NCBI GenBank assembly: GCA_944391505.1
Contig: CALXTV010000003.1
Coordinates: 1 to 64,000, forward strand
From: an uncultured Alphaproteobacteria bacterium
GTDB lineage: Bacteria > Pseudomonadota > Alphaproteobacteria > RF32 > CAG-239
DNA length: 64,000 bases
Direction of reading: 5' to 3'
Positions 1 to 64,000 of this stretch are shown in pieces. Every line of letters starts with the position of its first letter. Position 1 is the first letter of the stretch. Position numbers and translations under genes: made by a program. Under the pieces are notes generated by a model. That model saw only the letters and a program-made list of their open reading frames with translations, was not told the origin of the DNA and searched no databases.

Positions 1-108
1 CCTCCCGAAAACATAGATTGAAGCCCATATCTGAGATTTAGAATAACGTATTTTCGGAAAGAAGTCAACATATAATGGGAGGCTTCTTGTTTTTGGCTAA
101 AAATAGAA

Positions 109-1488
109 TTAGTAATCGCTGTTGCCGTCTTTCTTTTCTTCGCCGATACGATTCAGCAAATCATCGATTTTCAACTTAAGCTGTGGAGACGGATTGGCCG
201 CGAGAGCCGCATTTGCCTGCCGGCGTGCAATGTCAACCGCGCCGATACGCAGGCTGTATTCTGCCGCGGCATAGTTTGAGTTTGCGACATCGTTGAGGCC
301 GCCGTAAGCACGGGACAAAAGCAGCCAGCCGTAAGTATCGGGCTGCTGCAAAAGCGATTTCGTTAAAATTTCGGCCGTGTGTTTGAGTTCGCCGCGATTC
401 GGATTATCTTCCAGCACGGCTTGTGCCAGATTGATTTGAAACAATGCCGAATTCGGCAGCAGGGACAGCGCTTTCTGATATTCGGCGCGTGCGGGCTTGA
501 TTCTGCCCGTTTCCATAAAAATCTGGCCTTTCAGTTCATGAAAATACGGATTTTCCGGTTCTTCGGCAATCAGTTCGTTCAAAATTTTTAGGGACTGGTC
601 GATTTTAAGCATTCTGAACAGAGCAATTGACTGCGCGTAACGGGCCGCTGTCGACTTGTCGCTTAAAGGGTATTTTTGCAAAACTTTGCGCGGCTCTTCA
701 AGAAATGCGGTCAGCTTTGCTTTTATCCGCAAAAATTCGTCGCTTGGTTGTGCCGGCGCCGGATAAGCCGACTGTCGAACGGCGTTGTTCAAAAAACCGA
801 TGCGTTCTGCCGTAACCGGGTGTGTGCGAAAATACGGGTTCTCGGTAATGCCGTTCAAGCGATTTTGCCTGTCGATTTTTTTCATGAAGTTCCTCATTCC
901 GGCCGGGCTTTGTCCTGTCTCTTTTAAAAGTTTGACCGCCGATTCGTCGGCACTGCGTTCTTCCTCAACCTGATAGGCCAGCATGGCATTGAGCATTGAA
1001 CTCTGGGTTCCCATCATAATCGCGATGGCCGCATCGGCGCGTCCCGTTGCCGCAGCCGTTGCCCCGGCCGCCAGCAGGGAAGCCAGGTTGATTTGCTGCA
1101 TATTCTGCAGTTTTATTTTCTGGCGCAGAATATGCCCGCCCATGATGTGTCCGGCCTCGTGGGCCAAAACGCCGGCAATTTCGTTTTCGTCGTCGGCTCT
1201 CATCAGTGTTCCCGTATGAACGAACATATTGTTGCCGTCGCCGACAAAGGCATTCAGACTGGCATCGTTGACAATGAAGATATTGTTGCGGTTGAACGGA
1301 ATGCCGGCCGCCCTGAAAACAGGCTTAAGCTGCCGGGCAAGAAACTGTTCGGTTTCTTCGTCCGAAATAAGACTGATTGAAGCGGCGTCCGCATCTGACA
1401 AAAAGGCTGATTGCAGCAAAATGCCGCAAATCAGCCCGATAATCGCTTTGCGAAAAATTTCCGTTATCCGATTAACTTTCTCCACCAA
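109..1488 (-). CDS. M48 family metalloprotease with C-terminal TPR repeats (BepA/YfgC-like)
   Basis: Periplasmic zinc protease of 459 aa. BepA-type enzymes help assemble or clear outer-membrane proteins; that role is inferred from the family. Residues 10-36 form a signal peptide (hydrophobic core, then ADAA). The zinc motif HEAGH is at residues 110-114, and a further Glu-rich helix (EEERSADE, about 173-180) supplies the third ligand. From about residue 260 the protein is helical TPR-like sequence (repeats near 305-345 and 370-420). The start is TTG at 1488, or GTG at 1485, with AAGGG eight bases upstream. Either start lies inside the last codons of rne, a 25-base overlap that suggests translational coupling. 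Confidence 0.9.
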   Translation of the reverse strand: MVEKVNRITEIFRKAIIGLICGILLQSAFLSDADAASISLISDEETEQFLARQLKPVFRAAGIPFNRNNIFIVNDASLNAFVGDGNNMFVHTGTLMRADDENEIAGVLAHEAGHIMGGHILRQKIKLQNMQQINLASLLAAGATAAATGRADAAIAIMMGTQSSMLNAMLAYQVEEERSADESAVKLLKETGQSPAGMRNFMKKIDRQNRLNGITENPYFRTHPVTAERIGFLNNAVRQSAYPAPAQPSDEFLRIKAKLTAFLEEPRKVLQKYPLSDKSTAARYAQSIALFRMLKIDQSLKILNELIAEEPENPYFHELKGQIFMETGRIKPARAEYQKALSLLPNSALFQINLAQAVLEDNPNRGELKHTAEILTKSLLQQPDTYGWLLLSRAYGGLNDVANSNYAAAEYSLRIGAVDIARRQANAALAANPSPQLKLKIDDLLNRIGEEKKDGNSDY

Positions 1489-4043
1489 TTTGTTTTCCCT
1501 TGTTTTTCGTCAGTTTCCTGATTATTCGGTGTATTAGATTTGATGTCTTCGTGCGAATTATACAAGATGATGGTTTCGGCTTTTTCTTTATGATTTTCTT
1601 TTTCCGCCTCAAAACGATTGCCGCTCACATCATTCCGGTCACGGCGGCGGTCACGTCCTCTTCTGTCGCGCCGTCTGTCGCGGCGGTCACGGCGTCCGCG
1701 ACGTCCGTTATTGTTATAAGCCGAGTTCTCGGCAGATTCGTCGACATTGTTTTCGGTTTCATTCGGAGTATTTTCCTGATTAATTGTCTCTTCGCTCTTT
1801 TCTGGCCCTTTTTCCTCGACGGGCATTTGTCTGCGGTCATTGCGGCGTCTGCCTCTGCGGCCGGTATTTTCTTCTATGCGGGTTTCTTCCACGGTTGTTT
1901 CTTCGGCAGTTTTCTTTTCCTCAATGGTTTCCTTTTGACTCTTAACCCGTTCGAGCCTGAATTCGGTTACGTTTTTAATGCTGTCGTCGGCACAGATGAC
2001 GATTTCCATTTTATAACGCTGTTCCAGAGCGCAGAGCGTCTGTCTTTTCTGATTCAGCAGATAAATGGCCGTTTCCGTCGGTACGGAAATGTTGATTTTG
2101 GCCGAGCGTTTTTTGATGCCTTCTTCTTCAATGGCGCGCAAAATAAGTACGGCGCCGGATTCCGTGGTGCGGACGACACCCTGTCCGTGACAATGCGGGC
2201 AAACCTGATAATTGCTTTCCATAAAGGAGGAGTGCATTCTCTGGCGCGAGATTTCCAGCAAACCGAAACAGCTCATTTTGGCAATCTGAACCCGGGCGCG
2301 ATCCTGCTTCATGGCCTCTTTCATGCGCTTTTCGACGGCATGATTGTTTTGCGGTTCTTCCATATCAATAAAGTCGACCACAATCAAACCGGCCAGATTG
2401 CGCATTCTGAGCTGTTTTGCAATTTCGTCGGCTGCTTCCAGATTCGTTTTGAGCGCGGTTTCTTCCAAATCTTTTTCTTTTGTGGCACGGCCGGAGTTAA
2501 CGTCGATGGAAACCAAAGCCTCAGTCGGATTAATTACCAGATAGCCGCCCGATTCCAGTTGAACGTTGCAGTCATGCAGCTTATCGAGCTGGCTTTCGAC
2601 TTGAAAACGTTGAAACAGCGGAATGTCGTTCTTTTTGCATGATTTGATTTTTTTCAGATTATGCGGCGACAGGATTTTTACAAAACTGCGTGCAACCTGA
2701 TAAGCCTCGTCTCCGTCCACGATAATTTCGGATATGTCTTTGGTGTACATATCGCGCAGAGCGCGTTTAATCAGGTTTCCTTCTTCGTGAATCAGCGCCG
2801 GAGCCTTGCTGCTCAAAGCCGACAACCGGATCTGATTCCAACTGCGGATAAGATAATTATAGTCGCGGACGATGTCTGCCTTTGTTTTGTCTTCGCCGGC
2901 GGTGCGGACAATCATCGACATATCGCTGGTCAGCGGCAGCTCCCGGACAATGGCTTTCAGACGCTTGCGGTCGGCAGCATTTGTAATTTTGCGCGATACG
3001 CCGCCGCTTTTAATGCGGTTTGGCATCAGCACGCAATAGCGTCCGGCCAGCGACAAATAGGTCGTCAACGCTGCCCCCTTGTTGCCGCGCTCTTCTTTGA
3101 CAACCTGCACAATCAGAATTTGTCCTTCTTTGATGACGTCCTGAATATTGCTGCGATGAAACAGCTTTCTGACTTTCAGGAGCTTTCTTTGCAGCTCGAA
3201 ATCATATTCCTGATCTTCTTCGTCGTCATCGTCGACGGCGTCGTCATCATTCATATAAGCGGAATTTTGTTCATTTTCGCAAACGTCTTCTTTTTCGATT
3301 TTTTCCGGTTCGGAAAATTCTTCTTTGACGGTTTCGTCCTCGGTTCCGGTAGATTCGCTTAAGACCTTAAGTTCTTCTTTTTCCTGTTTTTCTTTTTCCG
3401 CTTCGGCAAGATGCTCTTGTTCTTCGGCAAGTTTTTTCTTGTAACGTTTTTTCAGGATTCTTCTTTTTCTCGGCTTTTTGTCTGTTTCCGCCGGCATTTC
3501 CGCTTCTGTTTCAGCGGCAGAGGGCGTTTCTTCTGTTGTGGAAGCCGCAGCCTCGGGGATTTCCTGTTCAGTTTTTTCGGAAGTTTCGTTGTTCTGCTCT
3601 GTCGGCACGGTTGCAGTTGATTCTTCGGCTGCGGCAGCCGCAGCTTTTTCCGCTTCTTCCTGTGCTTTGCGAGCTTCATATTGCGCGCGCTTTTCGGCAC
3701 GTATTCTCTCTCTTTGTTCTTCGCGTTCTTTCAGAGCCTGCTTTTTTGCTTCAATAATTTCGTCGACCTCCTTGTCGACTTCGGCCATTTCCTCGTCGGA
3801 AATATTATAATAATCGGGATGAATTTCCCCAAAAGCGAGAAAACCATGCTTGTTTCCGCCGTAATCGACGAATGCCGCCTGCAGCGACGGTTCGATTCGC
3901 ATAACTTTTGCTAAATAGATATTGCCTTTGATTTGCTTGCGGCTGCTTGATTCAAATTCAACGTCTTCGACTTTGTTTCCGTTAACAATGACGACACGGG
4001 TTTCTTCTGGATGAGTGTCGTCGATCAACATTCTTTTGGTCAT
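1464..4043 (-). CDS. rne: Ribonuclease E
   Basis: Endoribonuclease that starts mRNA decay and processes rRNA and tRNA precursors, 859 aa. The start chosen is the ATG at 4043 (MTKRMLIDD), preceded by GGAG at 9-10 bases; an upstream in-frame ATG at 4085 adds a hydrophobic, non-conserved leader. The S1 domain begins near residue 36 and is interrupted after about residue 80 by roughly 220 residues of charged, Ala/Glu-rich sequence with an acidic run. It resumes near residue 310. Catalytic landmarks are IDVNSGR and VDFIDM (the two Mg-binding Asp) and the Zn-link CPHCHGQG. The C-terminus is a disordered Arg-rich scaffold (RRGRR, RDRRRDRRGR). The M48 gene overlaps its 3' end. Confidence 0.97.
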   Translation of the reverse strand: MTKRMLIDDTHPEETRVVIVNGNKVEDVEFESSSRKQIKGNIYLAKVMRIEPSLQAAFVDYGGNKHGFLAFGEIHPDYYNISDEEMAEVDKEVDEIIEAKKQALKEREEQRERIRAEKRAQYEARKAQEEAEKAAAAAAEESTATVPTEQNNETSEKTEQEIPEAAASTTEETPSAAETEAEMPAETDKKPRKRRILKKRYKKKLAEEQEHLAEAEKEKQEKEELKVLSESTGTEDETVKEEFSEPEKIEKEDVCENEQNSAYMNDDDAVDDDDEEDQEYDFELQRKLLKVRKLFHRSNIQDVIKEGQILIVQVVKEERGNKGAALTTYLSLAGRYCVLMPNRIKSGGVSRKITNAADRKRLKAIVRELPLTSDMSMIVRTAGEDKTKADIVRDYNYLIRSWNQIRLSALSSKAPALIHEEGNLIKRALRDMYTKDISEIIVDGDEAYQVARSFVKILSPHNLKKIKSCKKNDIPLFQRFQVESQLDKLHDCNVQLESGGYLVINPTEALVSIDVNSGRATKEKDLEETALKTNLEAADEIAKQLRMRNLAGLIVVDFIDMEEPQNNHAVEKRMKEAMKQDRARVQIAKMSCFGLLEISRQRMHSSFMESNYQVCPHCHGQGVVRTTESGAVLILRAIEEEGIKKRSAKINISVPTETAIYLLNQKRQTLCALEQRYKMEIVICADDSIKNVTEFRLERVKSQKETIEEKKTAEETTVEETRIEENTGRRGRRRNDRRQMPVEEKGPEKSEETINQENTPNETENNVDESAENSAYNNNGRRGRRDRRDRRRDRRGRDRRRDRNDVSGNRFEAEKENHKEKAETIILYNSHEDIKSNTPNNQETDEKQGKTNWWRKLIG

Positions 4044-4429
4044 AAATATAAACTCCGTTAAGCGGCAGCATATAAAGCTGCACAATAATTGTCTACCTGC
4101 CGGCAGGCTCGAGGGAGCATATTTAAACCAAATCCGGTTTTTTATCCCGTTTCCCGGTGATAAAACCTCTCACATCACGACAAAGCCGTCACCGTTTTTT
4201 CGGTCGCTTCATCTCATAAACTCTCTCTCTTGGCTCCGAACATCTTTGTTGCTTGCTTATTATCTGTGTCCGAAACCCGGACCTCGTCCGGCAAAAATCT
4301 TTTCTTCGTCTCTTGTATGCAAAGCTCGTTTCTCACTGTGAAAAAAACGGCGCTGCCAAAATTAAGTCTTGAAAATAAGTCCGAAATTCTATAAAGAAGA
4401 CTTAAAGCCGACAGATAAAAATACATACA

Positions 4430-4486
4430 ATTCCGCATTAGAATATACGATTTGATTTAAAACACAACAGCAATTTTATGCGGAAT
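4430..4486. repeat. 9-bp inverted repeat in the rne-amiC intergenic region
   Basis: ATTCCGCAT at 4430-4438 is repeated inverted as ATGCGGAAT at 4478-4486, 39 bases apart. It lies in AT-rich DNA where the divergent promoters of rne and amiC should be, so a shared operator is possible. Sequence symmetry is the only evidence. Confidence 0.3.
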
Positions 4487-4534
4487 ATTAAGTTTTTTAC
4501 CCGCAGCTTTAACAGATTGGTAAGAAGTGTTTCG

Positions 4535-4540
4535 TATAAT
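4535..4540 (+). promoter_or_regulatory. Putative -10 box of amiC
   Basis: A perfect TATAAT 35 bases upstream of the amiC start. No good -35 hexamer stands at 16-18 bases (the best is CAGATT), so the call rests on the -10 and its placement. Confidence 0.4.
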
Positions 4541-4574
4541 CTGTACAATAGATAAAATTTACCAAGAGTCGAAT

Positions 4575-5813
4575 ATGGAAAAAACGGTGCGAAAGTTTTC
4601 AGCTTTTTTCGGCGGCAGATTTGTTCTGGCGTTGCTGTTCCTGTGTGCGCTGTTTCTTTCTGTTTCGGCGCAGGCGGCCGGTGTTACGTCAATGCGCATC
4701 GGGCAGGGTGTCGGTAATGTCCGCATTGTGTTGGATGCCGACAAGGATTTTGACTATAAAGTTTTCATTCTCAATAACCCTAAGCGTCTGGTCATCGATA
4801 CTTTCGGTGTCAAGGTCAGTCCGAAGCTGGAAAGTTATAAGGATAAAAACAACCTTGTGTCCCAGACACGTCTGGGTAGTGTCGGAACGGACGGAACTCG
4901 GATTGTGTTTGATCTGAAAAAGCCTGCAGTCGTCAAAAAAGCGTTTATGCTGCCGCCGCAGTCAACTTTCGGCTGGCGTTTTGTCGTTGATGTTTCTTTG
5001 GCTTCTGAGCGTGAATTTGTGTCAAAGCTTGGCTCCGATCACGCCTTTTCCAACGATTCAAAACCGGTCAAGGTGGCTTCAAAATCGCGTCCTAACCCCG
5101 TAAAGGCCGTTAAAAAGGATTCTAAAAAGATTATTGTTCTTGACCCCGGGCATGGTGGACGAGACCCGGGAGCTATCGGCTATTCCGGTGTCTATGAGAA
5201 AAATATTACTTTGGCTATGGGAAAGGAATTGAAAAAAATTCTCGAAAAAGAAGGCTATAAGGTTTATCTGACCCGCAGTACCGATATTTTTATTCCGTTG
5301 CGCGAACGGGTGCGTATTGCCCGCCGTCATAAGGCGGACCTGTTCCTGTCCATTCATGCCGACAGTGCGGTTAACCGAAGCGCAAAGGGACTGTCGGTTT
5401 ATACGCTTTCTGAAACCGCCTCCGACAAGGAAGCCGCGGCGCTTGCCGAGCGGGAAAACAAAGCCGACGTCATCGGCGGACTTAACCTGGTCGAACATTC
5501 CAAAGAGGTTTCCGACATTCTTATCAATCTGGCTCAGCGCGAAAGCATGAACCGGTCTTCCGAGTTTGCAACTTTCATGGTTCAGGAAATGCGCAAGTCG
5601 GTGCAGTTGGTTGCCAACACGCATCGTTTTGCCGGTTTTGCCGTCTTGAAGGCGCCGGATATTCCGTCTGCACTGTTGGAAATGGGCTATTTGTCCAACC
5701 GAACAGAAGAACGTCTCTTAAAACAGGCTTCTTATCGTAAAAAACTGGCTGTTTCAACTTCCCGGGCCGTTAACAAGTTCTTTGACAATATGCAGCATGC
5801 TTCGATTTTCTGA
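4575..5813 (+). CDS. amiC: N-acetylmuramoyl-L-alanine amidase with AMIN domain (AmiC-like)
   Basis: Periplasmic zinc amidase that removes peptide stems from peptidoglycan, mainly for daughter-cell separation. It has 412 aa from the ATG at 4575 (MEKTVRKF); an upstream in-frame start lacks a signal-peptide layout. Residues 1-35 are a signal peptide ending AQAAG. An AMIN domain (about 36-145) is followed by a Lys/Ser linker and an Amidase_3 domain (about 175-405). Zinc and catalytic landmarks are DPGHGG, the Glu in VYEKNI, SIHADSA, and the Glu in LLEMGYLSN. It sits between rne and the PBP1A gene, the usual alphaproteobacterial arrangement, and ends in its own terminator. Confidence 0.95.
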   Translation: MEKTVRKFSAFFGGRFVLALLFLCALFLSVSAQAAGVTSMRIGQGVGNVRIVLDADKDFDYKVFILNNPKRLVIDTFGVKVSPKLESYKDKNNLVSQTRLGSVGTDGTRIVFDLKKPAVVKKAFMLPPQSTFGWRFVVDVSLASEREFVSKLGSDHAFSNDSKPVKVASKSRPNPVKAVKKDSKKIIVLDPGHGGRDPGAIGYSGVYEKNITLAMGKELKKILEKEGYKVYLTRSTDIFIPLRERVRIARRHKADLFLSIHADSAVNRSAKGLSVYTLSETASDKEAAALAERENKADVIGGLNLVEHSKEVSDILINLAQRESMNRSSEFATFMVQEMRKSVQLVANTHRFAGFAVLKAPDIPSALLEMGYLSNRTEERLLKQASYRKKLAVSTSRAVNKFFDNMQHASIF

Positions 5814-5831
5814 CCCCTTGTGTCTGAAAGT

Positions 5832-5861
5832 GCGGATTTATCCAAATCCGCCGAATTTTTT
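5832..5861 (+). terminator. Rho-independent terminator after amiC
   Basis: GCGGATTT (5832-5839) pairs perfectly with AAATCCGC (5844-5851) around a four-base loop. A T-run follows at 5855-5860. Confidence 0.8.
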
Positions 5862-5935
5862 GCTGTTATATTATGATAAATTGTAATAGATTGCTCTTAA
5901 CGTAAAAATAAAATGCTTTTTTCGGATGTTTTTTG

Positions 5936-8407
5936 ATGTTTAAAACGCTGTCTTCTTTATTGAGTACATTTTTTTTCTTTGCGGTAATCGGCTTTGTCAT
6001 TGTCATCAGCAGCCTGTGGAAATATGCCGGTGAACTTCCCGATTATCATCAGCTTGAAAAATATGAACCGCCGGTAACCACGCGCCTGTATGCCGGCGAC
6101 GGACAGTTGCTGATGGAATATGCTGCCGAAAAGCGCTTTTTCGTTCCGGTAGATAAAATTCCCGAACAGGTTAAAAACGCGTTTATAGCCGCCGAGGACA
6201 AAAACTTTTATACGCACGGTGGTATTGATTATGTCGGCATTATCCGCGCTTTGCTCGGCAATATCAAAAACATCGGCACTGGCCGCCGTCCTGCCGGAGC
6301 TTCAACCATTACCCAGCAGGTGGCCAAGAATATGTTGCTTTCGTCCGAACTTTCCTATACGCGTAAAATTAAGGAAGCGATTCTGGCAACGCGTATCGAA
6401 AATGCTTTCAGCAAGGATCATATTCTTGAACTGTATCTCAATGAAATTTATCTGGGCAACCGCTCTTACGGTGTTGCCGCTGCGGCGCTCAACTATTTCG
6501 GCAAGGCGCTCAATGAACTGAATATTGAAGAAATAGCTTATTTAGCGGCGCTGCCCAAAGGCCCGAACAATTATCATCCGAAACGAAAATACGAGGCTGC
6601 CGTCGGCCGCCGCAACTGGGTGTTGGATCGTATGACGGAAGAGGGATATATTTCAAAAGAGGAAGCGGAGGCAGCCAAAGAAAAACCGCTGGTTACGGTA
6701 GAACGGCGCGGCGGTTTTCTGAAAAATGCCGAATATTTCAGCGAAGAGGTTCGGCGTGAGATTAATGACGATTTCGGTGAAGAAGCGCTTTATGAAGGGG
6801 GCCTTATCGTACGTACCACGCTCGACCCGAAACTTCAGAATATAGCCACCAAAGTTTTTCATGACGAAATCATAAATTACGACCGCCGCCACGGCTGGCG
6901 GGGAGCCGTGGCCAACATTTCTCTGGACGGAGACCGCAAAGATGCCCTGACAAAAGTCGAAATGCCGAAAGGCGCGGACGATGACTGGGAAAAGGCTGTC
7001 GTTCTTGAGGTAAAAACGGACAAGGCTCTGATTGAAACAGCCGACGGAGAAAAAGGAGAAATCCCGTTGAGCCTGCTGGCTTGGGCGCGTAAAAATCTAC
7101 CCAAACATCAGGACGTCGGCGGAGCGCCAAAGAGCGTGGCCGATGTCTTGCATACCGGCGATGTCATTTTTGTTGAAAAAGTTTCTTCCAAAACGGCTCA
7201 AAGCAAAAAACTTGCGGAAAATTCCTATGAGTTGAGACAGGTGCCCAATGTGGAAGGAGCCCTGATTGCGCTTGATCCGCATACCGGCAAGGTATTGGCT
7301 GTCGTCGGCGGTTACTCTTTTCAGAAGTCTCAGTTTAACCGGGCAACCCAGGCGCGTCGTCAGACCGGATCCGCTTTTAAGCCTTTCGTTTACCTGACGG
7401 CTCTTGAAAACGGCTATTCGCCGACCGACCTGATTCTTGACGCTCCTTTTGTTTTGGATCAGGGCGCCGGCCTGCCGAAATGGAAACCGGTCAACTATTC
7501 CAAAAAGTTCTATGGCCTGATGACCTTGCGGCAGGGTATCGAAAAATCACGCAACCTGATGACGGTTCGTCTGGCTCAGGATGTCGGTATGGATAAAGTT
7601 TGTGAAATGTCTAAACGTATCGGTGTCAATCCCAATCTGCCCAAGCTGTTGTCCATGTCGCTCGGTGCCGGCGATACCCGGTTGATTGATATGGCCAGCG
7701 CTTATGCGGTTATTGTCAACGGCGGCAAAAAGGTCGAGCCTTACTTTATTGAACGGATTCAAAACCGCGACGGCAAAACGATTTTAAAACAGGACAAACG
7801 CATCTGCGAGAACTGCAATGCCGATAAATTCGAAAATCAGGATATTCCGCATTTGCCCGATTCCCGCGAGCAGATTGTCGACCCCTTGTCGGCTTATCAG
7901 ATGACCAGTATTCTGGAGGGCGTGGCTCAGCGCGGAACCGGTGCGCGTCTGCGCTCTATCGGCCGTCATCTGGCCGGTAAGACCGGTACGTCGAATTTAA
8001 ATAAAGATGCCTGGTTTATGGGCTTTTCGCCGGATTTGGTCGTCGGTGTTTATGTCGGTTTCGATGAGCCGCGCACCTTGGGCCGCAGGGAAACCGGCGC
8101 TGCGGCGGCCCTGCCGATATTCTACGGGTTTATGAAAGAAGCTCTGGCCAATCAGCCGGATATTCCGTTCCGTATGCCGCAGGGGATTAAGCTGGTCCGT
8201 ATCAATCACGATACCGGCAAACCGGCGGTGCCGACCGACAAGTCGGTTATCGTCGAAGCCCTGAAACCGGATTTTGACTTCAACAAGAGCCGCCAGCGTG
8301 TTATCGGCAGCAATACCGAGGCCGAAGACGAAAATGAGAGCAGCGGCGGCGCTTTGTTCGAAAATGCTTCTGAAAACAGCAATTTTCAGCTTGGCGCCGA
8401 ATATTAG
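5936..8407 (+). CDS. mrcA: Penicillin-binding protein 1A, bifunctional glycosyltransferase/transpeptidase
   Basis: Class A PBP, 823 aa, which polymerises lipid II and cross-links peptides at the outer face of the inner membrane. A transmembrane anchor is at about residues 8-27. The GT51 domain shows AAEDKNFYTHGG (catalytic Glu) and GASTITQQVAKN. An OB-like insert (about 290-430) precedes the transpeptidase domain. That domain carries the active-site Ser in TGSAFKPF, SRN as the second motif, and KTGTSN as the third. The tail (last 35 residues) is acidic and disordered. The ATG at 5936 is preferred to the TTG just before it. prfB begins 12 bases after the stop. Confidence 0.96.
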   Translation: MFKTLSSLLSTFFFFAVIGFVIVISSLWKYAGELPDYHQLEKYEPPVTTRLYAGDGQLLMEYAAEKRFFVPVDKIPEQVKNAFIAAEDKNFYTHGGIDYVGIIRALLGNIKNIGTGRRPAGASTITQQVAKNMLLSSELSYTRKIKEAILATRIENAFSKDHILELYLNEIYLGNRSYGVAAAALNYFGKALNELNIEEIAYLAALPKGPNNYHPKRKYEAAVGRRNWVLDRMTEEGYISKEEAEAAKEKPLVTVERRGGFLKNAEYFSEEVRREINDDFGEEALYEGGLIVRTTLDPKLQNIATKVFHDEIINYDRRHGWRGAVANISLDGDRKDALTKVEMPKGADDDWEKAVVLEVKTDKALIETADGEKGEIPLSLLAWARKNLPKHQDVGGAPKSVADVLHTGDVIFVEKVSSKTAQSKKLAENSYELRQVPNVEGALIALDPHTGKVLAVVGGYSFQKSQFNRATQARRQTGSAFKPFVYLTALENGYSPTDLILDAPFVLDQGAGLPKWKPVNYSKKFYGLMTLRQGIEKSRNLMTVRLAQDVGMDKVCEMSKRIGVNPNLPKLLSMSLGAGDTRLIDMASAYAVIVNGGKKVEPYFIERIQNRDGKTILKQDKRICENCNADKFENQDIPHLPDSREQIVDPLSAYQMTSILEGVAQRGTGARLRSIGRHLAGKTGTSNLNKDAWFMGFSPDLVVGVYVGFDEPRTLGRRETGAAAALPIFYGFMKEALANQPDIPFRMPQGIKLVRINHDTGKPAVPTDKSVIVEALKPDFDFNKSRQRVIGSNTEAEDENESSGGALFENASENSNFQLGAEY

Positions 8408-8419
8408 GAGAATTTGAAA

Positions 8420-9524
8420 ATGAGAGCCGAAATTATTGAATTGGCCGATGCCGTCAAGCAATCGTTGGAATTGCTGAGGAGGTCTCTTTGACTACGACAA
8501 CGCGGTTATCCGGCTTGATGAACTGAATGCGCTTTCCGAAGATCCCAAACTCTGGGACGATGCGGAAAAAGCGCAGAAGTTGATGTCCGAAAAAAATAAT
8601 CTGGAAACGGCGCTGAATAATTATACCGAAATGAAAAATGCGCTGAATGACCTGACCGGCCTGGCCGAAATGGCCGAGGATGAGGGGGACGAGGCGGTTG
8701 TTGCCGAGGTTATGCAGCAGCTTGAGGCGTTGAAGCAGCAGGCGCGCCGGGGCGAACTTGAAGCCCTGCTTTCCGGTGAAGTGGACGGCAATGACGCTTA
8801 TTTGGAAGTCCATGCCGGCAGCGGCGGCACCGAAGCCCAGGACTGGGCGGAAATGCTGCTGCGAATGTATACCCGCTGGGCAGAAGCGCATAAGTACAAG
8901 GTTGACTATGTGGAAGAAACCGAAGGGGACGTCGCCGGCCTCAAGTCGGCAACCGTCAAAATCAGCGGACATAATGCTTACGGCTGGCTGAAATCAGAAA
9001 CCGGCGTGCATCGTCTGGTGCGTATTTCGCCGTTTGACAGTGCGGGGCGTCGCCATACCAGCTTCGCGTCCGTCGGTGTTTATCCGGTCATAGATGATAA
9101 AATAGAAATCGAAATCAATGAGGCGGACTGCCGCGTCGACACTTATCGCGCTTCGGGAGCCGGCGGCCAGCATATTAACAAGACCGATTCCGCCGTCCGC
9201 ATAACCCATCTTCCCACCGGCATTGTCGTGCAGTGCCAGAGCCAGCGTTCCCAGTTTCAGAACCGCGAAAGCGCCTGGAATATGCTCAAAGCCAGATTAT
9301 ATGAAATTGAACTGAAAAAACGCGAGGCCGAAGCGCAGGGAATTCGTGACGCACAAGGCGACAACGGCTGGGGATATCAGATCCGTTCGTATGTTTTGCA
9401 GCCCTATAAAATGGTCAAAGATTTGCGTACCGAAGCCGAAACTTCGGATACCAAGGCCGTTCTGGACGGAGATATCGACTTGTTCCTGTCCGCGGCTTTG
9501 GCCGGAAAGGTCGGCGCCGCATGA
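8420..9524 (+). CDS. prfB: Peptide chain release factor 2, expressed by programmed +1 frameshift
   Basis: RF2 recognises UGA and UAA stop codons and triggers peptide release. The gene is split into 8420-8488 (23 codons) and 8490-9524, giving 367 aa, the normal RF2 length. Frame 0 starts MRAEII and ends at an in-frame UGA (8489-8491). Skipping T8489 continues as [13 protein letters not shown], the conserved RF2 sequence. The peptidyl-hydrolysis motif GGQ lies in [10 protein letters not shown] and the stop-codon tripeptide SPF in [11 protein letters not shown]. The SD AGGAG precedes the ATG by about ten bases. The downstream hydrolase overlaps its stop by four bases (ATGA). Confidence 0.97.
8475..8492 (+). 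promoter_or_regulatory. RF2 autoregulatory frameshift signal
   Basis: An internal Shine-Dalgarno-like AGGAGG stands three bases before the slippery CTT followed by TGA and C. When RF2 is scarce the ribosome pauses at UGA and shifts +1 from CTT, so the protein sets its own level. This is the established prfB mechanism, and every element is visible here. Confidence 0.95.
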
Positions 9525-10366
9525 AGAAGTTTCTGATCCGGGGTGCGGTTGTTCTGGCGGCGGTTTACTTTTTTTTGTGCGGCCTGATTTATTTTGTGCC
9601 GCAGCATCTGTTTTACGCCCCGTCTTCGGAACCTTCGGACATCGAACAGGCACGGTCCGTGGATTATCCGGCCGAGCGCGTCGATTATCGGTCGGCAGAC
9701 GGTACGCCGCTTTTTGCCTGGTATACAAAGCCGGCAAACAAAAATTCCAAAATTGTCGTTTTCATGCACGGCAACGCTTATAACATTGCCGGTTTCTATC
9801 ATAAAGTTCAACCTTTCGCGCGCCGGGGGTGGGGAACTTTTCTCCCCGAATATCGGGGCTTTGGCGGCCTTCCCGGAGAAATAAACCAGCAAAATCTTGA
9901 GGCCGATGCCGTTGCCGCGGTTGAATACCTGCATAAGCTTGGTTACCAAAACCGCGATATCGTAATTTACGGTATGTCTCTGGGTTCACACATGGCACTG
10001 AATACGACCGTTTATTTTCAGGAGAAGCAGCCGTTTGCGGCCGTGGCCGTGGAAGTTCCGTTCGACACGCTGCCTAATGTGGTTGCCGATAAGGTTAAAG
10101 TGCCGATGCCGCTGTCTTTTCTGATGCGCGGTCATCTTTATGACAATTTGGTTCTGGTCAGCCGGATAAACAGTCCGCTTCTGGTTATGGGCGGCAATGC
10201 CGATGCCCTGATTCCGATTGAGCTGGCAAAAAATTTGTACGAACATGCTAAAGAACCGAAAAAAATGATTATTTATCCTTACGGAACGCATAATGATTTG
10301 TATAATTTCCGCAATTATGACGATATGATGTCCTGGCTGGAGGAAAATGAAAAAGGTATCAAATAG
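9521..10366 (+). CDS. Membrane-anchored alpha/beta hydrolase (Bem46/YfhR-like, S33 type)
   Basis: 281 aa with an N-terminal transmembrane or signal anchor (about residues 6-24). The fold is marked by the oxyanion sequence FMHGNAYN and the nucleophile elbow YGMSLGS (Ser near residue 153). A late Asp (GGNADALIP) and His (YGTHND) complete a plausible Ser-Asp-His triad. The length and layout match Bem46/ABHD13-type hydrolases, whose substrates are mostly unknown. It overlaps prfB by four bases and the next gene by 20, so it is in the same transcription unit. Confidence 0.85.
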
Positions 10367-13300
10367 GCTCTATCGGGCACGTAAGATTATGGACTATGCC
10401 GGCGTCGTCTTTCTGGTGCTGCTGTTGCTGTTTATCTGGCAGCTTTACCGGGGGCCGGTTGCCGTACCTTTTTTAAAGCCTTACATCATCAAAGCTCTCA
10501 ATCATGACGATTCCGAATATCAGGTAACGGTTGAAGCCGTCAATCTGGAACTTGTTCGTTCCATTCAGCCGATTAAGATTATTGCCAATAACGTCGTTTA
10601 CAAAAAAAATGACGGCACCTTTATCATCAATGCGCCGAAAACCTCCGTTTCTTTCAGCATCAGGGCGCTGCTGCGCGGTGTCATTGCGCCGAGTTCGGTA
10701 GAAGTTGACACGCCATCGGTTTATTTGTTTACCACATACGGAATTGAGAAAAACAACGAAAACGAAATCAACCGGAAAAAGCTCGAATATTATTTCGACG
10801 TTTTCGAGGAATTTGTCGAACGTTTTAATTCGGAAGACCGGGCTTACCCCGAAAGCTACATTAACGACATATCTGTTAAAAATGCCGAACTTGAGTTTCA
10901 TGAAGTTGATCTCGGCCGCAAATGGGTCTTTTCTGATTTGAACTATACTTTTGAACGCAATTTTACCAATATGGAAACGGATTTTAACGCGCTGCTTAAG
11001 CTTAAAGACCGCATTTCCACCGTTGGTGTTGATGCCGAATATCGTCCCGGAGCGGCCAAACTGGCACTGCGTTTTTATTTTTCGGATCTGGTCCCGGCCG
11101 ATGTCGTGGACACGTTTTTGGAAAAGAAGTTCAGCGAAAATCTTTATGCCGTCAATTTGCCCGTGAGCGGCAAAATTGATGCTCTGATAGATTTTGAAGA
11201 CGTGCTCAAAAACAAAGACGATATTGTCAAAAGTCTGGATACGGCCGTAGAAAACATTGACTTCCAAATTGAGGGCGGACAGGGAAATATTATGTTTTCC
11301 GATAATGAGGATTTTCGTTATGACATATCTTCGTTTTTGCTGGAGGGTAATATTGACGGCGGGGTCGACCGGATCAACATTAAAGATGCCGATTTCGATT
11401 TGGGCGGACAAAAAACAAAACTGGGTTTGCAAATTACCGGTATGAAAAAATTCTTTTTTGATAATTCTCTGAAAGATATCAAAATATCTGCTTCCGCAAC
11501 GGTGGAAAAGCTGGCCTTTGATGATTTGAGCAAATACTGGCCGCGCTATATCGCTGAAGATGCATGGTTGTGGGTAAAAGACAGTATTTACGGCGGTGAA
11601 ATCCGCGACGCTTCTTTCCGTTTTGATTTTGATTATGATGACACAAGCAAAGGACTGCGCTTTGCCAATCTCGACGGAAGGGGAACCATTATTGATTCTA
11701 ATCTCAATTATCTGAAAGGCATGCCGGATATAAAAAACATGTACGGTACGGCTTATTTTGACAGCGACAGCATAAAAATAGACGTTGACAAAGGCATTTC
11801 CAACGGCGTTATCCTGACTGGCGGCAGCGTATTATTATATGATTTGGACAAGTACGATAATTTTGCCGATATCAATCTGGAAACGACCTCCAGTATTGCC
11901 GATGCATTGAAGTTGATTGACAACCCGCCGCTTGGCTATACTTCCGAGATGGGAATTGACGCTGACGCGATTCTCGGCGAAGCCGAAACGTCGCTTGGAT
12001 TAAAATTTGAATTGAAAAACGATTTGGAACCAGATGAAGTCAAGGTCGATGTCAAATCCGTACTGACCGGCGTTTCTATCCCTGATATTGTCAAAGGAAA
12101 AGAAGTGAAGGCCGAAACGCTGAATCTGGTTGTTGACAATAACGGCATGTCGGTAATCGGCGACGCCAGACTTGACGATATTCCCCTGCATCTGGTTTGG
12201 GATGAAAACTTTCAAAGCAAAGATTATAAGAGCAAATATAAAATATCGTTTCGTTTTGATGACGCCTTCAAGAAGAAGCTCGGTATTGACATCAGCGTGT
12301 TGAACCCGCCCTACATTGAAGGTTATGCTAATGTCGATGCCGAAATTACCAAATACGACAATGATAAGCTCGACATTGATGTGCTTGCTTCTTTGGACGA
12401 TGCAATAATTGATTATTCGGTTCTGGGTTTCCGTAAGCCGTTAAAGCAACCCGCGGCCATAACGGCCAAGCTGTCTTTTGCCGGTGATAAGTTGACGTCA
12501 ATTCCCGAATTCGGCCTCTCAAAGTCTGATTTCAAATTGAACGGAAACATATCTCTGGATAAAGACGGAGAGGTTAAAACCGTTGACATTTCCCGCATCA
12601 GAGGTCCAAAAACTTCCGCCAGCGCCAAAATTGATTTTACATATAAGCCTAAGAAAAAAATCAAAGTCAACGTGTCCGGAAACAGCTATGACCTGACAGA
12701 GCTTTTTGCCCGCAACGAAGAAAATATCCGCCGTAAGACTACTTTGCATAAAAATAAAAAAACACTCAAAGACGAAGATGAGGACTATCTGGAAAAAGTA
12801 CCCGATACGGATATTTACATTGCCGTAAACAGCCTTTGGACAAATCCCGAAGTCCCGATAACCAATTTTGCCGGCTCGGCGGAGCTGCGCAACGGCACCG
12901 GAATTTCAGAAGCGCATCTGGTCGGTAACTATGGCACTAGCCGCGATGTGCGTATCAAGGCGGACTATGTACCGAAACCCAACGGCGAATTTTTCCTCTC
13001 AATTGATTCCAACAATGCGGGTAGCACCTTAAAAGTTTTGCGCGTTTATGAAAATATGCGCGGCGGCAATTTGAGGATTGAAGCCCGCCGAACCAAAGAC
13101 AAACAGTTTATCGGCCATGCTTCAATTCGTGATTTCAATATCTATAATACACCGGTTATTGCCAAGCTGTTGACAATGGCGTCTTTTACCGGCATGGTTA
13201 ATCTGCTGACCGGAGAGGGAATGGCTTTCTCTCATTTCGACGCGCCTTTCGAATACAAAAACCGTACGCTTTTTGTCAACGGCGGCAAGGCATTCGGCAA

Positions 13301-13589
13301 CGTCATGGGTATCACCGGCAGCGGCGCTTATAACCGGTCGACCGAAGTCTTGGACGTCAGGGGCGTCATTGCGCCGGCCTACAGCATTAACACATTTATC
13401 GGCAAACTGCCTTTGGTCGGCAGTCTGCTGGCCGGCAAAGACGGAACTGTTTTCGCTGCCAACTATACCATATCCGGCAGCATCGCCGATCCGAAAATCA
13501 GCATCAATCCGCTGTCGGCCTTAAGTCCGAGTTCGCTGAAAGATATGTTTTCCAACCTGTTCGGAGGCGAAAAAATTGAAATCAGATAA
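10347..13589 (+). CDS. Large AsmA-like/DUF3971 envelope protein (YhdP/TamB-related)
   Basis: 1080 aa with one N-terminal membrane segment (about residues 20-38, ending VLLLLFIWQLY) and then an almost wholly beta-strand periplasmic part with recurrent Asp/Lys-rich strands. Anchor plus long beta body plus a conserved C-terminal region (SFTGMVNLLTGEGMAFSHFDAPFEYKN broken here by ends, about residues 945-975) is the pattern of YhdP, a bridge-like protein implicated in phospholipid transport to the outer membrane. YhdP-class assignment is by layout, not alignment. It starts inside the preceding hydrolase and ends inside the next gene. Confidence 0.8.
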   Translation: MKKVSNRLYRARKIMDYAGVVFLVLLLLFIWQLYRGPVAVPFLKPYIIKALNHDDSEYQVTVEAVNLELVRSIQPIKIIANNVVYKKNDGTFIINAPKTSVSFSIRALLRGVIAPSSVEVDTPSVYLFTTYGIEKNNENEINRKKLEYYFDVFEEFVERFNSEDRAYPESYINDISVKNAELEFHEVDLGRKWVFSDLNYTFERNFTNMETDFNALLKLKDRISTVGVDAEYRPGAAKLALRFYFSDLVPADVVDTFLEKKFSENLYAVNLPVSGKIDALIDFEDVLKNKDDIVKSLDTAVENIDFQIEGGQGNIMFSDNEDFRYDISSFLLEGNIDGGVDRINIKDADFDLGGQKTKLGLQITGMKKFFFDNSLKDIKISASATVEKLAFDDLSKYWPRYIAEDAWLWVKDSIYGGEIRDASFRFDFDYDDTSKGLRFANLDGRGTIIDSNLNYLKGMPDIKNMYGTAYFDSDSIKIDVDKGISNGVILTGGSVLLYDLDKYDNFADINLETTSSIADALKLIDNPPLGYTSEMGIDADAILGEAETSLGLKFELKNDLEPDEVKVDVKSVLTGVSIPDIVKGKEVKAETLNLVVDNNGMSVIGDARLDDIPLHLVWDENFQSKDYKSKYKISFRFDDAFKKKLGIDISVLNPPYIEGYANVDAEITKYDNDKLDIDVLASLDDAIIDYSVLGFRKPLKQPAAITAKLSFAGDKLTSIPEFGLSKSDFKLNGNISLDKDGEVKTVDISRIRGPKTSASAKIDFTYKPKKKIKVNVSGNSYDLTELFARNEENIRRKTTLHKNKKTLKDEDEDYLEKVPDTDIYIAVNSLWTNPEVPITNFAGSAELRNGTGISEAHLVGNYGTSRDVRIKADYVPKPNGEFFLSIDSNNAGSTLKVLRVYENMRGGNLRIEARRTKDKQFIGHASIRDFNIYNTPVIAKLLTMASFTGMVNLLTGEGMAFSHFDAPFEYKNRTLFVNGGKAFGNVMGITGSGAYNRSTEVLDVRGVIAPAYSINTFIGKLPLVGSLLAGKDGTVFAANYTISGSIADPKISINPLSALSPSSLKDMFSNLFGGEKIEIR

Positions 13590-14070
13590 ATTGAAAATAG
13601 GGTTGGATTTCCATGGCGTCATAACCGATAATCCGGAATATTTCAAGGCTTTTGCGGATGAGGCGCTGCGCCGTGGATACGAAATACACATTATCAGCGG
13701 CGGCCCCAAAGCCACGATTGAAGAATTTTTGAAACAATGGGGCATAAAATATACCAATATTTTTGCCATCGTCGATTATTATGACGCCAGAGGCTGCGTC
13801 ACTTTTTATGAAAACGGCGAGTTTAAGGTTCCGGACGAACTTTGGAACTGCGCCAAAGCTGCGTATTGCGGCGAAAACAATATAAACATTCATATTGATG
13901 ACACCATGAGCTACAGCGAAGGCTTCACCACGCCGTTCTGCTTTTATGACGTAAAGACCAGACATTGCCGGACGCAGGATCAAAAGGTCATCAACCTGGA
14001 AGTCTCGCCCAAAAACGCCTTAGACGACATTGAAACCTTTATCAGAAATAAACCCGCTCCGAAAGCCTAA
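13576..14070 (+). CDS. HAD-superfamily-like protein with altered motif I
   Basis: 164 aa, no signal peptide. It opens with GLDFHGVITD, which resembles HAD motif I (DxDGT/V) with the second Asp replaced by His. Motif II would be IISGG, Lys-rich helices follow, and motif IV would be HIDDTMSY. The size fits a small cytoplasmic HAD phosphatase or nucleotidase. The second Asp normally acts as general acid, so activity is uncertain. It overlaps the AsmA-like gene by 14 bases and converges on the next gene with a four-base overlap. Confidence 0.65.
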   Translation: MKSDKLKIGLDFHGVITDNPEYFKAFADEALRRGYEIHIISGGPKATIEEFLKQWGIKYTNIFAIVDYYDARGCVTFYENGEFKVPDELWNCAKAAYCGENNINIHIDDTMSYSEGFTTPFCFYDVKTRHCRTQDQKVINLEVSPKNALDDIETFIRNKPAPKA

Positions 14071-14855
14071 AACTCCAGCACCGGCACAACGGAAATACTA
14101 TCATATTTATCGTAGTAGATCAAATTACTGCCATTAAGAATTGTACCCCACACGCCGCTACCTGAAAACTCCGAGGAAAACCACAGCCAGTAGTTGCCAA
14201 GATTTGATGCACCACCAACCTTATTTACAACTGTAGGAAACGCACTCCAGTTCTTCTGAATGTTTCTTAAAACACCGGCCGCCGGCAGACACCACTTGCC
14301 GGACGATGCCGTCGTCGGCGCATATTTTCGGGCAGCCCAGGCCGCCGGATAAGTGTCGGCATCGCCCGCCGCGACAATTTTATCTGTATTCCCGCAACTG
14401 TCAAAATCGGCTTCAGCCAATGTCGTACTTGTCATATTCGGAAGCTCAAGAACATCTGTATATTCCGTAGACCAATACATACCGACACCGGAATTGCTTC
14501 GATTGCCGTTCTTATCAAGCCACCACGGCGCCATAATTTGCCCGCCGACACCATCGGCATTGACATAAACCACAATACCCAGCACCGTTTTGCTGCTGTC
14601 ATGGTTGGCTGCGGCAACGCAGGTGTTGTCCGTGTAGAAAATATCGCCGATATTACACTTGGGGCGGGGCGTCGGACAGTAATAACTGTCTCCGGTCGGG
14701 CATTTCAAACCGCCTCGCGGACATTCTTCTTGCGAATATTTATAACCGAGCGAAGCACATTCCGGCGTCGCCGTGCAGGTGACAGCCAAAACCTCGGAAG
14801 CATAAAGGACAGAAGCAAAAGCGGAAAGTAAAAGAAAAAGATATTGTGTTTGCAT
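14067..14855 (-). CDS. Secreted Cys-rich protein with DUF1566-like C-terminal part
   Basis: 262 aa. The signal peptide (residues 1-24) ends VLAVTC. A Cys-rich segment follows (about 25-85, nine or ten Cys), then a domain with aromatic-rich strands including KWCLPAAG and YWLWFSSEF. The latter recall DUF1566/fimbrial-tip-like lectin folds, but this is a weak resemblance. It is alone on its strand between the envelope operon and the phage module. It could be a surface protein or a gene carried with the phage region; I cannot decide. Confidence 0.6.
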   Translation of the reverse strand: MQTQYLFLLLSAFASVLYASEVLAVTCTATPECASLGYKYSQEECPRGGLKCPTGDSYYCPTPRPKCNIGDIFYTDNTCVAAANHDSSKTVLGIVVYVNADGVGGQIMAPWWLDKNGNRSNSGVGMYWSTEYTDVLELPNMTSTTLAEADFDSCGNTDKIVAAGDADTYPAAWAARKYAPTTASSGKWCLPAAGVLRNIQKNWSAFPTVVNKVGGASNLGNYWLWFSSEFSGSGVWGTILNGSNLIYYDKYDSISVVPVLEF

Positions 14856-14993
14856 GGTCTTACTCCAAATCAGAATATTTCCGGACGGATTAACACCGTC
14901 CGTCAGACCACAAACACCTATTATTGACAGGATAAACTATTTTTCGCAGCAAGTCAATTAATAATGGACACCCGTTTCTTTCCGGCTAAAATT

Positions 14994-15015
14994 AAAGCCC
15001 TCAAAAGAGGGCTTT
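14994..15015 (-). terminator. Terminator at the left end of the phage region
   Basis: AAAGCCCTC (14994-15002) pairs perfectly with GAGGGCTTT (15007-15015) around a four-base loop. Read leftward, it is followed by T-rich sequence and closes the repressor transcript. Confidence 0.8.
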
Positions 15016-15023
15016 AAAGGTTG

Positions 15024-15263
15024 TTACGGTTTTCCGTAATGCCTGATGGCGTAGTTGCGATATTCTTCCAGCATTTTTTCTATCGCGCGGCTGTCTTTTT
15101 CTTCTTTTCGCAGGCGGCAGATTTCCCGCGTCTTGTCTTGGCATATCTTGTCCAGCGAACGAATGGCGGCACGATTCGTCAAATCGGGAATGAAATCAAA
15201 TTTTTTTTCTGCGGCATCAAGAGCTTCCATGGCCGATTGCAGATAATATTTGTGCAGGTTCAT
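15024..15263 (-). CDS. Small protein downstream of the phage repressor, function unknown
   Basis: 79 aa from the ATG at 15263 (MNLHKYYLQ), which has AAGGA at six bases; a longer start 30 bases upstream lacks this. It is highly charged and helical, without a membrane segment. It overlaps the end of the repressor gene by about 14 residues' worth of sequence on the other side of its start, so the two are co-transcribed. It could be a repressor partner or antirepressor; that is a guess from position alone. Confidence 0.6.
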   Translation of the reverse strand: MNLHKYYLQSAMEALDAAEKKFDFIPDLTNRAAIRSLDKICQDKTREICRLRKEEKDSRAIEKMLEEYRNYAIRHYGKP

Positions 15264-15273
15264 TGGATATTCC

Positions 15274-15894
15274 TTATTGGCTGGCCCAGACAATACGGTG
15301 AACGACGCGAATGTCTTTGACGTTGACGGAAGATTTTTCGGCAGAGAGTATATCTTTCAGTTCCAGGGTTGTCGCCGTCCGGCGCACAAATTCGCGAATG
15401 ACTATGTCATTATTGTTCAAAAAAACAGCAATACGGTCATTGCGGCGGATTTCCGAACCCTGCGACAAAATCAGCAAGGTGCCGTTGCGATAAAAGGGAG
15501 AAAATTTGTCCGTATTTATATCCAGCGCATACAAATTGTCATGACCGTCAGGAAAACGGATATTCTGCCATTTGTTTTTTTGAAAATCGGCATAAATTGT
15601 TTTTTCGCCGGTCAGCAGTCTGGAACATTCAATATAGGGAATGGAGTGCGCGGTTTTTTCTTCATCGCCCTGATTGGCCAGGGCAAAAAACTCGTCAAAG
15701 CTGATATTGCAGACTTCAATGATTTTGTTCAGACTGTCAAGCGAAGGCCATCTTTTTTTTCCGTCGGGACGAACACGTTTGCTTTTGTTGAAAGTCGTGG
15801 CGTCAAGCCCGGCCTTTTTTGCCAGTCCGGAAGGAGACAGGCCGTTAATTTTTGCCAACTTATCAACAGCTTTCCAGACTTGTTCATATTTCAT
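15274..15894 (-). CDS. CI-like phage repressor: XRE helix-turn-helix plus degenerate S24 domain
   Basis: 206 aa. Residues 10-72 form an XRE-type helix-turn-helix (GLSPSGLAKKAGLDATTFNK). Residues about 85-200 match the LexA/CI S24 fold (PYIEC, RNDRIAVFL, VRRTATTLELK). The positions that should hold the autocleavage Ser and Lys appear to be Lys130 (TDKFSPFYRNG) and Arg167 (VIREFV), so RecA-stimulated self-cleavage looks impossible. It has a strong SD (AGGAGG) and its own promoter with an operator in the spacer, suggesting autoregulation. It is transcribed divergently from the early phage genes. Confidence 0.87.
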   Translation of the reverse strand: MKYEQVWKAVDKLAKINGLSPSGLAKKAGLDATTFNKSKRVRPDGKKRWPSLDSLNKIIEVCNISFDEFFALANQGDEEKTAHSIPYIECSRLLTGEKTIYADFQKNKWQNIRFPDGHDNLYALDINTDKFSPFYRNGTLLILSQGSEIRRNDRIAVFLNNNDIVIREFVRRTATTLELKDILSAEKSSVNVKDIRVVHRIVWASQ

Positions 15895-15935
15895 TTTTCC
15901 TCCTCGGAATCAAAAGATTCTCTTAACTTGAACCG

Positions 15936-15964
15936 ATTATAAAATATTTTATTGTAGGAATCAA
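15936..15964 (-). promoter_or_regulatory. Leftward repressor promoter
   Basis: Read leftward: -35 TTGATT (complement of 15959-15964), a 17-base spacer, and -10 TATAAT (complement of 15936-15941). The spacer contains most of operator word 15952-15961. Confidence 0.7.
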
Positions 15965-15991
15965 ATCTTTTTTATGTTGAAATTCCTACAA
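15952..15991. promoter_or_regulatory. Divergent operator pair TTGTAGGAAT / ATTCCTACAA
   Basis: TTGTAGGAAT at 15952-15961 and its exact reverse complement at 15982-15991 are 20 bases apart. Each sits over the -35/spacer of one of the two divergent promoters. A third copy (nine of ten bases) lies at the late promoter, 16777-16785. The natural ligand is the adjacent XRE repressor (inference). Confidence 0.65.
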
Positions 15992-16004
15992 CTTTATATA
16001 TAAG
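15977..16004 (+). promoter_or_regulatory. Rightward early promoter of the phage module
   Basis: -35 TTGAAA (15977-15982), a 16-base spacer and -10 TATAAG (15999-16004). The spacer contains operator copy 15982-15991. Confidence 0.6.
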
Positions 16005-16054
16005 TTTGAAATATTAATAATTAGTTAAGTTGATTCATGGAGGAGAATCTGAAA

Positions 16055-16384
16055 ATGAGAGAGATTTATGAACCTTTCGATAATGCGGAAGAAGTTTGGT
16101 TTTGGTTTTGTAGGTCTCTGGAAGCCCGGGGTGACGGCTTGCGCTCGCAAAGCGACTATCCGGGCAAACGGCGTTTTATAGAAATCGGGGATATTGCCCG
16201 GATGTTAAAACAGATGCGCACCCGCGGCGAAATAACCAACCGCTGCCTGCGCACCATGTCCAAATGGGGAAGACTGGGGACGCCGCCGTATTATGACAGC
16301 CGCGCCAAAAGGAGCGAAATCAGGCTCTGGGAATACGGCATATATGTTTTGAACTTGTATCTGAAAGCCAAGGGGATTTTATAA
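16055..16384 (+). CDS. Early phage protein, function unknown
   Basis: 109 aa, basic and helical. The start is the ATG at 16055 (MREIYEPF), with GGAGGAG nine bases upstream; an earlier in-frame ATG at 16037 overlaps that SD and is rejected. A central basic helix pair (RMLKQMRTRGEITNRCLRT) could bind DNA, but I do not recognise the family. It is the first gene to the right of the operator region and ends two bases before the next start, so it belongs to the early operon. A regulator of the late genes is a reasonable guess from position. Confidence 0.65.
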   Translation: MREIYEPFDNAEEVWFWFCRSLEARGDGLRSQSDYPGKRRFIEIGDIARMLKQMRTRGEITNRCLRTMSKWGRLGTPPYYDSRAKRSEIRLWEYGIYVLNLYLKAKGIL

Positions 16385-16385
16385 A

Positions 16386-16796
16386 ATGAAAAACGCTGTC
16401 TTCGTTGCTCCGCAATTTGATAAGGCTTATGTTGTTTTTACGGATAACACAAGCCTGTGGTGGCTGCGTCTGCTCAAACCGGGTTTTCGCCACTGTTATC
16501 TTTTGCTGAGTTGCCGCGGCGGACGCTGCTGGCTTGAGTTGAATCCTTATTCTGACCAGATTGAAGTCTCTTTTTGCGAATTTGCGGCCTCTCAGTCGGA
16601 AACATCACTCCTCCGGACTTATGAAAATTGCCTCGTCTGTCCCGTCAAAATCAAAAAAGCGCCGCAAAAATGCGCGCCTTTGGGTTTTTTTACCTGCGTC
16701 GAAATGGTCAAAAGAGTGCTGGGAATACATGATTTTCGCGTAATCACTCCATATCAGTTATATAAAAAATTACAGGTTGTAGGAAAAAACTCTTGA
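16386..16796 (+). CDS. Small Cys/His protein, possibly permuted NlpC/P60 (YiiX-like)
   Basis: 136 aa without signal peptide. It has His36 in FRHCYLLL followed by beta strands, and Cys104 at the start of a helix in FFTCVEMVKRVLG. The order His then Cys, with the Cys in the C-terminal helix, is that of circularly permuted papain-like (YiiX/YebB) enzymes. This is a pattern match only. Such enzymes cut peptide or amide bonds, so a lysis or peptidoglycan role is conceivable. Its stop codon overlaps the -35 of the late promoter, and operator copy three lies in its last codons. Confidence 0.6.
   Translation: MKNAVFVAPQFDKAYVVFTDNTSLWWLRLLKPGFRHCYLLLSCRGGRCWLELNPYSDQIEVSFCEFAASQSETSLLRTYENCLVCPVKIKKAPQKCAPLGFFTCVEMVKRVLGIHDFRVITPYQLYKKLQVVGKNS
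16777..16785. promoter_or_regulatory. Third repressor operator copy at the late promoter
   Basis: TTGTAGGAA, matching nine of ten bases of the early operators, ends seven bases upstream of the late -35 hexamer. Confidence 0.5.
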
Positions 16797-16821
16797 CAAG
16801 CGGTTTTTTTTATGTTACACC
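16793..16821 (+). promoter_or_regulatory. Late promoter of the virion operon
   Basis: Consensus -35 TTGACA (16793-16798), a 17-base spacer and an extended -10 TGTTACACC, with TACACC at 16816-16821. It drives the run of genes from 16917 to 26878. Confidence 0.7.
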
Positions 16822-16873
16822 CTAAACATCACTTGCTGGTAGTGTATCCAAAATAAACCGAGTAATGAAAAAC

Positions 16874-16900
16874 AGGCCTCCTTACAGAGGTCTTTTTTTT
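16874..16900 (+). terminator. Leader terminator between late promoter and first virion gene
   Basis: AGGCCTC (16874-16880) pairs with GAGGTCT (16887-16893), including one G-T pair, around a six-base loop. The T-run extends to 16900. It lies about 50 bases after the expected start of transcription and 17 bases before the first gene. Confidence 0.65.
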
Positions 16901-16916
16901 GTGGGATTAAACAGGA

Positions 16917-17228
16917 ATGACAACCAAAAAGATAAAAACGCTCAAAGCGTTGAAAACCAGGCTGCGAAAAACACTGCCGGAAAAAATTTCGGAAGTGATA
17001 GACAGCTACGAAAATTTTTCCGAACAGCCGGTTCCTGACGACGCCAAAGGTTTCAGTGCGCACCATTCGGCCTGCAAGTCGGCGGTAATTCATGCCGAAA
17101 CGCTTTTAAAACTGGCCGAATGGACCGACGAAAAGTCAGCTTCGGAAGGGACGGACGGGGAAAACAGACAGATTCTGAAGCTTTTGGCCGAAGCGCAAAA
17201 CGAACTGAACAACGATGACGAAAATTGA
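16917..17228 (+). CDS. Small phage protein upstream of terminase, possible small terminase subunit
   Basis: 103 aa with a basic N-terminus (residues 1-22, seven Lys/Arg), helical middle and acidic C-terminus. Position immediately before terL, with a 14-base overlap, is where terS normally lies. No recognisable helix-turn-helix is obvious, so the small-terminase role is by position only. It is the first gene after the leader terminator. SD AGGA is unusually close to the ATG. Confidence 0.55.
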   Translation: MTTKKIKTLKALKTRLRKTLPEKISEVIDSYENFSEQPVPDDAKGFSAHHSACKSAVIHAETLLKLAEWTDEKSASEGTDGENRQILKLLAEAQNELNNDDEN

Positions 17229-18705
17229 TTTTTTTGAATTCGTATACGTCTGGTTTCGGTTACAGGAGCTGAAGGTTCCGGCACACCAGAAAAAGATAGC
17301 CCGCTGGCTGTCTACGCTCTGGAACCGCGGCGGCGATCGTCAGGCGCTGCTGATGGCCTTCCGTAATTCGGGAAAATCGACCGTGGTCGGTTTGTTTTGC
17401 GCCTGGGTTTTATATCGCAGTCCGTCAACCCGGATTCTGGTAATGGCGGCGGATCATGCTTTGGCCAAGAAAATGGTTCGCAACGTCAAACGCATTGTCG
17501 AGCAGCATCCGCTCACCGGGAACCTGAAGCCGGCACGGCTCGACCAATGGGCTTCTGACCAGTTTACCGTCAACCGGAGCGCCGAGCTGCGCGATCCGTC
17601 CATGCTTGCCAAAGGTTTGGGCGCCAATATAACAGGTCTGCGTGCCGATCTGATTATCTGCGACGACGTCGAAGTTCCCAAAAACTGCGATACGCCACTC
17701 AAACGTCAGGAGATGCGGGAAAAGCTCAACGAACTTGACTACATTCTGACCCCGGGCGGCATGCAGCTCTATATCGGCACGCCGCATACTTATTATACGA
17801 TTTATCAGACGGCATTTGATGCAAAAAAACCGGAAACGGAACCGTTTTTGCAGGGATTCGAAAAGCTGTTGATTCCGATTTTGGACGAAGCGGGCAAAAG
17901 CGCCTGGCCGGAAAGGTTCTCCGAAGATAAAATTGCTTCGGTGCGTATCCGTTCCGGAGAAAACAAATTTTTGTCGCAGATGATGCTGGAGCCGGTAAAT
18001 TTTCGCGACAGCATTCTCGATCCGTCAAGACTTTGCTCTTATGAAGGCGAAATTGAAGTCGTTTTTGCCAACGGTCGCGAAATTCTGAAAATCGGCGGAC
18101 GGAAGATGCTTTCCGCCTCCTGCTGGTGGGATCCGTCTTTTGCCGCCGGCAAAAAGGGCGACAACAGCGTCGTTGCCTGCGTTTTTACCGACGAAGAGGG
18201 AAAGTTCTGGCTGCATGACCTTGAATACATAAAAATTCCGGTTGAAAATGCCGACAATGCCGCTTCGCTGCAATGTCAGAAAGTGGCCGATTTTATGATT
18301 CGCAACCGGCTTCCCTCCATAAGGGTTGAGATTAACGGCATCGGCCGTTTTCTGCCCGGAATATTAAGACAGGTTCTGCGTATGCGCCGCATAAGCGCCG
18401 CTGTTCTGGAAGCAGCATCGCATGAAAACAAACAGCAGCGGATTTTGGAAGCCTTCGACGTGCTCTTGGCGGAGCGCGCCCTGCATGTTAACCGCAAAAT
18501 CTGGAAAACGCCGTTCATAGAAGAAATGCGCGAATGGAGCGTTGACGGCGCGACGCATGACGATGCGCTGGATGCGGTGGCCGGCTGCCTGGCTTCGGAA
18601 CCGGTGCGCATCGGTTCTTTCCGGGCAGACGCGGCGCCGTTGTCCCAAAACGTCTGGCAGGGAAGTTTCGAACAATATAATGCCGAAACGAATTTTAACT
18701 TGTAA
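17215..18705 (+). CDS. terL: Phage terminase large subunit
   Basis: Packaging motor of 496 aa: an N-terminal ATPase translocates DNA into the prohead and a C-terminal RNase-H-like nuclease cuts concatemers. Walker A is FRNSGKST (about 49-56), Walker B LIICDDVE (146-153) and the coupling motif YIGTPH (about 184). The nuclease domain begins near residue 300 (WWDPSF, first acidic residue) and ends with THDDALDA (about 445), giving the expected acidic triad. The frame is intact and the length is normal, so the protein could function. The type matches podovirus/T7-like terminases. Confidence 0.93.
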   Translation: MTKIDFFEFVYVWFRLQELKVPAHQKKIARWLSTLWNRGGDRQALLMAFRNSGKSTVVGLFCAWVLYRSPSTRILVMAADHALAKKMVRNVKRIVEQHPLTGNLKPARLDQWASDQFTVNRSAELRDPSMLAKGLGANITGLRADLIICDDVEVPKNCDTPLKRQEMREKLNELDYILTPGGMQLYIGTPHTYYTIYQTAFDAKKPETEPFLQGFEKLLIPILDEAGKSAWPERFSEDKIASVRIRSGENKFLSQMMLEPVNFRDSILDPSRLCSYEGEIEVVFANGREILKIGGRKMLSASCWWDPSFAAGKKGDNSVVACVFTDEEGKFWLHDLEYIKIPVENADNAASLQCQKVADFMIRNRLPSIRVEINGIGRFLPGILRQVLRMRRISAAVLEAASHENKQQRILEAFDVLLAERALHVNRKIWKTPFIEEMREWSVDGATHDDALDAVAGCLASEPVRIGSFRADAAPLSQNVWQGSFEQYNAETNFNL

Positions 18706-18717
18706 AGGAAAAAGAAC

Positions 18718-18975
18718 ATGTTTTTTGACACTTTCAACTGGGTCACGATGATTGAGCTTCCGATTTTGGCAGCTCTGTTCCGGATTATTTGCCGACAGAA
18801 AAAGGATTGTGAAAATTCCGTCGGTTTTTGTAAAGACGCTCTGGCGGAATTCAAACTTCATGTCGCCCGCAATTATGTGTCGGTAAATTATCTGAAAGAC
18901 GTCGAAACCAGACTTACCGACCATTTGCTGCGTATTGAAAAAAAGCTTGACGGCGTAGGGAGAAGAAACCGATGA
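18718..18975 (+). CDS. Small phage membrane protein, possible lysis accessory (spanin/holin partner)
   Basis: 85 aa with one hydrophobic segment (about residues 8-25) followed by a soluble helical C-terminal part containing two Cys. It overlaps the SleB-type lysin by four bases and precedes a two-helix holin candidate. A lysis role is therefore likely from context. The topology could suit an inner-membrane spanin, but no partner with a lipobox is seen. I do not recognise the family. Confidence 0.6.
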   Translation: MFFDTFNWVTMIELPILAALFRIICRQKKDCENSVGFCKDALAEFKLHVARNYVSVNYLKDVETRLTDHLLRIEKKLDGVGRRNR

Positions 18976-19388
18976 ACCATGATGCAGATATTCTGGCCCG
19001 TACAATCTACGGCGAAGCGAGAGGCGAGAGCATTTCCGGACAGGAAGCGATCGCCTCCGTTGTTTTAAATCGGGTTGCTTTTGCCAAACGGCGCGGCCGC
19101 TATTGGTGGGGAAACACGATTGCCGCCGTCTGTCTTTCACCGTGGCAGTTTTCTTGTTGGAATCCCGGCGATCCCAACCGGAAAATTATTGAACGGGCCG
19201 ATGATGCCGACATAGGTTTTTGCATTTGCAAGCGGATTGCTCTGCGCGCCGTGTCGGGATTGCTGGAAGACCGAACCTCGGGAGCAACGCATTATCATAC
19301 CCGCAGCCTGAGACCCAAATGGTCAATCGGCAAAATTCCCTGCGCCGAAATCGGCAGTCACGTCTTTTATAACGATATAGAGGTCTGA
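18972..19388 (+). CDS. SleB-type cell wall hydrolase (endolysin)
   Basis: 138 aa, essentially one Hydrolase_2 (SleB/CwlJ) domain. Visible motifs are IYGEARGE with the catalytic Glu near residue 15, VVLNRV, WQFSCWNPGDPN, ATHYHT, and a closing IGSHVFY. The family cleaves peptidoglycan glycan strands as lytic transglycosylases or amidases. It has no signal peptide, so export needs a holin. It sits in a tight lysis cassette with the preceding membrane protein and the following two-helix protein. Confidence 0.9.
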   Translation: MNHDADILARTIYGEARGESISGQEAIASVVLNRVAFAKRRGRYWWGNTIAAVCLSPWQFSCWNPGDPNRKIIERADDADIGFCICKRIALRAVSGLLEDRTSGATHYHTRSLRPKWSIGKIPCAEIGSHVFYNDIEV

Positions 19389-19389
19389 C

Positions 19390-19710
19390 ATGCGCGGTTT
19401 GACCAAAAGAGTTCTTTTACCGCTGCGTCTGCTGCGGCGCATAAGCCGCATGCCCGGCGGAAAAAAATGCCCGGCGCCGTGGCTGACGGTTTTCGGATTG
19501 TCAGTCTCCGCCGCCTGGCTGATGCTGACGGCCGCGTTGTGTCTGATCGCCGTCGGCGGTGGATCGCACGCGTCAGAAATTATTATGGCTTTGGCCGAAG
19601 CTTCGCCTTTGTGGGGTGCGGCGCTCGGTGTTCTGGGCATTGCCCTGGTCAGGGACGGAACGTCTCCGCGGCGCCGTCCGAAAAAGAAAAACAAAAATCA
19701 AAATAACTAA
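19390..19710 (+). CDS. Holin candidate with two membrane helices
   Basis: 106 aa. A basic N-terminus is followed by two hydrophobic segments (about residues 31-55 and 64-87) and a C-terminal tail of mostly Arg, Lys and Asn (RRRPKKKNKNQNN). Two helices plus a dense basic tail is the layout of class II holins. It starts one base after the lysin stop. Function is inferred from topology and position. Confidence 0.6.
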   Translation: MRGLTKRVLLPLRLLRRISRMPGGKKCPAPWLTVFGLSVSAAWLMLTAALCLIAVGGGSHASEIIMALAEASPLWGAALGVLGIALVRDGTSPRRRPKKKNKNQNN

Positions 19711-19730
19711 TTTTTTGAAAGGAACATACC

Positions 19731-19922
19731 ATGGGAGGATTTAAACCGTCTCGCAAACTCCTGATTTTGCAGGCCATTGAACAAGACCGCAAAAGAAAAG
19801 AGGAACTTGCGCGCAAACACCGCGGTTATGACAGTCTGGTCAAAACCTCATACACCGGCATAAAGGAAGAAGAGCCGGAAACAAAAACGGAAACCGGACG
19901 CAAAAAACTTCTCGGAGAATAA
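19731..19922 (+). CDS. Small charged phage protein, function unknown
   Basis: 63 aa, with a basic helical first half (EQDRKRKEELARKHRG) and an acidic Glu/Thr-rich second half. SD AAGGA precedes the ATG and the stop is two bases before the portal start. Small charged genes in this position are common in podoviruses. No family recognised. Confidence 0.6.
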   Translation: MGGFKPSRKLLILQAIEQDRKRKEELARKHRGYDSLVKTSYTGIKEEEPETKTETGRKKLLGE

Positions 19923-19924
19923 TC

Positions 19925-21490
19925 ATGGAAGACGACAGACTTGAAAAACTGGCCGGACGCTATCAGAAAGCGGCCGAAAAAAAGAATTGCTGGGAAGATC
20001 ATTGGCGCGAATGCTACGAATATGCTTTTCCGCAGCGCGAAAACGTCAGCAGCGAAGTGCTTTATGAAAATGCCGGCGCCAAGAACAATCTGCATCTTTA
20101 CGACGGTACGGCTCCGGATGCTGTCGATCAACTGGCGTCGTCGTTGTTGGCCGAGCTGACACCGGCCTGGGCAAAATGGTTCGGACTTAAGGCCGGAAGC
20201 GAATTGAGCGAAACCGAGCGCACACAGGTGGCGCCGGTTTTGGAAAAAGCGACTGATATTATGCAGCAGAATTTCGAACATTCGAATTTTGCGGTGGAAA
20301 TCCATCAATGCTATCTGGATTTGGTAACGGCCGGAACCGCCTGCCTGATGTTTGAGGAGGCGCCTTTGGGGGAGGCGACGGCGTTTCGTTTTTATGCCGT
20401 CCCCCTGCGCGAAATAGCCATTGAAGAAAACGCTTCCGGAAAAATTGACACGACGTTTCGCTGTTCGCGCATTAACCTCGGCGGTATCCGCGAGCGTTTT
20501 CCCGAGTGCGAAATACCGACCTCTTTTGCGCAGAAATGCGCGGACGATCCCGATTGCAAAGTCAGATTGATAGAGGCGGTCATGCCGCGCAACGGAAATT
20601 GCGGCGCCTGCGGTTATGATTATGTCGCCTTTGTCTGGGACGGGGAGTTTGGTGGCGGCAATGCCGGTTTTATCCTGCGGGAAGGCGTGTTTGAAACTTC
20701 GCCTTTCATTAATTTTCGCTGGCTCAAGGCTCCGGGAGAAATTTACGGACGTTCGCCGGTTATGAAAGCGCTGCCGGACATCAAAACCGCCAATAAGGTT
20801 GTGGAATTGATTCTGAAAAACGCCTCAATTTCGGTAACCGGAATTTGGCAGGCAGACGACGACGGCGTTTTAAATCCGTCCAACATCAGGCTGGTGCCGG
20901 GTGCAATTATTCCCAAAGCAGTCGGTTCCAAAGGATTGACGCCTCTGGAAGCACCGGGAAAATTTGACGTCTCGCAGCTTGTGCTGGAAGACCTGCGCAA
21001 ACGTATCAACCATGCGCTGCTGGCCGACCGTCTGGCCGAAATCAATACGCCGTCCATGACTGCAACCGAGGTTCTGGAACGTTCGGCAGAAATCGCCCGT
21101 ATTCTGGGTGCCAGTTTCGGCCGCCTGCAATCCGAGCTGCTGACACCTCTCTTGAAACGTGCGTTTTGTATTTTGCGCCGTCGCGGCGATATTATGAATT
21201 TCGACCTTGACGGCAAAATTGTCGATATCCAGTATAAATCGCCGCTGGCTTTGTCACAGGCGCGTAAAGACGTCGGCAATGTGACCGAATGGATAACCCA
21301 GACGGCGGCGCTGGGTGCGGACGGGCTTGCCGCCGTCAACATGTTTGAAGCGGCCAAATGGCTCGGACGTACCTTAAATGTTCCGGCTTCGCTGATTGTC
21401 GAAACCAAACCCGAAATTACGGCGGAGGCGGCAAAACTTTTGTCCTCCGGAAACGATATGAAGGAGGCGGCAAATGCCGGAATATTATGA
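19925..21490 (+). CDS. Portal (head-to-tail connector) protein, T7 gp8-like
   Basis: 521 aa, the normal length for the podovirus head-tail connector family. The N-terminal part has the family pattern of an aromatic helix (ECYEYAFPQREN) then LYDGTAPDAVDQLASSLLAELTP. The central part has YGRSPVMKALPDIKTANKV, and the C-terminus ends in an alpha-helical barrel-like segment. Twelve copies should form the channel through which DNA enters and leaves. It is followed with a 17-base overlap by the Bbp19-like gene. The frame is intact. Confidence 0.9.
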   Translation: MEDDRLEKLAGRYQKAAEKKNCWEDHWRECYEYAFPQRENVSSEVLYENAGAKNNLHLYDGTAPDAVDQLASSLLAELTPAWAKWFGLKAGSELSETERTQVAPVLEKATDIMQQNFEHSNFAVEIHQCYLDLVTAGTACLMFEEAPLGEATAFRFYAVPLREIAIEENASGKIDTTFRCSRINLGGIRERFPECEIPTSFAQKCADDPDCKVRLIEAVMPRNGNCGACGYDYVAFVWDGEFGGGNAGFILREGVFETSPFINFRWLKAPGEIYGRSPVMKALPDIKTANKVVELILKNASISVTGIWQADDDGVLNPSNIRLVPGAIIPKAVGSKGLTPLEAPGKFDVSQLVLEDLRKRINHALLADRLAEINTPSMTATEVLERSAEIARILGASFGRLQSELLTPLLKRAFCILRRRGDIMNFDLDGKIVDIQYKSPLALSQARKDVGNVTEWITQTAALGADGLAAVNMFEAAKWLGRTLNVPASLIVETKPEITAEAAKLLSSGNDMKEAANAGIL

Positions 21491-21695
21491 TACCGGGCAG
21501 ATGAGCGATGAAGAAATCCGCACCGCTTATGCCAGGTGTTTTTTGACTCGGGAGGGACGGATTGTTCTCTCTCATTTGCGAAAAATTACCCTGGAGCGCT
21601 ATCTCGGGCCGAACAGTTCTTCCGACGAACTTCGTCATTTGGAAGGTCAGCGGCATCTGGTAAGTACCATTCTGGCGCTCTCGGGCAGTAAATAA
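21474..21695 (+). CDS. Bbp19-like small phage protein
   Basis: 73 aa. The sequence FLTREGRIVLSHLR, then GPNSSSDELRHLEGQRHLV, fits the small Bbp19-like family, found beside portal genes of podoviruses. Its function is not established. It overlaps the portal gene by 17 bases. Confidence 0.75.
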   Translation: MPEYYDTGQMSDEEIRTAYARCFLTREGRIVLSHLRKITLERYLGPNSSSDELRHLEGQRHLVSTILALSGSK

Positions 21696-21719
21696 CCTGT
21701 TTTTTTGAAAGGAAAAAAA

Positions 21720-22415
21720 ATGAACAAAAATACCGGAGGAAATCTGATTGAAAAATCGCCTTCCTCAAAAAACGGCAAACCGGCCGGGCTTCCCGACAAG
21801 TTTTGGGACGCGGAGGCCGGAGAAGTTAAACTGGAAGCGCTGTTGGAAGATTACAACAGCATGGCTTCCCGCGACGAAAACCTGATTGAAAGCCATAACC
21901 GCCGTATGCCGGAGAGTTATGACAAATATGAGGTCAGATTTCCTCATCCGCTGCTTGATCGTGACGATGAAATCTTTAAGCGTTTTTACGAAAAAGGTTT
22001 TACCAATGAACAGGCGCAGTTGGTCTATGATTTGGCCAATGAGCGCGTCATTCCCGTTTTGGACAGCCTGGCTTCCGATTACGAAGCCGAAAGACAGCTT
22101 GAAAGACTGAAACGCTTCTTCGGTTCGGAAGAAAAATTCAACGAAGTCAGTCGTCAGCTTTCCGTCTGGGCCAAAAGCAATCTCCGTCCGGATGTTTACG
22201 ATGCGCTGGCTTCAACGGCAGACGGCGTTATTGCCCTGTATAAAATGATGTCGTCCAATGAACCGGCGCTTGGCAAAGATCGGGACTTTGGCTCGGAACT
22301 GAGTGAGGAAAGCCTGCGCAAGATGATGGAAGACCCGAGATATTGGCGGGATAAAGACGTGTCTTATATTGCCAAGGTAACCAAAGGTTTCGAAAAACTC
22401 TACCCCGGAAAATAA
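21720..22415 (+). CDS. Probable capsid scaffold/assembly protein (T7 gp9-like)
   Basis: 231 aa from the ATG at 21720 (MNKNTGGN), with AAAGGA seven bases upstream; a TTG-initiated extension overlaps that SD and is rejected. It is acidic, mostly helical and Cys-free, with a disordered Lys/Ser/Gly start, typical of scaffolding proteins. Position between the portal and major capsid genes is where T7-like phages carry gp9. Its stop codon lies in the loop of a terminator-like hairpin. Confidence 0.75.
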   Translation: MNKNTGGNLIEKSPSSKNGKPAGLPDKFWDAEAGEVKLEALLEDYNSMASRDENLIESHNRRMPESYDKYEVRFPHPLLDRDDEIFKRFYEKGFTNEQAQLVYDLANERVIPVLDSLASDYEAERQLERLKRFFGSEEKFNEVSRQLSVWAKSNLRPDVYDALASTADGVIALYKMMSSNEPALGKDRDFGSELSEESLRKMMEDPRYWRDKDVSYIAKVTKGFEKLYPGK

Positions 22416-22429
22416 AATCCGGGTTTTTT
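22404..22429 (+). terminator. Intra-operon hairpin between scaffold and capsid genes
   Basis: CCCGGA (22404-22409) pairs with TCCGGG (22418-22423), then T6. The stem is only six bp, and the scaffold stop codon is in the loop. It may be a partial terminator or an RNA-processing site. Confidence 0.55.
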
Positions 22430-22471
22430 ATTAACCGAAAACTGATTTAAATTTTAGGGAGAAAAAACAAA

Positions 22472-23302
22472 ATGTCTACACAAGTAAGTGAATCCTTTGT
22501 CAAACAGTTTGAAGCCGAAGTGCATCTTTGCTACCAGCAGAACGGTTCCAAACTCCGCAATGCTGTCCGTTACAAAAACGGCGTAAAGGGATCTTCCACC
22601 GTCTTTCAGAAAGTCGGCAAGGGTGTTGCTTCACAGAAAGCGCGCCACGGATTGGTTCCGGTCATGAGCCTGGATCACTCGCCGGTCGAATGCGAGCTTC
22701 AGGATTATTATGCCGGTGACTGGGTCGACGCGCTGGACGAGCTGAAGCTGAGTATAGACGAACGCCGGGTTATTGCCAATTCCGGCGCCTATGCTCTCGG
22801 CCGCAAAACCGATGAATTGATTATCGCGGCCCTGTCCAAGGCAGGTACAACCAACGATGTCGGTGATTATACGGCGGTCATGAGCAAGAAAGATATTCTT
22901 GACGCTTTTGCCAAGCTGAATGAAAACGACGTACCGGACGATGGTCAGCGTTTTGGATTGGTCGGCCCGCACCAGTGGAATGCTTTGCTCAATATTCCGG
23001 AATTTTCGAACTCCGATTATGCCGGTGACAATCTGCCGTTTTTGAAAGGTACGGAAAGCCGCAAATGGCTGGGAATTAACTGGATTATGCACACCGGCCT
23101 GCCGCTGACCGGCACCAATCGCGACTGCTTTATCTTCCACAAAACCGCGGTCGGTCATGCCTGTGGACAGGAAGTAAAATCTGACATTAGCTGGCATGGC
23201 GATCATGCGGCGCACTTTGTCAACAATATGATGAGTCAGGGCGCCTGCCTGATTGATGAAACCGGTGTTGTCCGTATCAAGTGCAAAGAAGCTTCAATCT
23301 AA
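22472..23302 (+). CDS. Major capsid protein
   Basis: 276 aa. The N-terminal pattern (SFVKQFEAEVHLCYQQ, then VFQKVGKG) and the central YYAGDWVDALDELK are those of the HK97-fold capsid family found in podoviruses (Phage_capsid_2 type). It has a strong SD (AGGGAG), as expected for the most abundant virion protein. The gene is bracketed, with the decoration gene, by terminator-like hairpins on both sides. The frame is intact and the length is normal for the family. Confidence 0.9.
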   Translation: MSTQVSESFVKQFEAEVHLCYQQNGSKLRNAVRYKNGVKGSSTVFQKVGKGVASQKARHGLVPVMSLDHSPVECELQDYYAGDWVDALDELKLSIDERRVIANSGAYALGRKTDELIIAALSKAGTTNDVGDYTAVMSKKDILDAFAKLNENDVPDDGQRFGLVGPHQWNALLNIPEFSNSDYAGDNLPFLKGTESRKWLGINWIMHTGLPLTGTNRDCFIFHKTAVGHACGQEVKSDISWHGDHAAHFVNNMMSQGACLIDETGVVRIKCKEASI

Positions 23303-23324
23303 CCCGCAAAGAAAGGAAATAACA

Positions 23325-23603
23325 ATGGCTTTTAATTCGAAAAACTTTAGCGTCATGGCATACGCTAACGGCTTTACGTTGTGGAACTACCAGACGCCCG
23401 ATACGCTGGAAACCGTAACGGCTTCCGGATATTTTAACGACATTTCGGCATTCGTTCGCAAAGGCGACATGATTTTGACCGTTGCCAACAACGGTGCCGC
23501 CGTTGCGCCGGCCGTTCTTTCCGTCACGGATATGGCCGCCGGTTCGGTAACCGTTGCCGATATAATTCCCCGGAATGTTTCTCAGGAAGATAACGTCGCT
23601 TAA
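23325..23603 (+). CDS. Head decoration-like protein
   Basis: 92 aa from the ATG at 23325 (MAFNSKNF), with AAAGGA before it; an upstream start inside the capsid gene is rejected. It is beta-rich and starts with the pattern SVMAYANGFTLWNY, which I recognise from small phage proteins directly downstream of capsid genes. Their size and position suggest capsid decoration or stabilisation. Confidence 0.7.
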   Translation: MAFNSKNFSVMAYANGFTLWNYQTPDTLETVTASGYFNDISAFVRKGDMILTVANNGAAVAPAVLSVTDMAAGSVTVADIIPRNVSQEDNVA

Positions 23604-23634
23604 AAAAACAACCGCATTACTGGCAAATGATACC

Positions 23635-23668
23635 GGAGGAGCCGTCGCATGGCGGCACCTCCTTTTTT
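23635..23668 (+). terminator. Strong hairpin between capsid/decoration and tail genes
   Basis: GGAGG-A-GCCG (23635-23644) pairs with CGGC-A-CCTCC (23653-23662), with one A-A mismatch, then T6. T7 carries its T-phi terminator at the equivalent place, between capsid gene 10 and tail gene 11. Confidence 0.75.
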
Positions 23669-23682
23669 ATGGAGAATAAAAA

Positions 23683-24252
23683 ATGGCTTATACCGACATC
23701 AGCATTTGTTCAAATGCACTGCTAAAGATTGGTGCCGAAAGCATAACCTCTTTTCTCGACGGTACGGCGGAAGCGGAAGTTGCCGCCAATCTTTATCCGA
23801 TGATAAGAGACGGTTTGCTGGCCTCTTATCCGTGGAGTTTTGCCGTCGGGCAGAAATCTCTCCCGCGTCTGGCCGGGGCACCGTTGGCCGATTACGGCTA
23901 TGCGTATCAGCTTCCCAATGACTTTTTGCGCGTACTTTCCGCCGGCAGCGGACGCAACGGGAGAGGCATCGAATACCGCATTGTGGAAAATCGTCTGCAT
24001 ACCGGCGCACCGGAAGTTAATCTGACTTATATATTTCGTCCGCACGAAAGCCTTTTCCCGGCTTATTTCTGCGAGCTTCTGATTGCCCGCCTGGCTTCGG
24101 AATTCTGTCTGCCGCTGACCGAAAGCACCACGCGTTCGGAATATCTTCAAAAGTCTTTTCTTGAGCTTGAAAAGCGGGCACGTCTGACCGATGCCCAGCA
24201 GTCGACCCCGCAGCGCTTTGAAGATTTTACTTTGGTGGAGGCACGGCAATGA
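23683..24252 (+). CDS. Tail tubular protein A (T7 gp11-like)
   Basis: 189 aa. The opening YTDISICSNALLKIGAESI, then YPMIRDGLLASYPWSFA, is typical of podovirus gp11-like adaptor proteins. These form the ring between the portal and the nozzle. It has a good SD (GGAG), and the next gene overlaps its stop by four bases. The frame is intact. Confidence 0.88.
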   Translation: MAYTDISICSNALLKIGAESITSFLDGTAEAEVAANLYPMIRDGLLASYPWSFAVGQKSLPRLAGAPLADYGYAYQLPNDFLRVLSAGSGRNGRGIEYRIVENRLHTGAPEVNLTYIFRPHESLFPAYFCELLIARLASEFCLPLTESTTRSEYLQKSFLELEKRARLTDAQQSTPQRFEDFTLVEARQ

Positions 24253-26150
24253 GTAACCTGCTGCAGGTCAAAACCAATTTTACTGCCGGCTGTATCGGCC
24301 GCAATTTATACGGCCGCGGCGATTTAAGCATATTCGAAAACGGTGCCCGCACGCTGGAAAACGTCATTATCCACCCGACCGGCGGCGTTTCTCGCCGCAA
24401 GGGACTGGCATATATTGACCGCATAAACAAAAAGGCCAGACTGATTCCGTTTGAGTTTAACACCGAACAAACCTATTTGATTTGCATCTGTGCCGGAGAA
24501 GTCCGCATTTATCGCAACGGGGTCTGCATCAAAACCCTGTCAGCTCCCTGGCAGGAGTCACAGTTAACTTCGCTGAACTACACGCAAAGTGCCGATACGC
24601 TTCTGGTCGTTCATCCTGATGTTTCGCCGCGGCAGATAACCCGAGGAGACAACGATGACTGGAAAATCGGTGAGTTGGAATATTACACCAAAGATGGCAG
24701 AGTGTATTGCCCTTTTTACAATTATTATAATCATAAAGCCAAAATCAATCCGCGGGGAACCGGCGGAACGATAACCGTTTTGTCGGAAACAAATATTTTT
24801 ACGCCGGATTCGGTCGGCAGTCTGATTAATGTTAGGGGCGGGCAGATTAAGATTAGCGAATATGTCAGCGCGTCGGAAGTTGTGGCGGTAGTAAACAAAG
24901 GACTTTCATCAACCGGCGAAACGGTTGATTGGGAAGAGTCTGCGTTTTCGCCGCAGCGTGGCTGGCCAAATTCAATTACGTTCCATCAAAACCGTCTGGT
25001 TATAGGAGGTTCCAGAAGCCTGCCCAACCGTTTGTGGTTTTCCAAGTCTGCCGATTTGTTTAATTTTGATATTGGCACCGGCCTGGATGACGAAGCAATC
25101 GAATTTGGTATATTGTCGGATCAGGTCAACGTTATCAAAGCCGTTGTATCAGCCAGACATCTGCTGGTTTTTACGACCGGCGCCGAATGGATGGTCAGCG
25201 GCAATCCGCTGACGCCGACCAGCATCCAGCTTAGCCGCCAAACCAGCACGGGAAGTTATGACGCCTGCAGCATTTATCCGCAGCAGATTGACGGTGCGAC
25301 GGTTTTTGTTTCGCAGAGCGGACGGCAGTTGCGCGAGTTTTTATATACCGATACGGAACAGGCCTACCAGTCCAAAGACCTGACGCTGATGTCCGGCGAC
25401 ATCATAAACAATCCGGTCGATAATGATTTCAGCCGTGATGAATGTGTATTGTACATGGTTCTTGCCGACGGCACGGTTTCTTGCCTGACCACCTACCGTA
25501 CCGAAGAAGTGACTGCCTGGAGCCGTTTAAAAACGGCCGGAAAATTTCAGTCCGTGGCCGTCATCGGCAATGAAGTTTATTTCTGCGTCCAACGGGGAGA
25601 GGCTTATTTTATTGAAAAAATGAGTGATGAGTTTTACGCCGACTGTGCGATTGTGCTTACCTCCGAAACGCCGAAAAAAGAATGGTCGGGACTGGACAAT
25701 CTTGAAGGATATGAAGTCGCGGTTCTGGCTGATGGTTTCAGCGTCGGAAAATATACGGTTTCGGATGGCAGCATAACACTGCTTGAAGAGGCCTCCGAAC
25801 TGGAAGTCGGACTTCCTTACGAACATGTCATAGAGCCGCTGCCGTATGTTGCCGATGCGGCCAGACCCTATTCGCCGCAGGCGCTTCGGGTTATCAGCGG
25901 TCTGTTTCGCATTCTCAATACCAGATGTTTTTGTATCGACATGGGCGGCGGCTATCTGCAGGTTCCCCTTAAACGCTTGTTCAAAGACAAAATTCTCGAT
26001 GCGCCGCCGAGTACCTACAGCGGCGATGTAAAACTCCGCGCATTGGGCTGGATAAGAGAAATGGATACGCCGCTTTGGAGTATCAGATCGGACGAACCCC
26101 TGGCTTTTACGCTGCTTTCGGTCGTTCTGGAGATAAAAATAAAAGGTTAA
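24249..26150 (+). CDS. Tail tubular protein B / nozzle (T7 gp12-like)
   Basis: 633 aa. The N-terminal signature (TNFTAGCIGRNLYGRGDLS, then ENVIIHPTGGVSRRKG) and the central HQNRLVIGGSRSLPNRLWFSKS are conserved in gp12-like nozzle proteins of podoviruses. The protein is beta-propeller-like with little helix. It is shorter than T7 gp12 (about 800 aa) but complete at both ends. It is the largest gene in the module and the last tail component visible. Confidence 0.87.
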   Translation: MSNLLQVKTNFTAGCIGRNLYGRGDLSIFENGARTLENVIIHPTGGVSRRKGLAYIDRINKKARLIPFEFNTEQTYLICICAGEVRIYRNGVCIKTLSAPWQESQLTSLNYTQSADTLLVVHPDVSPRQITRGDNDDWKIGELEYYTKDGRVYCPFYNYYNHKAKINPRGTGGTITVLSETNIFTPDSVGSLINVRGGQIKISEYVSASEVVAVVNKGLSSTGETVDWEESAFSPQRGWPNSITFHQNRLVIGGSRSLPNRLWFSKSADLFNFDIGTGLDDEAIEFGILSDQVNVIKAVVSARHLLVFTTGAEWMVSGNPLTPTSIQLSRQTSTGSYDACSIYPQQIDGATVFVSQSGRQLREFLYTDTEQAYQSKDLTLMSGDIINNPVDNDFSRDECVLYMVLADGTVSCLTTYRTEEVTAWSRLKTAGKFQSVAVIGNEVYFCVQRGEAYFIEKMSDEFYADCAIVLTSETPKKEWSGLDNLEGYEVAVLADGFSVGKYTVSDGSITLLEEASELEVGLPYEHVIEPLPYVADAARPYSPQALRVISGLFRILNTRCFCIDMGGGYLQVPLKRLFKDKILDAPPSTYSGDVKLRALGWIREMDTPLWSIRSDEPLAFTLLSVVLEIKIKG

Positions 26151-26173
26151 TTTTTTTAGAAAGGAGAAATATT

Positions 26174-26671
26174 ATGGGAGGATTATCAGCCGCAGCAGCC
26201 GGTGCGGCAGGTTCTGCGGGAACAACCGCTTCGGCGGGAATGGCGGGCGCGGCCGGAACGTCGGCACTGCTTGCATCAAAAGCGGGCGCTTCCGGACTTT
26301 CGGCCTCTTCGCTGCTTGGACCGATGGGCATGGCGCTGGATGTAAAAAATATCTTTGATTCAAAAAAGGCTGCCAAAAAACAGGCCAAAAATTCTTTTCT
26401 TCTGCAATATGCCAATATGCAGCGCAAAAAGAACATTCTGGAACAGCAGCTGGCAACCAGACACGCCCGGATGGCCGGCATGGGCATCAGTTCTTCGGCT
26501 TCGGCAGACGCGGCCAATAACCGTCTTATTGACGAAGCGTTTGATGACATTGAAAAAGATGACATGGCTTTTCTGGCAGAGCAAGATGCCAGGGCTGACG
26601 GTTTTAATCTCAAATATCGTAAAAATCTTCTGGATACAGGGCTTTCTGCCGCCGGAAAAATATTAAAATAG
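26174..26671 (+). CDS. Internal virion protein, gp14-like
   Basis: 165 aa from the ATG at 26174 (MGGLSAAAA), which has AGGAG eight bases upstream. Residues 1-55 are Ala/Gly/Ser-rich and hydrophobic, and could insert in a membrane. The rest is basic coiled-coil-like helix (KKAAKKQAK, QRKKNILEQQLATRHARM). A hydrophobic start plus amphipathic helices, located after the nozzle gene, fits T7 gp14 and related ejection proteins. The large gp15 and gp16 partners are missing downstream. Confidence 0.65.
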   Translation: MGGLSAAAAGAAGSAGTTASAGMAGAAGTSALLASKAGASGLSASSLLGPMGMALDVKNIFDSKKAAKKQAKNSFLLQYANMQRKKNILEQQLATRHARMAGMGISSSASADAANNRLIDEAFDDIEKDDMAFLAEQDARADGFNLKYRKNLLDTGLSAAGKILK

Positions 26672-26683
26672 AGGAGAAATGCA

Positions 26684-26878
26684 ATGCCCAGACCGAAAAT
26701 GACTTATCGGGACAGAAGACGCAAAGCCTATGAAAAGGAATTGCCCTTGGCCGATCAGCTTGATGCCGTGCTCAAGGCTTTTGACATGGTTTTGCAGGAC
26801 GGCGGCGAACTGCCCTACGAACTGATTGATGTTATCGAAAAGTGGCAGGAAATCAAAAACCGTTTTCCGAAAGAATAA
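26684..26878 (+). CDS. Small protein ending the virion operon
   Basis: 64 aa. A basic start (RDRRRKAYEKELP), then ADQLDAVLKAF and a C-terminal IKNRFPKE. The pattern resembles short tail-associated phage proteins (XkdW-like) that often accompany tail-fibre genes; no fibre gene follows here. Good SD (AGGAG). The operon stops 39 bases later at a perfect terminator. Confidence 0.6.
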   Translation: MPRPKMTYRDRRRKAYEKELPLADQLDAVLKAFDMVLQDGGELPYELIDVIEKWQEIKNRFPKE

Positions 26879-26916
26879 AAAAATTTTTTAGGAAAGATTC
26901 TTGGAGGTCAACAAAA

Positions 26917-26952
26917 CAAAAACAGCGTTATCCGAAGATAACGCTGTTTTTG
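26917..26952. terminator. Perfect 16-bp bidirectional terminator closing the phage module
   Basis: Bases 26917-26932 are the exact reverse complement of 26937-26952 around the loop CGAA. A/T-runs on both sides let it work for the rightward phage operon and the leftward gene beyond. Confidence 0.92.
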
Positions 26953-26967
26953 TTTGGCGCTTGAGAT

Positions 26968-27564
26968 TTATTTGAAAATTAACGCTACGCGGTCAATGCT
27001 GCAGGTATCGTTTTCATAGTCCCAGCCATAGCAGCCGATTTCCAAACTGAAGTAACAGACTTTGCCCGGAAGATATCTTTCAAAGCACCAGATACACCCC
27101 CAGTAGCCGTCGGCAGCAATGTCATTTTCCTTTAATAGGTTAATCGTAGCCTTAAATTTCTCTTTTTCTTCATCGCCCCAATGTTTTTTCAAAGCATTTT
27201 TAGATGGCAGAATTCCCGATTTGCCGTTGAAGGTCATCTTTTCTGCAAATTCTTTGACTTTTCGCCATGCCGTTGAAGAAACATTGTCTTCTGTGGCTCC
27301 GCTTCGTAAAGCGACCATTGTTCCGGAAAGAAGCTGAATACCCCAAAGTTCGTGTCTGCGACTTAAGTTTAGTCCGTTCTCAACAGTCAAAACATTGTCC
27401 TGTCGATAAACCAAAGGCAGTTCCGTCGGTATCAAACCGTCTTCTCCATTGGTCTGATTGTTAAGACGACAATTATTGTTGTCATTAACCTTGTTTGTCC
27501 GTTCTCTGTCGCTGATGTTCTGTTTGGGAACCAGCTTTTCCGACTTTTTAAATTTTGTTTCCAT
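26968..27564 (-). CDS. Hypothetical protein beside the phage module
   Basis: 198 aa, not recognised. The N-terminal 50 residues are polar and Asn-rich; the C-terminal half is more structured, with three Cys and several Trp (GCIWCFERY, GCYGWDYEN). The start ATG at 27564 has no SD, so the message may be leaderless or weakly translated. It converges on the phage operon and shares its terminator. It may be cargo at the right phage boundary or an ordinary host gene. Confidence 0.6.
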   Translation of the reverse strand: METKFKKSEKLVPKQNISDRERTNKVNDNNNCRLNNQTNGEDGLIPTELPLVYRQDNVLTVENGLNLSRRHELWGIQLLSGTMVALRSGATEDNVSSTAWRKVKEFAEKMTFNGKSGILPSKNALKKHWGDEEKEKFKATINLLKENDIAADGYWGCIWCFERYLPGKVCYFSLEIGCYGWDYENDTCSIDRVALIFK

Positions 27565-27594
27565 AATAATAACATTTTAGTAATAAACAATTTC

Positions 27595-27615
27595 ATAGGT
27601 AAGTTTTTTACCTAT
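27595..27615. promoter_or_regulatory. Operator-like inverted repeat between divergent genes
   Basis: ATAGGTAA (27595-27602) and TTACCTAT (27608-27615) form an exact 8-bp inverted repeat with a five-base loop. It lies in the 171-base gap between the divergent genes at 27564 and 27736. It could be an operator or a hairpin. Confidence 0.35.
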
Positions 27616-27735
27616 AACATTGCGTTAACGGGAAGTCAATTCCTTGACGGAGGCCTGCGCGGAAAATCGAATTTTTTTGCGAACATTTAACTTATTTTAA
27701 CAATTATTGTTTAAATCCTGAACAAAGAATAATTT

Positions 27736-28464
27736 TTGAAAGCAAATACGTTGCCGGATTTAATTACTGAAGAGATTGTTCATGTCAGAGGGCATCCGAA
27801 AAGACTGATAGTCTTTTTGCATGGCTATATAGATTCGTCGGAAGCCGCCGACAAGGCGATAACGCCGCTGATTGAGCACCTTGACGATGTGGCCGTCCAT
27901 GTGCCTCAGTCTCCGTTTATCTGCGAAATTCACCCAAACAAGCGCCAATGGTATTCCATGCACCGTTTTGACCCCAACGATGACCGCAAAACGGTTCCGA
28001 CGTTGGACGAATGCGTAGCGTATTATGACCGTATGTCGCCCGGATACCGCGAGGCGTTTGACTATATCAATCCTTATATCGACCGCTGTCTGGACGAATA
28101 TCAGCTGACCGACCGCGATTTGTATCTCTGCGGCTTTTCGCAGGGAGCCATGCTGGCAATATACATTTCGCTCATGCGGGAGCAAAAAATCGGCGGCTGT
28201 GTCAGTTTCAGCGGCATTTTTGCTCCCAGCCGCTACTTGCTGGCGCACGCCCAAAGCATGCCGGATATGCTGCTCATTCACGGCAATGACGACAATTTGG
28301 TCAGATTTGAAGCTTTGGATTTTTCGGTCCGGAATTTGCGTCGGCTAGGCTGCAATGTTCAGACTTATGTCATTGAGGGCGGCCGTCACCGCATTACCGA
28401 AGATGCCTTGGAAGCGGCAGAAACTTATCTTAAGTCAAAATTCAAAGAAACGGCTGAGGAATAA
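27736..28464 (+). CDS. Phospholipase/carboxylesterase-type alpha/beta hydrolase
   Basis: 242 aa. The oxyanion region is VFLHGYIDS, the nucleophile elbow CGFSQGAM (Ser near residue 137), then HGNDDNLV with the acid and EGGRHRI with the His. This is the complete triad of the carboxylesterase/YpfH family, which hydrolyses short acyl esters. No signal peptide, so cytoplasmic. The start is TTG at 27736, because no ATG or GTG is in frame nearby; the start is uncertain. It converges on the next gene with a 23-base overlap. Confidence 0.85.
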   Translation: MKANTLPDLITEEIVHVRGHPKRLIVFLHGYIDSSEAADKAITPLIEHLDDVAVHVPQSPFICEIHPNKRQWYSMHRFDPNDDRKTVPTLDECVAYYDRMSPGYREAFDYINPYIDRCLDEYQLTDRDLYLCGFSQGAMLAIYISLMREQKIGGCVSFSGIFAPSRYLLAHAQSMPDMLLIHGNDDNLVRFEALDFSVRNLRRLGCNVQTYVIEGGRHRITEDALEAAETYLKSKFKETAEE

Positions 28465-29464
28465 TCAGTCCGCCGTCTTTCAACAGGCGGTTTTGTTCCC
28501 TTTCCAGCTTAAATTCAGATTCTTTGCCGAGATTCTTTTCGTAGATTTCGCCATAGTTTCCGATTTCCTTAAGTGCTTTCCGAACCCATTTCGGGTCGCG
28601 GACTTTGAAACGATTCCAAAGTGTTTCGTCTGCGCCGAGCAAGTTCTTGGTTGAAGTGTCTTCAACACCGATGGAAATGTCAATGTTTGACGAATTAATC
28701 CCTGTTTCCTCGGCCAGTTTGAGCGCGTTCAAAATCCACTTGGCTGAAATCCGCAGTGCATTGTTGTTTTTGGAAGCGAAGGCGTAAACGGGCTTAACGC
28801 TGATGACTTCCGGCAAAACCATCGTGTCTTCGTCTTTAATGCCGGCCGATTTCAGCGTGTTGGTCAGATACAGGGCATTCCCGGTCAGCAGCGGACAGCG
28901 GTTGAGCAGAAAGGCTTCTTTGGCGCGCTGGGCATTTGCAAAAAACAGCGGTTTCAAATCAAGATTATAACGGCGGTTATATTCTTCCAGATAATATTGG
29001 TCGTCCGAATTTTTGACCACACAGACTTTTTTTCCTCGAAAATCTTCCATGGAGCCTGCTTTACTCGCATCTCTGGCCAAAAACATCTGCTTGTCGTAAT
29101 AAATGATGTCAATCGGCGCCGCCTGCGAACTGATTTCCAGACCGGCCGAATAAGGGGCGCCCCCGAGCATAAAGTCAATTTTGTTTGTCGTCAGGTATTT
29201 TGAAACCGTGTTTGTCGTAACGTTAACCATCTCAATCCGCTCTTTGTCGCCGAGAACCGCCGTTGCCAATACGCGGCACAAATCGGCGTCAATACCCTGC
29301 CAGCGGCCGTCGGCATCTTTGTAGGCATAGGTCTTTGCCGACAAATCCGTACCGCAGCGAACCACACCGCGCGTTTGAATATAACGCATTCCGGCATCGG
29401 CAGCCGCCGCATCGGAAACGGACAGAACGGAAAAAAGACAGCAAAGCGCAAAAATAAGTTTCAT
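28442..29464 (-). CDS. Amino-acid ABC transporter substrate-binding protein (AapJ-like)
   Basis: 340 aa from the ATG at 29464 (MKLIFALCC). Signal peptide to about residue 22 (SDAAA). The start of the mature protein (RYIQTRGVVRCGTDLS) and the two-lobe type II binding fold match AapJ/BztA, the binding component for general L-amino acids. No permease or ATPase gene is adjacent. It may serve a transporter encoded elsewhere or act as a stand-alone sensor. Confidence 0.85.
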   Translation of the reverse strand: MKLIFALCCLFSVLSVSDAAAADAGMRYIQTRGVVRCGTDLSAKTYAYKDADGRWQGIDADLCRVLATAVLGDKERIEMVNVTTNTVSKYLTTNKIDFMLGGAPYSAGLEISSQAAPIDIIYYDKQMFLARDASKAGSMEDFRGKKVCVVKNSDDQYYLEEYNRRYNLDLKPLFFANAQRAKEAFLLNRCPLLTGNALYLTNTLKSAGIKDEDTMVLPEVISVKPVYAFASKNNNALRISAKWILNALKLAEETGINSSNIDISIGVEDTSTKNLLGADETLWNRFKVRDPKWVRKALKEIGNYGEIYEKNLGKESEFKLEREQNRLLKDGGLIIPQPFL

Positions 29465-29523
29465 TTTGTTAACCAAATGATGTTATGATAATAAAAGATT
29501 GAGCTCATAATAAGGGATTTTTC

Positions 29524-30189
29524 ATGAAAAGTAAGATTTTTTTGCAACTTATCATATTTTGTTTTGCGTGCTTTTCAGAATCGGCACTGGCCGCCGGAAA
29601 GATAACGTCTTCCGAGGCCGAGACCTGGGCAAACCAAAAAGGCCGCCAGCTGCTTGATACTTTTTCGGAGCCGGATGTCGAAACCAAATACGCCAAATTG
29701 GACGAGATGTTTTTAAACGATGTCGATTTGGATTACATCGGCAAGTTCGTCGTCGGCAAATATTGGCGGCAGATGACGCCGGAACAGCGCGAACGCTATA
29801 TTCCGCTTTTCAAACGCTATTCTCTGAGCCTGTATAAAAATTTTCCGCTCAGCTTTGATTTTAACATAAATTTTAAGGTTGCCGGCGTCAAATTGGAAAA
29901 AAACTATGCCGACGTTACGGTCGACATTTCGCTCGACGGCCGTCAACAGCCCGGTCAGCCGGCAAAAAAAATTCTGGTCGGGTTCCGTATTCACAAGGTT
30001 GACGGCAAGCTCAAAATCATTGATCTGAAGCTGGCCGAAAGCAGCCTGATTCTGTCCTATCGCGGCCGTTTTTACGAGATGCTTCGCAACAGTGACGACG
30101 AGATTGAATGGTTTTTGGAGGACCTGGAGCTGATTACCTCTTCCGCCGAACAGCAAAATCAGATGACGCTTGAGGAACAAAACCTCTAA
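29524..30189 (+). CDS. mlaC: MlaC/Ttg2D-family phospholipid-binding protein
   Basis: 221 aa. Signal peptide (1-23, ending ALAAG), then a cystatin-like fold of about 170 residues with DVDLDYIGKFVVGKYWRQMT, the central conserved motif of the Ttg2D/MlaC family. Family members carry phospholipid across the periplasm between the outer-membrane MlaA complex and the inner-membrane MlaFEDB transporter. None of those partners is in the window. SD AAGGGA at six bases. It ends at a hairpin that abuts gltX. Confidence 0.85.
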   Translation: MKSKIFLQLIIFCFACFSESALAAGKITSSEAETWANQKGRQLLDTFSEPDVETKYAKLDEMFLNDVDLDYIGKFVVGKYWRQMTPEQRERYIPLFKRYSLSLYKNFPLSFDFNINFKVAGVKLEKNYADVTVDISLDGRQQPGQPAKKILVGFRIHKVDGKLKIIDLKLAESSLILSYRGRFYEMLRNSDDEIEWFLEDLELITSSAEQQNQMTLEEQNL

Positions 30190-30205
30190 AAATCTGTTGA
30201 ATTTA

Positions 30206-30235
30206 TTGTCGTAAGCTTATATTATCCGCTATAGT
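30206..30235 (+). promoter_or_regulatory. Possible gltX promoter overlapping the terminator
   Basis: -35-like TTGTCG (30206-30211), an 18-base spacer and -10 TATAGT (30230-30235). Transcription would start near 30242, in the right arm of the hairpin below, so the gltX message itself could not form that hairpin. Confidence 0.35.
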
Positions 30236-30262
30236 TTTGCAAAACCATAGTGGATTTTTTTT
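30225..30262 (+). terminator. Terminator after mlaC, ending four bases before gltX
   Basis: TCCGCTAT-A-GTTTT pairs with AAAAC-C-ATAGTGGA across a two-base loop (one mismatch and one G-T pair), then T8. The T-run ends at 30262 and gltX starts at 30266. Confidence 0.7.
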
Positions 30263-30265
30263 ACA

Positions 30266-31588
30266 ATGAACAACATCAAGGTCAGATTTGCGCCCAGCCC
30301 GACCGGCCACATGCACATCGGCAACACCCGCACGGCGCTGTTCAACTGGCTTCTGGCCGAAAAGCTCGGCGGCCGTTTTATGCTTCGGATTGACGATACC
30401 GACCGTGAGCGCTCCAAGCAGGAATATGAAGATTCTCTGCGAGAGGCTCTGGTTTGGCTCGGCTTGAATTGGACGGAAGAGGCCAGACAGTCGGCTCGTC
30501 TGGAACGTTATTGCGAAGTCGTCGAAAAGCTTAAGGCGCAGGGTCGAATTTATGAATGCTGGGAAACTCCGGAAGAACTGGAACTGATGCGCAAACGTCT
30601 TATCGCCAGAGGCCTGCCGCCGATATACAGCCGCAATGCCTCCGCTTTGAGCGATGAGGAATGTGCCGCGCGTCGTATGCGGGGGTGTCGGCCACATTAC
30701 CGCTTCCGCCTGACTGCCGGCGAAATCCGCTGGCATGATCTGGTACGCGGCGAAGTAAAATACGATGCGGCCAAATTGAGCGACCCGATTGTCATTCGCG
30801 AGGATGGCAGCTTTTTGTACCATCTGCCGTCGGTTATTGATGATGTTGATTTCGGCATTACCCATATTGTTCGCGGCGAAGACCACGTCAGCAATACGGC
30901 GGTTCAGATAGAGATGTTTGCGGCCATAGGCGGACAGATACCGCAGTTTGCACATTTGCCGCTGTTGACCGGTAAGGAGGGAAAGCTTTCCAAGCGTCTG
31001 GGGTCTCTGGGTGTGCGCGAGCTGAGAGAAGAAGGCATCGAGGCACTGGCCATCTGTTCGTTTCTGGCCAAAATCGGCACTTCGGAAAGCATAACGCCGT
31101 TTTATTCGTTGAAAGATCTGGCCGCATCTCTGGACTTTGGCCGCCTGGGGCGTGCACAGCCGAAATTTGACGAAGAAGAGCTGCGCCGTTTTAATCAGGT
31201 TTATCTTCACGGCCTGCCTTATGAAAATGTCAAAGACCGCGTTTCCGTCAGCGAAACTTTCTGGAATGCGGTGCGCGGCAATCTGACCCGTGTCGACGAT
31301 GTCAAAATCTGGCATGGTGTCTGCTTTGAAAAAGTTAAACCGGTACTCGAAGATGAGACTCTGACTGCCGCAGCTGCCGCCCTTTTGCCGCCGGAGCCGT
31401 GGAGTGCCGACACTTGGAATATGTGGATTGATGCCGTCAAAAAGCAAACCGGCAAAAAGGGAAAAGAACTTTTTCATCCGCTGCGCATGGCTCTGACCGG
31501 GATTTCCGACGGTCCCGAACTTAAACATCTGCTGCCTTTCATCGGCAGAGAAAAGGCCTGCAAGCGCCTTAACGGAATAAGCGATTAG
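30266..31588 (+). CDS. gltX: Glutamyl-tRNA synthetase
   Basis: 440 aa class I aminoacyl-tRNA synthetase that charges tRNA with glutamate. The first signature is SPTGHMHIGNTR (HIGH motif as HIGN), and the second is KLSKR near residue 240. The Rossmann core, the RIDDTDRERSK segment and the helical anticodon-binding end are all present. Length is at the short end (most are 450-480 aa). Alphaproteobacteria often have two copies, one of them charging tRNA-Gln or both; I cannot tell which type this is. No clear SD. cysS follows after ten bases. Confidence 0.94.
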   Translation: MNNIKVRFAPSPTGHMHIGNTRTALFNWLLAEKLGGRFMLRIDDTDRERSKQEYEDSLREALVWLGLNWTEEARQSARLERYCEVVEKLKAQGRIYECWETPEELELMRKRLIARGLPPIYSRNASALSDEECAARRMRGCRPHYRFRLTAGEIRWHDLVRGEVKYDAAKLSDPIVIREDGSFLYHLPSVIDDVDFGITHIVRGEDHVSNTAVQIEMFAAIGGQIPQFAHLPLLTGKEGKLSKRLGSLGVRELREEGIEALAICSFLAKIGTSESITPFYSLKDLAASLDFGRLGRAQPKFDEEELRRFNQVYLHGLPYENVKDRVSVSETFWNAVRGNLTRVDDVKIWHGVCFEKVKPVLEDETLTAAAAALLPPEPWSADTWNMWIDAVKKQTGKKGKELFHPLRMALTGISDGPELKHLLPFIGREKACKRLNGISD

Positions 31589-31598
31589 GAGAAAGAAA

Positions 31599-32984
31599 AT
31601 GAAAATCAGCCTGCACAATACGCTGCTGCGCCGCAAACAGGAATTTACCCCGATTGACGAGAATAACGTGCGTATGTATGTCTGCGGCCCCACCGTTTAT
31701 GACCGCGCGCACCTCGGCAATGCCAAAACCTCGGTCGTGTTTGACGTGCTGTATCGTTTTCTGTGTCAGGTCTACGGCAAAGAACACGTGACTTATGTCT
31801 CCAACATTACCGACGTCGACGACAAGATTTTGAATAAACACAAGGAAACCGGCAAGTCCATTCGCGAAATTACCGAGCAGACTTTTCAGTGGTATCTGGA
31901 CGACATGAAAAAACTGAACGTGCTTAATCCGAACTATCGCCCGCGCGCCACCGAATATATTCAGGAGATGATTGAGCTGGTTAAGTTGCTTCTGCAAAAC
32001 GGCCATGCTTATGAAGCGGAAGGGCATGTTTTGTTCAGCGTCGATTCCATGCCGGACTACGGTTCATTGTCCGGCCGTTCGATGAAAGAAATGCTGGCCG
32101 GTGCCCGCATTGAAGTTGCCGACTATAAGAAAAACCCGGCAGATTTCATATTATGGAAACCGTCCGATCCGGATCAGCCGGGCTGGGACAGTCCCTGGGG
32201 CTATGGACGTCCGGGCTGGCATTTGGAATGTTCGGCTATGAGTTCCAAGCTGCTGGGCGATTCTTTTGACATTCACGGCGGCGGTTCCGACCTGATTTTT
32301 CCGCATCACGAAAACGAATGTGCCCAGTCCCGCTGCGCACACCCCGGCTCGAGTTTTGCCAAATATTGGGTGCATGCAGGCATGCTGATGGTCGACGGTG
32401 TCAAGATGTCCAAATCGCTGGGCAATTTTTATAACGTTGATGAAATTATTTCAAAATATCCGGCCGAGGCGCTGCGCCTGCTGTTTTTAACCACGCATTA
32501 CCACCAGCCGTTCAACTTTACTTTTGAGGGACTGAATCAGGCCAAGGCCGCATTGGATAAGTTTTACAATGCCTTGCGGCAGAATGCTGCGGTAAAAGTC
32601 GAAAAAATGCCGCCCAACGCCAAACTGATGGAAGCTCTGGCCGATGATCTCAATACACCGCTGGCGCTTTCCGTTTTACATGAAATTGTCAACAATCTGA
32701 ACAAAGCGGAAACCGAGACCGACAAAGTTAAATACAAGTCGGAACTGGTTGCTTCGGCGGAAGTCATGGGATTGTTGTATCAGAATCCGGAAGTCTGGTT
32801 TAAGGGAGAAACCGGAGATACGGCGGGTCCGAGCGAAGCGGACATTGAGGCCAAAATCGCCGAACGTCTGGCCGCCAAAAAGAACAGGGACTATGCGCTT
32901 GCCGACAAGATTCGCGGCGAGCTGAAAGATGCCGGAATTATCTTGGAAGATACGCCTTCCGGCACGACCTGGAAGCGGGCATAA
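31599..32984 (+). CDS. cysS: Cysteinyl-tRNA synthetase
   Basis: 461 aa, the normal length. It attaches Cys to tRNA-Cys. The opening MYVCGPTVYD contributes the zinc-binding Cys, with AHLGNAK as the HIGH motif. Further zinc and substrate residues lie in ECSAMSSK and FPHHENECAQS. KMSKSLGNF is the second signature. The C-terminal DALR-type region ends with IILEDTPSGTTW. Strong SD (AGGAG). Paired with gltX in one operon, terminated by a GC-rich hairpin. Confidence 0.96.
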   Translation: MKISLHNTLLRRKQEFTPIDENNVRMYVCGPTVYDRAHLGNAKTSVVFDVLYRFLCQVYGKEHVTYVSNITDVDDKILNKHKETGKSIREITEQTFQWYLDDMKKLNVLNPNYRPRATEYIQEMIELVKLLLQNGHAYEAEGHVLFSVDSMPDYGSLSGRSMKEMLAGARIEVADYKKNPADFILWKPSDPDQPGWDSPWGYGRPGWHLECSAMSSKLLGDSFDIHGGGSDLIFPHHENECAQSRCAHPGSSFAKYWVHAGMLMVDGVKMSKSLGNFYNVDEIISKYPAEALRLLFLTTHYHQPFNFTFEGLNQAKAALDKFYNALRQNAAVKVEKMPPNAKLMEALADDLNTPLALSVLHEIVNNLNKAETETDKVKYKSELVASAEVMGLLYQNPEVWFKGETGDTAGPSEADIEAKIAERLAAKKNRDYALADKIRGELKDAGIILEDTPSGTTWKRA

Positions 32985-32993
32985 CATAAGCCG

Positions 32994-33018
32994 AAGGCGC
33001 CGGTAGGCGCCTTTTTTA
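32994..33018 (+). terminator. Terminator after cysS
   Basis: AAGGCGCC (32994-33001) pairs perfectly with GGCGCCTT (33006-33013) around a four-base loop, followed by T-rich sequence. Confidence 0.85.
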
Positions 33019-33022
33019 ATTG

Positions 33023-33250
33023 TCAGTTTTTGAGCCGTCTGAGCTTTTTCCTGTCGTTGTTTTTCTGAACCGTACTGAAGATGGTGTCGGCAAAAGATTT
33101 TTTGGCCACGTGGGTAATGAACAGAGGCTCTTCCAGTTTCAGTTTTCCGAGCGTTTCTTCGAGAGCTTCAAAACTTTCATAAATTTTGCTGATGAGAACG
33201 ATGTCCTGTTCTGAAGATTCCTTGCGTTCCGGGATATTTTCTTTGTTCAT
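33023..33250 (-). CDS. Small hypothetical protein
   Basis: 75 aa, charged and helical (EALEETLGKLKLEE), basic C-terminus (NNDRKKLRRLKN), no membrane segment. AAGGA precedes the ATG by eight bases, supporting translation. Not recognised. It is downstream of, and on the same strand as, the UPF0173 hydrolase. Confidence 0.55.
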   Translation of the reverse strand: MNKENIPERKESSEQDIVLISKIYESFEALEETLGKLKLEEPLFITHVAKKSFADTIFSTVQKNNDRKKLRRLKN

Positions 33251-33324
33251 GAGTTTTTTCCTTCTAATTGTTTTGAAAATATGTTCTTCAGTCCGTTTTC
33301 AGCCATGTACAAAATCAGCGCAGA

Positions 33325-34014
33325 TTACGGCTGCATGACTCTGCACTGAATATTTGTCGTGCTTTCCAGTTTGTTTTTAAATTCAAACGGGTCAACGCTT
33401 CCTTCCGTATAAAGGTCGTAATGAATAGGCACGACAATTCCGGCGCCCAGCCAGCCGGCGGCAATGAGCGCTTCGTTGATGTTCATGTTGGCGCGGCCGC
33501 CGATGGGAATAAAGGCGATGTCGGGTTTATAAATTTCACCGACCAGCTTAAAGTCCTGCTGCAGCGCCGTGTCACCGAGGTCATAAATTTTGACGCTGCC
33601 GAGATTGAGAAAAATGCTGGCGGCCTGTCCGAAAGGCTTGCCGTCGGGCAGAAGCCCGCTGTGCATGGCATAGCGGAACTGTGCCGATCCCCATGGATAT
33701 TGCCATGTGCCGCCGACGGGAACCATAATGGTTTGCGCACCTTGCTCGGCGCAGTAAACCGAAAGTTCGGTAACGGCGGTAATCGGAGCCTGATTGTTTT
33801 TGGAAATTTCGACGGCATCGCCGAGATGATCCTGATGCCCGTGCGTGAGAAGAATATCCGAAGCCCTGATGTCCGAAGGTTTTTTGACGGCGGCCGGCGC
33901 TCCGGTCAGAAAGGGGTCGATAACAATATTGTGTTCGCCTTTGCTGATAATAAAACCGCTGTGTCCAAGGTAGCGGATTTTAACGTCTTTATATTCCAGT
34001 ATGTCGGTCATCAT
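33325..34014 (-). CDS. UPF0173 metal-dependent hydrolase (metallo-beta-lactamase fold)
   Basis: 229 aa. The N-terminal IRYLGHSGF with IDPFLTG and the metal motif THGHQDHLGD (HxHxDH, about residue 58) are diagnostic of the UPF0173/YtkL family. Further metal ligands are GDTALQQ and VPIHYDL. Family members are cytoplasmic, binuclear-metal hydrolases, mostly of unknown substrate. Two ATGs are adjacent; the second (34011) has GGAG at the better distance of six bases. It is probably co-transcribed with the small downstream gene. Confidence 0.88.
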   Translation of the reverse strand: MMTDILEYKDVKIRYLGHSGFIISKGEHNIVIDPFLTGAPAAVKKPSDIRASDILLTHGHQDHLGDAVEISKNNQAPITAVTELSVYCAEQGAQTIMVPVGGTWQYPWGSAQFRYAMHSGLLPDGKPFGQAASIFLNLGSVKIYDLGDTALQQDFKLVGEIYKPDIAFIPIGGRANMNINEALIAAGWLGAGIVVPIHYDLYTEGSVDPFEFKNKLESTTNIQCRVMQP

Positions 34015-34090
34015 ATTCTCCGGATGCGGTTAAAAGATGCAGTCATTATAAAAATATTCCCACGTTTTGTACACAGGGATTTTTGTTCCC

Positions 34091-34282
34091 TTACATCAGA
34101 TATTTTTGGGGAGAGGGGTTTTTATGATTAAACTTCAAATCTTTTCCGCAGGAGGCAAAACGGTTATTCGACCAGTTGTCCAGAACCATGTCAATCAGGT
34201 CGGCATGAATAATGTCCTCGCTGCGCATCGGAAACCGGTTGGACATCTCCTGAATGATATAGTTGGCAACATTAGCTTTCAT
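34091..34282 (-). CDS. Small hypothetical protein
   Basis: 63 aa. Polar, helical first two thirds (NYIIQEMSNRFPMRSEDI, then LIDMVLDNWSNN) and a basic, disordered end. The SD GGAG seven bases before the ATG is good, which is the main reason for the call. Not recognised; not clearly linked to its neighbours. Confidence 0.5.
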   Translation of the reverse strand: MKANVANYIIQEMSNRFPMRSEDIIHADLIDMVLDNWSNNRFASCGKDLKFNHKNPSPQKYLM

Positions 34283-34421
34283 TATACATCTCCTTTATAA
34301 TGAGCGATTTACCGATGTTAATATATTGTTAATAATTAGAAGTCAAAGGCCTATAAAACTAAAGTCTATGTTAATGAACGTCATTTCCGCTTGCATTTTT
34401 GCCGCGTTTTGTTTTCGAAAA

Positions 34422-35135
34422 TCAGAGGCTTTTGTCCGGTCTTTTGCGCTCAAATTCGCGGCACAATTCCGATTCCATCGTATAATTTGTAATATTGTCG
34501 AGTTTGCGCTGTTCATTTTCCCGCGCCCTCTGAAATTCATCGATAATCGGCTGCAGTCTGGCCGTATAATATTTATAAAGCCGTTGAATGCCGTCGTTTA
34601 TTTCCGCCTGTCCGTTGCCGGAAATTTTAACGGCGCGCACTTCGTTGATGGCGTTGCGGATTGTTTCGTCAATCAGCGGCAGAAAATATTCCAGTGTCAG
34701 AATGTTGATTCGCTGATGAACCTGTTCATGGCGGATAACCTGCGAGAACTTGCAGCTGTTTCGGTCAATTTCTTTGGATACATAAATCAGCGGATCATTA
34801 TAACCGAATTTTATCTCAATTTCGCTGGGCAGCAGACAGGTATGATTCTGATCCAAAGTTTTAACGTAAATGTCCTTGATATGAATTTGATATTTGGGCG
34901 TCAGTGTTGCCAGCCCGACAACATAAAACCCTTTTTCGGCGCCGCCGGAAATCCGTTCGATTTCTCTTTGCGGAGTCGAGAGGTCATGTATCAGCAGGCC
35001 GTAAGAGGTCAGAAACGTAATTTTCGGCTTGGGGTTGATTGCGTCGCAGGAAACAAATTCGCCATAACTCCATGCCACGGCTTCTGCCGCCGACAGCCAG
35101 ACAAAAAACAAAACCGAAAGCGCCGATTTTTTCAT
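34422..35135 (-). CDS. Periplasmic protein with HEXXH motif, putative metalloprotease
   Basis: 237 aa from the ATG at 35135 (MKKSALSV); a TTG start upstream is less likely. Signal peptide to about residue 20 (AEAVA). In the middle is RHEQVHQRI, an HEXXH zinc motif in a helix, followed 10-12 residues later by Glu (LEYFLP), compatible with a gluzincin-like site. The HEQxH form recalls DUF922 putative proteases. The C-terminal third is a long basic helix. Four Cys could form two disulfides. Substrate unknown. Confidence 0.6.
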   Translation of the reverse strand: MKKSALSVLFFVWLSAAEAVAWSYGEFVSCDAINPKPKITFLTSYGLLIHDLSTPQREIERISGGAEKGFYVVGLATLTPKYQIHIKDIYVKTLDQNHTCLLPSEIEIKFGYNDPLIYVSKEIDRNSCKFSQVIRHEQVHQRINILTLEYFLPLIDETIRNAINEVRAVKISGNGQAEINDGIQRLYKYYTARLQPIIDEFQRARENEQRKLDNITNYTMESELCREFERKRPDKSL

Positions 35136-35225
35136 TTTCTTATCCGACTTATTCAAACTAAAATAAACCTATTATACATTTGTTAAAAATTATTTACTAA
35201 TCTGCAAACAAACGGGAGAAAGAAG

Positions 35226-35567
35226 ATGAGAAAAACAGCCGCCTTGTGCCTTTTTTGCAGCAGTTTGTTTTTCGGTTTGCCGGCCGCGGCGGAAGAGAGC
35301 GAAGAAGATGTTTCTCGCCGCTATCATGAGGCGGGCGTTGCCGATGCCAAAGAAATGTCGCGCAAGTTTGAAGAAAGCGTCAAGCCGCGCTATCAGCGGG
35401 CGTATGACAATTATCTTGCCGATCTTGAAATCATCAGGGTAACCGGGCGCGCCAACGATGACGAAAACCTGTATGACGATTTGCGCAAAATGAACAGCAA
35501 CGATTTCTTTGTTTATTCTCAGTCTGAGCGCGGCATCAATTTGCATCGCGGCAATGCTTTTCGTTGA
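35226..35567 (+). CDS. Secreted small hypothetical protein
   Basis: 113 aa with a signal peptide (residues 1-22, LPAAA cleavage region) and an acidic helical remainder (ESEEDVSRRY, KFEESVKPRYQRAYDNYLADLE). SD GGGAG precedes the start. It is divergent from the HEXXH protein gene. Not recognised; likely periplasmic. Confidence 0.65.
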   Translation: MRKTAALCLFCSSLFFGLPAAAEESEEDVSRRYHEAGVADAKEMSRKFEESVKPRYQRAYDNYLADLEIIRVTGRANDDENLYDDLRKMNSNDFFVYSQSERGINLHRGNAFR

Positions 35568-35630
35568 TGTATTGACTCTGCTTTCCGGGCGCGCTAAAAA
35601 GAAGCAGCGTAAGTTTAGCAAGAGGTTGCC

Positions 35631-35984
35631 ATGAGTGAAGCATATCCGGTTTTGGAAGAGTTCTATCCGATTCTGATTGAAAATTATATCCGCTTTGAAA
35701 CTGCGGTCCGGCTGATACGTTCCAAAGAAGCCGGAAGCGGGGAGGCGGTCGTCGCAAAATTCAAGATTGCGCCGGAATATTATAACCGGATAATCAATAA
35801 CGAAATCAGCGCGCCGCTCATCGGTCTGAATTTGTCCTACGACGAAGCGTCATCGATTCTGACGGTCGAACCGACGCCGTATTTTCTGAATCTTTACGAA
35901 AACAAAATCATGTGCGACGTTGCGCTCAAACAGTCGGAAGATTGCAAGGTTCGCTACTCAAAATTCATCGAACCCGTCGACTGA
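35631..35984 (+). CDS. Hypothetical cytoplasmic protein
   Basis: 117 aa, no signal peptide, mixed alpha/beta, two Cys near the C-terminus (MCDVALKQSEDC). AGAGG precedes the ATG. It is 63 bases after the preceding secreted-protein gene and may be in its operon. It ends at a terminator next to the tRNA gene. No family recognised. Confidence 0.6.
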   Translation: MSEAYPVLEEFYPILIENYIRFETAVRLIRSKEAGSGEAVVAKFKIAPEYYNRIINNEISAPLIGLNLSYDEASSILTVEPTPYFLNLYENKIMCDVALKQSEDCKVRYSKFIEPVD

Positions 35985-36001
35985 AAACAATGCCGGAACG
36001 A

Positions 36002-36038
36002 AAAAAGCCCTGATAAAAATCAAGGCTTTTATTTTTTT
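36002..36038. terminator. Terminator between the hypothetical gene and tRNA-Leu
   Basis: AAAAGCCCTGAT pairs with ATCAAGGCTTTT (one C-A mismatch) around AAAA, then a T-run on the plus strand. A-runs upstream let it also serve the leftward tRNA. Confidence 0.7.
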
Positions 36039-36123
36039 GGTAGGGGTAGTCAGACTTGAACTGACACGGCCAAAGGCCACAAGATTTTGAGTCTAGCGCG
36101 TCTACCAGTTCCGCCATACCCCC
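36038..36123 (-). tRNA. tRNA-Leu (anticodon CAA)
   Basis: 86-nt class II tRNA on the minus strand with encoded CCA. The acceptor pairs GGGGGTA with TACCCCT (first pair G-T), discriminator A. The D-arm contains AACTGGTAGACG. The anticodon loop is CTCAAAA, with CAA at 36087-36089, reading UUG. The variable arm is GGCC-TTT-GGCC, and the T-arm GTCAG-TTCAAGT-CTGAC is perfect. The anticodon stem has one T-T mismatch. Confidence 0.93.
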
Positions 36124-36202
36124 GTTGCTGCAAAAATAAATATATTATTTATCCGGCGGCGTCAATAGTTTTTTTACCAAAAAAAGCGTTATTATATCAA
36201 TC

Positions 36203-37747
36203 ATGAGAAATACGTTGCAAAAGGATTCGCATTTGTCCGGTACGGAAGAGGCGGCCAAAGAACTTTATCAGCGCGGAGAATATGCGCAGGCGCTTGCCCT
36301 GTGGCAAAAGCTGCTGCAAAAATCTCCCGGCCGTGCCGACTGGCTTGTCTGCTGCGGAAATTGTCTTGACGCGCTGGGCAATAAGAAAGCGGCGGCCGAA
36401 TGTTATCTCAAGGCGCATAAGGCCGATAAAAAATCGCTGCCCGCGTTGACCAATCTGGCCACCGTCTGTTATGAAACCGGAGATATGAAGTCGGCGGAAA
36501 AATATTCCCGCCGGGCGTTGAAATGCGATTCTGAAAATCTGTCCGCTCTGATAAATCTGGGCAATATTCTTTACAGCCGGAAAGACTATCCCGGCGCGTT
36601 GTCATACTATCTTAAGGCCGCGTCGTTGAAGCCGGGATATTATGTTGCCGAAATAAACCTGGCCAATACGTATTTTGATTTGCACGATTATGCCGGTGCC
36701 GCGCGTCATGCCCGCAATGCCGCCGCGGCGGATTCCCGATCCGTTCAGGCCCGGACGCTGTTGGGAAACGCTGCCCTGGAAACCGATGATGCCGATACCG
36801 CGCTGAAGGCTTTTTCCGAAGCCTTGCAAATCGATTCTGCCGACCCCTGGATATATAATTATCTGTCGCAGGCATACCAGAAAAAATCGCTCTGGAAAGA
36901 AGCTTTGGAAAATGGTTGGCAGGCTGTGGAAAAAAGCGGAGGTAACGAGGCGCATCACATCAATTTCAGCTACCTGCTTTATGAAGCGTCGTTGGAAAAA
37001 GCAGATTCTCTGAGCCGTGTTTATGCGGCAAAATGGCTGGCCGGATATCCTGAAAATCCGGTAGTCAAACATATGGGAAAAGCCTTGTCCGACGGGCGTT
37101 CCGCGCCGTCTGCGCCGCCCGGTTACGTGCGTGATGTTTTCGATGTTTTTGCCCCCGACTTTGAACGGGTTTTGCATAGCTTGGAATATCGCGCGCCGGA
37201 TCTCGTTTTCGGATTCCTAAAAGAAATTTACGGCGAAAAAAAACACCCGAAAATGAAGATTCTCGATGCCGGTTGCGGCACCGGTCTCTGCGGCAGATTC
37301 TTAAAAAAATATGCCTCGTTTCGCGGTCTGGAAGGTGTTGATTTATCGCCCGAAATGTTAAAAGAAGCAGCCGCCAAAAAAGTATATAACAAATTGATTT
37401 GCCGTGAGATTGTTGACTGGCTGAGCAGCGTTGATCGCCGCTATGATTTGATTGTCTCGGCTGATGTTTTCACTTATTTCGGCGACCTTGGAAATTTGTT
37501 TTCGGCATTATCCGGCGCGCTTAAAAAAGACGGCAGAGTCATTTTTACCGTATCGGAAAATTCCATAAACGATTCCGATTGGTTCCTGCATGTTTCGGGA
37601 CGCTTTCTGCATCGCCGCGGATATATTGAAAAACTGCTTTCCGAAACCGGTTTTGAGACGGAAAAAATCAGCCGGGAAAAACTGCGCAACGAAGGGGATT
37701 CCGAAGTCTGGGGCTATGTCGTTTCTGCCCGGAAAAAAGCTGTTTGA
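36203..37747 (+). CDS. TPR-repeat protein with C-terminal SAM-dependent methyltransferase
   Basis: 514 aa. Residues about 15-290 contain seven or so tetratricopeptide repeats (for example SALINLGNILYSRKDYPGAL). After a linker, a class I methyltransferase domain begins near residue 345: motif I ILDAGCGTGLCGRFL, then GVDLSPEMLKEA, and DVFTYFGDL. The SAM site is complete. TPRs usually bind the partner or substrate; the methylated target is unknown. No signal peptide. It faces away from tRNA-Leu and ends at a bidirectional terminator. Confidence 0.85.
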   Translation: MRNTLQKDSHLSGTEEAAKELYQRGEYAQALALWQKLLQKSPGRADWLVCCGNCLDALGNKKAAAECYLKAHKADKKSLPALTNLATVCYETGDMKSAEKYSRRALKCDSENLSALINLGNILYSRKDYPGALSYYLKAASLKPGYYVAEINLANTYFDLHDYAGAARHARNAAAADSRSVQARTLLGNAALETDDADTALKAFSEALQIDSADPWIYNYLSQAYQKKSLWKEALENGWQAVEKSGGNEAHHINFSYLLYEASLEKADSLSRVYAAKWLAGYPENPVVKHMGKALSDGRSAPSAPPGYVRDVFDVFAPDFERVLHSLEYRAPDLVFGFLKEIYGEKKHPKMKILDAGCGTGLCGRFLKKYASFRGLEGVDLSPEMLKEAAAKKVYNKLICREIVDWLSSVDRRYDLIVSADVFTYFGDLGNLFSALSGALKKDGRVIFTVSENSINDSDWFLHVSGRFLHRRGYIEKLLSETGFETEKISREKLRNEGDSEVWGYVVSARKKAV

Positions 37748-37768
37748 AAACAGATTCCTTTCATAAAA

Positions 37769-37799
37769 AAAACCTCTCCGTCCGGAGAGGTTTTTATTT
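37769..37799. terminator. Bidirectional terminator
   Basis: AAAACCTCTCC (37769-37779) pairs perfectly with GGAGAGGTTTT (37784-37794) around GTCC, with A- and T-runs on either side. It serves both converging genes. Confidence 0.88.
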
Positions 37800-37823
37800 T
37801 TCTTTGTTCCGAAAAATGCGCGA

Positions 37824-38060
37824 TTATTTCGCGGATTTTTTGGTCGAAGAAGTGCTCTTGCTGCTGGTTTTCTTAGCAGAAGCGGAAGTCTTCTTCGTGT
37901 TGTTCGACAGAGCGGACTTGCAGGAAGAAGATTTGCAGTTGTTAGAAAACTGAGCTACAGCCAGTGACCAGAAATACTCGTCCTGACCCATCGGGCGGCC
38001 GGCATTTTCCCACAGATAGTAAGCAGCTTCTTTGATAGCATTTTCATTATTTTTAACCAT
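37824..38060 (-). CDS. DUF2934 protein with Ser/Lys-rich histone-like tail
   Basis: 78 aa from the ATG at 38060 (MVKNNENA), with GGAG seven bases upstream. Residues 6-38 (IKEAAYYLWENAGRPMG, then EYFWSLAVAQ) match DUF2934, a short helical domain. The rest is Cys-containing (CKSSSCKSAL), then Lys/Ser/Thr repeats (KKTSASAKKTSSKS) like the tail of histone-H1-like nucleoid proteins. DNA binding is plausible but inferred. The promoter side faces glgB. Confidence 0.75.
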   Translation of the reverse strand: MVKNNENAIKEAAYYLWENAGRPMGQDEYFWSLAVAQFSNNCKSSSCKSALSNNTKKTSASAKKTSSKSTSSTKKSAK

Positions 38061-38292
38061 AACTAACTCCAAATAAAAATAAAAAATGTTTGCTCAACAC
38101 GTTCTAATATACATTCAAAATTTTATCCGTCAATAACAAATCGAGTGATAATATTGATTCTGCAAAATAAAAGATAACAACCTCTCAATTTGCTTGCAAT
38201 TAATATTATAAGAATTTATATCTAGGATTTAAAGGGCTGAACCGTTTGAACTATTATCAAAATTAATTATGTCTAAGTCTATAGGGGGCTAT

Positions 38293-40491
38293 ATGGAAAA
38301 TCTGTTATCGAAAGAAGAAATGCAGGCCGTTATCAACGGCGATCACGGCAATGTTTTTGCCGTACTCGGAATTCACCGCGATAAGGGCAGCAAAGAGGTC
38401 TTTATCCGCGCATATCAACCCAACACGCGTTCGGTTGAGGTCATCAAAAACGACGGAACGTCACTGGGGATGATGACCAAACTTGATGATCGCGGCTTCT
38501 ATCAGATTAACCTGGGTGTCGGCGAAAATTTTGCCTATCGTTTTAAAATCGAAAACGACCGCGGCGACACTTATATGGCCGAAGACACTTACCGTTTTCA
38601 GTCCAATATCGGCGATATTGACGCTTATCTTTTTGCCGAAGGAACACACCTTGATATGTATAAAAAACTCGGCGCGCATCCGATGACGATGGACGGTGTT
38701 GCCGGTGTCAGCTTTGCCGTTTGGGCGCCGAATGCCAAGCGTGTTTCCGTCGTCGGCAACTTCAACAACTGGGACGGTCGCGTCAATGTTATGCGCAAAC
38801 ATCCGACCTGCGGCGTCTGGGATATTTTTATTCCGGGCATCGGTCAGGGTGAGTTATATAAATACGAAATCAAAACCCAGCAGGATTACATTTTGGTCAA
38901 ATCCGATCCGGTTGCTTTCTATTCCGAAAAAAGACCGCATACGGCGTCCATTGTTTATAATATCGAAAACTACCATTGGGAAGATGACAACTGGATGAAC
39001 TATCGCGAACAGGCCAACAGTTTCGACCGGCCGATGTCTATTTATGAAGTTCACCTCGGTTCGTGGCGGCGTAAGGGAGAGCATGGCGAAGAATATCTGA
39101 CTTATCGCGAATTTGCCGATTATCTCGTGCCCTATGTCAGCAACATGGGCTTTACGCATGTCGAGTTTCTGCCCTTGTCCGAACACCCGCTTGATGCTTC
39201 CTGGGGTTATCAGGTTACCGGTATGTTCGCGCCGACTTCGCGCTTCGGCAATCCGGACGATTTCCGCTATATGATTGACAAGTTTCATCAGGCCGGCATC
39301 GGTGTCATTATGGACTGGGTTCCGGCACACTTCCCCAAGGACGGACACGGTCTGGTCGAGTTTGACGGCACGCATCTTTATGAGCATGCCGACCCGCGCA
39401 AGGGTGAGCATACCGACTGGGGAACCAAAATCTACAATTACGGCCGCACTGAGGTCTGCAATTTTCTCTGCGCCAGTGCGCTCTATTGGCTGAAGGAATA
39501 TCATATTGACGGTTTGCGCGTCGACGCCGTTGCTTCCATGCTGTATCTGGACTATTCGCGCAAAAACGGCGAATGGATTCCCAACATCTACGGCGGCAAC
39601 GAAAATCTTGAGGCCATCTCTTTCCTGCGCAAGATGAACGAGCTTGTTTACGGTCACAACAAAGGCGCTTTCACCTGCGCCGAAGAGTCGACGGCCTGGC
39701 CGATGGTGTCGCGTCCGACATCCATGGGCGGATTGGGCTTCGGCTACAAATGGAATATGGGCTGGATGAACGACACGCTGCGCTATATCAGCAAGGATCC
39801 GGTTCATCGCAAATATCATCACGGCATGCTGACTTTCGGTCTGCTCTATGCGTTTAACGAAAACTTTATTCTGCCGATTTCGCATGACGAGGTTGTTCAC
39901 GGCAAGGGCTCCATGCTGGCCAAAATGCCGGGCGACGAATGGCAGAAGTTTGCCAACCTGAGAGCCTATTACGGCTTTATGTATACGCATCCTGGCAAAA
40001 AACTTTTGTTTATGGGCAACGAGTTCGGTCAGGATTGGGAATGGAACGCGGAAGAAAGCCTGCGCTGGCACCTGCTGCAATATCCGATGTATAAAGGTAT
40101 GCAGAACTGCGTTCGTGATCTTAACCTGATGTATAAGGGCAATGCGCCGCTTTATGAGGTTGATTTTGACTACCGCGGTTTTGAGTGGATTGAACATTCC
40201 AACGCCGATGACAGTGTCATTTCTTATATCCGCAAGGGAACTCAGCCCGGCGATTATCTGATTGCCATCTGCAATTTCACGCCGGTCGTCCGCAAAGATT
40301 ATCGCGTCGGCGTTTTGGAAAAATGCAAATATCAGGAAATTTTTAACAGTGATGATGTAAACTACTGGGGAAGCGGCGTCAAGAACGAAGGCTTTATGGA
40401 GGCGGAAGAACAGGAATGGAATATGAAACCTTATTCCATCCGGTTGACGCTTCCGCCGCTTTCAACCATCGTTCTGAAGCCGATACGCTGA
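38293..40491 (+). CDS. glgB: 1,4-alpha-glucan branching enzyme
   Basis: 732 aa. It transfers alpha-1,4 chains to O6 and so makes the branches of glycogen. The start chosen is the ATG at 38293 (MENLLSKE) with AGGGGG six bases upstream; an ATG 24 bases earlier has no SD. It has an N-terminal CBM48 pair (about 20-225), with [20 protein letters not shown]. The GH13 barrel follows: nucleophile Asp in DGLRVDAV, acid Glu in CAEEST, third Asp in [10 protein letters not shown] beta-sandwich ends it. First gene of glgB-glgX-malQ. Confidence 0.96.
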
Positions 40492-40514
40492 TTTTATTGT
40501 AAGGGAGGAAAACA

Positions 40515-42587
40515 ATGGCAGCCAGCAAACCTACGGCCGGAAAAGCTTATCCGCTGGGGTCGGTCTATGACGGCAAAGGGGTAAACTTTGCCTTGTTTTC
40601 CGCTCATGCCGAAAAAGTCGAACTTTGCCTGTTTGACAAAAGCGGCGCTCAGGAAATCAAACGTTACGCCATTACCGAAAACGACAACAACATCTGGCAT
40701 ATTTATGTGCCGGGGTTGGAACCGGGACAGGTTTACGGTTATCGCGTCTATGGTCCTTATAAGCCGGAGGAAGGCAAACGTTTTAATCCGAACAAGCTTT
40801 TGATAGACCCCTACGGCAAGCAACTGGTCGGCAAGCTCATCTGGCACAAGGCGATTTTTGGCTATGATTGGGACAGCCCGGATAAGGATCTGTCTTTTTC
40901 CGTGTTGGACAGCGCACCCTATGTGCCGAAATCCGTTGTCGTGGACGACGGTTATGACTGGGAAAGCGATAAGCCGTTGCGTCGGCCTTTTGAAGATACG
41001 GTCGTTTACGAAACGCATACCCGCGGCTTTACGAAACTGCATCCGAAAGTCCCCGACGCCAGGCGCGGCACTTTTGCGGGCATGGCACACAAGTCGGTCG
41101 TCGGCTATCTCAAGTGGCTGGGCATTACGGCTGTTGAACTGCTGCCGATTCACGCCTTTTTCGGCAATCGTCACAAAAAGGGTTATACCGTTGACAACTA
41201 TTGGGGTTATGAGAGTTTCACTTTCTTTGCGCCGGAACAGTCTTATCTGAGCCGTGATGATATTCGCGAATTTAAGGATATGGTCAAAACCCTCCATAAA
41301 AACAATATCGAGGTCATTCTTGACGTTGTGTTCAATCATACCGGCGAGGGCAATCAGCTCGGCCCGACCTTGTGTTATCGCGGCATTGACAATGAGTCTT
41401 ACTATATTCTCAATCCCGAAAACCGGCGTTATTATTTTGATACGACCGGCTGCGGCGCTTCTTTTAATGTCCAGCATCCGAATGTTCTGGAACTGGTTAT
41501 GGATTCCCTTCGTTATTGGGTCCGGGAAATGCACGTAGACGGCTTCCGGTTCGATTTGGCCGTGACGGTCAGCCGGCAGAATACGGCGTTTAACCGCCAA
41601 AGCGGATTTTTATACGCGGTGCAGCAGGATCCGCTGATGAAGCAGACCAAACTGATTGCCGAACCTTGGGACATCGGTTCCGGCGGCTATCAGGTCGGTT
41701 CTTTTCCGCCGGGCTGGGCTGAATGGAACGACAAATTCCGTGACGTTGTTCGCCGCTTTTGGAAAGGCGATTTGGGACAGACGCCCGAACTTGCCAGCCG
41801 TATTGCCGGTTCTTCCGACGTCTTCAACTACAACAACCGAAATATCTGGTCGAGCGTCAATTTCGTAACTGCGCATGACGGTTTTACGCTGCGCGATTTG
41901 GTCAGTTACAACAACAAGCACAATAATTCCAACGGAGAAGAAAACCGCGACGGCAGCAACAGCAACTGGAGTTGGAATTCCGGTGCCGAGGGCGAAACCG
42001 ACAACAAAACGGTCAAGGCCAATCGCTATGCCCGCGCCCGGGCTTTGATGTCTACGCTGTTGCTTTCCTTCGGTACGCCGATGATGCTGGCCGGTGATGA
42101 ACTGGCGCATACCCAGTTCGGCAACAATAATCCCTATTGTCAGGACAATGTGCTGACCTGGATTGCCTGGGAAGCGATTACGGAAGAAAACCGCGGCTTT
42201 GTTCGCTTTGTTAAAAAGCTGGTGCATCTGCGCAAAAAGCTGAAAATTTTTGAACGGCGGCATTTCTTTACCGGGCGGCCGGTTAACCGCAGCGGAATTA
42301 AGGATATTGCCTGGTATACGGAAAACGGCGTCGAGTTTGCTCAGGCCGATTGGCATAACGCCGGTCGGAAATCGTTGTCTTATTGCGTCTTTTCCGGCGG
42401 CCGTTATATCATGTGCATTTTTAATGCCGACTTCAATGAATTGAGCTGGAAGCTTCCGGATATTGATGAAGCAATGACCTGGAGTCTGCTTTTGGACAGT
42501 TCTTCCAAATTTACCGGCACGCCGGCTTCCGGAAAAACAATCCGGGTTCCCGGCTGGAGCGTACTGGTCTTTGAAATTAAACGCTGA
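40515..42587 (+). CDS. glgX: Glycogen debranching enzyme (isoamylase type)
   Basis: 690 aa. It hydrolyses alpha-1,6 branches of glycogen or limit dextrin. N-terminal CBM48 (GVNFALFSAHAEKVELCLFD), then GH13: VFNHTGEGN, nucleophile Asp in DGFRFDLA, acid Glu in IAEPWDIG, and third Asp in TAHDGFTLRDLVSYN. The length is typical of GlgX. Good SD (GGGAGG). It follows glgB by 23 bases and precedes malQ by 17. Confidence 0.95.
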   Translation: MAASKPTAGKAYPLGSVYDGKGVNFALFSAHAEKVELCLFDKSGAQEIKRYAITENDNNIWHIYVPGLEPGQVYGYRVYGPYKPEEGKRFNPNKLLIDPYGKQLVGKLIWHKAIFGYDWDSPDKDLSFSVLDSAPYVPKSVVVDDGYDWESDKPLRRPFEDTVVYETHTRGFTKLHPKVPDARRGTFAGMAHKSVVGYLKWLGITAVELLPIHAFFGNRHKKGYTVDNYWGYESFTFFAPEQSYLSRDDIREFKDMVKTLHKNNIEVILDVVFNHTGEGNQLGPTLCYRGIDNESYYILNPENRRYYFDTTGCGASFNVQHPNVLELVMDSLRYWVREMHVDGFRFDLAVTVSRQNTAFNRQSGFLYAVQQDPLMKQTKLIAEPWDIGSGGYQVGSFPPGWAEWNDKFRDVVRRFWKGDLGQTPELASRIAGSSDVFNYNNRNIWSSVNFVTAHDGFTLRDLVSYNNKHNNSNGEENRDGSNSNWSWNSGAEGETDNKTVKANRYARARALMSTLLLSFGTPMMLAGDELAHTQFGNNNPYCQDNVLTWIAWEAITEENRGFVRFVKKLVHLRKKLKIFERRHFFTGRPVNRSGIKDIAWYTENGVEFAQADWHNAGRKSLSYCVFSGGRYIMCIFNADFNELSWKLPDIDEAMTWSLLLDSSSKFTGTPASGKTIRVPGWSVLVFEIKR

Positions 42588-42604
42588 AAACGGGGAGAAA
42601 TCAG

Positions 42605-44764
42605 ATGGAGGAAAATCTCAGACTTCTGGCAGAAAAGTTAGGCCTGTCGGTGCGTTTTTCCGATGCCGGACTTTTTAAGAAAGATTATGAAGTCAACGGA
42701 GACGTTATCCGTTTTATTGCCGGAAGCCTGGGTTTTAATGCCCGGACGGAAGAAGAGGTCAATGCCTCTCTGGCCGAAATCGAGCGGCGGCGGTGGTTGC
42801 GGACGCTGGATACGATTTATGTCGTTGAAGAAGGCGATGTCAGTTTTGCCGCGGTCATACCGGCATCACGCCTGAATGCTGCTTTTGACATTATTGCTGC
42901 GCCTGAAAATTCAGGTGAGGGCATCTTCGGGCAGTTGTCTTTCCGGGTTAGCGACACCGGAGAACGCTACGTTCTTGATGGCAAAGAACTTGCCCGCATA
43001 GATGTGCGCATCAACACGGCGTTGAGTTTCGGTTATTATAATCTGACCTTTAAGATGGATGAGGAAGTTTTTTATTCAACCCTTGCCGTGGCACCGCGCC
43101 GCTGCTATGAGAACGCGGCACTGGCCGGCGGCAAAATCTGGGGTTTCAATATTCAGCTCTATTCTCTTAAGAGCGAACGCAACTGGGGTATCGGCGATTT
43201 TACGGACTTGTCTGAACTGGTCAAAATTGCCGCTCGCAGCGGCGCCAATATTATCGGCCTCAACCCGCTTAACGTGTTAAACCACACTTATCCCGAAGAC
43301 GCCAGTCCCTACAGTTCGCTGAGCCGCCTGTTTATGAATCCGATGTATATCGATATTGAGAACGTTCCGGAGTTCATTCCTTCTGACCGGGAGGATAATC
43401 TGGAGCTGATTAAAGAACTCCGCGAAAGCGAACTGATAAGATATACGGAAGTCTATAACCTGAAGATAAAATTGTTGGAGGAATTTTATAAGCGTTTTAA
43501 ATTCGGCAAAGACCAAAAACGCCATACCGATTATCAGCGCTTTTGCGAACACAAAGGTGTCGATTTGGAGAAGATGGCTCTGTTTCAGTGCCTCTATGAT
43601 GAAAAATGTGCGCCGGAATGGTGCGGCGGATGGCGCGCGTGGGAAAAAGACTATCAAGATTTTAACAGCGAAACCATCAAAAAATATATCAAGGCTCACA
43701 AAGACCGCATAGAGTTTTTCAAATTTATGCAGTTTGAAACGGAAAGACAGTTTGACATGGCTTTTCAGACGGCGGCCGAATGTGGTATGCGGCTTGGCTT
43801 TTATCGCGATTTGCCGGTAGGGGTAAGTGCCGACAGTACCGAGGTTTGGAGTGATCCCGATTTGTTTATTCCGGGAGTTGGCGCCGGAGCTCCGCCGGAC
43901 GCTTTTTTTCCTGCCGGTCAAAAATGGTGTCTGGGAACGTTTAATCCCTTTGTTCTCAAAGAAAAATGCTATCAGCCTTTTATCAAAATTCTGCGCGCCA
44001 ATATGCGTTCAGCTGGTGCTCTGCGCATTGACCACGTCATGGGACTGATGCGTTTGTATATTATTCCCGATGAAGGAACGGAAGGAACATATCTGTATTT
44101 CAATTTCCGCGATATGCTGAATATTGTTGCTTTGGAAAGTCATTTAAACAGATGTATGATTGTCGGGGAAAGCATAGGCAATGTTCCGGATGGTTTCATG
44201 GATACGTTGCGTGCCCGTAATGTCTATTCATTGGGCGTCCTTTGGGCCGAGCGCTTCGATGCCGGCTGGGGCGATTTCCGAAGCCCGCAGCAATATCCCG
44301 AATATGCGTTTACGTCCATCGGTACGCATGATATGGCACCGCTTCGTATGTGGTGGTTCGGTTACGATATTGCCCTTATGCGCAGCTTAAATATTATTGA
44401 TAATGACGAGGCGCAGTCGCAAGCTTATAAAAAGCGCGAAACAGACCGCTGGAAGTTGCTTAAGGTTTTGGATAACAACGGCGTGTGGCCGGAAGACAAT
44501 CTCCGCCGCGGCGATTATATTTTCGGTGAAGCTTATCCCGAGGGAATAGAAGAGGCGGTTCACCGCTTTGCGGCCCGCTCCGTTTCCAAAGTTTTTCTTG
44601 CGCAGCCGGAAGATATTTTTCATGTCGAAAAAATGCAGAATCTTCCCGGCGTTGATCGGGACAAACACCCGAACTGGCGGCGCAAGCTTCCGGTTAATCT
44701 GGAAAAGTTTGAAACCGATATCGCCTATATTCGCAACATCAAAGCCATTCGTCGCGAAAGATAA
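42605..44764 (+). CDS. malQ: 4-alpha-glucanotransferase (amylomaltase)
   Basis: 719 aa, GH77. It moves maltodextrin segments between chains and releases glucose. A roughly 150-residue N-terminal region, as in proteobacterial MalQ, precedes the barrel. The nucleophile Asp is in LRIDHVMGLMRLY, the acid Glu in VGESIGNVPDG, and the third Asp in IGTHDMAPLRMWW. SD GGGGAG. Last gene of the glycogen operon; a perfect 13-bp hairpin follows. With glgB and glgX it forms a branching/debranching/recycling set, but the synthase and phosphorylase genes are not here. Confidence 0.95.
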   Translation: MEENLRLLAEKLGLSVRFSDAGLFKKDYEVNGDVIRFIAGSLGFNARTEEEVNASLAEIERRRWLRTLDTIYVVEEGDVSFAAVIPASRLNAAFDIIAAPENSGEGIFGQLSFRVSDTGERYVLDGKELARIDVRINTALSFGYYNLTFKMDEEVFYSTLAVAPRRCYENAALAGGKIWGFNIQLYSLKSERNWGIGDFTDLSELVKIAARSGANIIGLNPLNVLNHTYPEDASPYSSLSRLFMNPMYIDIENVPEFIPSDREDNLELIKELRESELIRYTEVYNLKIKLLEEFYKRFKFGKDQKRHTDYQRFCEHKGVDLEKMALFQCLYDEKCAPEWCGGWRAWEKDYQDFNSETIKKYIKAHKDRIEFFKFMQFETERQFDMAFQTAAECGMRLGFYRDLPVGVSADSTEVWSDPDLFIPGVGAGAPPDAFFPAGQKWCLGTFNPFVLKEKCYQPFIKILRANMRSAGALRIDHVMGLMRLYIIPDEGTEGTYLYFNFRDMLNIVALESHLNRCMIVGESIGNVPDGFMDTLRARNVYSLGVLWAERFDAGWGDFRSPQQYPEYAFTSIGTHDMAPLRMWWFGYDIALMRSLNIIDNDEAQSQAYKKRETDRWKLLKVLDNNGVWPEDNLRRGDYIFGEAYPEGIEEAVHRFAARSVSKVFLAQPEDIFHVEKMQNLPGVDRDKHPNWRRKLPVNLEKFETDIAYIRNIKAIRRER

Positions 44765-44773
44765 CGCAAAAGG

Positions 44774-44808
44774 AAAAGGCCTTTCCGTTCTGGAAAGGCC
44801 TTTTCTCT
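44774..44808. terminator. Perfect terminator between malQ and flgL
   Basis: AAAAGGCCTTTCC (44774-44786) pairs with GGAAAGGCCTTTT (44792-44804), 13 bp, around a five-base loop. It separates the converging glycogen and flagellar operons. Confidence 0.9.
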
Positions 44809-44828
44809 GCCCCGATTACCTCCGTTTT

Positions 44829-47075
44829 CTACTTGAGGTAATCCAAAATCGACAAGCTCAGCGTTGTCTGCATAACCGAGTAGGAGGCCTGCAGATTGTT
44901 CACGGCCAGCAGCAGCTTGGTTGCGGCCTCTGTCTTGTCGACGTCTTTCAGTGACGAAATGTTGTTTTCCAGATTGTTCTTTACCATTGTCTGGTTCTCG
45001 GTCACATTGTTCAGCAACACCGTGTTTGAATTTACCTTGGCCAGAACCGAATACATATCCGGATTGGTGGTTGACGTACCGGCCGAGGAATTAAACAGGG
45101 CATTTTGAATCAGGTCAAGAGATTCCGTAACACGGTCCATCGGTTGATCCGAATTAATCAGGCTGTCTGTCCCGTCCGCCGGGTTGCGTGTGTCGACCAG
45201 ATTACCCTGGGCAATTTGACCGAGGGCACGGAACATCTGTTCGAAAACAGCGTCCTGACCGTTTATGTCGAAAGTCAGAGTTTGATTGTCGGAAATCATC
45301 TTGCTGGAAGACAATGTGCCGCCCTGATAGTAAGACTGGGTTTCCATGCTCCATTTCCCCGAAGCGTCAATAACCTGCGGATTTCCTTCTTCCGGCAGAT
45401 AGCCAGGATCGGCGGTTACATAGAGCGTTGTGCCGTCGTCGCTAATACCCGTAACCTGAACCCGTGGCACGGTATTGCTGCCGAAGCCTTCCATATTGAT
45501 GACCGAACCGACCGGGAAAGAAGTAGAAATTGTCACATCGTCGTTAGGCGAAATCGTCGTACTTTCCATAATCGGCGTATCTTCGTCAACCGTAATGGTT
45601 TTGCCGTCGGAAGAAACGGATTTGATGGTATAAGCCTTGGCATTGGCTCCGGAGCCGGCACCGCCGATGACGATGGTGTCGCCGGCTTTCAGTGAAGAAA
45701 AGGCACCGTGCTGTGTGGCCTTAATCGTACCGTTTTCGCGGCTGAAAGTCAAATCTCCGGTCGTCCGGTCATTGGCGGTAATACCTTCTTTCAAAAAGCC
45801 CCCGGCATTTCCGGCCGTTAGCGTTGCCGTGTTACCGCCGGTTGAGGCAATGGTCAAATCGCCGACACTGCTTCCGTCCACCGACATATTTGTCAGATTG
45901 GCCGCGGCACTTTCGGGAAACTTGATGTTAATACCGTCATAATAGTTCTGAAAATCTTCCAGCGAATTAAACGGAAAACTTATTGGTGCTTCAGTCGTAT
46001 TGCCGCCGCCAAACAGATATTTTCCGTTGACGAAAGTATTCAGACTGTCAACCAACAGCTTCATCGTCGAAAAAGCTGTCGTTTGCAGCTGCTTCATTTC
46101 CTGATACTGGTCGTTGCTCATTGTATGCGGTTCGCCTGTCGTCACACCGTTGGCATTGAGCACTGTCGAACTTCCGTTTATGGTATAAAGCGGAAAAGAA
46201 AACTTGGCGCCTTCAAACGTAAAATCGGGATTACTCGGCAGTTTTTCCTGCAGCGCGTTCATAATCTCTTCGGCGCTGGTCAGGCCGCTGATATCAATAT
46301 TGTTACCATCGCCGTTAGTGGCAAAAGTATAAGTCGTGCCGTTGACGGTCAGGGTTTTTCCCAGATAATCATTGATGTCATCGCTCGAAAAAGTGATTTC
46401 GCCGCCGGTATAATCCGGAGTCAGATTTCCCGTCAGAGCATTGCTTTCCGATTTTGGCGATCCGGTCTCTACCCCGTCGGCATTCAAGATTGATGAGGTG
46501 TTGTCAACCGTGTACAAGGGGTAAGAAAAAGTCGTGCCGTCAAATTTAAAGTTATCATTTGCCGGCAGTTTGTTTTCCAGCGCGTCCATAACATCTTGTG
46601 CAGAAGTGGCGGCGCTGATGTCGATGTTGTTACCGATAGCGTCTTCGGCAAAAGTATATGTTGTGCCGTTAATGGTAATCGAACGTCCCAGATAATCAGC
46701 TTTGTCATCGCTGGTAAAAGTTATTTCGCCTCCGGTCTTGTCCGGATCTTTCTGCGTGGAGGTATCGCTGACCGAGCCGCTGAAAGAGGTCAGGGCACTT
46801 TTAAAATCGTTAATCGTGCTCTGAATTGATTCCAATGATGTGCTTATCGTATCCAGCTCAACCTGCAAAATACTGTTGTTGTCCATATAATTGTTGTTGA
46901 CCGTCAACGCGGCTTCCAGACTGACGATGCTGTAAGCGCTCATGCCGTAACCGGAATAAGTCTGCGATTTCAGTCCCGTAATTGACTGAAAACTGTATTG
47001 ATCAACCAGCTGCTTATTCTTAAGCGCGCCGTTCATCATATTGATATAAGTTGAATAAGTCGGAACTCTTACCAT
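44829..47075 (-). CDS. flgL: Flagellar hook-filament junction protein FlgL, expanded by an internal duplication
   Basis: 748 aa, more than twice the usual 300-odd. The conserved helical ends of the flagellin family are intact: VRVPTYSTYINMMNGA at the start, and the C-terminal QASYSVMQTTLSLSILDYL. Between them is a large beta-rich insert containing two tandem copies of a 93-residue unit (residues about 114-206 and 223-315) and Gly/Asp/Thr-rich domains to residue 600. The ends should form the rod-like core and the insert would be surface exposed. SD AGGAGG. It is last in the flgI-flgJ-flgN-flgK-flgL operon. Confidence 0.88.
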   Translation of the reverse strand: MVRVPTYSTYINMMNGALKNKQLVDQYSFQSITGLKSQTYSGYGMSAYSIVSLEAALTVNNNYMDNNSILQVELDTISTSLESIQSTINDFKSALTSFSGSVSDTSTQKDPDKTGGEITFTSDDKADYLGRSITINGTTYTFAEDAIGNNIDISAATSAQDVMDALENKLPANDNFKFDGTTFSYPLYTVDNTSSILNADGVETGSPKSESNALTGNLTPDYTGGEITFSSDDINDYLGKTLTVNGTTYTFATNGDGNNIDISGLTSAEEIMNALQEKLPSNPDFTFEGAKFSFPLYTINGSSTVLNANGVTTGEPHTMSNDQYQEMKQLQTTAFSTMKLLVDSLNTFVNGKYLFGGGNTTEAPISFPFNSLEDFQNYYDGINIKFPESAAANLTNMSVDGSSVGDLTIASTGGNTATLTAGNAGGFLKEGITANDRTTGDLTFSRENGTIKATQHGAFSSLKAGDTIVIGGAGSGANAKAYTIKSVSSDGKTITVDEDTPIMESTTISPNDDVTISTSFPVGSVINMEGFGSNTVPRVQVTGISDDGTTLYVTADPGYLPEEGNPQVIDASGKWSMETQSYYQGGTLSSSKMISDNQTLTFDINGQDAVFEQMFRALGQIAQGNLVDTRNPADGTDSLINSDQPMDRVTESLDLIQNALFNSSAGTSTTNPDMYSVLAKVNSNTVLLNNVTENQTMVKNNLENNISSLKDVDKTEAATKLLLAVNNLQASYSVMQTTLSLSILDYLK
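46131..46736 (-). repeat. Tandem 93-residue repeat inside flgL
   Basis: Copy 1 is 46458-46736, copy 2 is 46131-46409, offset 109 codons. Both contain YLG, then a (I/V)NGTTYTFA strand, GNNIDIS, a TSA helix, LP, and PLYT with NA(D/N)GV. Protein-level identity is well over half by eye, while the DNA has diverged at third positions. Confidence 0.88.
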
Positions 47076-47090
47076 GATGATACCTCCTGA

Positions 47091-49271
47091 TTAAACTATA
47101 CCGAGCAGCATATCCAAAACTTCTTTGGACGCCGTAAACATTTGAGCGCAGGCCGCATAGCTCTGCTGATAAATAATAAGCTGACTGAGTTCTTCATCCA
47201 AATCGACGCCGCTGATGGTTGCTTCTTTGGTCGAGATGGAATTAGTCAGCTCCTGTTGATATGCCAGAGTTTTGGATGCTTCACTTGTCTGAGAAGCAAC
47301 ATTTCCGACAAATGTCGACGCATAGTTTGAAAGAGTCGTAGACATTGAAGACAGTGTTCCCGATTGTCCGAAAGACTGCGATTCCGTAAAGACTTTAACC
47401 ATCTCATTGGCAATGGTATTGGAAGCCTGATTGAGTTTATATTCGCTGCTGGCAATGTCATATTCCGGCGAACCATTGGCAATCAGTGCCGGGGTTGTCT
47501 GCAACTCTTCGCGAACGCTGATGGACGACGATACACCGGCATTTGAAGGAGCCAGACCGAGCTTTTCAATAACGCCGCCCTGACCGCCGGGAGCAACACT
47601 CTCGCTGATTTCCATCTGCTCGCCTGACGAGTTGACGATTCTCAGGACATAACCGTTACCGTTTGGTACCAGAGATGCCTGAATATTTTCGTTCAAGACC
47701 GGATCACTGTTGATTTTGTCAACAATAGTTTGCAGACTGTCATTCGGATAGATGTTGATTGAACCGTAGTTCAAACCGTGCGACGTATCCGAGAAATTAA
47801 GGGTGACGACATTTTTAAGTCCGAGATTCATGCCCTTGCTGACAACTTTCGAGTCATAAATGGCTTCATTGGTATTGCTGACAAAAAAGTCATTCAATCC
47901 GAAGAAACTGGAGAAGCCTTCGGCCGTACGGTCGTATGTCCCGTCGCCGTTTGCGTCGAATTTAATGCTGACGTTGCCCTGCTCGCTGCCGATGGTCGAG
48001 CTCACTTCATCCATGATGGCAATGCTGTATTCGCTGTCGCCGGTGTCGATAACCAAATGCCCGTCATCGTCAAAACTGGCGGAGGCCTGCGGCAGATTGG
48101 CACCGTCCGGCGATTGCAGCCAGTCATTAATGCGCTGCGCCATCTCTGCAACGCTGCCGTCTGTAAAACCAAGGCCGCCGTTCAGATTGGTCGTAGCAAC
48201 CTGATTTCCTTCCGAGTCAAAAACAATAAAGCGGACATCGCCGTTTTCAATGCTGATGTTTTGCGCGGCCGGATCAATAAAGCTGCGGGTTCCGGTCAGC
48301 GACGACGGCGTATTCGGATAGGCTGTTCCCTGGTTGTGAATAGCATTGATTTGCGTTTTCAACACGCCGGCCAGCTCGTCCAATTGCGATTGCAGCGAGG
48401 GCAGGGTAACGTCGCGAATTTCGATAAGACCCTGAATTTCACCGCCGGCAATCTGACTGGTAATGTCGACGCCGTCAACATAAATTCCGGAAATTCCGCC
48501 GCCGGCATAGGAAGAGGTGGCGCTTGCCTGGGCAACGGAATTATGGCTGAGTTTATGAACATCGCGATCCAGCAGGGTTACGCCGTTTTTGGTCTGAATG
48601 ACCATTTCGCCGTTTTCGCGTTTAAAGTAGTTGATGTCAATTAATCCGCTGAGCTCGCGCAAAGCCGTATCACGCTGGTCTTCCAAATCGGTAACGCCGT
48701 CATAGCCCAAAACCTGATATTTGACGATTTTGTCGTTTAATGTTTTCAACTCGTCCAGCAGATTGTTAATCTGGTCAACGTCTTCCTGGATGCTCATGTC
48801 CGCATCGCCGCGGAGTTTCTGAATTTCTTCCGAAAGGTAGTTCAGACGGGAGGTAACCGTATTAGCCGCATTCAAAAGGTTATAACGTCCGGTGGCAGAA
48901 GTTACATCAGTCGAAAAAGTATTGAATGCTGCTTGCAGTTCCGCAACGTTGGCCGAAATTGAGTCGTCTCCTTCAGGTGTGCCGAGCAGGGTTTCCGCTT
49001 TACTCAGATACTGGCTTTTACCGTTGGCCGTACCATAGGCATTATTTGCGGCTAAAAAGCTTTTTAGCAGACCTTCGTCAACGGTGCGGGTAATATTGCC
49101 AAGCGTTACGCCGGCGTTTTGTCCTGCCAAAACAACATTTTTCTGCGCTGCCGTCTTGCGGGTATAGCCTTCGGTGTCTACGTTGGCGACATTGCGGCCG
49201 ATAATGTCAAGCTGCTGTTGTGCCACCTTCATTCCGGTAAGGGAATTTTGTAATCCTGATAATAATGCCAT
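47091..49271 (-). CDS. flgK: Flagellar hook-associated protein 1
   Basis: 726 aa, the larger end of the family. The N-terminus SGLQNSLTGMKVAQQQLDIIGRNVANVDTEG (here broken as SGLQNSLTGM and RNVANVDTEGYTRK) and the C-terminal QQSYAACAQMFTASKEVLDMLL are the coiled-coil ends shared with rod and hook proteins. The middle holds beta-rich surface domains. FlgK joins hook to filament below FlgL. SD AGGAG. It is preceded by the FlgN-like chaperone gene and followed by flgL. Confidence 0.93.
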   Translation of the reverse strand: MALLSGLQNSLTGMKVAQQQLDIIGRNVANVDTEGYTRKTAAQKNVVLAGQNAGVTLGNITRTVDEGLLKSFLAANNAYGTANGKSQYLSKAETLLGTPEGDDSISANVAELQAAFNTFSTDVTSATGRYNLLNAANTVTSRLNYLSEEIQKLRGDADMSIQEDVDQINNLLDELKTLNDKIVKYQVLGYDGVTDLEDQRDTALRELSGLIDINYFKRENGEMVIQTKNGVTLLDRDVHKLSHNSVAQASATSSYAGGGISGIYVDGVDITSQIAGGEIQGLIEIRDVTLPSLQSQLDELAGVLKTQINAIHNQGTAYPNTPSSLTGTRSFIDPAAQNISIENGDVRFIVFDSEGNQVATTNLNGGLGFTDGSVAEMAQRINDWLQSPDGANLPQASASFDDDGHLVIDTGDSEYSIAIMDEVSSTIGSEQGNVSIKFDANGDGTYDRTAEGFSSFFGLNDFFVSNTNEAIYDSKVVSKGMNLGLKNVVTLNFSDTSHGLNYGSINIYPNDSLQTIVDKINSDPVLNENIQASLVPNGNGYVLRIVNSSGEQMEISESVAPGGQGGVIEKLGLAPSNAGVSSSISVREELQTTPALIANGSPEYDIASSEYKLNQASNTIANEMVKVFTESQSFGQSGTLSSMSTTLSNYASTFVGNVASQTSEASKTLAYQQELTNSISTKEATISGVDLDEELSQLIIYQQSYAACAQMFTASKEVLDMLLGIV

Positions 49272-49282
49272 GGTAAAAACTC

Positions 49283-49738
49283 CTATAAAGTTCTGTTTAT
49301 TGTCATTGCGTTTTTACTGTTGTCCAAAGGCGAATACTTGCCCTGGCTTCCGTAAGAGGTCGAATAGGTGCTGGTGCGTGCCTTGGCCAGATTGACAATG
49401 GAATCCATAATCGTCTGGCTTACCTGCATTCTGGTTTGCAGAAGTTTGCTGTTTTCGTGCTGCAACTCGTCAAGCTTCAACGCTTCGTCCCGCAAAATCC
49501 GCTTGTCTTCAATGTCCAAGAGCTTAAGACCTTCCTGATTTTTGATAAAAAAGGCGACAAAAGAACGGTAAGCCGTAACCAGTCTGACTTTTTGTTCATA
49601 CAATTCGGCAACCTTGTCTGTTTCAAATTTTTCCAGAGCGGCATTTTCTTCCTGAAGCAGCTCGGAAAAGCGGCGGACAATATCCAGATAATCCGTGGCC
49701 TTGGTTTTGATTTCTTCTTTCAACAACGCGCTTTCCAT
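49283..49738 (-). CDS. FlgN-like flagellar export chaperone
   Basis: 151 aa from the ATG at 49738 (MESALLKEE), with GGAG about nine bases upstream; a longer start overlaps flgJ. It is almost entirely helical with heptad-like spacing (FSELLQEENAALEKFETDKV) and a Ser/Tyr-rich, disordered tail. Length, helix content and position just upstream of flgK and flgL fit FlgN, which binds their C-termini before export. Alignment would be needed to exclude another helical flagellar protein. Confidence 0.7.
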   Translation of the reverse strand: MESALLKEEIKTKATDYLDIVRRFSELLQEENAALEKFETDKVAELYEQKVRLVTAYRSFVAFFIKNQEGLKLLDIEDKRILRDEALKLDELQHENSKLLQTRMQVSQTIMDSIVNLAKARTSTYSTSYGSQGKYSPLDNSKNAMTINRTL

Positions 49739-49739
49739 C

Positions 49740-50102
49740 TTACAGCACTCCTTTGCTTTGGGTTCCGTCAATAAAGCCCTGTGACTGGACTTCCTGCATC
49801 TCCAAAATAGATTTCATTACATAATCGGCGACCCCGACGGTTCCCGTTTTGGCCATGGCTTTGCCGTATTCGTTAATCAGCAGCGAACGAAATACTTTTT
49901 CGCCGTTTCCGCCGCCGAACATTCCGTCGGTTGAAATTCCCTCAAACATGGTTTCGACCATCCGGCTCAGGAAAAAAGCCTCAAAATCTTCGGCCGTCTG
50001 CCTGATCTCGTCGGTGTTGCCGTTTTGGGCATTGGCCATCAGGCTTTTCTGACGTTCAATGGCCAGTCCACTGTAATCGGTATTTATTGCCGGGCTCATC
50101 AT
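49740..50102 (-). CDS. flgJ: Rod-binding protein FlgJ (N-terminal domain only)
   Basis: 120 aa. The motif RQTAEDFEAFFLSRMVETMFEG and a following Gly-rich loop (GMFGGGNGEKVFRSLL) define the rod-binding domain. The muramidase domain found in enteric FlgJ is absent, which is usual in alphaproteobacteria. A separate lytic enzyme must open the wall for the rod. It starts just after the flgI stop, with GAGG in the end of flgI. Confidence 0.9.
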   Translation of the reverse strand: MMSPAINTDYSGLAIERQKSLMANAQNGNTDEIRQTAEDFEAFFLSRMVETMFEGISTDGMFGGGNGEKVFRSLLINEYGKAMAKTGTVGVADYVMKSILEMQEVQSQGFIDGTQSKGVL

Positions 50103-50103
50103 C

Positions 50104-51228
50104 TTAAATTACCTCAATGTCTGCCTGCAGGGCGCCGCTTGCCTTAATCGCCTGTAAAATGCTGATTAAGTCGCGCGGGCTGACCCCGAGGGCGTTCAGG
50201 CCGTCGACCAGTTCCTGCAGGTTAACGCCGGTATCCAGAACGCTGAGTTTGGTCTCAACACTTTCGTTTATGTCTATTGCCGATGTAACGTTGGTCACGG
50301 TCATGCCGTCAGAAAAAGGCAGCGGCTGCGATACAATCGGCATATCCGTAATCTTGATGGTCAGGTTCCCTTGGGCAATGGCCAGACGGTTTATTTTAAC
50401 GTCTTTACCGATAACCACGATGCCGGAACTTTCATCAATGACAACTTTGGCCGTTTGGTCCGGTTGTACCTGAAGCTGCTCGATTTTAGTCATCAGGTCG
50501 ACGATTTTGTCTTTATACTGAGTCGGCACGTCAAGTTGAATGGTTGCCGGGTCGGTCGCTTTGGCTGTTTGTTCACCCAGAAAAGCGTTGATGGCATCTG
50601 AAACGCGCCGTGCCGTCGTAAAATCCGGATTCCTCAGGGCAATGCGGATTGTATCCAGACTTTCCAGCGAAAACGGAATTTCGTTTTCAATGATTGCGCC
50701 GTTGGCAATTCGCCCCGATGTCGGAACACCTTTGGTAATTGAAGCATTGGCGCCTCTGGCCGAAACACCACCGACGGCAACCTGTCCCTGCGCCACGGCA
50801 TAGACTTCGCCGTTGGCGCCGACCAGCGGCGTGGCAATCAGCGTGCCGCCCTGCAGGTTTTTGGCATCGCCGAGCGCCGAGACCATAACGTCAATTCGGC
50901 TTCCCTGTCTGGCAAAAGCAGGCAGATTTGCCGTAACCATAACGGCGGCGATGTTTTTTGACTTAAGCTGACCGTCGCGGGAGTTGATTCCGACGCTGTC
51001 CAAAAGCGAAACCAGACTTTCTTTGGCAAAGTTGATAGATTTAATGTTATCACCGGTGCCGTTTAAGCCGACAACCATGCCGTAACCGACCAACTGGTTG
51101 TCTCTGACACCTTCAAAATCGGCAATATCTTTTATGCGCGATGCCGAAAATGCCGGCATGCTTATCAGCAGGCTGACCAGCATGACCAGTGTAAAAGTGG
51201 CTGTTTTCCTAAACTTCTTTGCATTCAT
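50104..51228 (-). CDS. flgI: Flagellar P-ring protein
   Basis: 374 aa from the ATG at 51228 (MNAKKFRK), with GGAG ten bases upstream. Signal peptide to about residue 28 (PAFSAS). Conserved FlgI blocks follow: RIKDIADFEGVRDNQLVGYG, GLNGTGD, and the C-terminal LVDGLNALGVSPRDLISILQAIK split here. FlgI assembles as a ring in the peptidoglycan layer around the rod. It is the first gene of the flagellar operon, behind a sigma-54 promoter. Confidence 0.95.
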   Translation of the reverse strand: MNAKKFRKTATFTLVMLVSLLISMPAFSASRIKDIADFEGVRDNQLVGYGMVVGLNGTGDNIKSINFAKESLVSLLDSVGINSRDGQLKSKNIAAVMVTANLPAFARQGSRIDVMVSALGDAKNLQGGTLIATPLVGANGEVYAVAQGQVAVGGVSARGANASITKGVPTSGRIANGAIIENEIPFSLESLDTIRIALRNPDFTTARRVSDAINAFLGEQTAKATDPATIQLDVPTQYKDKIVDLMTKIEQLQVQPDQTAKVVIDESSGIVVIGKDVKINRLAIAQGNLTIKITDMPIVSQPLPFSDGMTVTNVTSAIDINESVETKLSVLDTGVNLQELVDGLNALGVSPRDLISILQAIKASGALQADIEVI

Positions 51229-51272
51229 AACGCAAAAACTCCGCAAAATCACATTAAACTTATACAGTGATA

Positions 51273-51289
51273 TGCAAAATGCGTGCCAA
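51273..51289 (-). promoter_or_regulatory. Sigma-54 promoter of the flgI operon
   Basis: Read leftward: TTGGCACG, four bases, TTGCA. This matches the sigma-54 consensus (YTGGCACG-N4-TTGCW) at every fixed position. GG (complement of 51286-51287) is at -24 and GC (complement of 51274-51275) at -12. Transcription would start near 51262, about 34 bases before flgI. Confidence 0.88.
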
Positions 51290-51392
51290 TTTGTTGTGAT
51301 GGCATTTTTTTGTGCTTAAATTAAATATAAACTTGTTGTTAAACTTCAAAAAACTATACTTAAAGAGAAACGTATGAAAGTGCTAAACGCTT

Positions 51393-51569
51393 ATGCTAAA
51401 AACAGTATGGCTGCTGATTGAACATTTTAAGCTCGGGCTTATTGGATTCGTCATTGTCGTGGCTATTTTATTTACGATTTATTCGAACCGTATTTATATG
51501 CCGCAGAATGTCGATTCTCCAATAGAAACGGTTTGCCTGGAGAATGGTTTGGACGCGGTTTCGTGCTGA
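51393..51569 (+). CDS. Small single-pass membrane protein
   Basis: 58 aa. A hydrophobic segment at about residues 13-30 (LGLIGFVIVVAILFTIY) is flanked by Lys14 and Arg33, then a polar tail with two Cys. It lies 18 bases upstream of the MFS gene. No strong SD precedes the ATG; a 15-codon frame starting at 51374, with AAAGAG before it, overlaps and may couple translation. Not recognised. Called on the clear membrane segment and placement. Confidence 0.45.
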   Translation: MLKTVWLLIEHFKLGLIGFVIVVAILFTIYSNRIYMPQNVDSPIETVCLENGLDAVSC

Positions 51570-51587
51570 TTTATGAGGAGAAAAGCG

Positions 51588-52760
51588 ATGCCGGCATACC
51601 AAGAACCGATTTGGACGAGGAATTTTATTGCTGCCGCTTTTGTGAATCTGTTTATTTTCCTCAGTTTTCAGATGATTTTCCCGACCCTGCCGCTTTATGT
51701 AAAAAGTCTAGGCGGTTCAGATGCCGTTATCGGCCTGGTTATGGGAATTTTTACGGTGGCAACTCTGGTTTCCCGCCCGACGGCCGGCATTTTGCTTGAC
51801 CGCATCGGCAAGAAAAAGGTGTTGCTCTGCGGTCTGGCTGTTTTTACCGTCATGGTTTGCCTTTATGGTCTGGTCAACAGTATTGCCCTGATTATTCTGG
51901 TTCGGCTCGGGCACGGCCTCGGTTGGGGGCTGGCGGGAACGTCGACGGCAACCATTGCCGCCGAAATCATACCGAAATCGCGTTTTGCCGAGGGCATGGG
52001 CTGGTTTAGTCTGGCCAACGGCTTGTCAATGGCTTTTGCGCCGGCACTGGGAATTTATCTTGGCGGTCTCTGCGGTTTGCGCAATGTGTTTTTTATTGCC
52101 GCGGCCATTGCTTTTGTCAGCTTCTGCGTCGGCCTTTTTATCAAATGCCGCCATCGGAAGGGCGCGCAACTTTCCAAACGTCTGAAAATCGAAATTTATG
52201 AAAAGTCGGTAATTCCGGCCGCCGTCCTCATGTTCTGCCTGTCTTTTTCTTTTGGGTCGATTATCAGCTTTTTGCCTTTGTATGCTTATTCTCAGGGCAT
52301 TGAAAAAATAGGCGTTTTCTTTTCCGTATATGCGGCGGTTATTTTGATAACGCGTCCCGCAGTCGGCAAAATCGTCGACCGGTTTGGTTTTGATGTGACC
52401 ATCATTCCGGGTTTTTTGCTGGTACTGGCGGCAACGCTGATATTGTCGGAAGCATCGGTGTTGAAAGAGTTTTTGCTGGTTGCGGTTGTTTACGGCATTG
52501 GTTTCGGAGCTCTGCAAACCACCATTCAGACAATGGCTGTGCGCGATGTGCCGCATTATCGTCTCGGAGCCGCTAATGCCACGCTCTTTACCGGCCTGGA
52601 TTTGGGAACGGGGATTGGTGTTGTTGTCCTCGGCATTGTCGCCGAACATCTGGGATACCGGAATATGTATTTGTTTACCTTGATTCCGATAGTTTTTTCC
52701 ATACTGTTTTATCTTTTTTACGCTCGTCGGCATCACCGTCCTTTGCCAAGATTGGTCTGA
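51588..52760 (+). CDS. MFS transporter
   Basis: 390 aa from the ATG at 51588 (MPAYQEPI), with GAGGAG seven bases upstream. About twelve transmembrane helices. Motif A is GILLDRIGKKK in the loop after helix 2, with a related VGKIVDRFGFD in the second half, confirming two six-helix halves. Conserved helix-4 and -5 Arg and Gly residues are present (RLGHGLGWGLAG). The subfamily resembles sugar/drug exporters of the YfcJ type. Substrate unknown. Confidence 0.88.
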   Translation: MPAYQEPIWTRNFIAAAFVNLFIFLSFQMIFPTLPLYVKSLGGSDAVIGLVMGIFTVATLVSRPTAGILLDRIGKKKVLLCGLAVFTVMVCLYGLVNSIALIILVRLGHGLGWGLAGTSTATIAAEIIPKSRFAEGMGWFSLANGLSMAFAPALGIYLGGLCGLRNVFFIAAAIAFVSFCVGLFIKCRHRKGAQLSKRLKIEIYEKSVIPAAVLMFCLSFSFGSIISFLPLYAYSQGIEKIGVFFSVYAAVILITRPAVGKIVDRFGFDVTIIPGFLLVLAATLILSEASVLKEFLLVAVVYGIGFGALQTTIQTMAVRDVPHYRLGAANATLFTGLDLGTGIGVVVLGIVAEHLGYRNMYLFTLIPIVFSILFYLFYARRHHRPLPRLV

Positions 52761-52840
52761 CGTGCCGCCGCTGATTTTTTTGAGAAGCGGGCACTTTAAG
52801 GTTGCGTTGCCGAAATCTCTGTGCTATCAGTCTCTGCATA

Positions 52841-54679
52841 ATGATAGATTTGAATGACATAACCGTGCGTATCGGTTCCAAAGTCCTTTTGGAACACGCG
52901 TCGGCGCATATTTCCGACGGACAGAAAGTCGGCCTGGTCGGTGCCAACGGCTGCGGCAAATCGACACTGTTCCGCGTGCTGAAAGGCGAGCTGGAAACCG
53001 AAACCGGGTCGGTCTTTTTTCCGCATAACTACCGGGTGGTTTTTGTTGAGCAGGAGATGCAGGACATTGACGTGCCGATTTTGGACTTTCTGCTTTCAAC
53101 CGACCGTGAACGCGCCTCTCTTTTGCAAAGGCTTGAAACGGCGTCTGCCGATGAACTCGGTGAAATTCATGAGCGTTTGAAAATGATTGAAGCGTCGTCG
53201 GCGCCGGCGCGGGCGGCCGAAATTTTACACGGCCTCGGTTTCAAAAACGAAGATTTTCCGCGCCCGATAAAAGAGTTTTCCGGAGGCTGGCGTATGCGGC
53301 TGGCTTTGGCGGCGGCATTGTTTCAGCCTTCTGACGTACTGCTGCTGGACGAGCCGACCAACCATCTGGATTTGGAAGCCGGAATGTGGCTGGAAGACCA
53401 TTTGCAAAAATACCGCGGTACGTTGGTTATCATCAGCCATGACCGCAATATTCTCAATACGCTTTGCAATTATATTGTTCATTTTGACAATCGAAAATTG
53501 GTAACTTATTCCGGCAATTACGACACTTTCCAAAACACCCGCGCCATGAGAAAGGAACAACTGCAGAAGCAGGCGGAAAAGCAGGAACAGAAACGCCGTC
53601 ATCTGCAGTCTTTTGTCGATCGTTTTCGTTATAAAGCCACCAAGGCCAAGCAGGCGCAAAGCCGGCTTAAGATGTTGGAAAAAATGCAGACTGTCGCCCT
53701 GATGGAAGATGCCGCTTCCGTGCAGTTCAGTTTTCCCGAGGTTGATGATCTGCCGCCGCCGCTTTTGACCATTGAAGACGGCATGGTCGGCTACGACGGC
53801 CGGCCGGTACTGAGAAAACTCAATTTTCAGGTCGTTGACAATGACCGTATCGCACTGCTCGGCGCCAACGGCAACGGTAAGTCGACACTGGCCAAGCTGA
53901 TTGCCGGACGTCTGCCGTTGATGGAAGGCCGCGATATTCGTTCCGGCAAGCTCAAGGTCGGTTATTTTGCCCAGCATCAGGCTGAAGAACTTCCTTTGGA
54001 AGAAACCGCCTGTGCTTTCATATCCCGTCTCCGGCCGGATTTGCCCGAGCCGAAAGTCCGTGCGCATCTGGCTCGTTTCGGTCTGGGACAGGAAAAGGCT
54101 CTGACCCGGATTGCGCTTCTTTCCGGCGGCGAAAAAGCCCGTTTGCTTTTTGCCGCAATGACTTATAACGCGCCGCAACTCCTTATTTTGGACGAGCCGA
54201 CCAATCATCTGGACATTGACGGCCGCGAAGCGCTGATAAATGCATTGAACGAATACAACGGCTCAGTAATTCTTATTACGCATGACATTCATCTGATTGA
54301 GCTGATTGCCGATAATCTGTGGCTGGTCAAAGACGGTTTGTGCAAGCCCTATGACGGAGATTTGAACGATTATAAAAATCTGCTCCTCGGCAAAAACGAA
54401 CCGGCGCCCAAAGAGCAAAAAGTTAAACTGAAATCTGAAGCGCCAAAGATAAATATCCGCGAAGAGAAGAAAAATATTAACGCACGCTTGCGCCGTGTCG
54501 AACGGGAAATGGAAAAACTCAATGCGGACAAAGCGACGATTGAAGCTTCTTTCCAATCGCCGTTGACCTCGGAGGAAATTATCCAGAGTCAGAAAGAATT
54601 GGCCTGGATTTCCGCAACCTTGGACGAGTATGAAGAAGAATGGCTTGAACTTTCCGGAAAGTTAGAAAAATTGGGCTGA
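52841..54679 (+). CDS. ABC-F family ATPase (YheS/Uup-like)
   Basis: 612 aa from the ATG at 52841 (MIDLNDITV). Two nucleotide-binding domains without membrane parts: Walker A GANGCGKST and GANGNGKST, signatures FSGGWRMR and LSGGEKAR, Walker B LLLDEPTNHLD and LILDEPTNHLD. A basic linker with the ABC-F TKAKQAQSR pattern joins them, and a C-terminal coiled coil (RRVEREMEKLNADK) ends it. ABC-F proteins act on ribosomes. The C-terminal extension suggests YheS or Uup rather than EttA. Confidence 0.93.
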   Translation: MIDLNDITVRIGSKVLLEHASAHISDGQKVGLVGANGCGKSTLFRVLKGELETETGSVFFPHNYRVVFVEQEMQDIDVPILDFLLSTDRERASLLQRLETASADELGEIHERLKMIEASSAPARAAEILHGLGFKNEDFPRPIKEFSGGWRMRLALAAALFQPSDVLLLDEPTNHLDLEAGMWLEDHLQKYRGTLVIISHDRNILNTLCNYIVHFDNRKLVTYSGNYDTFQNTRAMRKEQLQKQAEKQEQKRRHLQSFVDRFRYKATKAKQAQSRLKMLEKMQTVALMEDAASVQFSFPEVDDLPPPLLTIEDGMVGYDGRPVLRKLNFQVVDNDRIALLGANGNGKSTLAKLIAGRLPLMEGRDIRSGKLKVGYFAQHQAEELPLEETACAFISRLRPDLPEPKVRAHLARFGLGQEKALTRIALLSGGEKARLLFAAMTYNAPQLLILDEPTNHLDIDGREALINALNEYNGSVILITHDIHLIELIADNLWLVKDGLCKPYDGDLNDYKNLLLGKNEPAPKEQKVKLKSEAPKINIREEKKNINARLRRVEREMEKLNADKATIEASFQSPLTSEEIIQSQKELAWISATLDEYEEEWLELSGKLEKLG

Positions 54680-54757
54680 ACAAATTGCGCGTGCTGATTG
54701 TAAAATTTATAGTTTAGCTCTAAAATTTTTTGTCTGGAGCAAATGAAAGGAAAGAAA

Positions 54758-55402
54758 ATGAAGAAAACGGTTGTTTTATGTCTGGTCTGGCTGCTTGCCG
54801 CCTGCAATCGAGCTTATGAGTTTCCGTCGGATATAACCGACAACGCAATTGCAGAAAACGACCAGGTGATCTACTCCCTTTCGACAGAGAGTTGGAGCCG
54901 CAGCAAAACGAATAATGACGAAATTGTTTTTACCAAACATATTTCCGTTGGATCCGGCAGCTATTCCGAATATCTTTCCGATACCCAAAATCTGCATCTT
55001 GCCTCAACTTACGAGTTTCTGCGTGACGGCCGTCTCATCGGTTACAGCGACCATGAACTGAAGTTTTATGAAGTTGTCCGCCGGGACGGAAAATTTAAAC
55101 AGGTTGAATTGTCGCCGGCCGAGGTTGGAGATCTTTTCCCCGGGTTGGATATCGTGCGGCTCTCTGAAGCTGACGGCAAAACGTTAACCGTCAACCGCCT
55201 GCCTTTCGGCAAAAAAACTTTCTTGCTTTTAAATGATACGCCCGTTTCATATTATCATTATTCTTTTGAAAAACTCAGCGGCAATAAGCCGTTTAAGTCG
55301 GTGTTGACCGTTGACAAAGCGGGTGATGTCTTTTTCTCCCATTTTGGCGCCGACGATGCAATCAATCCGAAATTAACCGTCAGGGTAATAAACGGAATTT
55401 AA
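54758..55402 (+). CDS. Hypothetical lipoprotein
   Basis: 214 aa from the ATG at 54758 (MKKTVVLC), AAAGGA six bases upstream. The signal peptide ends in the lipobox LAAC with Cys16. The mature part is beta-rich with no known motif. It overlaps nothing and ends four bases before ybaK. Probably an outer-membrane or periplasm-facing lipoprotein; function unknown. Confidence 0.75.
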   Translation: MKKTVVLCLVWLLAACNRAYEFPSDITDNAIAENDQVIYSLSTESWSRSKTNNDEIVFTKHISVGSGSYSEYLSDTQNLHLASTYEFLRDGRLIGYSDHELKFYEVVRRDGKFKQVELSPAEVGDLFPGLDIVRLSEADGKTLTVNRLPFGKKTFLLLNDTPVSYYHYSFEKLSGNKPFKSVLTVDKAGDVFFSHFGADDAINPKLTVRVINGI

Positions 55403-55405
55403 GCC

Positions 55406-55879
55406 ATGAGTGAAGTCAAAACCAACGTCATGCGGATTTTGGATAAGCAGAAAGTTGCCTATAAACACTATTGCTATGAAGGAACGGGTGCAGTCAGCGG
55501 GGCAGAGGTTGCCGCCGCTCTCGGAGAAGATCCGAACCGGGTGTTCAAAACACTGGTTACTGTAGGGCGTTCGCGGCAGTACTATGTTTTTATGATTCCT
55601 GTCGAAGCGGAACTGAACCTGAAAAAAGCCGCGGCGTCTGTCGGCGAAAAAGATGTTGAAATGCTTAAGCAAAAAGAACTGCTGCCGCTGACCGGCTATG
55701 TTCACGGCGGTTGTTCGCCGATAGGCATGAAAAAACGCTTTCCGACTGTGGTACATAAAACGGCTGAAAACTATGAGACAATCATCTACAGCGCCGGCAA
55801 GGTCGGTTATCAGGTAGAAACGTCGTTAAGCGGTCTGCAAAAAATTGTCGGCTGCACAACCGCAGACCTGATTTTGTAA
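55406..55879 (+). CDS. ybaK: Cys-tRNA(Pro)/Cys-tRNA(Cys) deacylase YbaK
   Basis: 157 aa, the family length. It removes Cys wrongly attached to tRNA-Pro. Conserved landmarks are VFKTLV, the active-site Lys region, and GYVHGGCSPIGMKKRFPT, the YbaK/EbsC signature. SD absent or weak, but the gene is four bases after the lipoprotein gene and could be translated by coupling. It converges on the next gene. Confidence 0.93.
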   Translation: MSEVKTNVMRILDKQKVAYKHYCYEGTGAVSGAEVAAALGEDPNRVFKTLVTVGRSRQYYVFMIPVEAELNLKKAAASVGEKDVEMLKQKELLPLTGYVHGGCSPIGMKKRFPTVVHKTAENYETIIYSAGKVGYQVETSLSGLQKIVGCTTADLIL

Positions 55880-55885
55880 ACCGAA

Positions 55886-56716
55886 CTACCGTTCCAAACC
55901 CAGCAGGGACATTTTTGAAGCAGGTGGATTTTTTTGTTTCAGTTTTCCGGTGGCATCGGTGAATAAACCATGCCTTTCCATAACAAGCGGATGTTTTTTC
56001 ATAAATTGTTTCTCGGGCAGACCGAGACTTTCGCCGGATTTGATCCTTTTCTGAAGATCTTCATAAACGGCATTTTGCATAACCAGTCGTTTGATAGCTT
56101 CGGTTTCCATGGTTTTTGCAATGGTATAGTTAGAACTTTTACTGGGGCCGCAATGATAATAGCCATCTGCCTTTTTTGTGATTACCGGAAGCAGACTATT
56201 GGCATTAATCGATATATTACCCTCAAAAAACAAACCGTCGTCACGAAATTCGTAAGTCAAAGATGAATATTGATTTTTCGCATATCGAACATCACTCTTT
56301 TTCAGAGCTTCGTTCATAAATTTCTGTTGCAGGCTTTCTGCCGTCTGAGGATTTATTTTTTTATCATTGACGGCGATGCTCAGCATCCATTTAAAATTGT
56401 TTTCCGTAATGCCCTGAGGAGATTTTAGTAAAACGTTAAGCCGTTTGTTTAAATAAATTTTCTGCGACTTATCTGCTCCAGCGTTTTCGGCCGCTTTTAA
56501 AAAGTCTTCAACATTGATATTAAGTGGTTTGTCCTGATAAAAAACGGGAACGTCAAAACTCTTGTGTGAATTTGTGTCGTACACGGCTTCCTGAGGATCT
56601 CGGTCATCAGTAGAAACGCGAGCTGCCGCCGCATGAGAGCTTCCGGCCAACCCCGCGGTCAGAATAACGCTGGTCAGCGCAGTTTTTTTTAATTTATTTT
56701 TTGCCTTTTCAAACAT
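55886..56716 (-). CDS. Secreted hypothetical protein
   Basis: 276 aa with a signal peptide (residues 8-30, ending SSHAAAA) and a strong SD (AAAGGAG). The mature protein is polar and mixed alpha/beta with a single Cys (YHCGPS). Two segments could be weak repeats of a helical motif (NVEDFLKAAENAG, LQQKFMNEALKK), but I recognise no family. Likely periplasmic. Confidence 0.65.
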   Translation of the reverse strand: MFEKAKNKLKKTALTSVILTAGLAGSSHAAAARVSTDDRDPQEAVYDTNSHKSFDVPVFYQDKPLNINVEDFLKAAENAGADKSQKIYLNKRLNVLLKSPQGITENNFKWMLSIAVNDKKINPQTAESLQQKFMNEALKKSDVRYAKNQYSSLTYEFRDDGLFFEGNISINANSLLPVITKKADGYYHCGPSKSSNYTIAKTMETEAIKRLVMQNAVYEDLQKRIKSGESLGLPEKQFMKKHPLVMERHGLFTDATGKLKQKNPPASKMSLLGLER

Positions 56717-56803
56717 AACCTGCTCCTTTTCGAAAACACATTAAAAATAACATAAAAGCTGTTATTTGTCAATAATTTGTCCATGAATGTCATGTGTCTG
56801 ATT

Positions 56804-57154
56804 TCAGACGGTCATTTGCTTTTCAATCCAGCGCATAATCAAATCAACGGCATATTTTTGTTGTTCGTTCGTCAATTTTCGGCCGGCCGGAATACCGTGC
56901 CATTTTTCGAAACAACCCCGGCAGCAGGTTGCGGTGGCGTGCTGAGCGATAAAAACCGGATGATTTTTCATCGGTGTCTGATGCCCGTCGTTTTCAATGA
57001 CGGCGGGAGCCAGCCGTGTGGCGATAAAATCTTCGGCATGCCGGCGGATGGTATCCATGCCTTTTTGCATGACGTAATCGCGATATTTTTTGCCGAGTTT
57101 AAAAGAGCTGCGAAATTTTGAACGCTCCAGTTTATCCAGAATGTCGTCTGTCAT
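56804..57154 (-). CDS. DUF4186 protein
   Basis: 116 aa. ERSKFRSSFKL, KGMDTIRRHAEDFIATRLAPA, and HPVFIAQHATATCCRGCFEKWHGI are the conserved DUF4186 blocks. The CCRGC with nearby His suggests a metal or redox site. Function unknown in the family. It is a single gene between a secreted protein and a divergent phosphoesterase. Confidence 0.87.
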   Translation of the reverse strand: MTDDILDKLERSKFRSSFKLGKKYRDYVMQKGMDTIRRHAEDFIATRLAPAVIENDGHQTPMKNHPVFIAQHATATCCRGCFEKWHGIPAGRKLTNEQQKYAVDLIMRWIEKQMTV

Positions 57155-57218
57155 TGTATGTTTCCTTTGTTTTTTAATCCTAACGATAAAAAAATTTTTT
57201 TCAAGACAGAGAAAATAC

Positions 57219-57246
57219 TTGACCTCGAGTAATCTCTAAATGATAC
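57219..57246 (+). promoter_or_regulatory. Putative promoter of the phosphoesterase-flavoprotein operon
   Basis: -35 TTGACC (57219-57224), 16-base spacer, -10 TGATAC (57241-57246), about 40 bases upstream of the gene start. Confidence 0.45.
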
Positions 57247-57294
57247 GCTCATAAAGACTTAAGATTCGTACAAGTTGTTGAAAGGAAATTTCCG

Positions 57295-58419
57295 ATGATT
57301 AGCTGCGCCGTAACAACCTCTTTGCTTGGCTGCATGGTCACGCTTTACCTGTATTTTCGTTATACGATGTGCCTGGATATCGGGCTTCTGCCGCGAATAT
57401 TTCTGCTTATGCCGTTTCTGGCAGCCGGCTGCATACCACTGCTGGTTTCATATAGGCTGGAAAACCTTTTGGGTTCTTTCTATACCCTGTATCGTCACAG
57501 CCTTTACTTCATCTTCATCGGCTGCATTATCCTGTTTACGGTGACGCTGATTTCCGATGCTCTGTTCCTGCTGTTCAGTTTGTTTCCCTCAGCAGCAAAG
57601 TTCGAATTTTGCTGCCGGTGGCTGAACTGGACAAATCTGGCCTTGGCGCTGTTGTGTACAATCTGGGCCTTGTATTCAGGTTTTAAGATTCCGGAAGTCA
57701 GAGAAATAAACATTACGGACAATAAACTGAAACATGAATATACGATTGCCGTTTTGAGCGATCTGCACATTCATCGGGTCGTTTCGCCAAAGCGGATTGA
57801 GAAAATCGTCGAACAAACCAATGCCCGGAAGCCGGATGTCGTTCTGCTGGCCGGCGATGTGATTGATGATGATACCGGCCGGATAACAGAGGCCGTGGAA
57901 AAGCTTAAAGGTTTAAAAGCCGAAAAAGGCGTTTATTTTGTTACCGGCAACCACGAATTTTATACCGGTTATGCCCGGGCGGTTCGCGAGCTTAAAAATC
58001 TCGGCTTTTTCTTTTTGGAAAACGCCGGTGCGCCTCTTGGCGAGGACTTGTATCTGGCAGGTGTCCCCGATACTTTTTCGGGCGCCGCCTACGGTAAAAT
58101 GCCGGATCTGAAAGCGGCCTTCGCCGGAGCCGGAAAAGAGGCTTTCAGGCTGCTTGTTTCCCATACGCCGGCCGTTTTTCCCGGAAAAGATTTTGATTTG
58201 GAAGTTTCCGGACATACGCACGGCGGCCAGATTTTTCCGTTTCATATTCTGACCAAGCTGCATAATAAATATTTAAGCGGTTTGTACGAGATGGAGAACG
58301 GCGCCCGCATATACGTTTCCGACGGAGCGGGGCAATGGGGACCGCAAATGCGTTTTCTGGCGCCGTCGGAAATAACGATTCTCAAAATAGGTCCGTCAAT
58401 TAAAAAAGCAAAGGAGTAA
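57295..58419 (+). CDS. Membrane-anchored metallophosphoesterase (YkuE/YaeI-like)
   Basis: 374 aa. Four hydrophobic segments in the first 130 residues, then a calcineurin-like domain. The full metal set is visible: LSDLHIHR, LLAGDVIDD, VTGNHEFY, and VSGHTHGGQIFP. Related proteins hydrolyse UDP-diacylglucosamine-like lipids or other phosphoesters; the substrate here is unknown. The catalytic domain's side of the membrane is not settled. AAAGG precedes the start. The next gene begins two bases after its stop. Confidence 0.88.
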   Translation: MISCAVTTSLLGCMVTLYLYFRYTMCLDIGLLPRIFLLMPFLAAGCIPLLVSYRLENLLGSFYTLYRHSLYFIFIGCIILFTVTLISDALFLLFSLFPSAAKFEFCCRWLNWTNLALALLCTIWALYSGFKIPEVREINITDNKLKHEYTIAVLSDLHIHRVVSPKRIEKIVEQTNARKPDVVLLAGDVIDDDTGRITEAVEKLKGLKAEKGVYFVTGNHEFYTGYARAVRELKNLGFFFLENAGAPLGEDLYLAGVPDTFSGAAYGKMPDLKAAFAGAGKEAFRLLVSHTPAVFPGKDFDLEVSGHTHGGQIFPFHILTKLHNKYLSGLYEMENGARIYVSDGAGQWGPQMRFLAPSEITILKIGPSIKKAKE

Positions 58420-58421
58420 AT

Positions 58422-58964
58422 ATGACTAAAAAAGTATTGGTTTTGTCGGCGAGTTTTCGCAAGCGCGGAAATTCGGACATTCTCTGCGATCAGTTCATTT
58501 TGGGTGCGCAGGAAGCGGGAAACGAAGTTGAAAAGATTTATGTGAACGACAAACACATCGGCTACTGCATGGGATGCGGCGCCTGCAATACGACGCACAA
58601 ATGCGTGCAAAATGACGATATGGCGGAAATCCTGGATAAAATGGTCAATGCCGATGTTATTGTCATGGCCACGCCGGTTTATTTCTATTCAATGAACGGA
58701 CAGATGAAGACGCTGATTGACCGCACGGTTCCCCGTTATGAAGAAATCCGCAATAAAGATTTTTATTATATTATTGCCGCGGCGGACGACAACAGGGAAA
58801 ATATGCGTCGGACGATTGAAGGTTTCCGGGCTTTTGCGGAAGATTGTCTGGAAGGCGCACAGGAAAAAGGTATTGTCTACGGTACGGGCGCCTGGCATGC
58901 CGGGGAAATAAAATCGAGCCCCGCCATGCAGGAGGCTTATGAAATGGGACGGAGCATCAAATAA
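58422..58964 (+). CDS. Flavodoxin-like NAD(P)H-dependent reductase
   Basis: 180 aa. The FMN-phosphate loop SASFRKRGNSD and the second FMN loop TPVYFYSMNGQMK define the flavodoxin-like NADPH-dependent FMN reductase fold. A Cys cluster (CMGCGACNTTHKC) resembles the iron-sulfur flavoproteins of the same superfamily and may hold an Fe-S cluster or dithiol. SD AAGGAG lies within the preceding gene. Paired with the phosphoesterase. Confidence 0.87.
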   Translation: MTKKVLVLSASFRKRGNSDILCDQFILGAQEAGNEVEKIYVNDKHIGYCMGCGACNTTHKCVQNDDMAEILDKMVNADVIVMATPVYFYSMNGQMKTLIDRTVPRYEEIRNKDFYYIIAAADDNRENMRRTIEGFRAFAEDCLEGAQEKGIVYGTGAWHAGEIKSSPAMQEAYEMGRSIK

Positions 58965-58973
58965 TCCGTCAGA

Positions 58974-59001
58974 AAAAATCCCGGAAATTTCCGGGATTTT
59001 T
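58974..59001. terminator. Bidirectional terminator
   Basis: AAAAATCCCGG pairs perfectly with CCGGGATTTTT around AAATTT. It serves the reductase operon and the converging gene at 59009. Confidence 0.88.
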
Positions 59002-59008
59002 CATAGTG

Positions 59009-60184
59009 TCATTTCGACGGAGCCTTTTGTGAAACAGCGTATGACGTAACCATTTTTCTCGCTGCAGCATAAATTTCCTTTTCAAGCTCTTTGCCGTTTT
59101 TCTCCATCATGGCAAAGATTTCTTCTTCGTCGTGACAGGGGCGGGAACAGTCGCTGAGAACCAGCTTTTCAATCGGCGGCAGGGGCGTAAATTTCAGCTC
59201 CTGCAACAACGAATTTCTGATTCCGTTGCTGATAATGTTTTTGCTCAGGCGCATCAGCAGCTTGCCGTCTTTGCTTTGTGTCTCGGAGGAATAAGAAACA
59301 TCGTTATGCTCGTCCGGATTAATCAGACATGGTCCTTCGTCGGAATAAGCGTACTTTTGCTTAATCAGAAAAAAATTCCCCATTTTCCCTCTGAAAAAAG
59401 AAGGTTTCAGCTCAAACCAACGGTTTTGGGAGGCTTTTTCGGAGTTTGCGTCTTCTTCGGCATAATAGCGGATGCTCTCTTCCTTCATACGGTTGTTTAT
59501 GTAATGCGAAAAATAATTCAGACCTTGCGGAACCTCCTTGTCTGCCGCCGACATAAAGCCGATAAATGTTGATTTTGCCACACCGAGCGGACAGGCCGGA
59601 GCGTGCGCAACGACCAGCATCTGCTGCTGAATGCTTCGGCGTTCTTTGTCCGTATAACCGAGCTCTTTCATCTTTTCCTGCATCAGTTCTTCAAGTTTCA
59701 GCGCCGTAAAAGCCCCGTGACAATGTGCGACAAAGGTTATCTTCCGCAGATTCCGCATGGCATCTTCTCGCGGGATTCTGACGCCGTTGCGGCTTATCCT
59801 CGGCTCGATTATCTTTTGATACAATGCTTCGATGTATTGCGGATTGTTTTCTTCCGGCCCGCATTTGTCTGCATATTTTGCCGCCAGCTTTTGGGAAAAC
59901 ACCATGCGGTATTTGTTAAACAGGTTATGACGGGCATAACTTTTCTTTCCGTCTCCGAAATCATAGCGTATGCTGTAAACGGGAATTTTTGCTTCCAACG
60001 GTTTTAAAATTTCATTTTCGATGATTTTTGCATAACCGTTTGCCGCCTTATTGTTGACTGCTCCGTCACCGCCCAGATAAACCACACAGCATTCATTATC
60101 GGGAATTTGTGAAACTTCGCTGAAGCCAAAAGGATTATCGTCGCTTTTGGCGGTTCTCTGATAAACGGTAGCGGTTGACGTCAT
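59009..60184 (-). CDS. Alpha/beta-hydrolase-like protein with cysteine nucleophile elbow
   Basis: 391 aa, no signal peptide. The predicted core strand FVAHCHGAFTALKLEEL (about residue 170) resembles the hydrolase elbow GxSxG, with A-H-C-H-G in place of G-x-S-x-G. Preceding sequence (VVYLGGDG, IPVYSIRYDFG) fits early strands of the fold. The rest is helical and not recognised. Cys nucleophiles occur in dienelactone hydrolases, so activity is possible. It lies alone, with terminators or gaps on both sides. Confidence 0.5.
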   Translation of the reverse strand: MTSTATVYQRTAKSDDNPFGFSEVSQIPDNECCVVYLGGDGAVNNKAANGYAKIIENEILKPLEAKIPVYSIRYDFGDGKKSYARHNLFNKYRMVFSQKLAAKYADKCGPEENNPQYIEALYQKIIEPRISRNGVRIPREDAMRNLRKITFVAHCHGAFTALKLEELMQEKMKELGYTDKERRSIQQQMLVVAHAPACPLGVAKSTFIGFMSAADKEVPQGLNYFSHYINNRMKEESIRYYAEEDANSEKASQNRWFELKPSFFRGKMGNFFLIKQKYAYSDEGPCLINPDEHNDVSYSSETQSKDGKLLMRLSKNIISNGIRNSLLQELKFTPLPPIEKLVLSDCSRPCHDEEEIFAMMEKNGKELEKEIYAAARKMVTSYAVSQKAPSK

Positions 60185-60257
60185 GGTCTTTTTCCTGAAG
60201 AGCTTTCAATTTAGCCAATTTTAACATATTTTGCTTTCTGAAACAATTAAAAAGCCG

Positions 60258-61436
60258 CTATGCCGTTTTTTCCATTTTCTCAATCAGAACAAAAGCGGCC
60301 GTTCTTCCCGACGCCAGAGCCTCGACGATTGTCGAACCGCCGGTTTTGCAGTCGCCGGCATAAATGATTTTTTCATCTTCGATTTTGTCATCGGCATAAC
60401 TCCCCACAGCCTTGATAATCAGAGCAAAGCCGGGAAGTCTGACGGAAGAGTCGGACAATGGTGTTACTTTGCCGTCTTCATAGCGGTTGCGATGTATTTG
60501 CAGAAGCAGCCCGTCTTCGCATTGTTCCGCTTTTTCCGGGCTGGAAAGCGGCGAAATGTTGATTTGATTATACAGCAGTTCCAAATATTCTGATTTCGAT
60601 ATTTTCATGTCGGACAACCGCCGCCGGACAAACATCTCAACCTGGACGGCACCGTTTCTTGCCGCCGTCATGGCACAGTCCGCCGCGACATTGCCGCCGC
60701 CGATGACGGCCACTCTGCCGTTTGTTATGTATTTTTCCGGATGATGCAGATATTCCATATGCGACAGACAAAGCTCTTCGCCCTCAATGTTTAAACGTGC
60801 CGTGTTGGGTTCACCGGTTGCCACGATAACGCCGTCATATTTGACTGCCAGCTCTCTGATGTCTTTGATTCTGGTATTCAGATGCAAAGATATCAAAGGC
60901 GTGTCGCTGATAAATTTCCAATCCTTTTCAATAACTTCGTGCGGCAGTCTGGTATCAGGAATCAGATTCAGCGCGCCGCCGATTTGCCCGTCGGCCTCAA
61001 AAATGTCGGTCTTGTATCCGCCCTTTGCCAAAACGGAAGCGGCGGCAATTCCGGCCGGACCTGCGCCGATAACGGCAATGCTCTTGGCTTTGGGCTCAAT
61101 TTGCGAATAATCTTCGTCGGCCGTCCTGAAGTTTTCCAAAATCGTTGCCTGCACTCTGGGAATGTTGATGGCAAAATCGACGCGGCTGCGTGTGCAGGCC
61201 TGCATACAGAACTTGTCCGGACAGATAAGCCCGCAGGTTTGCCCCATCGGATTGGTACGGGTAATGGTTTTGACTGCGGCGTCGAAATTGCCTGTTTTGG
61301 CATGATTGATAAATTCCTGCGGATTGCAGTTAACCGGGCAGGCGTGCATGCACGGCTGTGTCTTGCAGTTAAGACAACGGTCAAGTTCTGCTTTGAACTG
61401 GATTTTGTTTAGATATAGCTTCTTGTTGTCGGACAT
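60258..61436 (-). CDS. GltD/PreT-like FAD-dependent oxidoreductase with N-terminal Fe-S domain
   Basis: 392 aa from the ATG at 61436 (MSDNKKLY). The N-terminal 95 residues carry Cys in the CLNCKTQPCMHACPVNC and CGLICPDKFCMQAC pattern of GltD and dihydropyrimidine dehydrogenase subunits (two 4Fe-4S clusters). Then the FAD site AVIGAGPAGIAAA and NAD(P) site AVIGGGNVAADCAM. It is close in length to PreT and shorter than GltD. No GltB or PreA partner lies nearby, so its electron partner is unknown. Confidence 0.85.
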   Translation of the reverse strand: MSDNKKLYLNKIQFKAELDRCLNCKTQPCMHACPVNCNPQEFINHAKTGNFDAAVKTITRTNPMGQTCGLICPDKFCMQACTRSRVDFAINIPRVQATILENFRTADEDYSQIEPKAKSIAVIGAGPAGIAAASVLAKGGYKTDIFEADGQIGGALNLIPDTRLPHEVIEKDWKFISDTPLISLHLNTRIKDIRELAVKYDGVIVATGEPNTARLNIEGEELCLSHMEYLHHPEKYITNGRVAVIGGGNVAADCAMTAARNGAVQVEMFVRRRLSDMKISKSEYLELLYNQINISPLSSPEKAEQCEDGLLLQIHRNRYEDGKVTPLSDSSVRLPGFALIIKAVGSYADDKIEDEKIIYAGDCKTGGSTIVEALASGRTAAFVLIEKMEKTA

Positions 61437-61513
61437 TTTTTTTCTCAAAATTTATTTTTCTACAGTATAAACTTTTAGAGGCGGCTCAAGTCAAGTTTTT
61501 TTTCAAAAATAAA

Positions 61514-61529
61514 GACCCGTTTCCGGGTC
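61514..61529 (-). terminator. Terminator after the SemiSWEET-GGDEF gene
   Basis: GACCCG (61514-61519) and CGGGTC (61524-61529) form a six-bp stem; on the minus strand the loop is GAAA. T-rich sequence follows on the leftward side. Confidence 0.7.
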
Positions 61530-61535
61530 CTTATT

Positions 61536-62333
61536 TTACTTGTTCTTGCAAAACTGAATTTTTATTTTGCTTCGCGCCGGAATATTGTCCAGAGCTTTTT
61601 CTGCACCGCTGACCAAATCAGCCAGAGCTTTGGCCTGTTTTGACACGCAGGCACCCATGCTGATTGACGGGCAAACGTTTTGCTTGCGGCTGACTTTCAC
61701 CGAAAGTTTTTTAATGTTTTCGTTCAATCGACCGGCAACGGTCTTGGTGCCTTTTTCATCAGAATTGGCCAGATAGATAACAAATTTTTCATTATCGTAA
61801 CGAGCCACCATGTCTGTTCCGCGCAAATCTTTTTCCAGAGCGTTGCCGACCTGTTTCAAAACTTTGTTGGCAATCTTTTCGTTATACTTTTTGCGGACGT
61901 CCGCAATCTCGTCAACTTTCAGCATCATGACCGCAAAACTCTGTTTGGCAACCAAAGAAGCGGCAATCCTTTCCGGAACGGTCTGCTCAAAATATTTGCG
62001 ATTGTATACTGACGTAATGTCGTCGCGGCGCTCGCGTTCAATTTTATCCTCTGCGTCATAATAGATAATCAGAATCAGTATGACAAAGGTGCAAAGGAAT
62101 GTAATCAGGTTAGAGAAAAGAAGAATATAAGAGTCGATGTATACGCCGTACGCAAACCAACAGACCAACCCCAGACTGTAGATAATGTACATATAACTGG
62201 AAAGGTTGGACACGTTTTTGGTTTCGATAATCCGCAAAATCTGAATGGCAAAGGTCAAAACCGTTGCCAAACCGGCCGCATAACCGATATAAGTGAAAAG
62301 AGTTTCTTCATCAAACATAATATTTTCAAACAT
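61536..62333 (-). CDS. SemiSWEET-like membrane domain fused to a degenerate GGDEF domain
   Basis: 265 aa; GGAG nine bases before the ATG. Residues about 8-92 are three transmembrane helices with the SemiSWEET/PQ-loop pattern (QILRIIETKNVSNLSS, then CWFAYG), with Ile in place of the PQ Pro. A GGDEF-type fold follows (about 100-262): DITSVYNRKYFEQ, MMLKVDEI, and RYDNEKFVIYL where GGDEF should be. The active-site Gly-Gly-Asp-Glu is replaced by Asn/Glu/Lys-containing residues, so cyclase activity is unlikely. SISMGACVS matches the later GGDEF strand. Confidence 0.75.
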   Translation of the reverse strand: MFENIMFDEETLFTYIGYAAGLATVLTFAIQILRIIETKNVSNLSSYMYIIYSLGLVCWFAYGVYIDSYILLFSNLITFLCTFVILILIIYYDAEDKIERERRDDITSVYNRKYFEQTVPERIAASLVAKQSFAVMMLKVDEIADVRKKYNEKIANKVLKQVGNALEKDLRGTDMVARYDNEKFVIYLANSDEKGTKTVAGRLNENIKKLSVKVSRKQNVCPSISMGACVSKQAKALADLVSGAEKALDNIPARSKIKIQFCKNK

Positions 62334-62424
62334 TGCACACTACTCCGCTTTTTTACTAGGATAGTGCCCAATATTTTAATTTATCGTTAAGAAAATGACA
62401 CAGTTTTTCTTAATCGTAAAAAAA

Positions 62425-62672
62425 CTAGCCTCTTTTTTCTTGCCGGGTATATTTTCCTCCCGGCTGTTTGTTTATTTGCAAAATGCCGGCACGTCCCATG
62501 GAATCTCTTCCGTTGATGAGACAGACATTTTCTTTGGCCATGGGAATTTTGACGTTAAAGCCGAGCGTTGTTGCATACATTTCATACCAGAATGTCTGAA
62601 ACAGAGACGCAAAAGTCATCTGTAAGAGAAGACGGCCAGAGCGGAAACCGCGACAGATTTTAGTTTTCGCAT
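62425..62672 (-). pseudogene. Possible frameshifted small secreted protein
   Basis: An ATG at 62672 with GGAG seven bases upstream opens a signal-peptide-like stretch (MRKLKSVAVSALAVFSY) that stops at a TGA (62616-62618). In the neighbouring frame an open sequence continues to a stop at 62425 (FQTFWYEMYATTLGFNVK, then NVCLINGRD). One missing or extra base near 62620-62630 would join them into about 80 aa. It could be a decayed gene, a sequence error, or two unrelated frames. It lies immediately downstream of the phosphoethanolamine transferase gene. Confidence 0.3.
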
Positions 62673-62705
62673 TAAAAGTCTCCGTATGTCTTACGGTAAA
62701 ACGGG

Positions 62706-64000
62706 TTAGAGCGTCCGTCCGCACTTGTCGAAAACATCAAGCGCGGAAATATATGCCGTCGTCTTAATATCCATCAACCGCAGAACCGAATGGAAAAAGT
62801 TGTCGTGAGAAAAAGCTTCCGTTTCGGCTCGGCTTTTCAGACAGGCATCATTAAGCTTCATCGATTTTTTCGCGTTTTGAGACAGCCAGAGAATCATCGG
62901 AACTTTCGTCTGTTCGTCAGGCGCAATGGCATACGGCAGTCCGTGCAGATAGATGTTGTTTTCGCCGAGCGATTCTCCGTGATCGGAAACATACAGCATG
63001 CTGCTTTGCAGTTCATCGTGTTTTTTGAGAATATCAATTACGGAATTAATGATATAATCTGTATAGGCAATCGTGTTGTCATAAGTGTTGACAATCTGTT
63101 CCCGGGTGCAGTCCTGAAGGCTGGCCGTATCGCAGGACGGCTGAAAGATTTTGAACTTGTCCGGATAACGCTTGAAATAGGTCGGTCCGTGACTACCCAT
63201 GGCGTGCAGAACGATGAGTGTGTTTTTGGTCGTATTCTTCAGGCGCTCGTCAAGGCCGTCGAGCAAAATTTCGTCATGGCAATAGTTTCCGAAACAAAAC
63301 GGTTGTTTGTTTCCCCAAGTGGCAATATCTTTGCCGAAGCGGTCGCAGACCTTTTTGCAGCCGTCGTCATTGTCTTTCCAATAAATGTCATAGCCGGCGT
63401 TTTTGGCAAAATCCAACAGATTTTGCATATAAAGGGCATCGGTAACGCTGAAGTGTTTTCTGGGCAGCGGCGAAAACATGCAGGGCAGGGAAATTGCCGT
63501 TGCGGTTCCGCACGAACTGACGTCTTTAAATGTGAATATATCGTTTCGTTTGGACAACAGGGGATTGGTCTGCCGTTCGTATCCGTAAAGCGAAAAATTC
63601 TGCGCCCGCGCTGTCTCGCCGACAATCAGCACAACAACTTGCGGTTTGCCGCTGCCGTTTCCGGCAAATTTTGGCGCCTTGTCCAAAATGACAAACTCTC
63701 TTTTGGCGTCAAGGCTGCGTTTATAATAGCGGCCGACGGCATAAATATAGTTGAACGTATTGATGTAGTATCGTACCTGTTGGTTGTTGCGCCCGAAAGA
63801 AGCATATTCTTTATAAGAGACGGCCGCGATGGCGCCGATGGTCAGCAGACCGAGCAGAAAATATGTCAGACGTCGGCGGAGTTCCGTGCCGAAAGATGAA
63901 AACACGATTTTTGTCCGGGCGACTAAAACGGCAGGCAGGACGCCGACGATTAAAACATAGAAAAAGGCGTGCAGCGTCAAAAAATCGGAAGCCTCTCTCA
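62706..64000 (-). CDS. eptA: Phosphoethanolamine transferase (EptA-like), 5' end beyond the window
   Basis: At least 431 codons; the reading frame is still open at the right edge, so the N-terminal membrane helices are partly missing. The visible part begins with membrane segments, then a sulfatase-type catalytic domain. Landmarks are VLIVGETARAQNFSLYGYER, the nucleophile Thr in SSCGTATAISLPCM, HAMGSHGPTY, and YVSDHGESLGENN (metal ligands). Cys pairs in the domain fit the family's disulfides. The enzyme adds phosphoethanolamine to lipid A, which reduces negative charge and affects sensitivity to cationic peptides. Confidence 0.93.
   Translation of the reverse strand, partial: REASDFLTLHAFFYVLIVGVLPAVLVARTKIVFSSFGTELRRRLTYFLLGLLTIGAIAAVSYKEYASFGRNNQQVRYYINTFNYIYAVGRYYKRSLDAKREFVILDKAPKFAGNGSGKPQVVVLIVGETARAQNFSLYGYERQTNPLLSKRNDIFTFKDVSSCGTATAISLPCMFSPLPRKHFSVTDALYMQNLLDFAKNAGYDIYWKDNDDGCKKVCDRFGKDIATWGNKQPFCFGNYCHDEILLDGLDERLKNTTKNTLIVLHAMGSHGPTYFKRYPDKFKIFQPSCDTASLQDCTREQIVNTYDNTIAYTDYIINSVIDILKKHDELQSSMLYVSDHGESLGENNIYLHGLPYAIAPDEQTKVPMILWLSQNAKKSMKLNDACLKSRAETEAFSHDNFFHSVLRLMDIKTTAYISALDVFDKCGRTL

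What the first reader, a model, noticed from the sequence alone, without database searches (positions are those of the whole stretch)
15024..26952. Compact T7-like virion module lacking integrase, replication genes and tail fibre: decayed prophage or GTA-like particle
In about 12 kb the module has repressor, early pair, terminase, lysis set, portal, scaffold, capsid, decoration, gp11- and gp12-like tail proteins and a gp14-like protein. No frame is broken and the end is a perfect terminator. It lacks integrase, polymerases, gp15/gp16 and a fibre. The described gene-transfer agents known to me are siphovirus-like or otherwise unlike T7, so a maintained podovirus particle would be new. Simple decay usually leaves broken frames, which I do not see.
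Basis: partly seen in the sequence, partly recalled or inferred. Interest (0 to 1): 0.8.

Follow-up and report, generated by a model that had tools for sequence, protein, structure and literature searches.

The report
Inherited T7-like gene-transfer particle, gut bacteria
Gut relatives of Caulobacter carry, at one fixed place in their chromosome, an intact set of genes for a small T7-type virus particle that they inherit like their own genes and run together with a tail-fibre gene kept elsewhere, which looks like a virus tamed to move bacterial DNA between cells.

Summary
The module is real and intact: about 19 genes for a T7-type particle at 15024-26878. It is not a decaying prophage. In a census of 152 species of the family, 24 species in seven genera carry it. 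Wherever flanks are assembled it lies at the same site, in the same gene order, without an integrase; non-carriers have a short or clean empty site. dN/dS is 0.01-0.1, and its tree matches rpoB (14 of 17 splits; at most 3 in shuffles). The 'missing' tail fibre is a separate unlinked operon found in 22 of 24 carriers and 2 of 128 non-carriers. Both loci share a promoter-leader that occurs nowhere else in the sequence held. The early promoter has a CtrA-consensus site in all 23 copies and in none of 11 phage relatives, and the repressor has lost its self-cleavage residues. A related system, with terL split in two around dnaB, occurs in 165 of 183 species of another family with 0.5-1.1 Mb genomes. 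Best reading: dispersed, vertically inherited, T7-derived gene transfer agents. Particle production, DNA packaging and transfer were not tested.

The parts
15024..15293 (-). 89-aa ORF behind the repressor; poorly conserved partner
   Evidence: found in most carriers at 31-68%
15274..15894 (-). repressor, Cro/C1 HTH plus S24-type domain that lacks the Ser and Lys of the self-cleavage dyad
15955..15988 (.). inverted half-sites TAGGAAT...ATTCCTA at the early promoter (putative repressor operator)
   Evidence: conserved in all 23 copies but for the left arm in G119; coordinates
16014..16028 (+). TTAA-N7-TTAA, CtrA consensus site
   Evidence: 23 of 23 copies with changing N7; 0 of 11 phage relatives; consensus from PMC9437464
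16037..16384 (+). early gene, 115 aa, weak HTH match; candidate late regulator
16386..16796 (+). early gene, 136 aa, invariant His-Cys and Cys; function unknown
   Evidence: AlphaFold2 pLDDT 80 without a PDB match
16780..16893 (+). late promoter and leader: TAGGA-N-CTTGAC, -10, CACTTGCTGGTAGTG stem-loop, intrinsic terminator
16917..17228 (+). small terminase (by position and homology with phage terS)
   Evidence: phrog_31793 3.5e-51; alignment
17215..18705 (+). large terminase, T7 type, Walker A/B and nuclease motifs intact
   Evidence: phrog_38 4e-80; sequence
18718..18975 (+). 85-aa lysis-module protein with TM segment
   Evidence: phrog_29007 2.7e-43
18972..19388 (+). SleB-type cell-wall hydrolase (endolysin)
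   Evidence: PF07486 4.9e-20
19390..19710 (+). 106-aa membrane protein, holin candidate
   Evidence: inference from position
19731..19922 (+). 63-aa ORF before the portal
19925..21490 (+). portal (head-tail connector)
   Evidence: PF12236 1e-135
21474..21695 (+). Bbp19-like protein
   Evidence: PF25181 1e-15
21705..22415 (+). scaffold (T7 capsid assembly type)
   Evidence: PF05396 7.6e-15
22472..23302 (+). major capsid protein
   Evidence: PF19821 1.4e-77; PDB 9eg4 2.4e-29
23328..23603 (+). small capsid-associated (decoration) protein
   Evidence: phrog_18004 4.5e-26
23683..24252 (+). gp11-like tail connector
   Evidence: phrog_394 2e-50; PDB 9efk orf17, 8ck1 connector
24249..26150 (+). gp12-like tail nozzle
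   Evidence: phrog_376 2e-157; PDB 8ck1 nozzle 8e-60
26174..26671 (+). gp14-like internal or ejection protein
   Evidence: phrog_8693 0.002; conserved alignment
26684..26878 (+). 64-aa ORF, strongly conserved in all genera with this region assembled except g16
26914..26955 (.). terminator, perfect 19-bp inverted repeat

Best explanation
A domesticated, vertically inherited T7-type particle system, most likely a gene transfer agent. Shown from sequence: a head, packaging, lysis and tail cluster fixed at one site; an unlinked single-copy tail-fibre operon; a promoter-leader shared by the two loci; no integrase or replication genes in the cluster; purifying selection; co-inheritance with the host. 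Proposed working (inferred): the non-cleavable repressor and the CtrA site hold the early promoter under host control; when released, an early protein lets transcription pass the terminators behind the late promoters, so that head genes and fibre are switched on together; procapsids form, the terminase fills them with DNA, lysis proteins open the cell, and the fibre carries particles to kin. Since the genes cannot replicate or integrate and lie at two or more loci, what is packaged should be mostly host DNA.
For: Same site and order in 24 species of seven genera: asmA-HAD-[module]-esterase-SBP-mlaC, at least one flank assembled in all but G155. Frames intact. dN/dS in close pairs: terL 0.02-0.09, portal 0.02-0.06, capsid 0.01-0.04, like flanking host genes. 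Element tree and rpoB tree share 14 of 17 splits, random maximum 3 of 1000, distance r 0.93. Fibre N-domain: 22 of 24 carriers, 2 of 128 non-carriers, Fisher p 4e-22; in phage relatives the fibre is linked, in no A cluster. Strict promoter-leader pattern only at 21 of 24 late promoters and 11 fibre promoters, with 0 hits in about 6.8 million strand-bases of other family loci, the rest of G000 held, phage relatives and group B. TAGGA-N4-6-TCCTTGAC: 20 hits in 1.96 million strand-bases, all at fibre promoters. CtrA consensus 23/23 against 0/11 in phages. Repressor dyad lost in all 11 A copies aligned, kept in 6 phage relatives. Group B: the same kind of system in 165 of 183 species. ComEC present in nearly all.
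Against: No particle, packaged DNA or transfer has been seen. The element is patchy: most of genus g12 and several genera lack it, so it is dispensable. Some phage relatives (L045, L062, L063, L065) also lack the repressor dyad. ComEC is equally present in non-carriers, so it does not discriminate. TerS and TerL look like ordinary phage enzymes; nothing in them shows non-specific packaging. CtrA itself was not searched for in these genomes.
Confidence: 0.75

Rival explanations
1. A domesticated particle kept for something other than gene transfer: a killing particle against relatives (as PBSX does), interference with infecting phages, or controlled lysis.
For: Selection, site and co-regulation data say 'maintained' but not 'for what'. 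A possible third regulon member encodes a peptidoglycan-binding, L,D-transpeptidase-like protein.
Against: Terminase, portal and capsid are all kept and strongly conserved, which a pure killing or lysis device would not need.
Confidence: 0.15
2. A still mobile prophage or integrative element that always enters the same site with a recombinase not recognised here.
For: Presence and absence at one site within genera; clean empty sites.
Against: No att repeats, no integrase in any of the 24 clusters, element tree follows rpoB down to species, fibre unlinked, relic copies of losses in G031 and perhaps G140.
Confidence: 0.04
3. A decaying prophage that happens to be intact.
For: One frameshift in gp11 of G126 and a part-deleted copy in G031 show that decay does occur.
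Against: Intact frames in the other complete copies and dN/dS 0.01-0.1 between species with high dS.
Confidence: 0.02
4. A satellite that makes its own capsids and borrows tails or fibres from a helper phage.
For: The cluster lacks a fibre and replication genes.
Against: It has its own tail connector, nozzle and lysis genes; the host carries a matching fibre under the same leader; no integrase.
Confidence: 0.02

Closest known systems
RcGTA and RcGTA-like GTAs (Rhodogtaviriformidae), per PMC9662315 and PMC10883770
   Same: Phage-derived head-tail cluster in Alphaproteobacteria, vertically inherited, further loci such as the tail fibre apart from it, control of GTAs by CtrA (PMC9437464)
   Different: RcGTA has a 49-nm tail; here portal, scaffold, gp11, gp12 and capsid are of T7 type. 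RcGTA transfer is proven, this is not.
FpGTA of Faecalibacterium (PMC12946183)
   Different: Gram-positive host; sequence relation to it was not tested. For FpGTA packaged host DNA has been sequenced, here not.
BaGTA of Bartonella (PMC9662315)
   Same: Alphaproteobacterial GTA; tailless or short-tailed particles were reported
   Different: Lies in a 79-kb region near an active phage-derived origin; sequence relation was not tested
T7-type phages and prophages of this clade (L024-L047, G078; Pelagibacter phage Hodr, capsid 42%; PDB 8ck1, 9efk, 9eg4)
   Same: Same virion proteins, often the same early genes
   Different: Phages keep the fibre in the cluster, most have terS-terL behind gp12, several keep the S24 dyad; none has the CtrA site or the leader

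Membership tests
Gene transfer agent (features from PMC9662315) | Structural genes derived from tailed phages | tested here: met
Gene transfer agent (features from PMC9662315) | Vertical transmission and co-evolution with the host | tested here: met
Gene transfer agent (features from PMC9662315) | Genes not able to form a self-transmitting genome (no integration or replication genes, loci apart) | tested here: met
   no integrase or replication gene in the clusters; fibre unlinked
Gene transfer agent (features from PMC9662315) | Control by host regulators | tested here: inconclusive
   CtrA consensus in 23/23 early promoters and loss of the repressor dyad; binding not tested, CtrA not searched for
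Gene transfer agent (features from PMC9662315) | Particles package fragments of host DNA and transfer them | not testable with these tools
   no particle data
Gene transfer agent (features from PMC9662315) | Production in a small subpopulation of cells | not testable with these tools
   no expression data
Rhodogtaviriformidae / Bartogtaviriformidae | Sequence homology of TerL and capsid with RcGTA or BaGTA | not tested
   RcGTA and BaGTA sequences were not compared; the families hit here are T7-type (PF12236, PF19821, PF05396)
T7 phage family proper | Phage RNA polymerase and replication genes | tested here: not met
   absent from the cluster
Ordinary prophage | Integrase and att sites | tested here: not met

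The most novel reading that the evidence does not exclude
T7-type phages were turned into gene transfer agents in two families of gut Alphaproteobacteria (and perhaps a third lineage), independent of the known alphaproteobacterial GTAs. In one of them nearly every species keeps the system in a 0.5-1.1 Mb genome, with the large terminase split into separate ATPase and nuclease proteins encoded on either side of the replicative helicase gene and the biotin ligase gene inside the cluster.
Probability: 0.65. Interest if true: 0.92.

Novelty: new variant of a known kind. Interest (0 to 1): 0.87.

Why it matters
Known alphaproteobacterial GTAs do not come from T7-type phages as far as the papers held say, and few GTAs are described from gut bacteria. 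A T7-derived system kept by selection across genera, and a relative kept by about 90% of species in a family with strongly reduced genomes, would mean that routine particle-borne DNA exchange is far more widespread than thought. The shared leader gives a handle for finding all parts of the system, and the split terminase is a testable departure in a motor otherwise regarded as one protein.

Tried and rejected
Decaying or mobile prophage: rejected on site, tree, dN/dS and lack of att repeats. A 16-bp direct repeat at 15655 and 27163 lies inside two genes and was set aside. Weak portal hits in genus g4 were first taken as relatives of the module; they are another podovirus-type cluster with a different capsid. 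Fold of the 136-aa early protein: no PDB match. ComEC as a marker of GTA recipients: universal, so uninformative. The CtrA site and operator were looked for upstream of the fibre with too narrow patterns first; the shared feature turned out to be the late promoter-leader. Whole-genome scan for further leader-bearing loci: only 788 kb of 1.74 Mb could be read. rpoB of G155 groups elsewhere; that assembly is 61% complete and was left out of the tree comparison.

Full report
What is there. The window lies in a 1.74-Mb draft genome (G000). At 15024-26878 it carries about 19 genes: a repressor with a small partner on the minus strand, then, on the plus strand, two early genes, small and large terminase, a lysis set with a SleB-type hydrolase, a 63-aa ORF, portal, Bbp19-like protein, scaffold, capsid, decoration protein, gp11-like connector, gp12-like nozzle, gp14-like protein and a 64-aa ORF, ending at a perfect terminator. 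Capsid, nozzle and connector match solved podovirus-type structures by sequence (9eg4, 8ck1, 9efk).

Same site in many species. A portal search over 152 species of the family found 24 with a close relative (68-100% identity) in seven genera, one copy each; the window's genus has it in 7 of 7. One of these genomes is Azospirillum sp. CAG:239 (contig FR885490). In every carrier with flanks assembled the module sits between the same host genes, in the same order (G018 keeps only the left flank). The distance from asmA to the SBP gene is 12.9-19.3 kb in the carriers where both lie on one contig, except 98 kb in G018. In non-carriers with both on one contig it is 0.5-7.4 kb, most often 0.5-1.4 kb, except 17.2 kb in G048; the flanks read in full are clean in most of them. 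No att-like repeats flank it.

Selection and descent. Frames are intact and lengths constant; the only broken frame seen is gp11 of G126. Pairwise dN/dS in close pairs is 0.02-0.09 for terL, 0.02-0.06 for portal and 0.01-0.04 for capsid, like the flanking host genes (one outlier, G013 scaffold, is probably a frame artefact of the extraction). The tree of six virion proteins and the rpoB tree share 14 of 17 splits over 20 genomes, against at most 3 in 1000 label shuffles, and pairwise distances correlate at 0.93. Losses leave traces: G031 keeps repressor, early genes, the first 20 residues of terS fused to gp11, gp12 and gp14; G140 keeps a repressor-like gene beside the esterase.

The fibre is elsewhere. 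In phage relatives a T7-type fibre follows the tail genes or the lysis genes. None of the A clusters has it, but the fibre N-domain, searched with a phage fibre, occurs once in each of the seven genomes of the genus, on another contig, in a three-gene operon between galE and a SIMPL-type gene and outside any prophage. Over the family it is present (E below 1e-20) in 22 of 24 carriers and, at E below 1e-36, in 2 of 128 non-carriers: G031, which has the relic, and G027, in which only the first part of asmA was matched at the site, so the assembly may be at fault there (Fisher p 4e-22). The operon sits at different places in different genera. The N-domain matches fibres of the solved tails 8ck1 and 9efk.

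One regulon. The late promoter before terS (16780-16893) has TAGGA-N-CTTGAC, a -10, a CACTTG...AGTG stem-loop and an intrinsic terminator, conserved in the clusters aligned. The fibre promoters have the same arrangement: TAGGA-N4-6-TCCTTGAC occurs 20 times in 1.96 million strand-bases and every hit is a fibre promoter. A strict joint pattern hits 21 of the 24 clusters that include the region and 11 fibre promoters, and nothing in about 6.8 million strand-bases of other family loci, phages, group B and the rest of G000 held. A third, looser copy precedes a peptidoglycan-binding L,D-transpeptidase-like gene on G000 contig 7; this is a candidate only. The early promoter carries inverted TAGGAAT half-sites and a CtrA consensus site in 23 of 23 copies, with the site absent from 11 phage relatives. 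The consensus, and the statement that GTAs are under CtrA control, come from PMC9437464. By itself one such site in 64 kb would be chance (3 found, 2.2 expected); the argument is its conservation with a changing spacer. The S24 Ser and Lys are replaced in all 11 A repressors aligned but present in six phage relatives; four other relatives lack them too. So release by RecA-type self-cleavage is unlikely, and control by the host is inferred.

A second lineage (group B). A capsid scan of one-genome-per-species contigs gave 418 hits. The 58 loci of this kind examined, from other gut and rumen Alphaproteobacteria including Candidatus Enterousia, show one layout as far as each contig reaches: HTH gene, regulator, birA, SleB-like hydrolase, scaffold, capsid, decoration, gp11, gp12, gp14-like, ATPase half of terL; then on the other strand a 217-aa gene, a double-HTH regulator and dnaB; then the nuclease half of terL, portal and Bbp19. 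birA and dnaB are named here from their sequences, by inspection. The halves are 194-214 aa and about 270 aa (the nuclease frame is open for 275-349), about 3.2 kb apart; all 55 ATPase halves keep a Walker A motif and all 54 nuclease halves keep HDD. In that family 165 of 183 genomes, of 0.5-1.1 Mb, have the portal. The fibre is inside the cluster in 17 of 58 loci and was found in 9 of 10 genomes searched. dN/dS is mostly 0.01-0.2. On the capsid tree A and B are each a clade on the same side of a well supported branch, among a few phages; whether they arose once or twice is open.

Reading. Fixed site, co-descent, purifying selection, an unlinked co-regulated fibre, loss of integration and of repressor self-cleavage, and a gained CtrA-type site together fit a domesticated particle. 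Among domesticated particles, GTAs are the kind that keep terminase, portal, capsid, fibre and lysis together, so a GTA is the most likely function (0.75), but nothing here shows packaging or transfer. No paper in the library searched links these bacteria to GTAs; FpGTA (PMC12946183) is the only GTA-like element found there that is called podovirus-like. Novelty: new variant of a known kind.

Noticed in passing
L147-L205 (genome contigs), e.g. L153:6251-20289: Group B: a related T7-type cluster with birA and dnaB inside it and terL split in two, in 165 of 183 species of another family of small-genome gut Alphaproteobacteria.
   Followed up: partly
L284-L290, L299 (genus g4 of the same family): Group C: another podovirus-type cluster, different capsid, conserved order in nearly all species of one genus, with a fibre-like gene usually far from the portal; may be a third domesticated lineage.
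   Followed up: partly
L350:1213-2464 (G000 contig 7): Third copy of the operator, stem-loop and terminator leader, before a PG_binding/Tlde1/L,D-transpeptidase-like gene and a small membrane protein.
   Followed up: partly
L120:7870-12416 (G031): Relic of the module: terS residues 1-20 fused to gp11, everything between deleted, fibre operon still present.
   Followed up: yes
L153:9433-9789: Lys/Ala-repeat protein between scaffold and capsid in group B; a DNA-binding, histone H1-like role is possible.
   Followed up: no
window 14067-14855 (-): Secreted, Cys-containing 262-aa protein between HAD and the module, not seen at this place in the other carriers.
   Followed up: no
window 26968-27564 (-): 198-aa ORF right of the terminator, found beside the module only in G000 and G002 (59% identity).
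   Followed up: no
MT838907.1 (L125): 5-kb human faecal record deposited as 'Bacteriophage sp.' with a capsid 80% identical to this one; it may come from such a cluster rather than from a phage.
   Followed up: no
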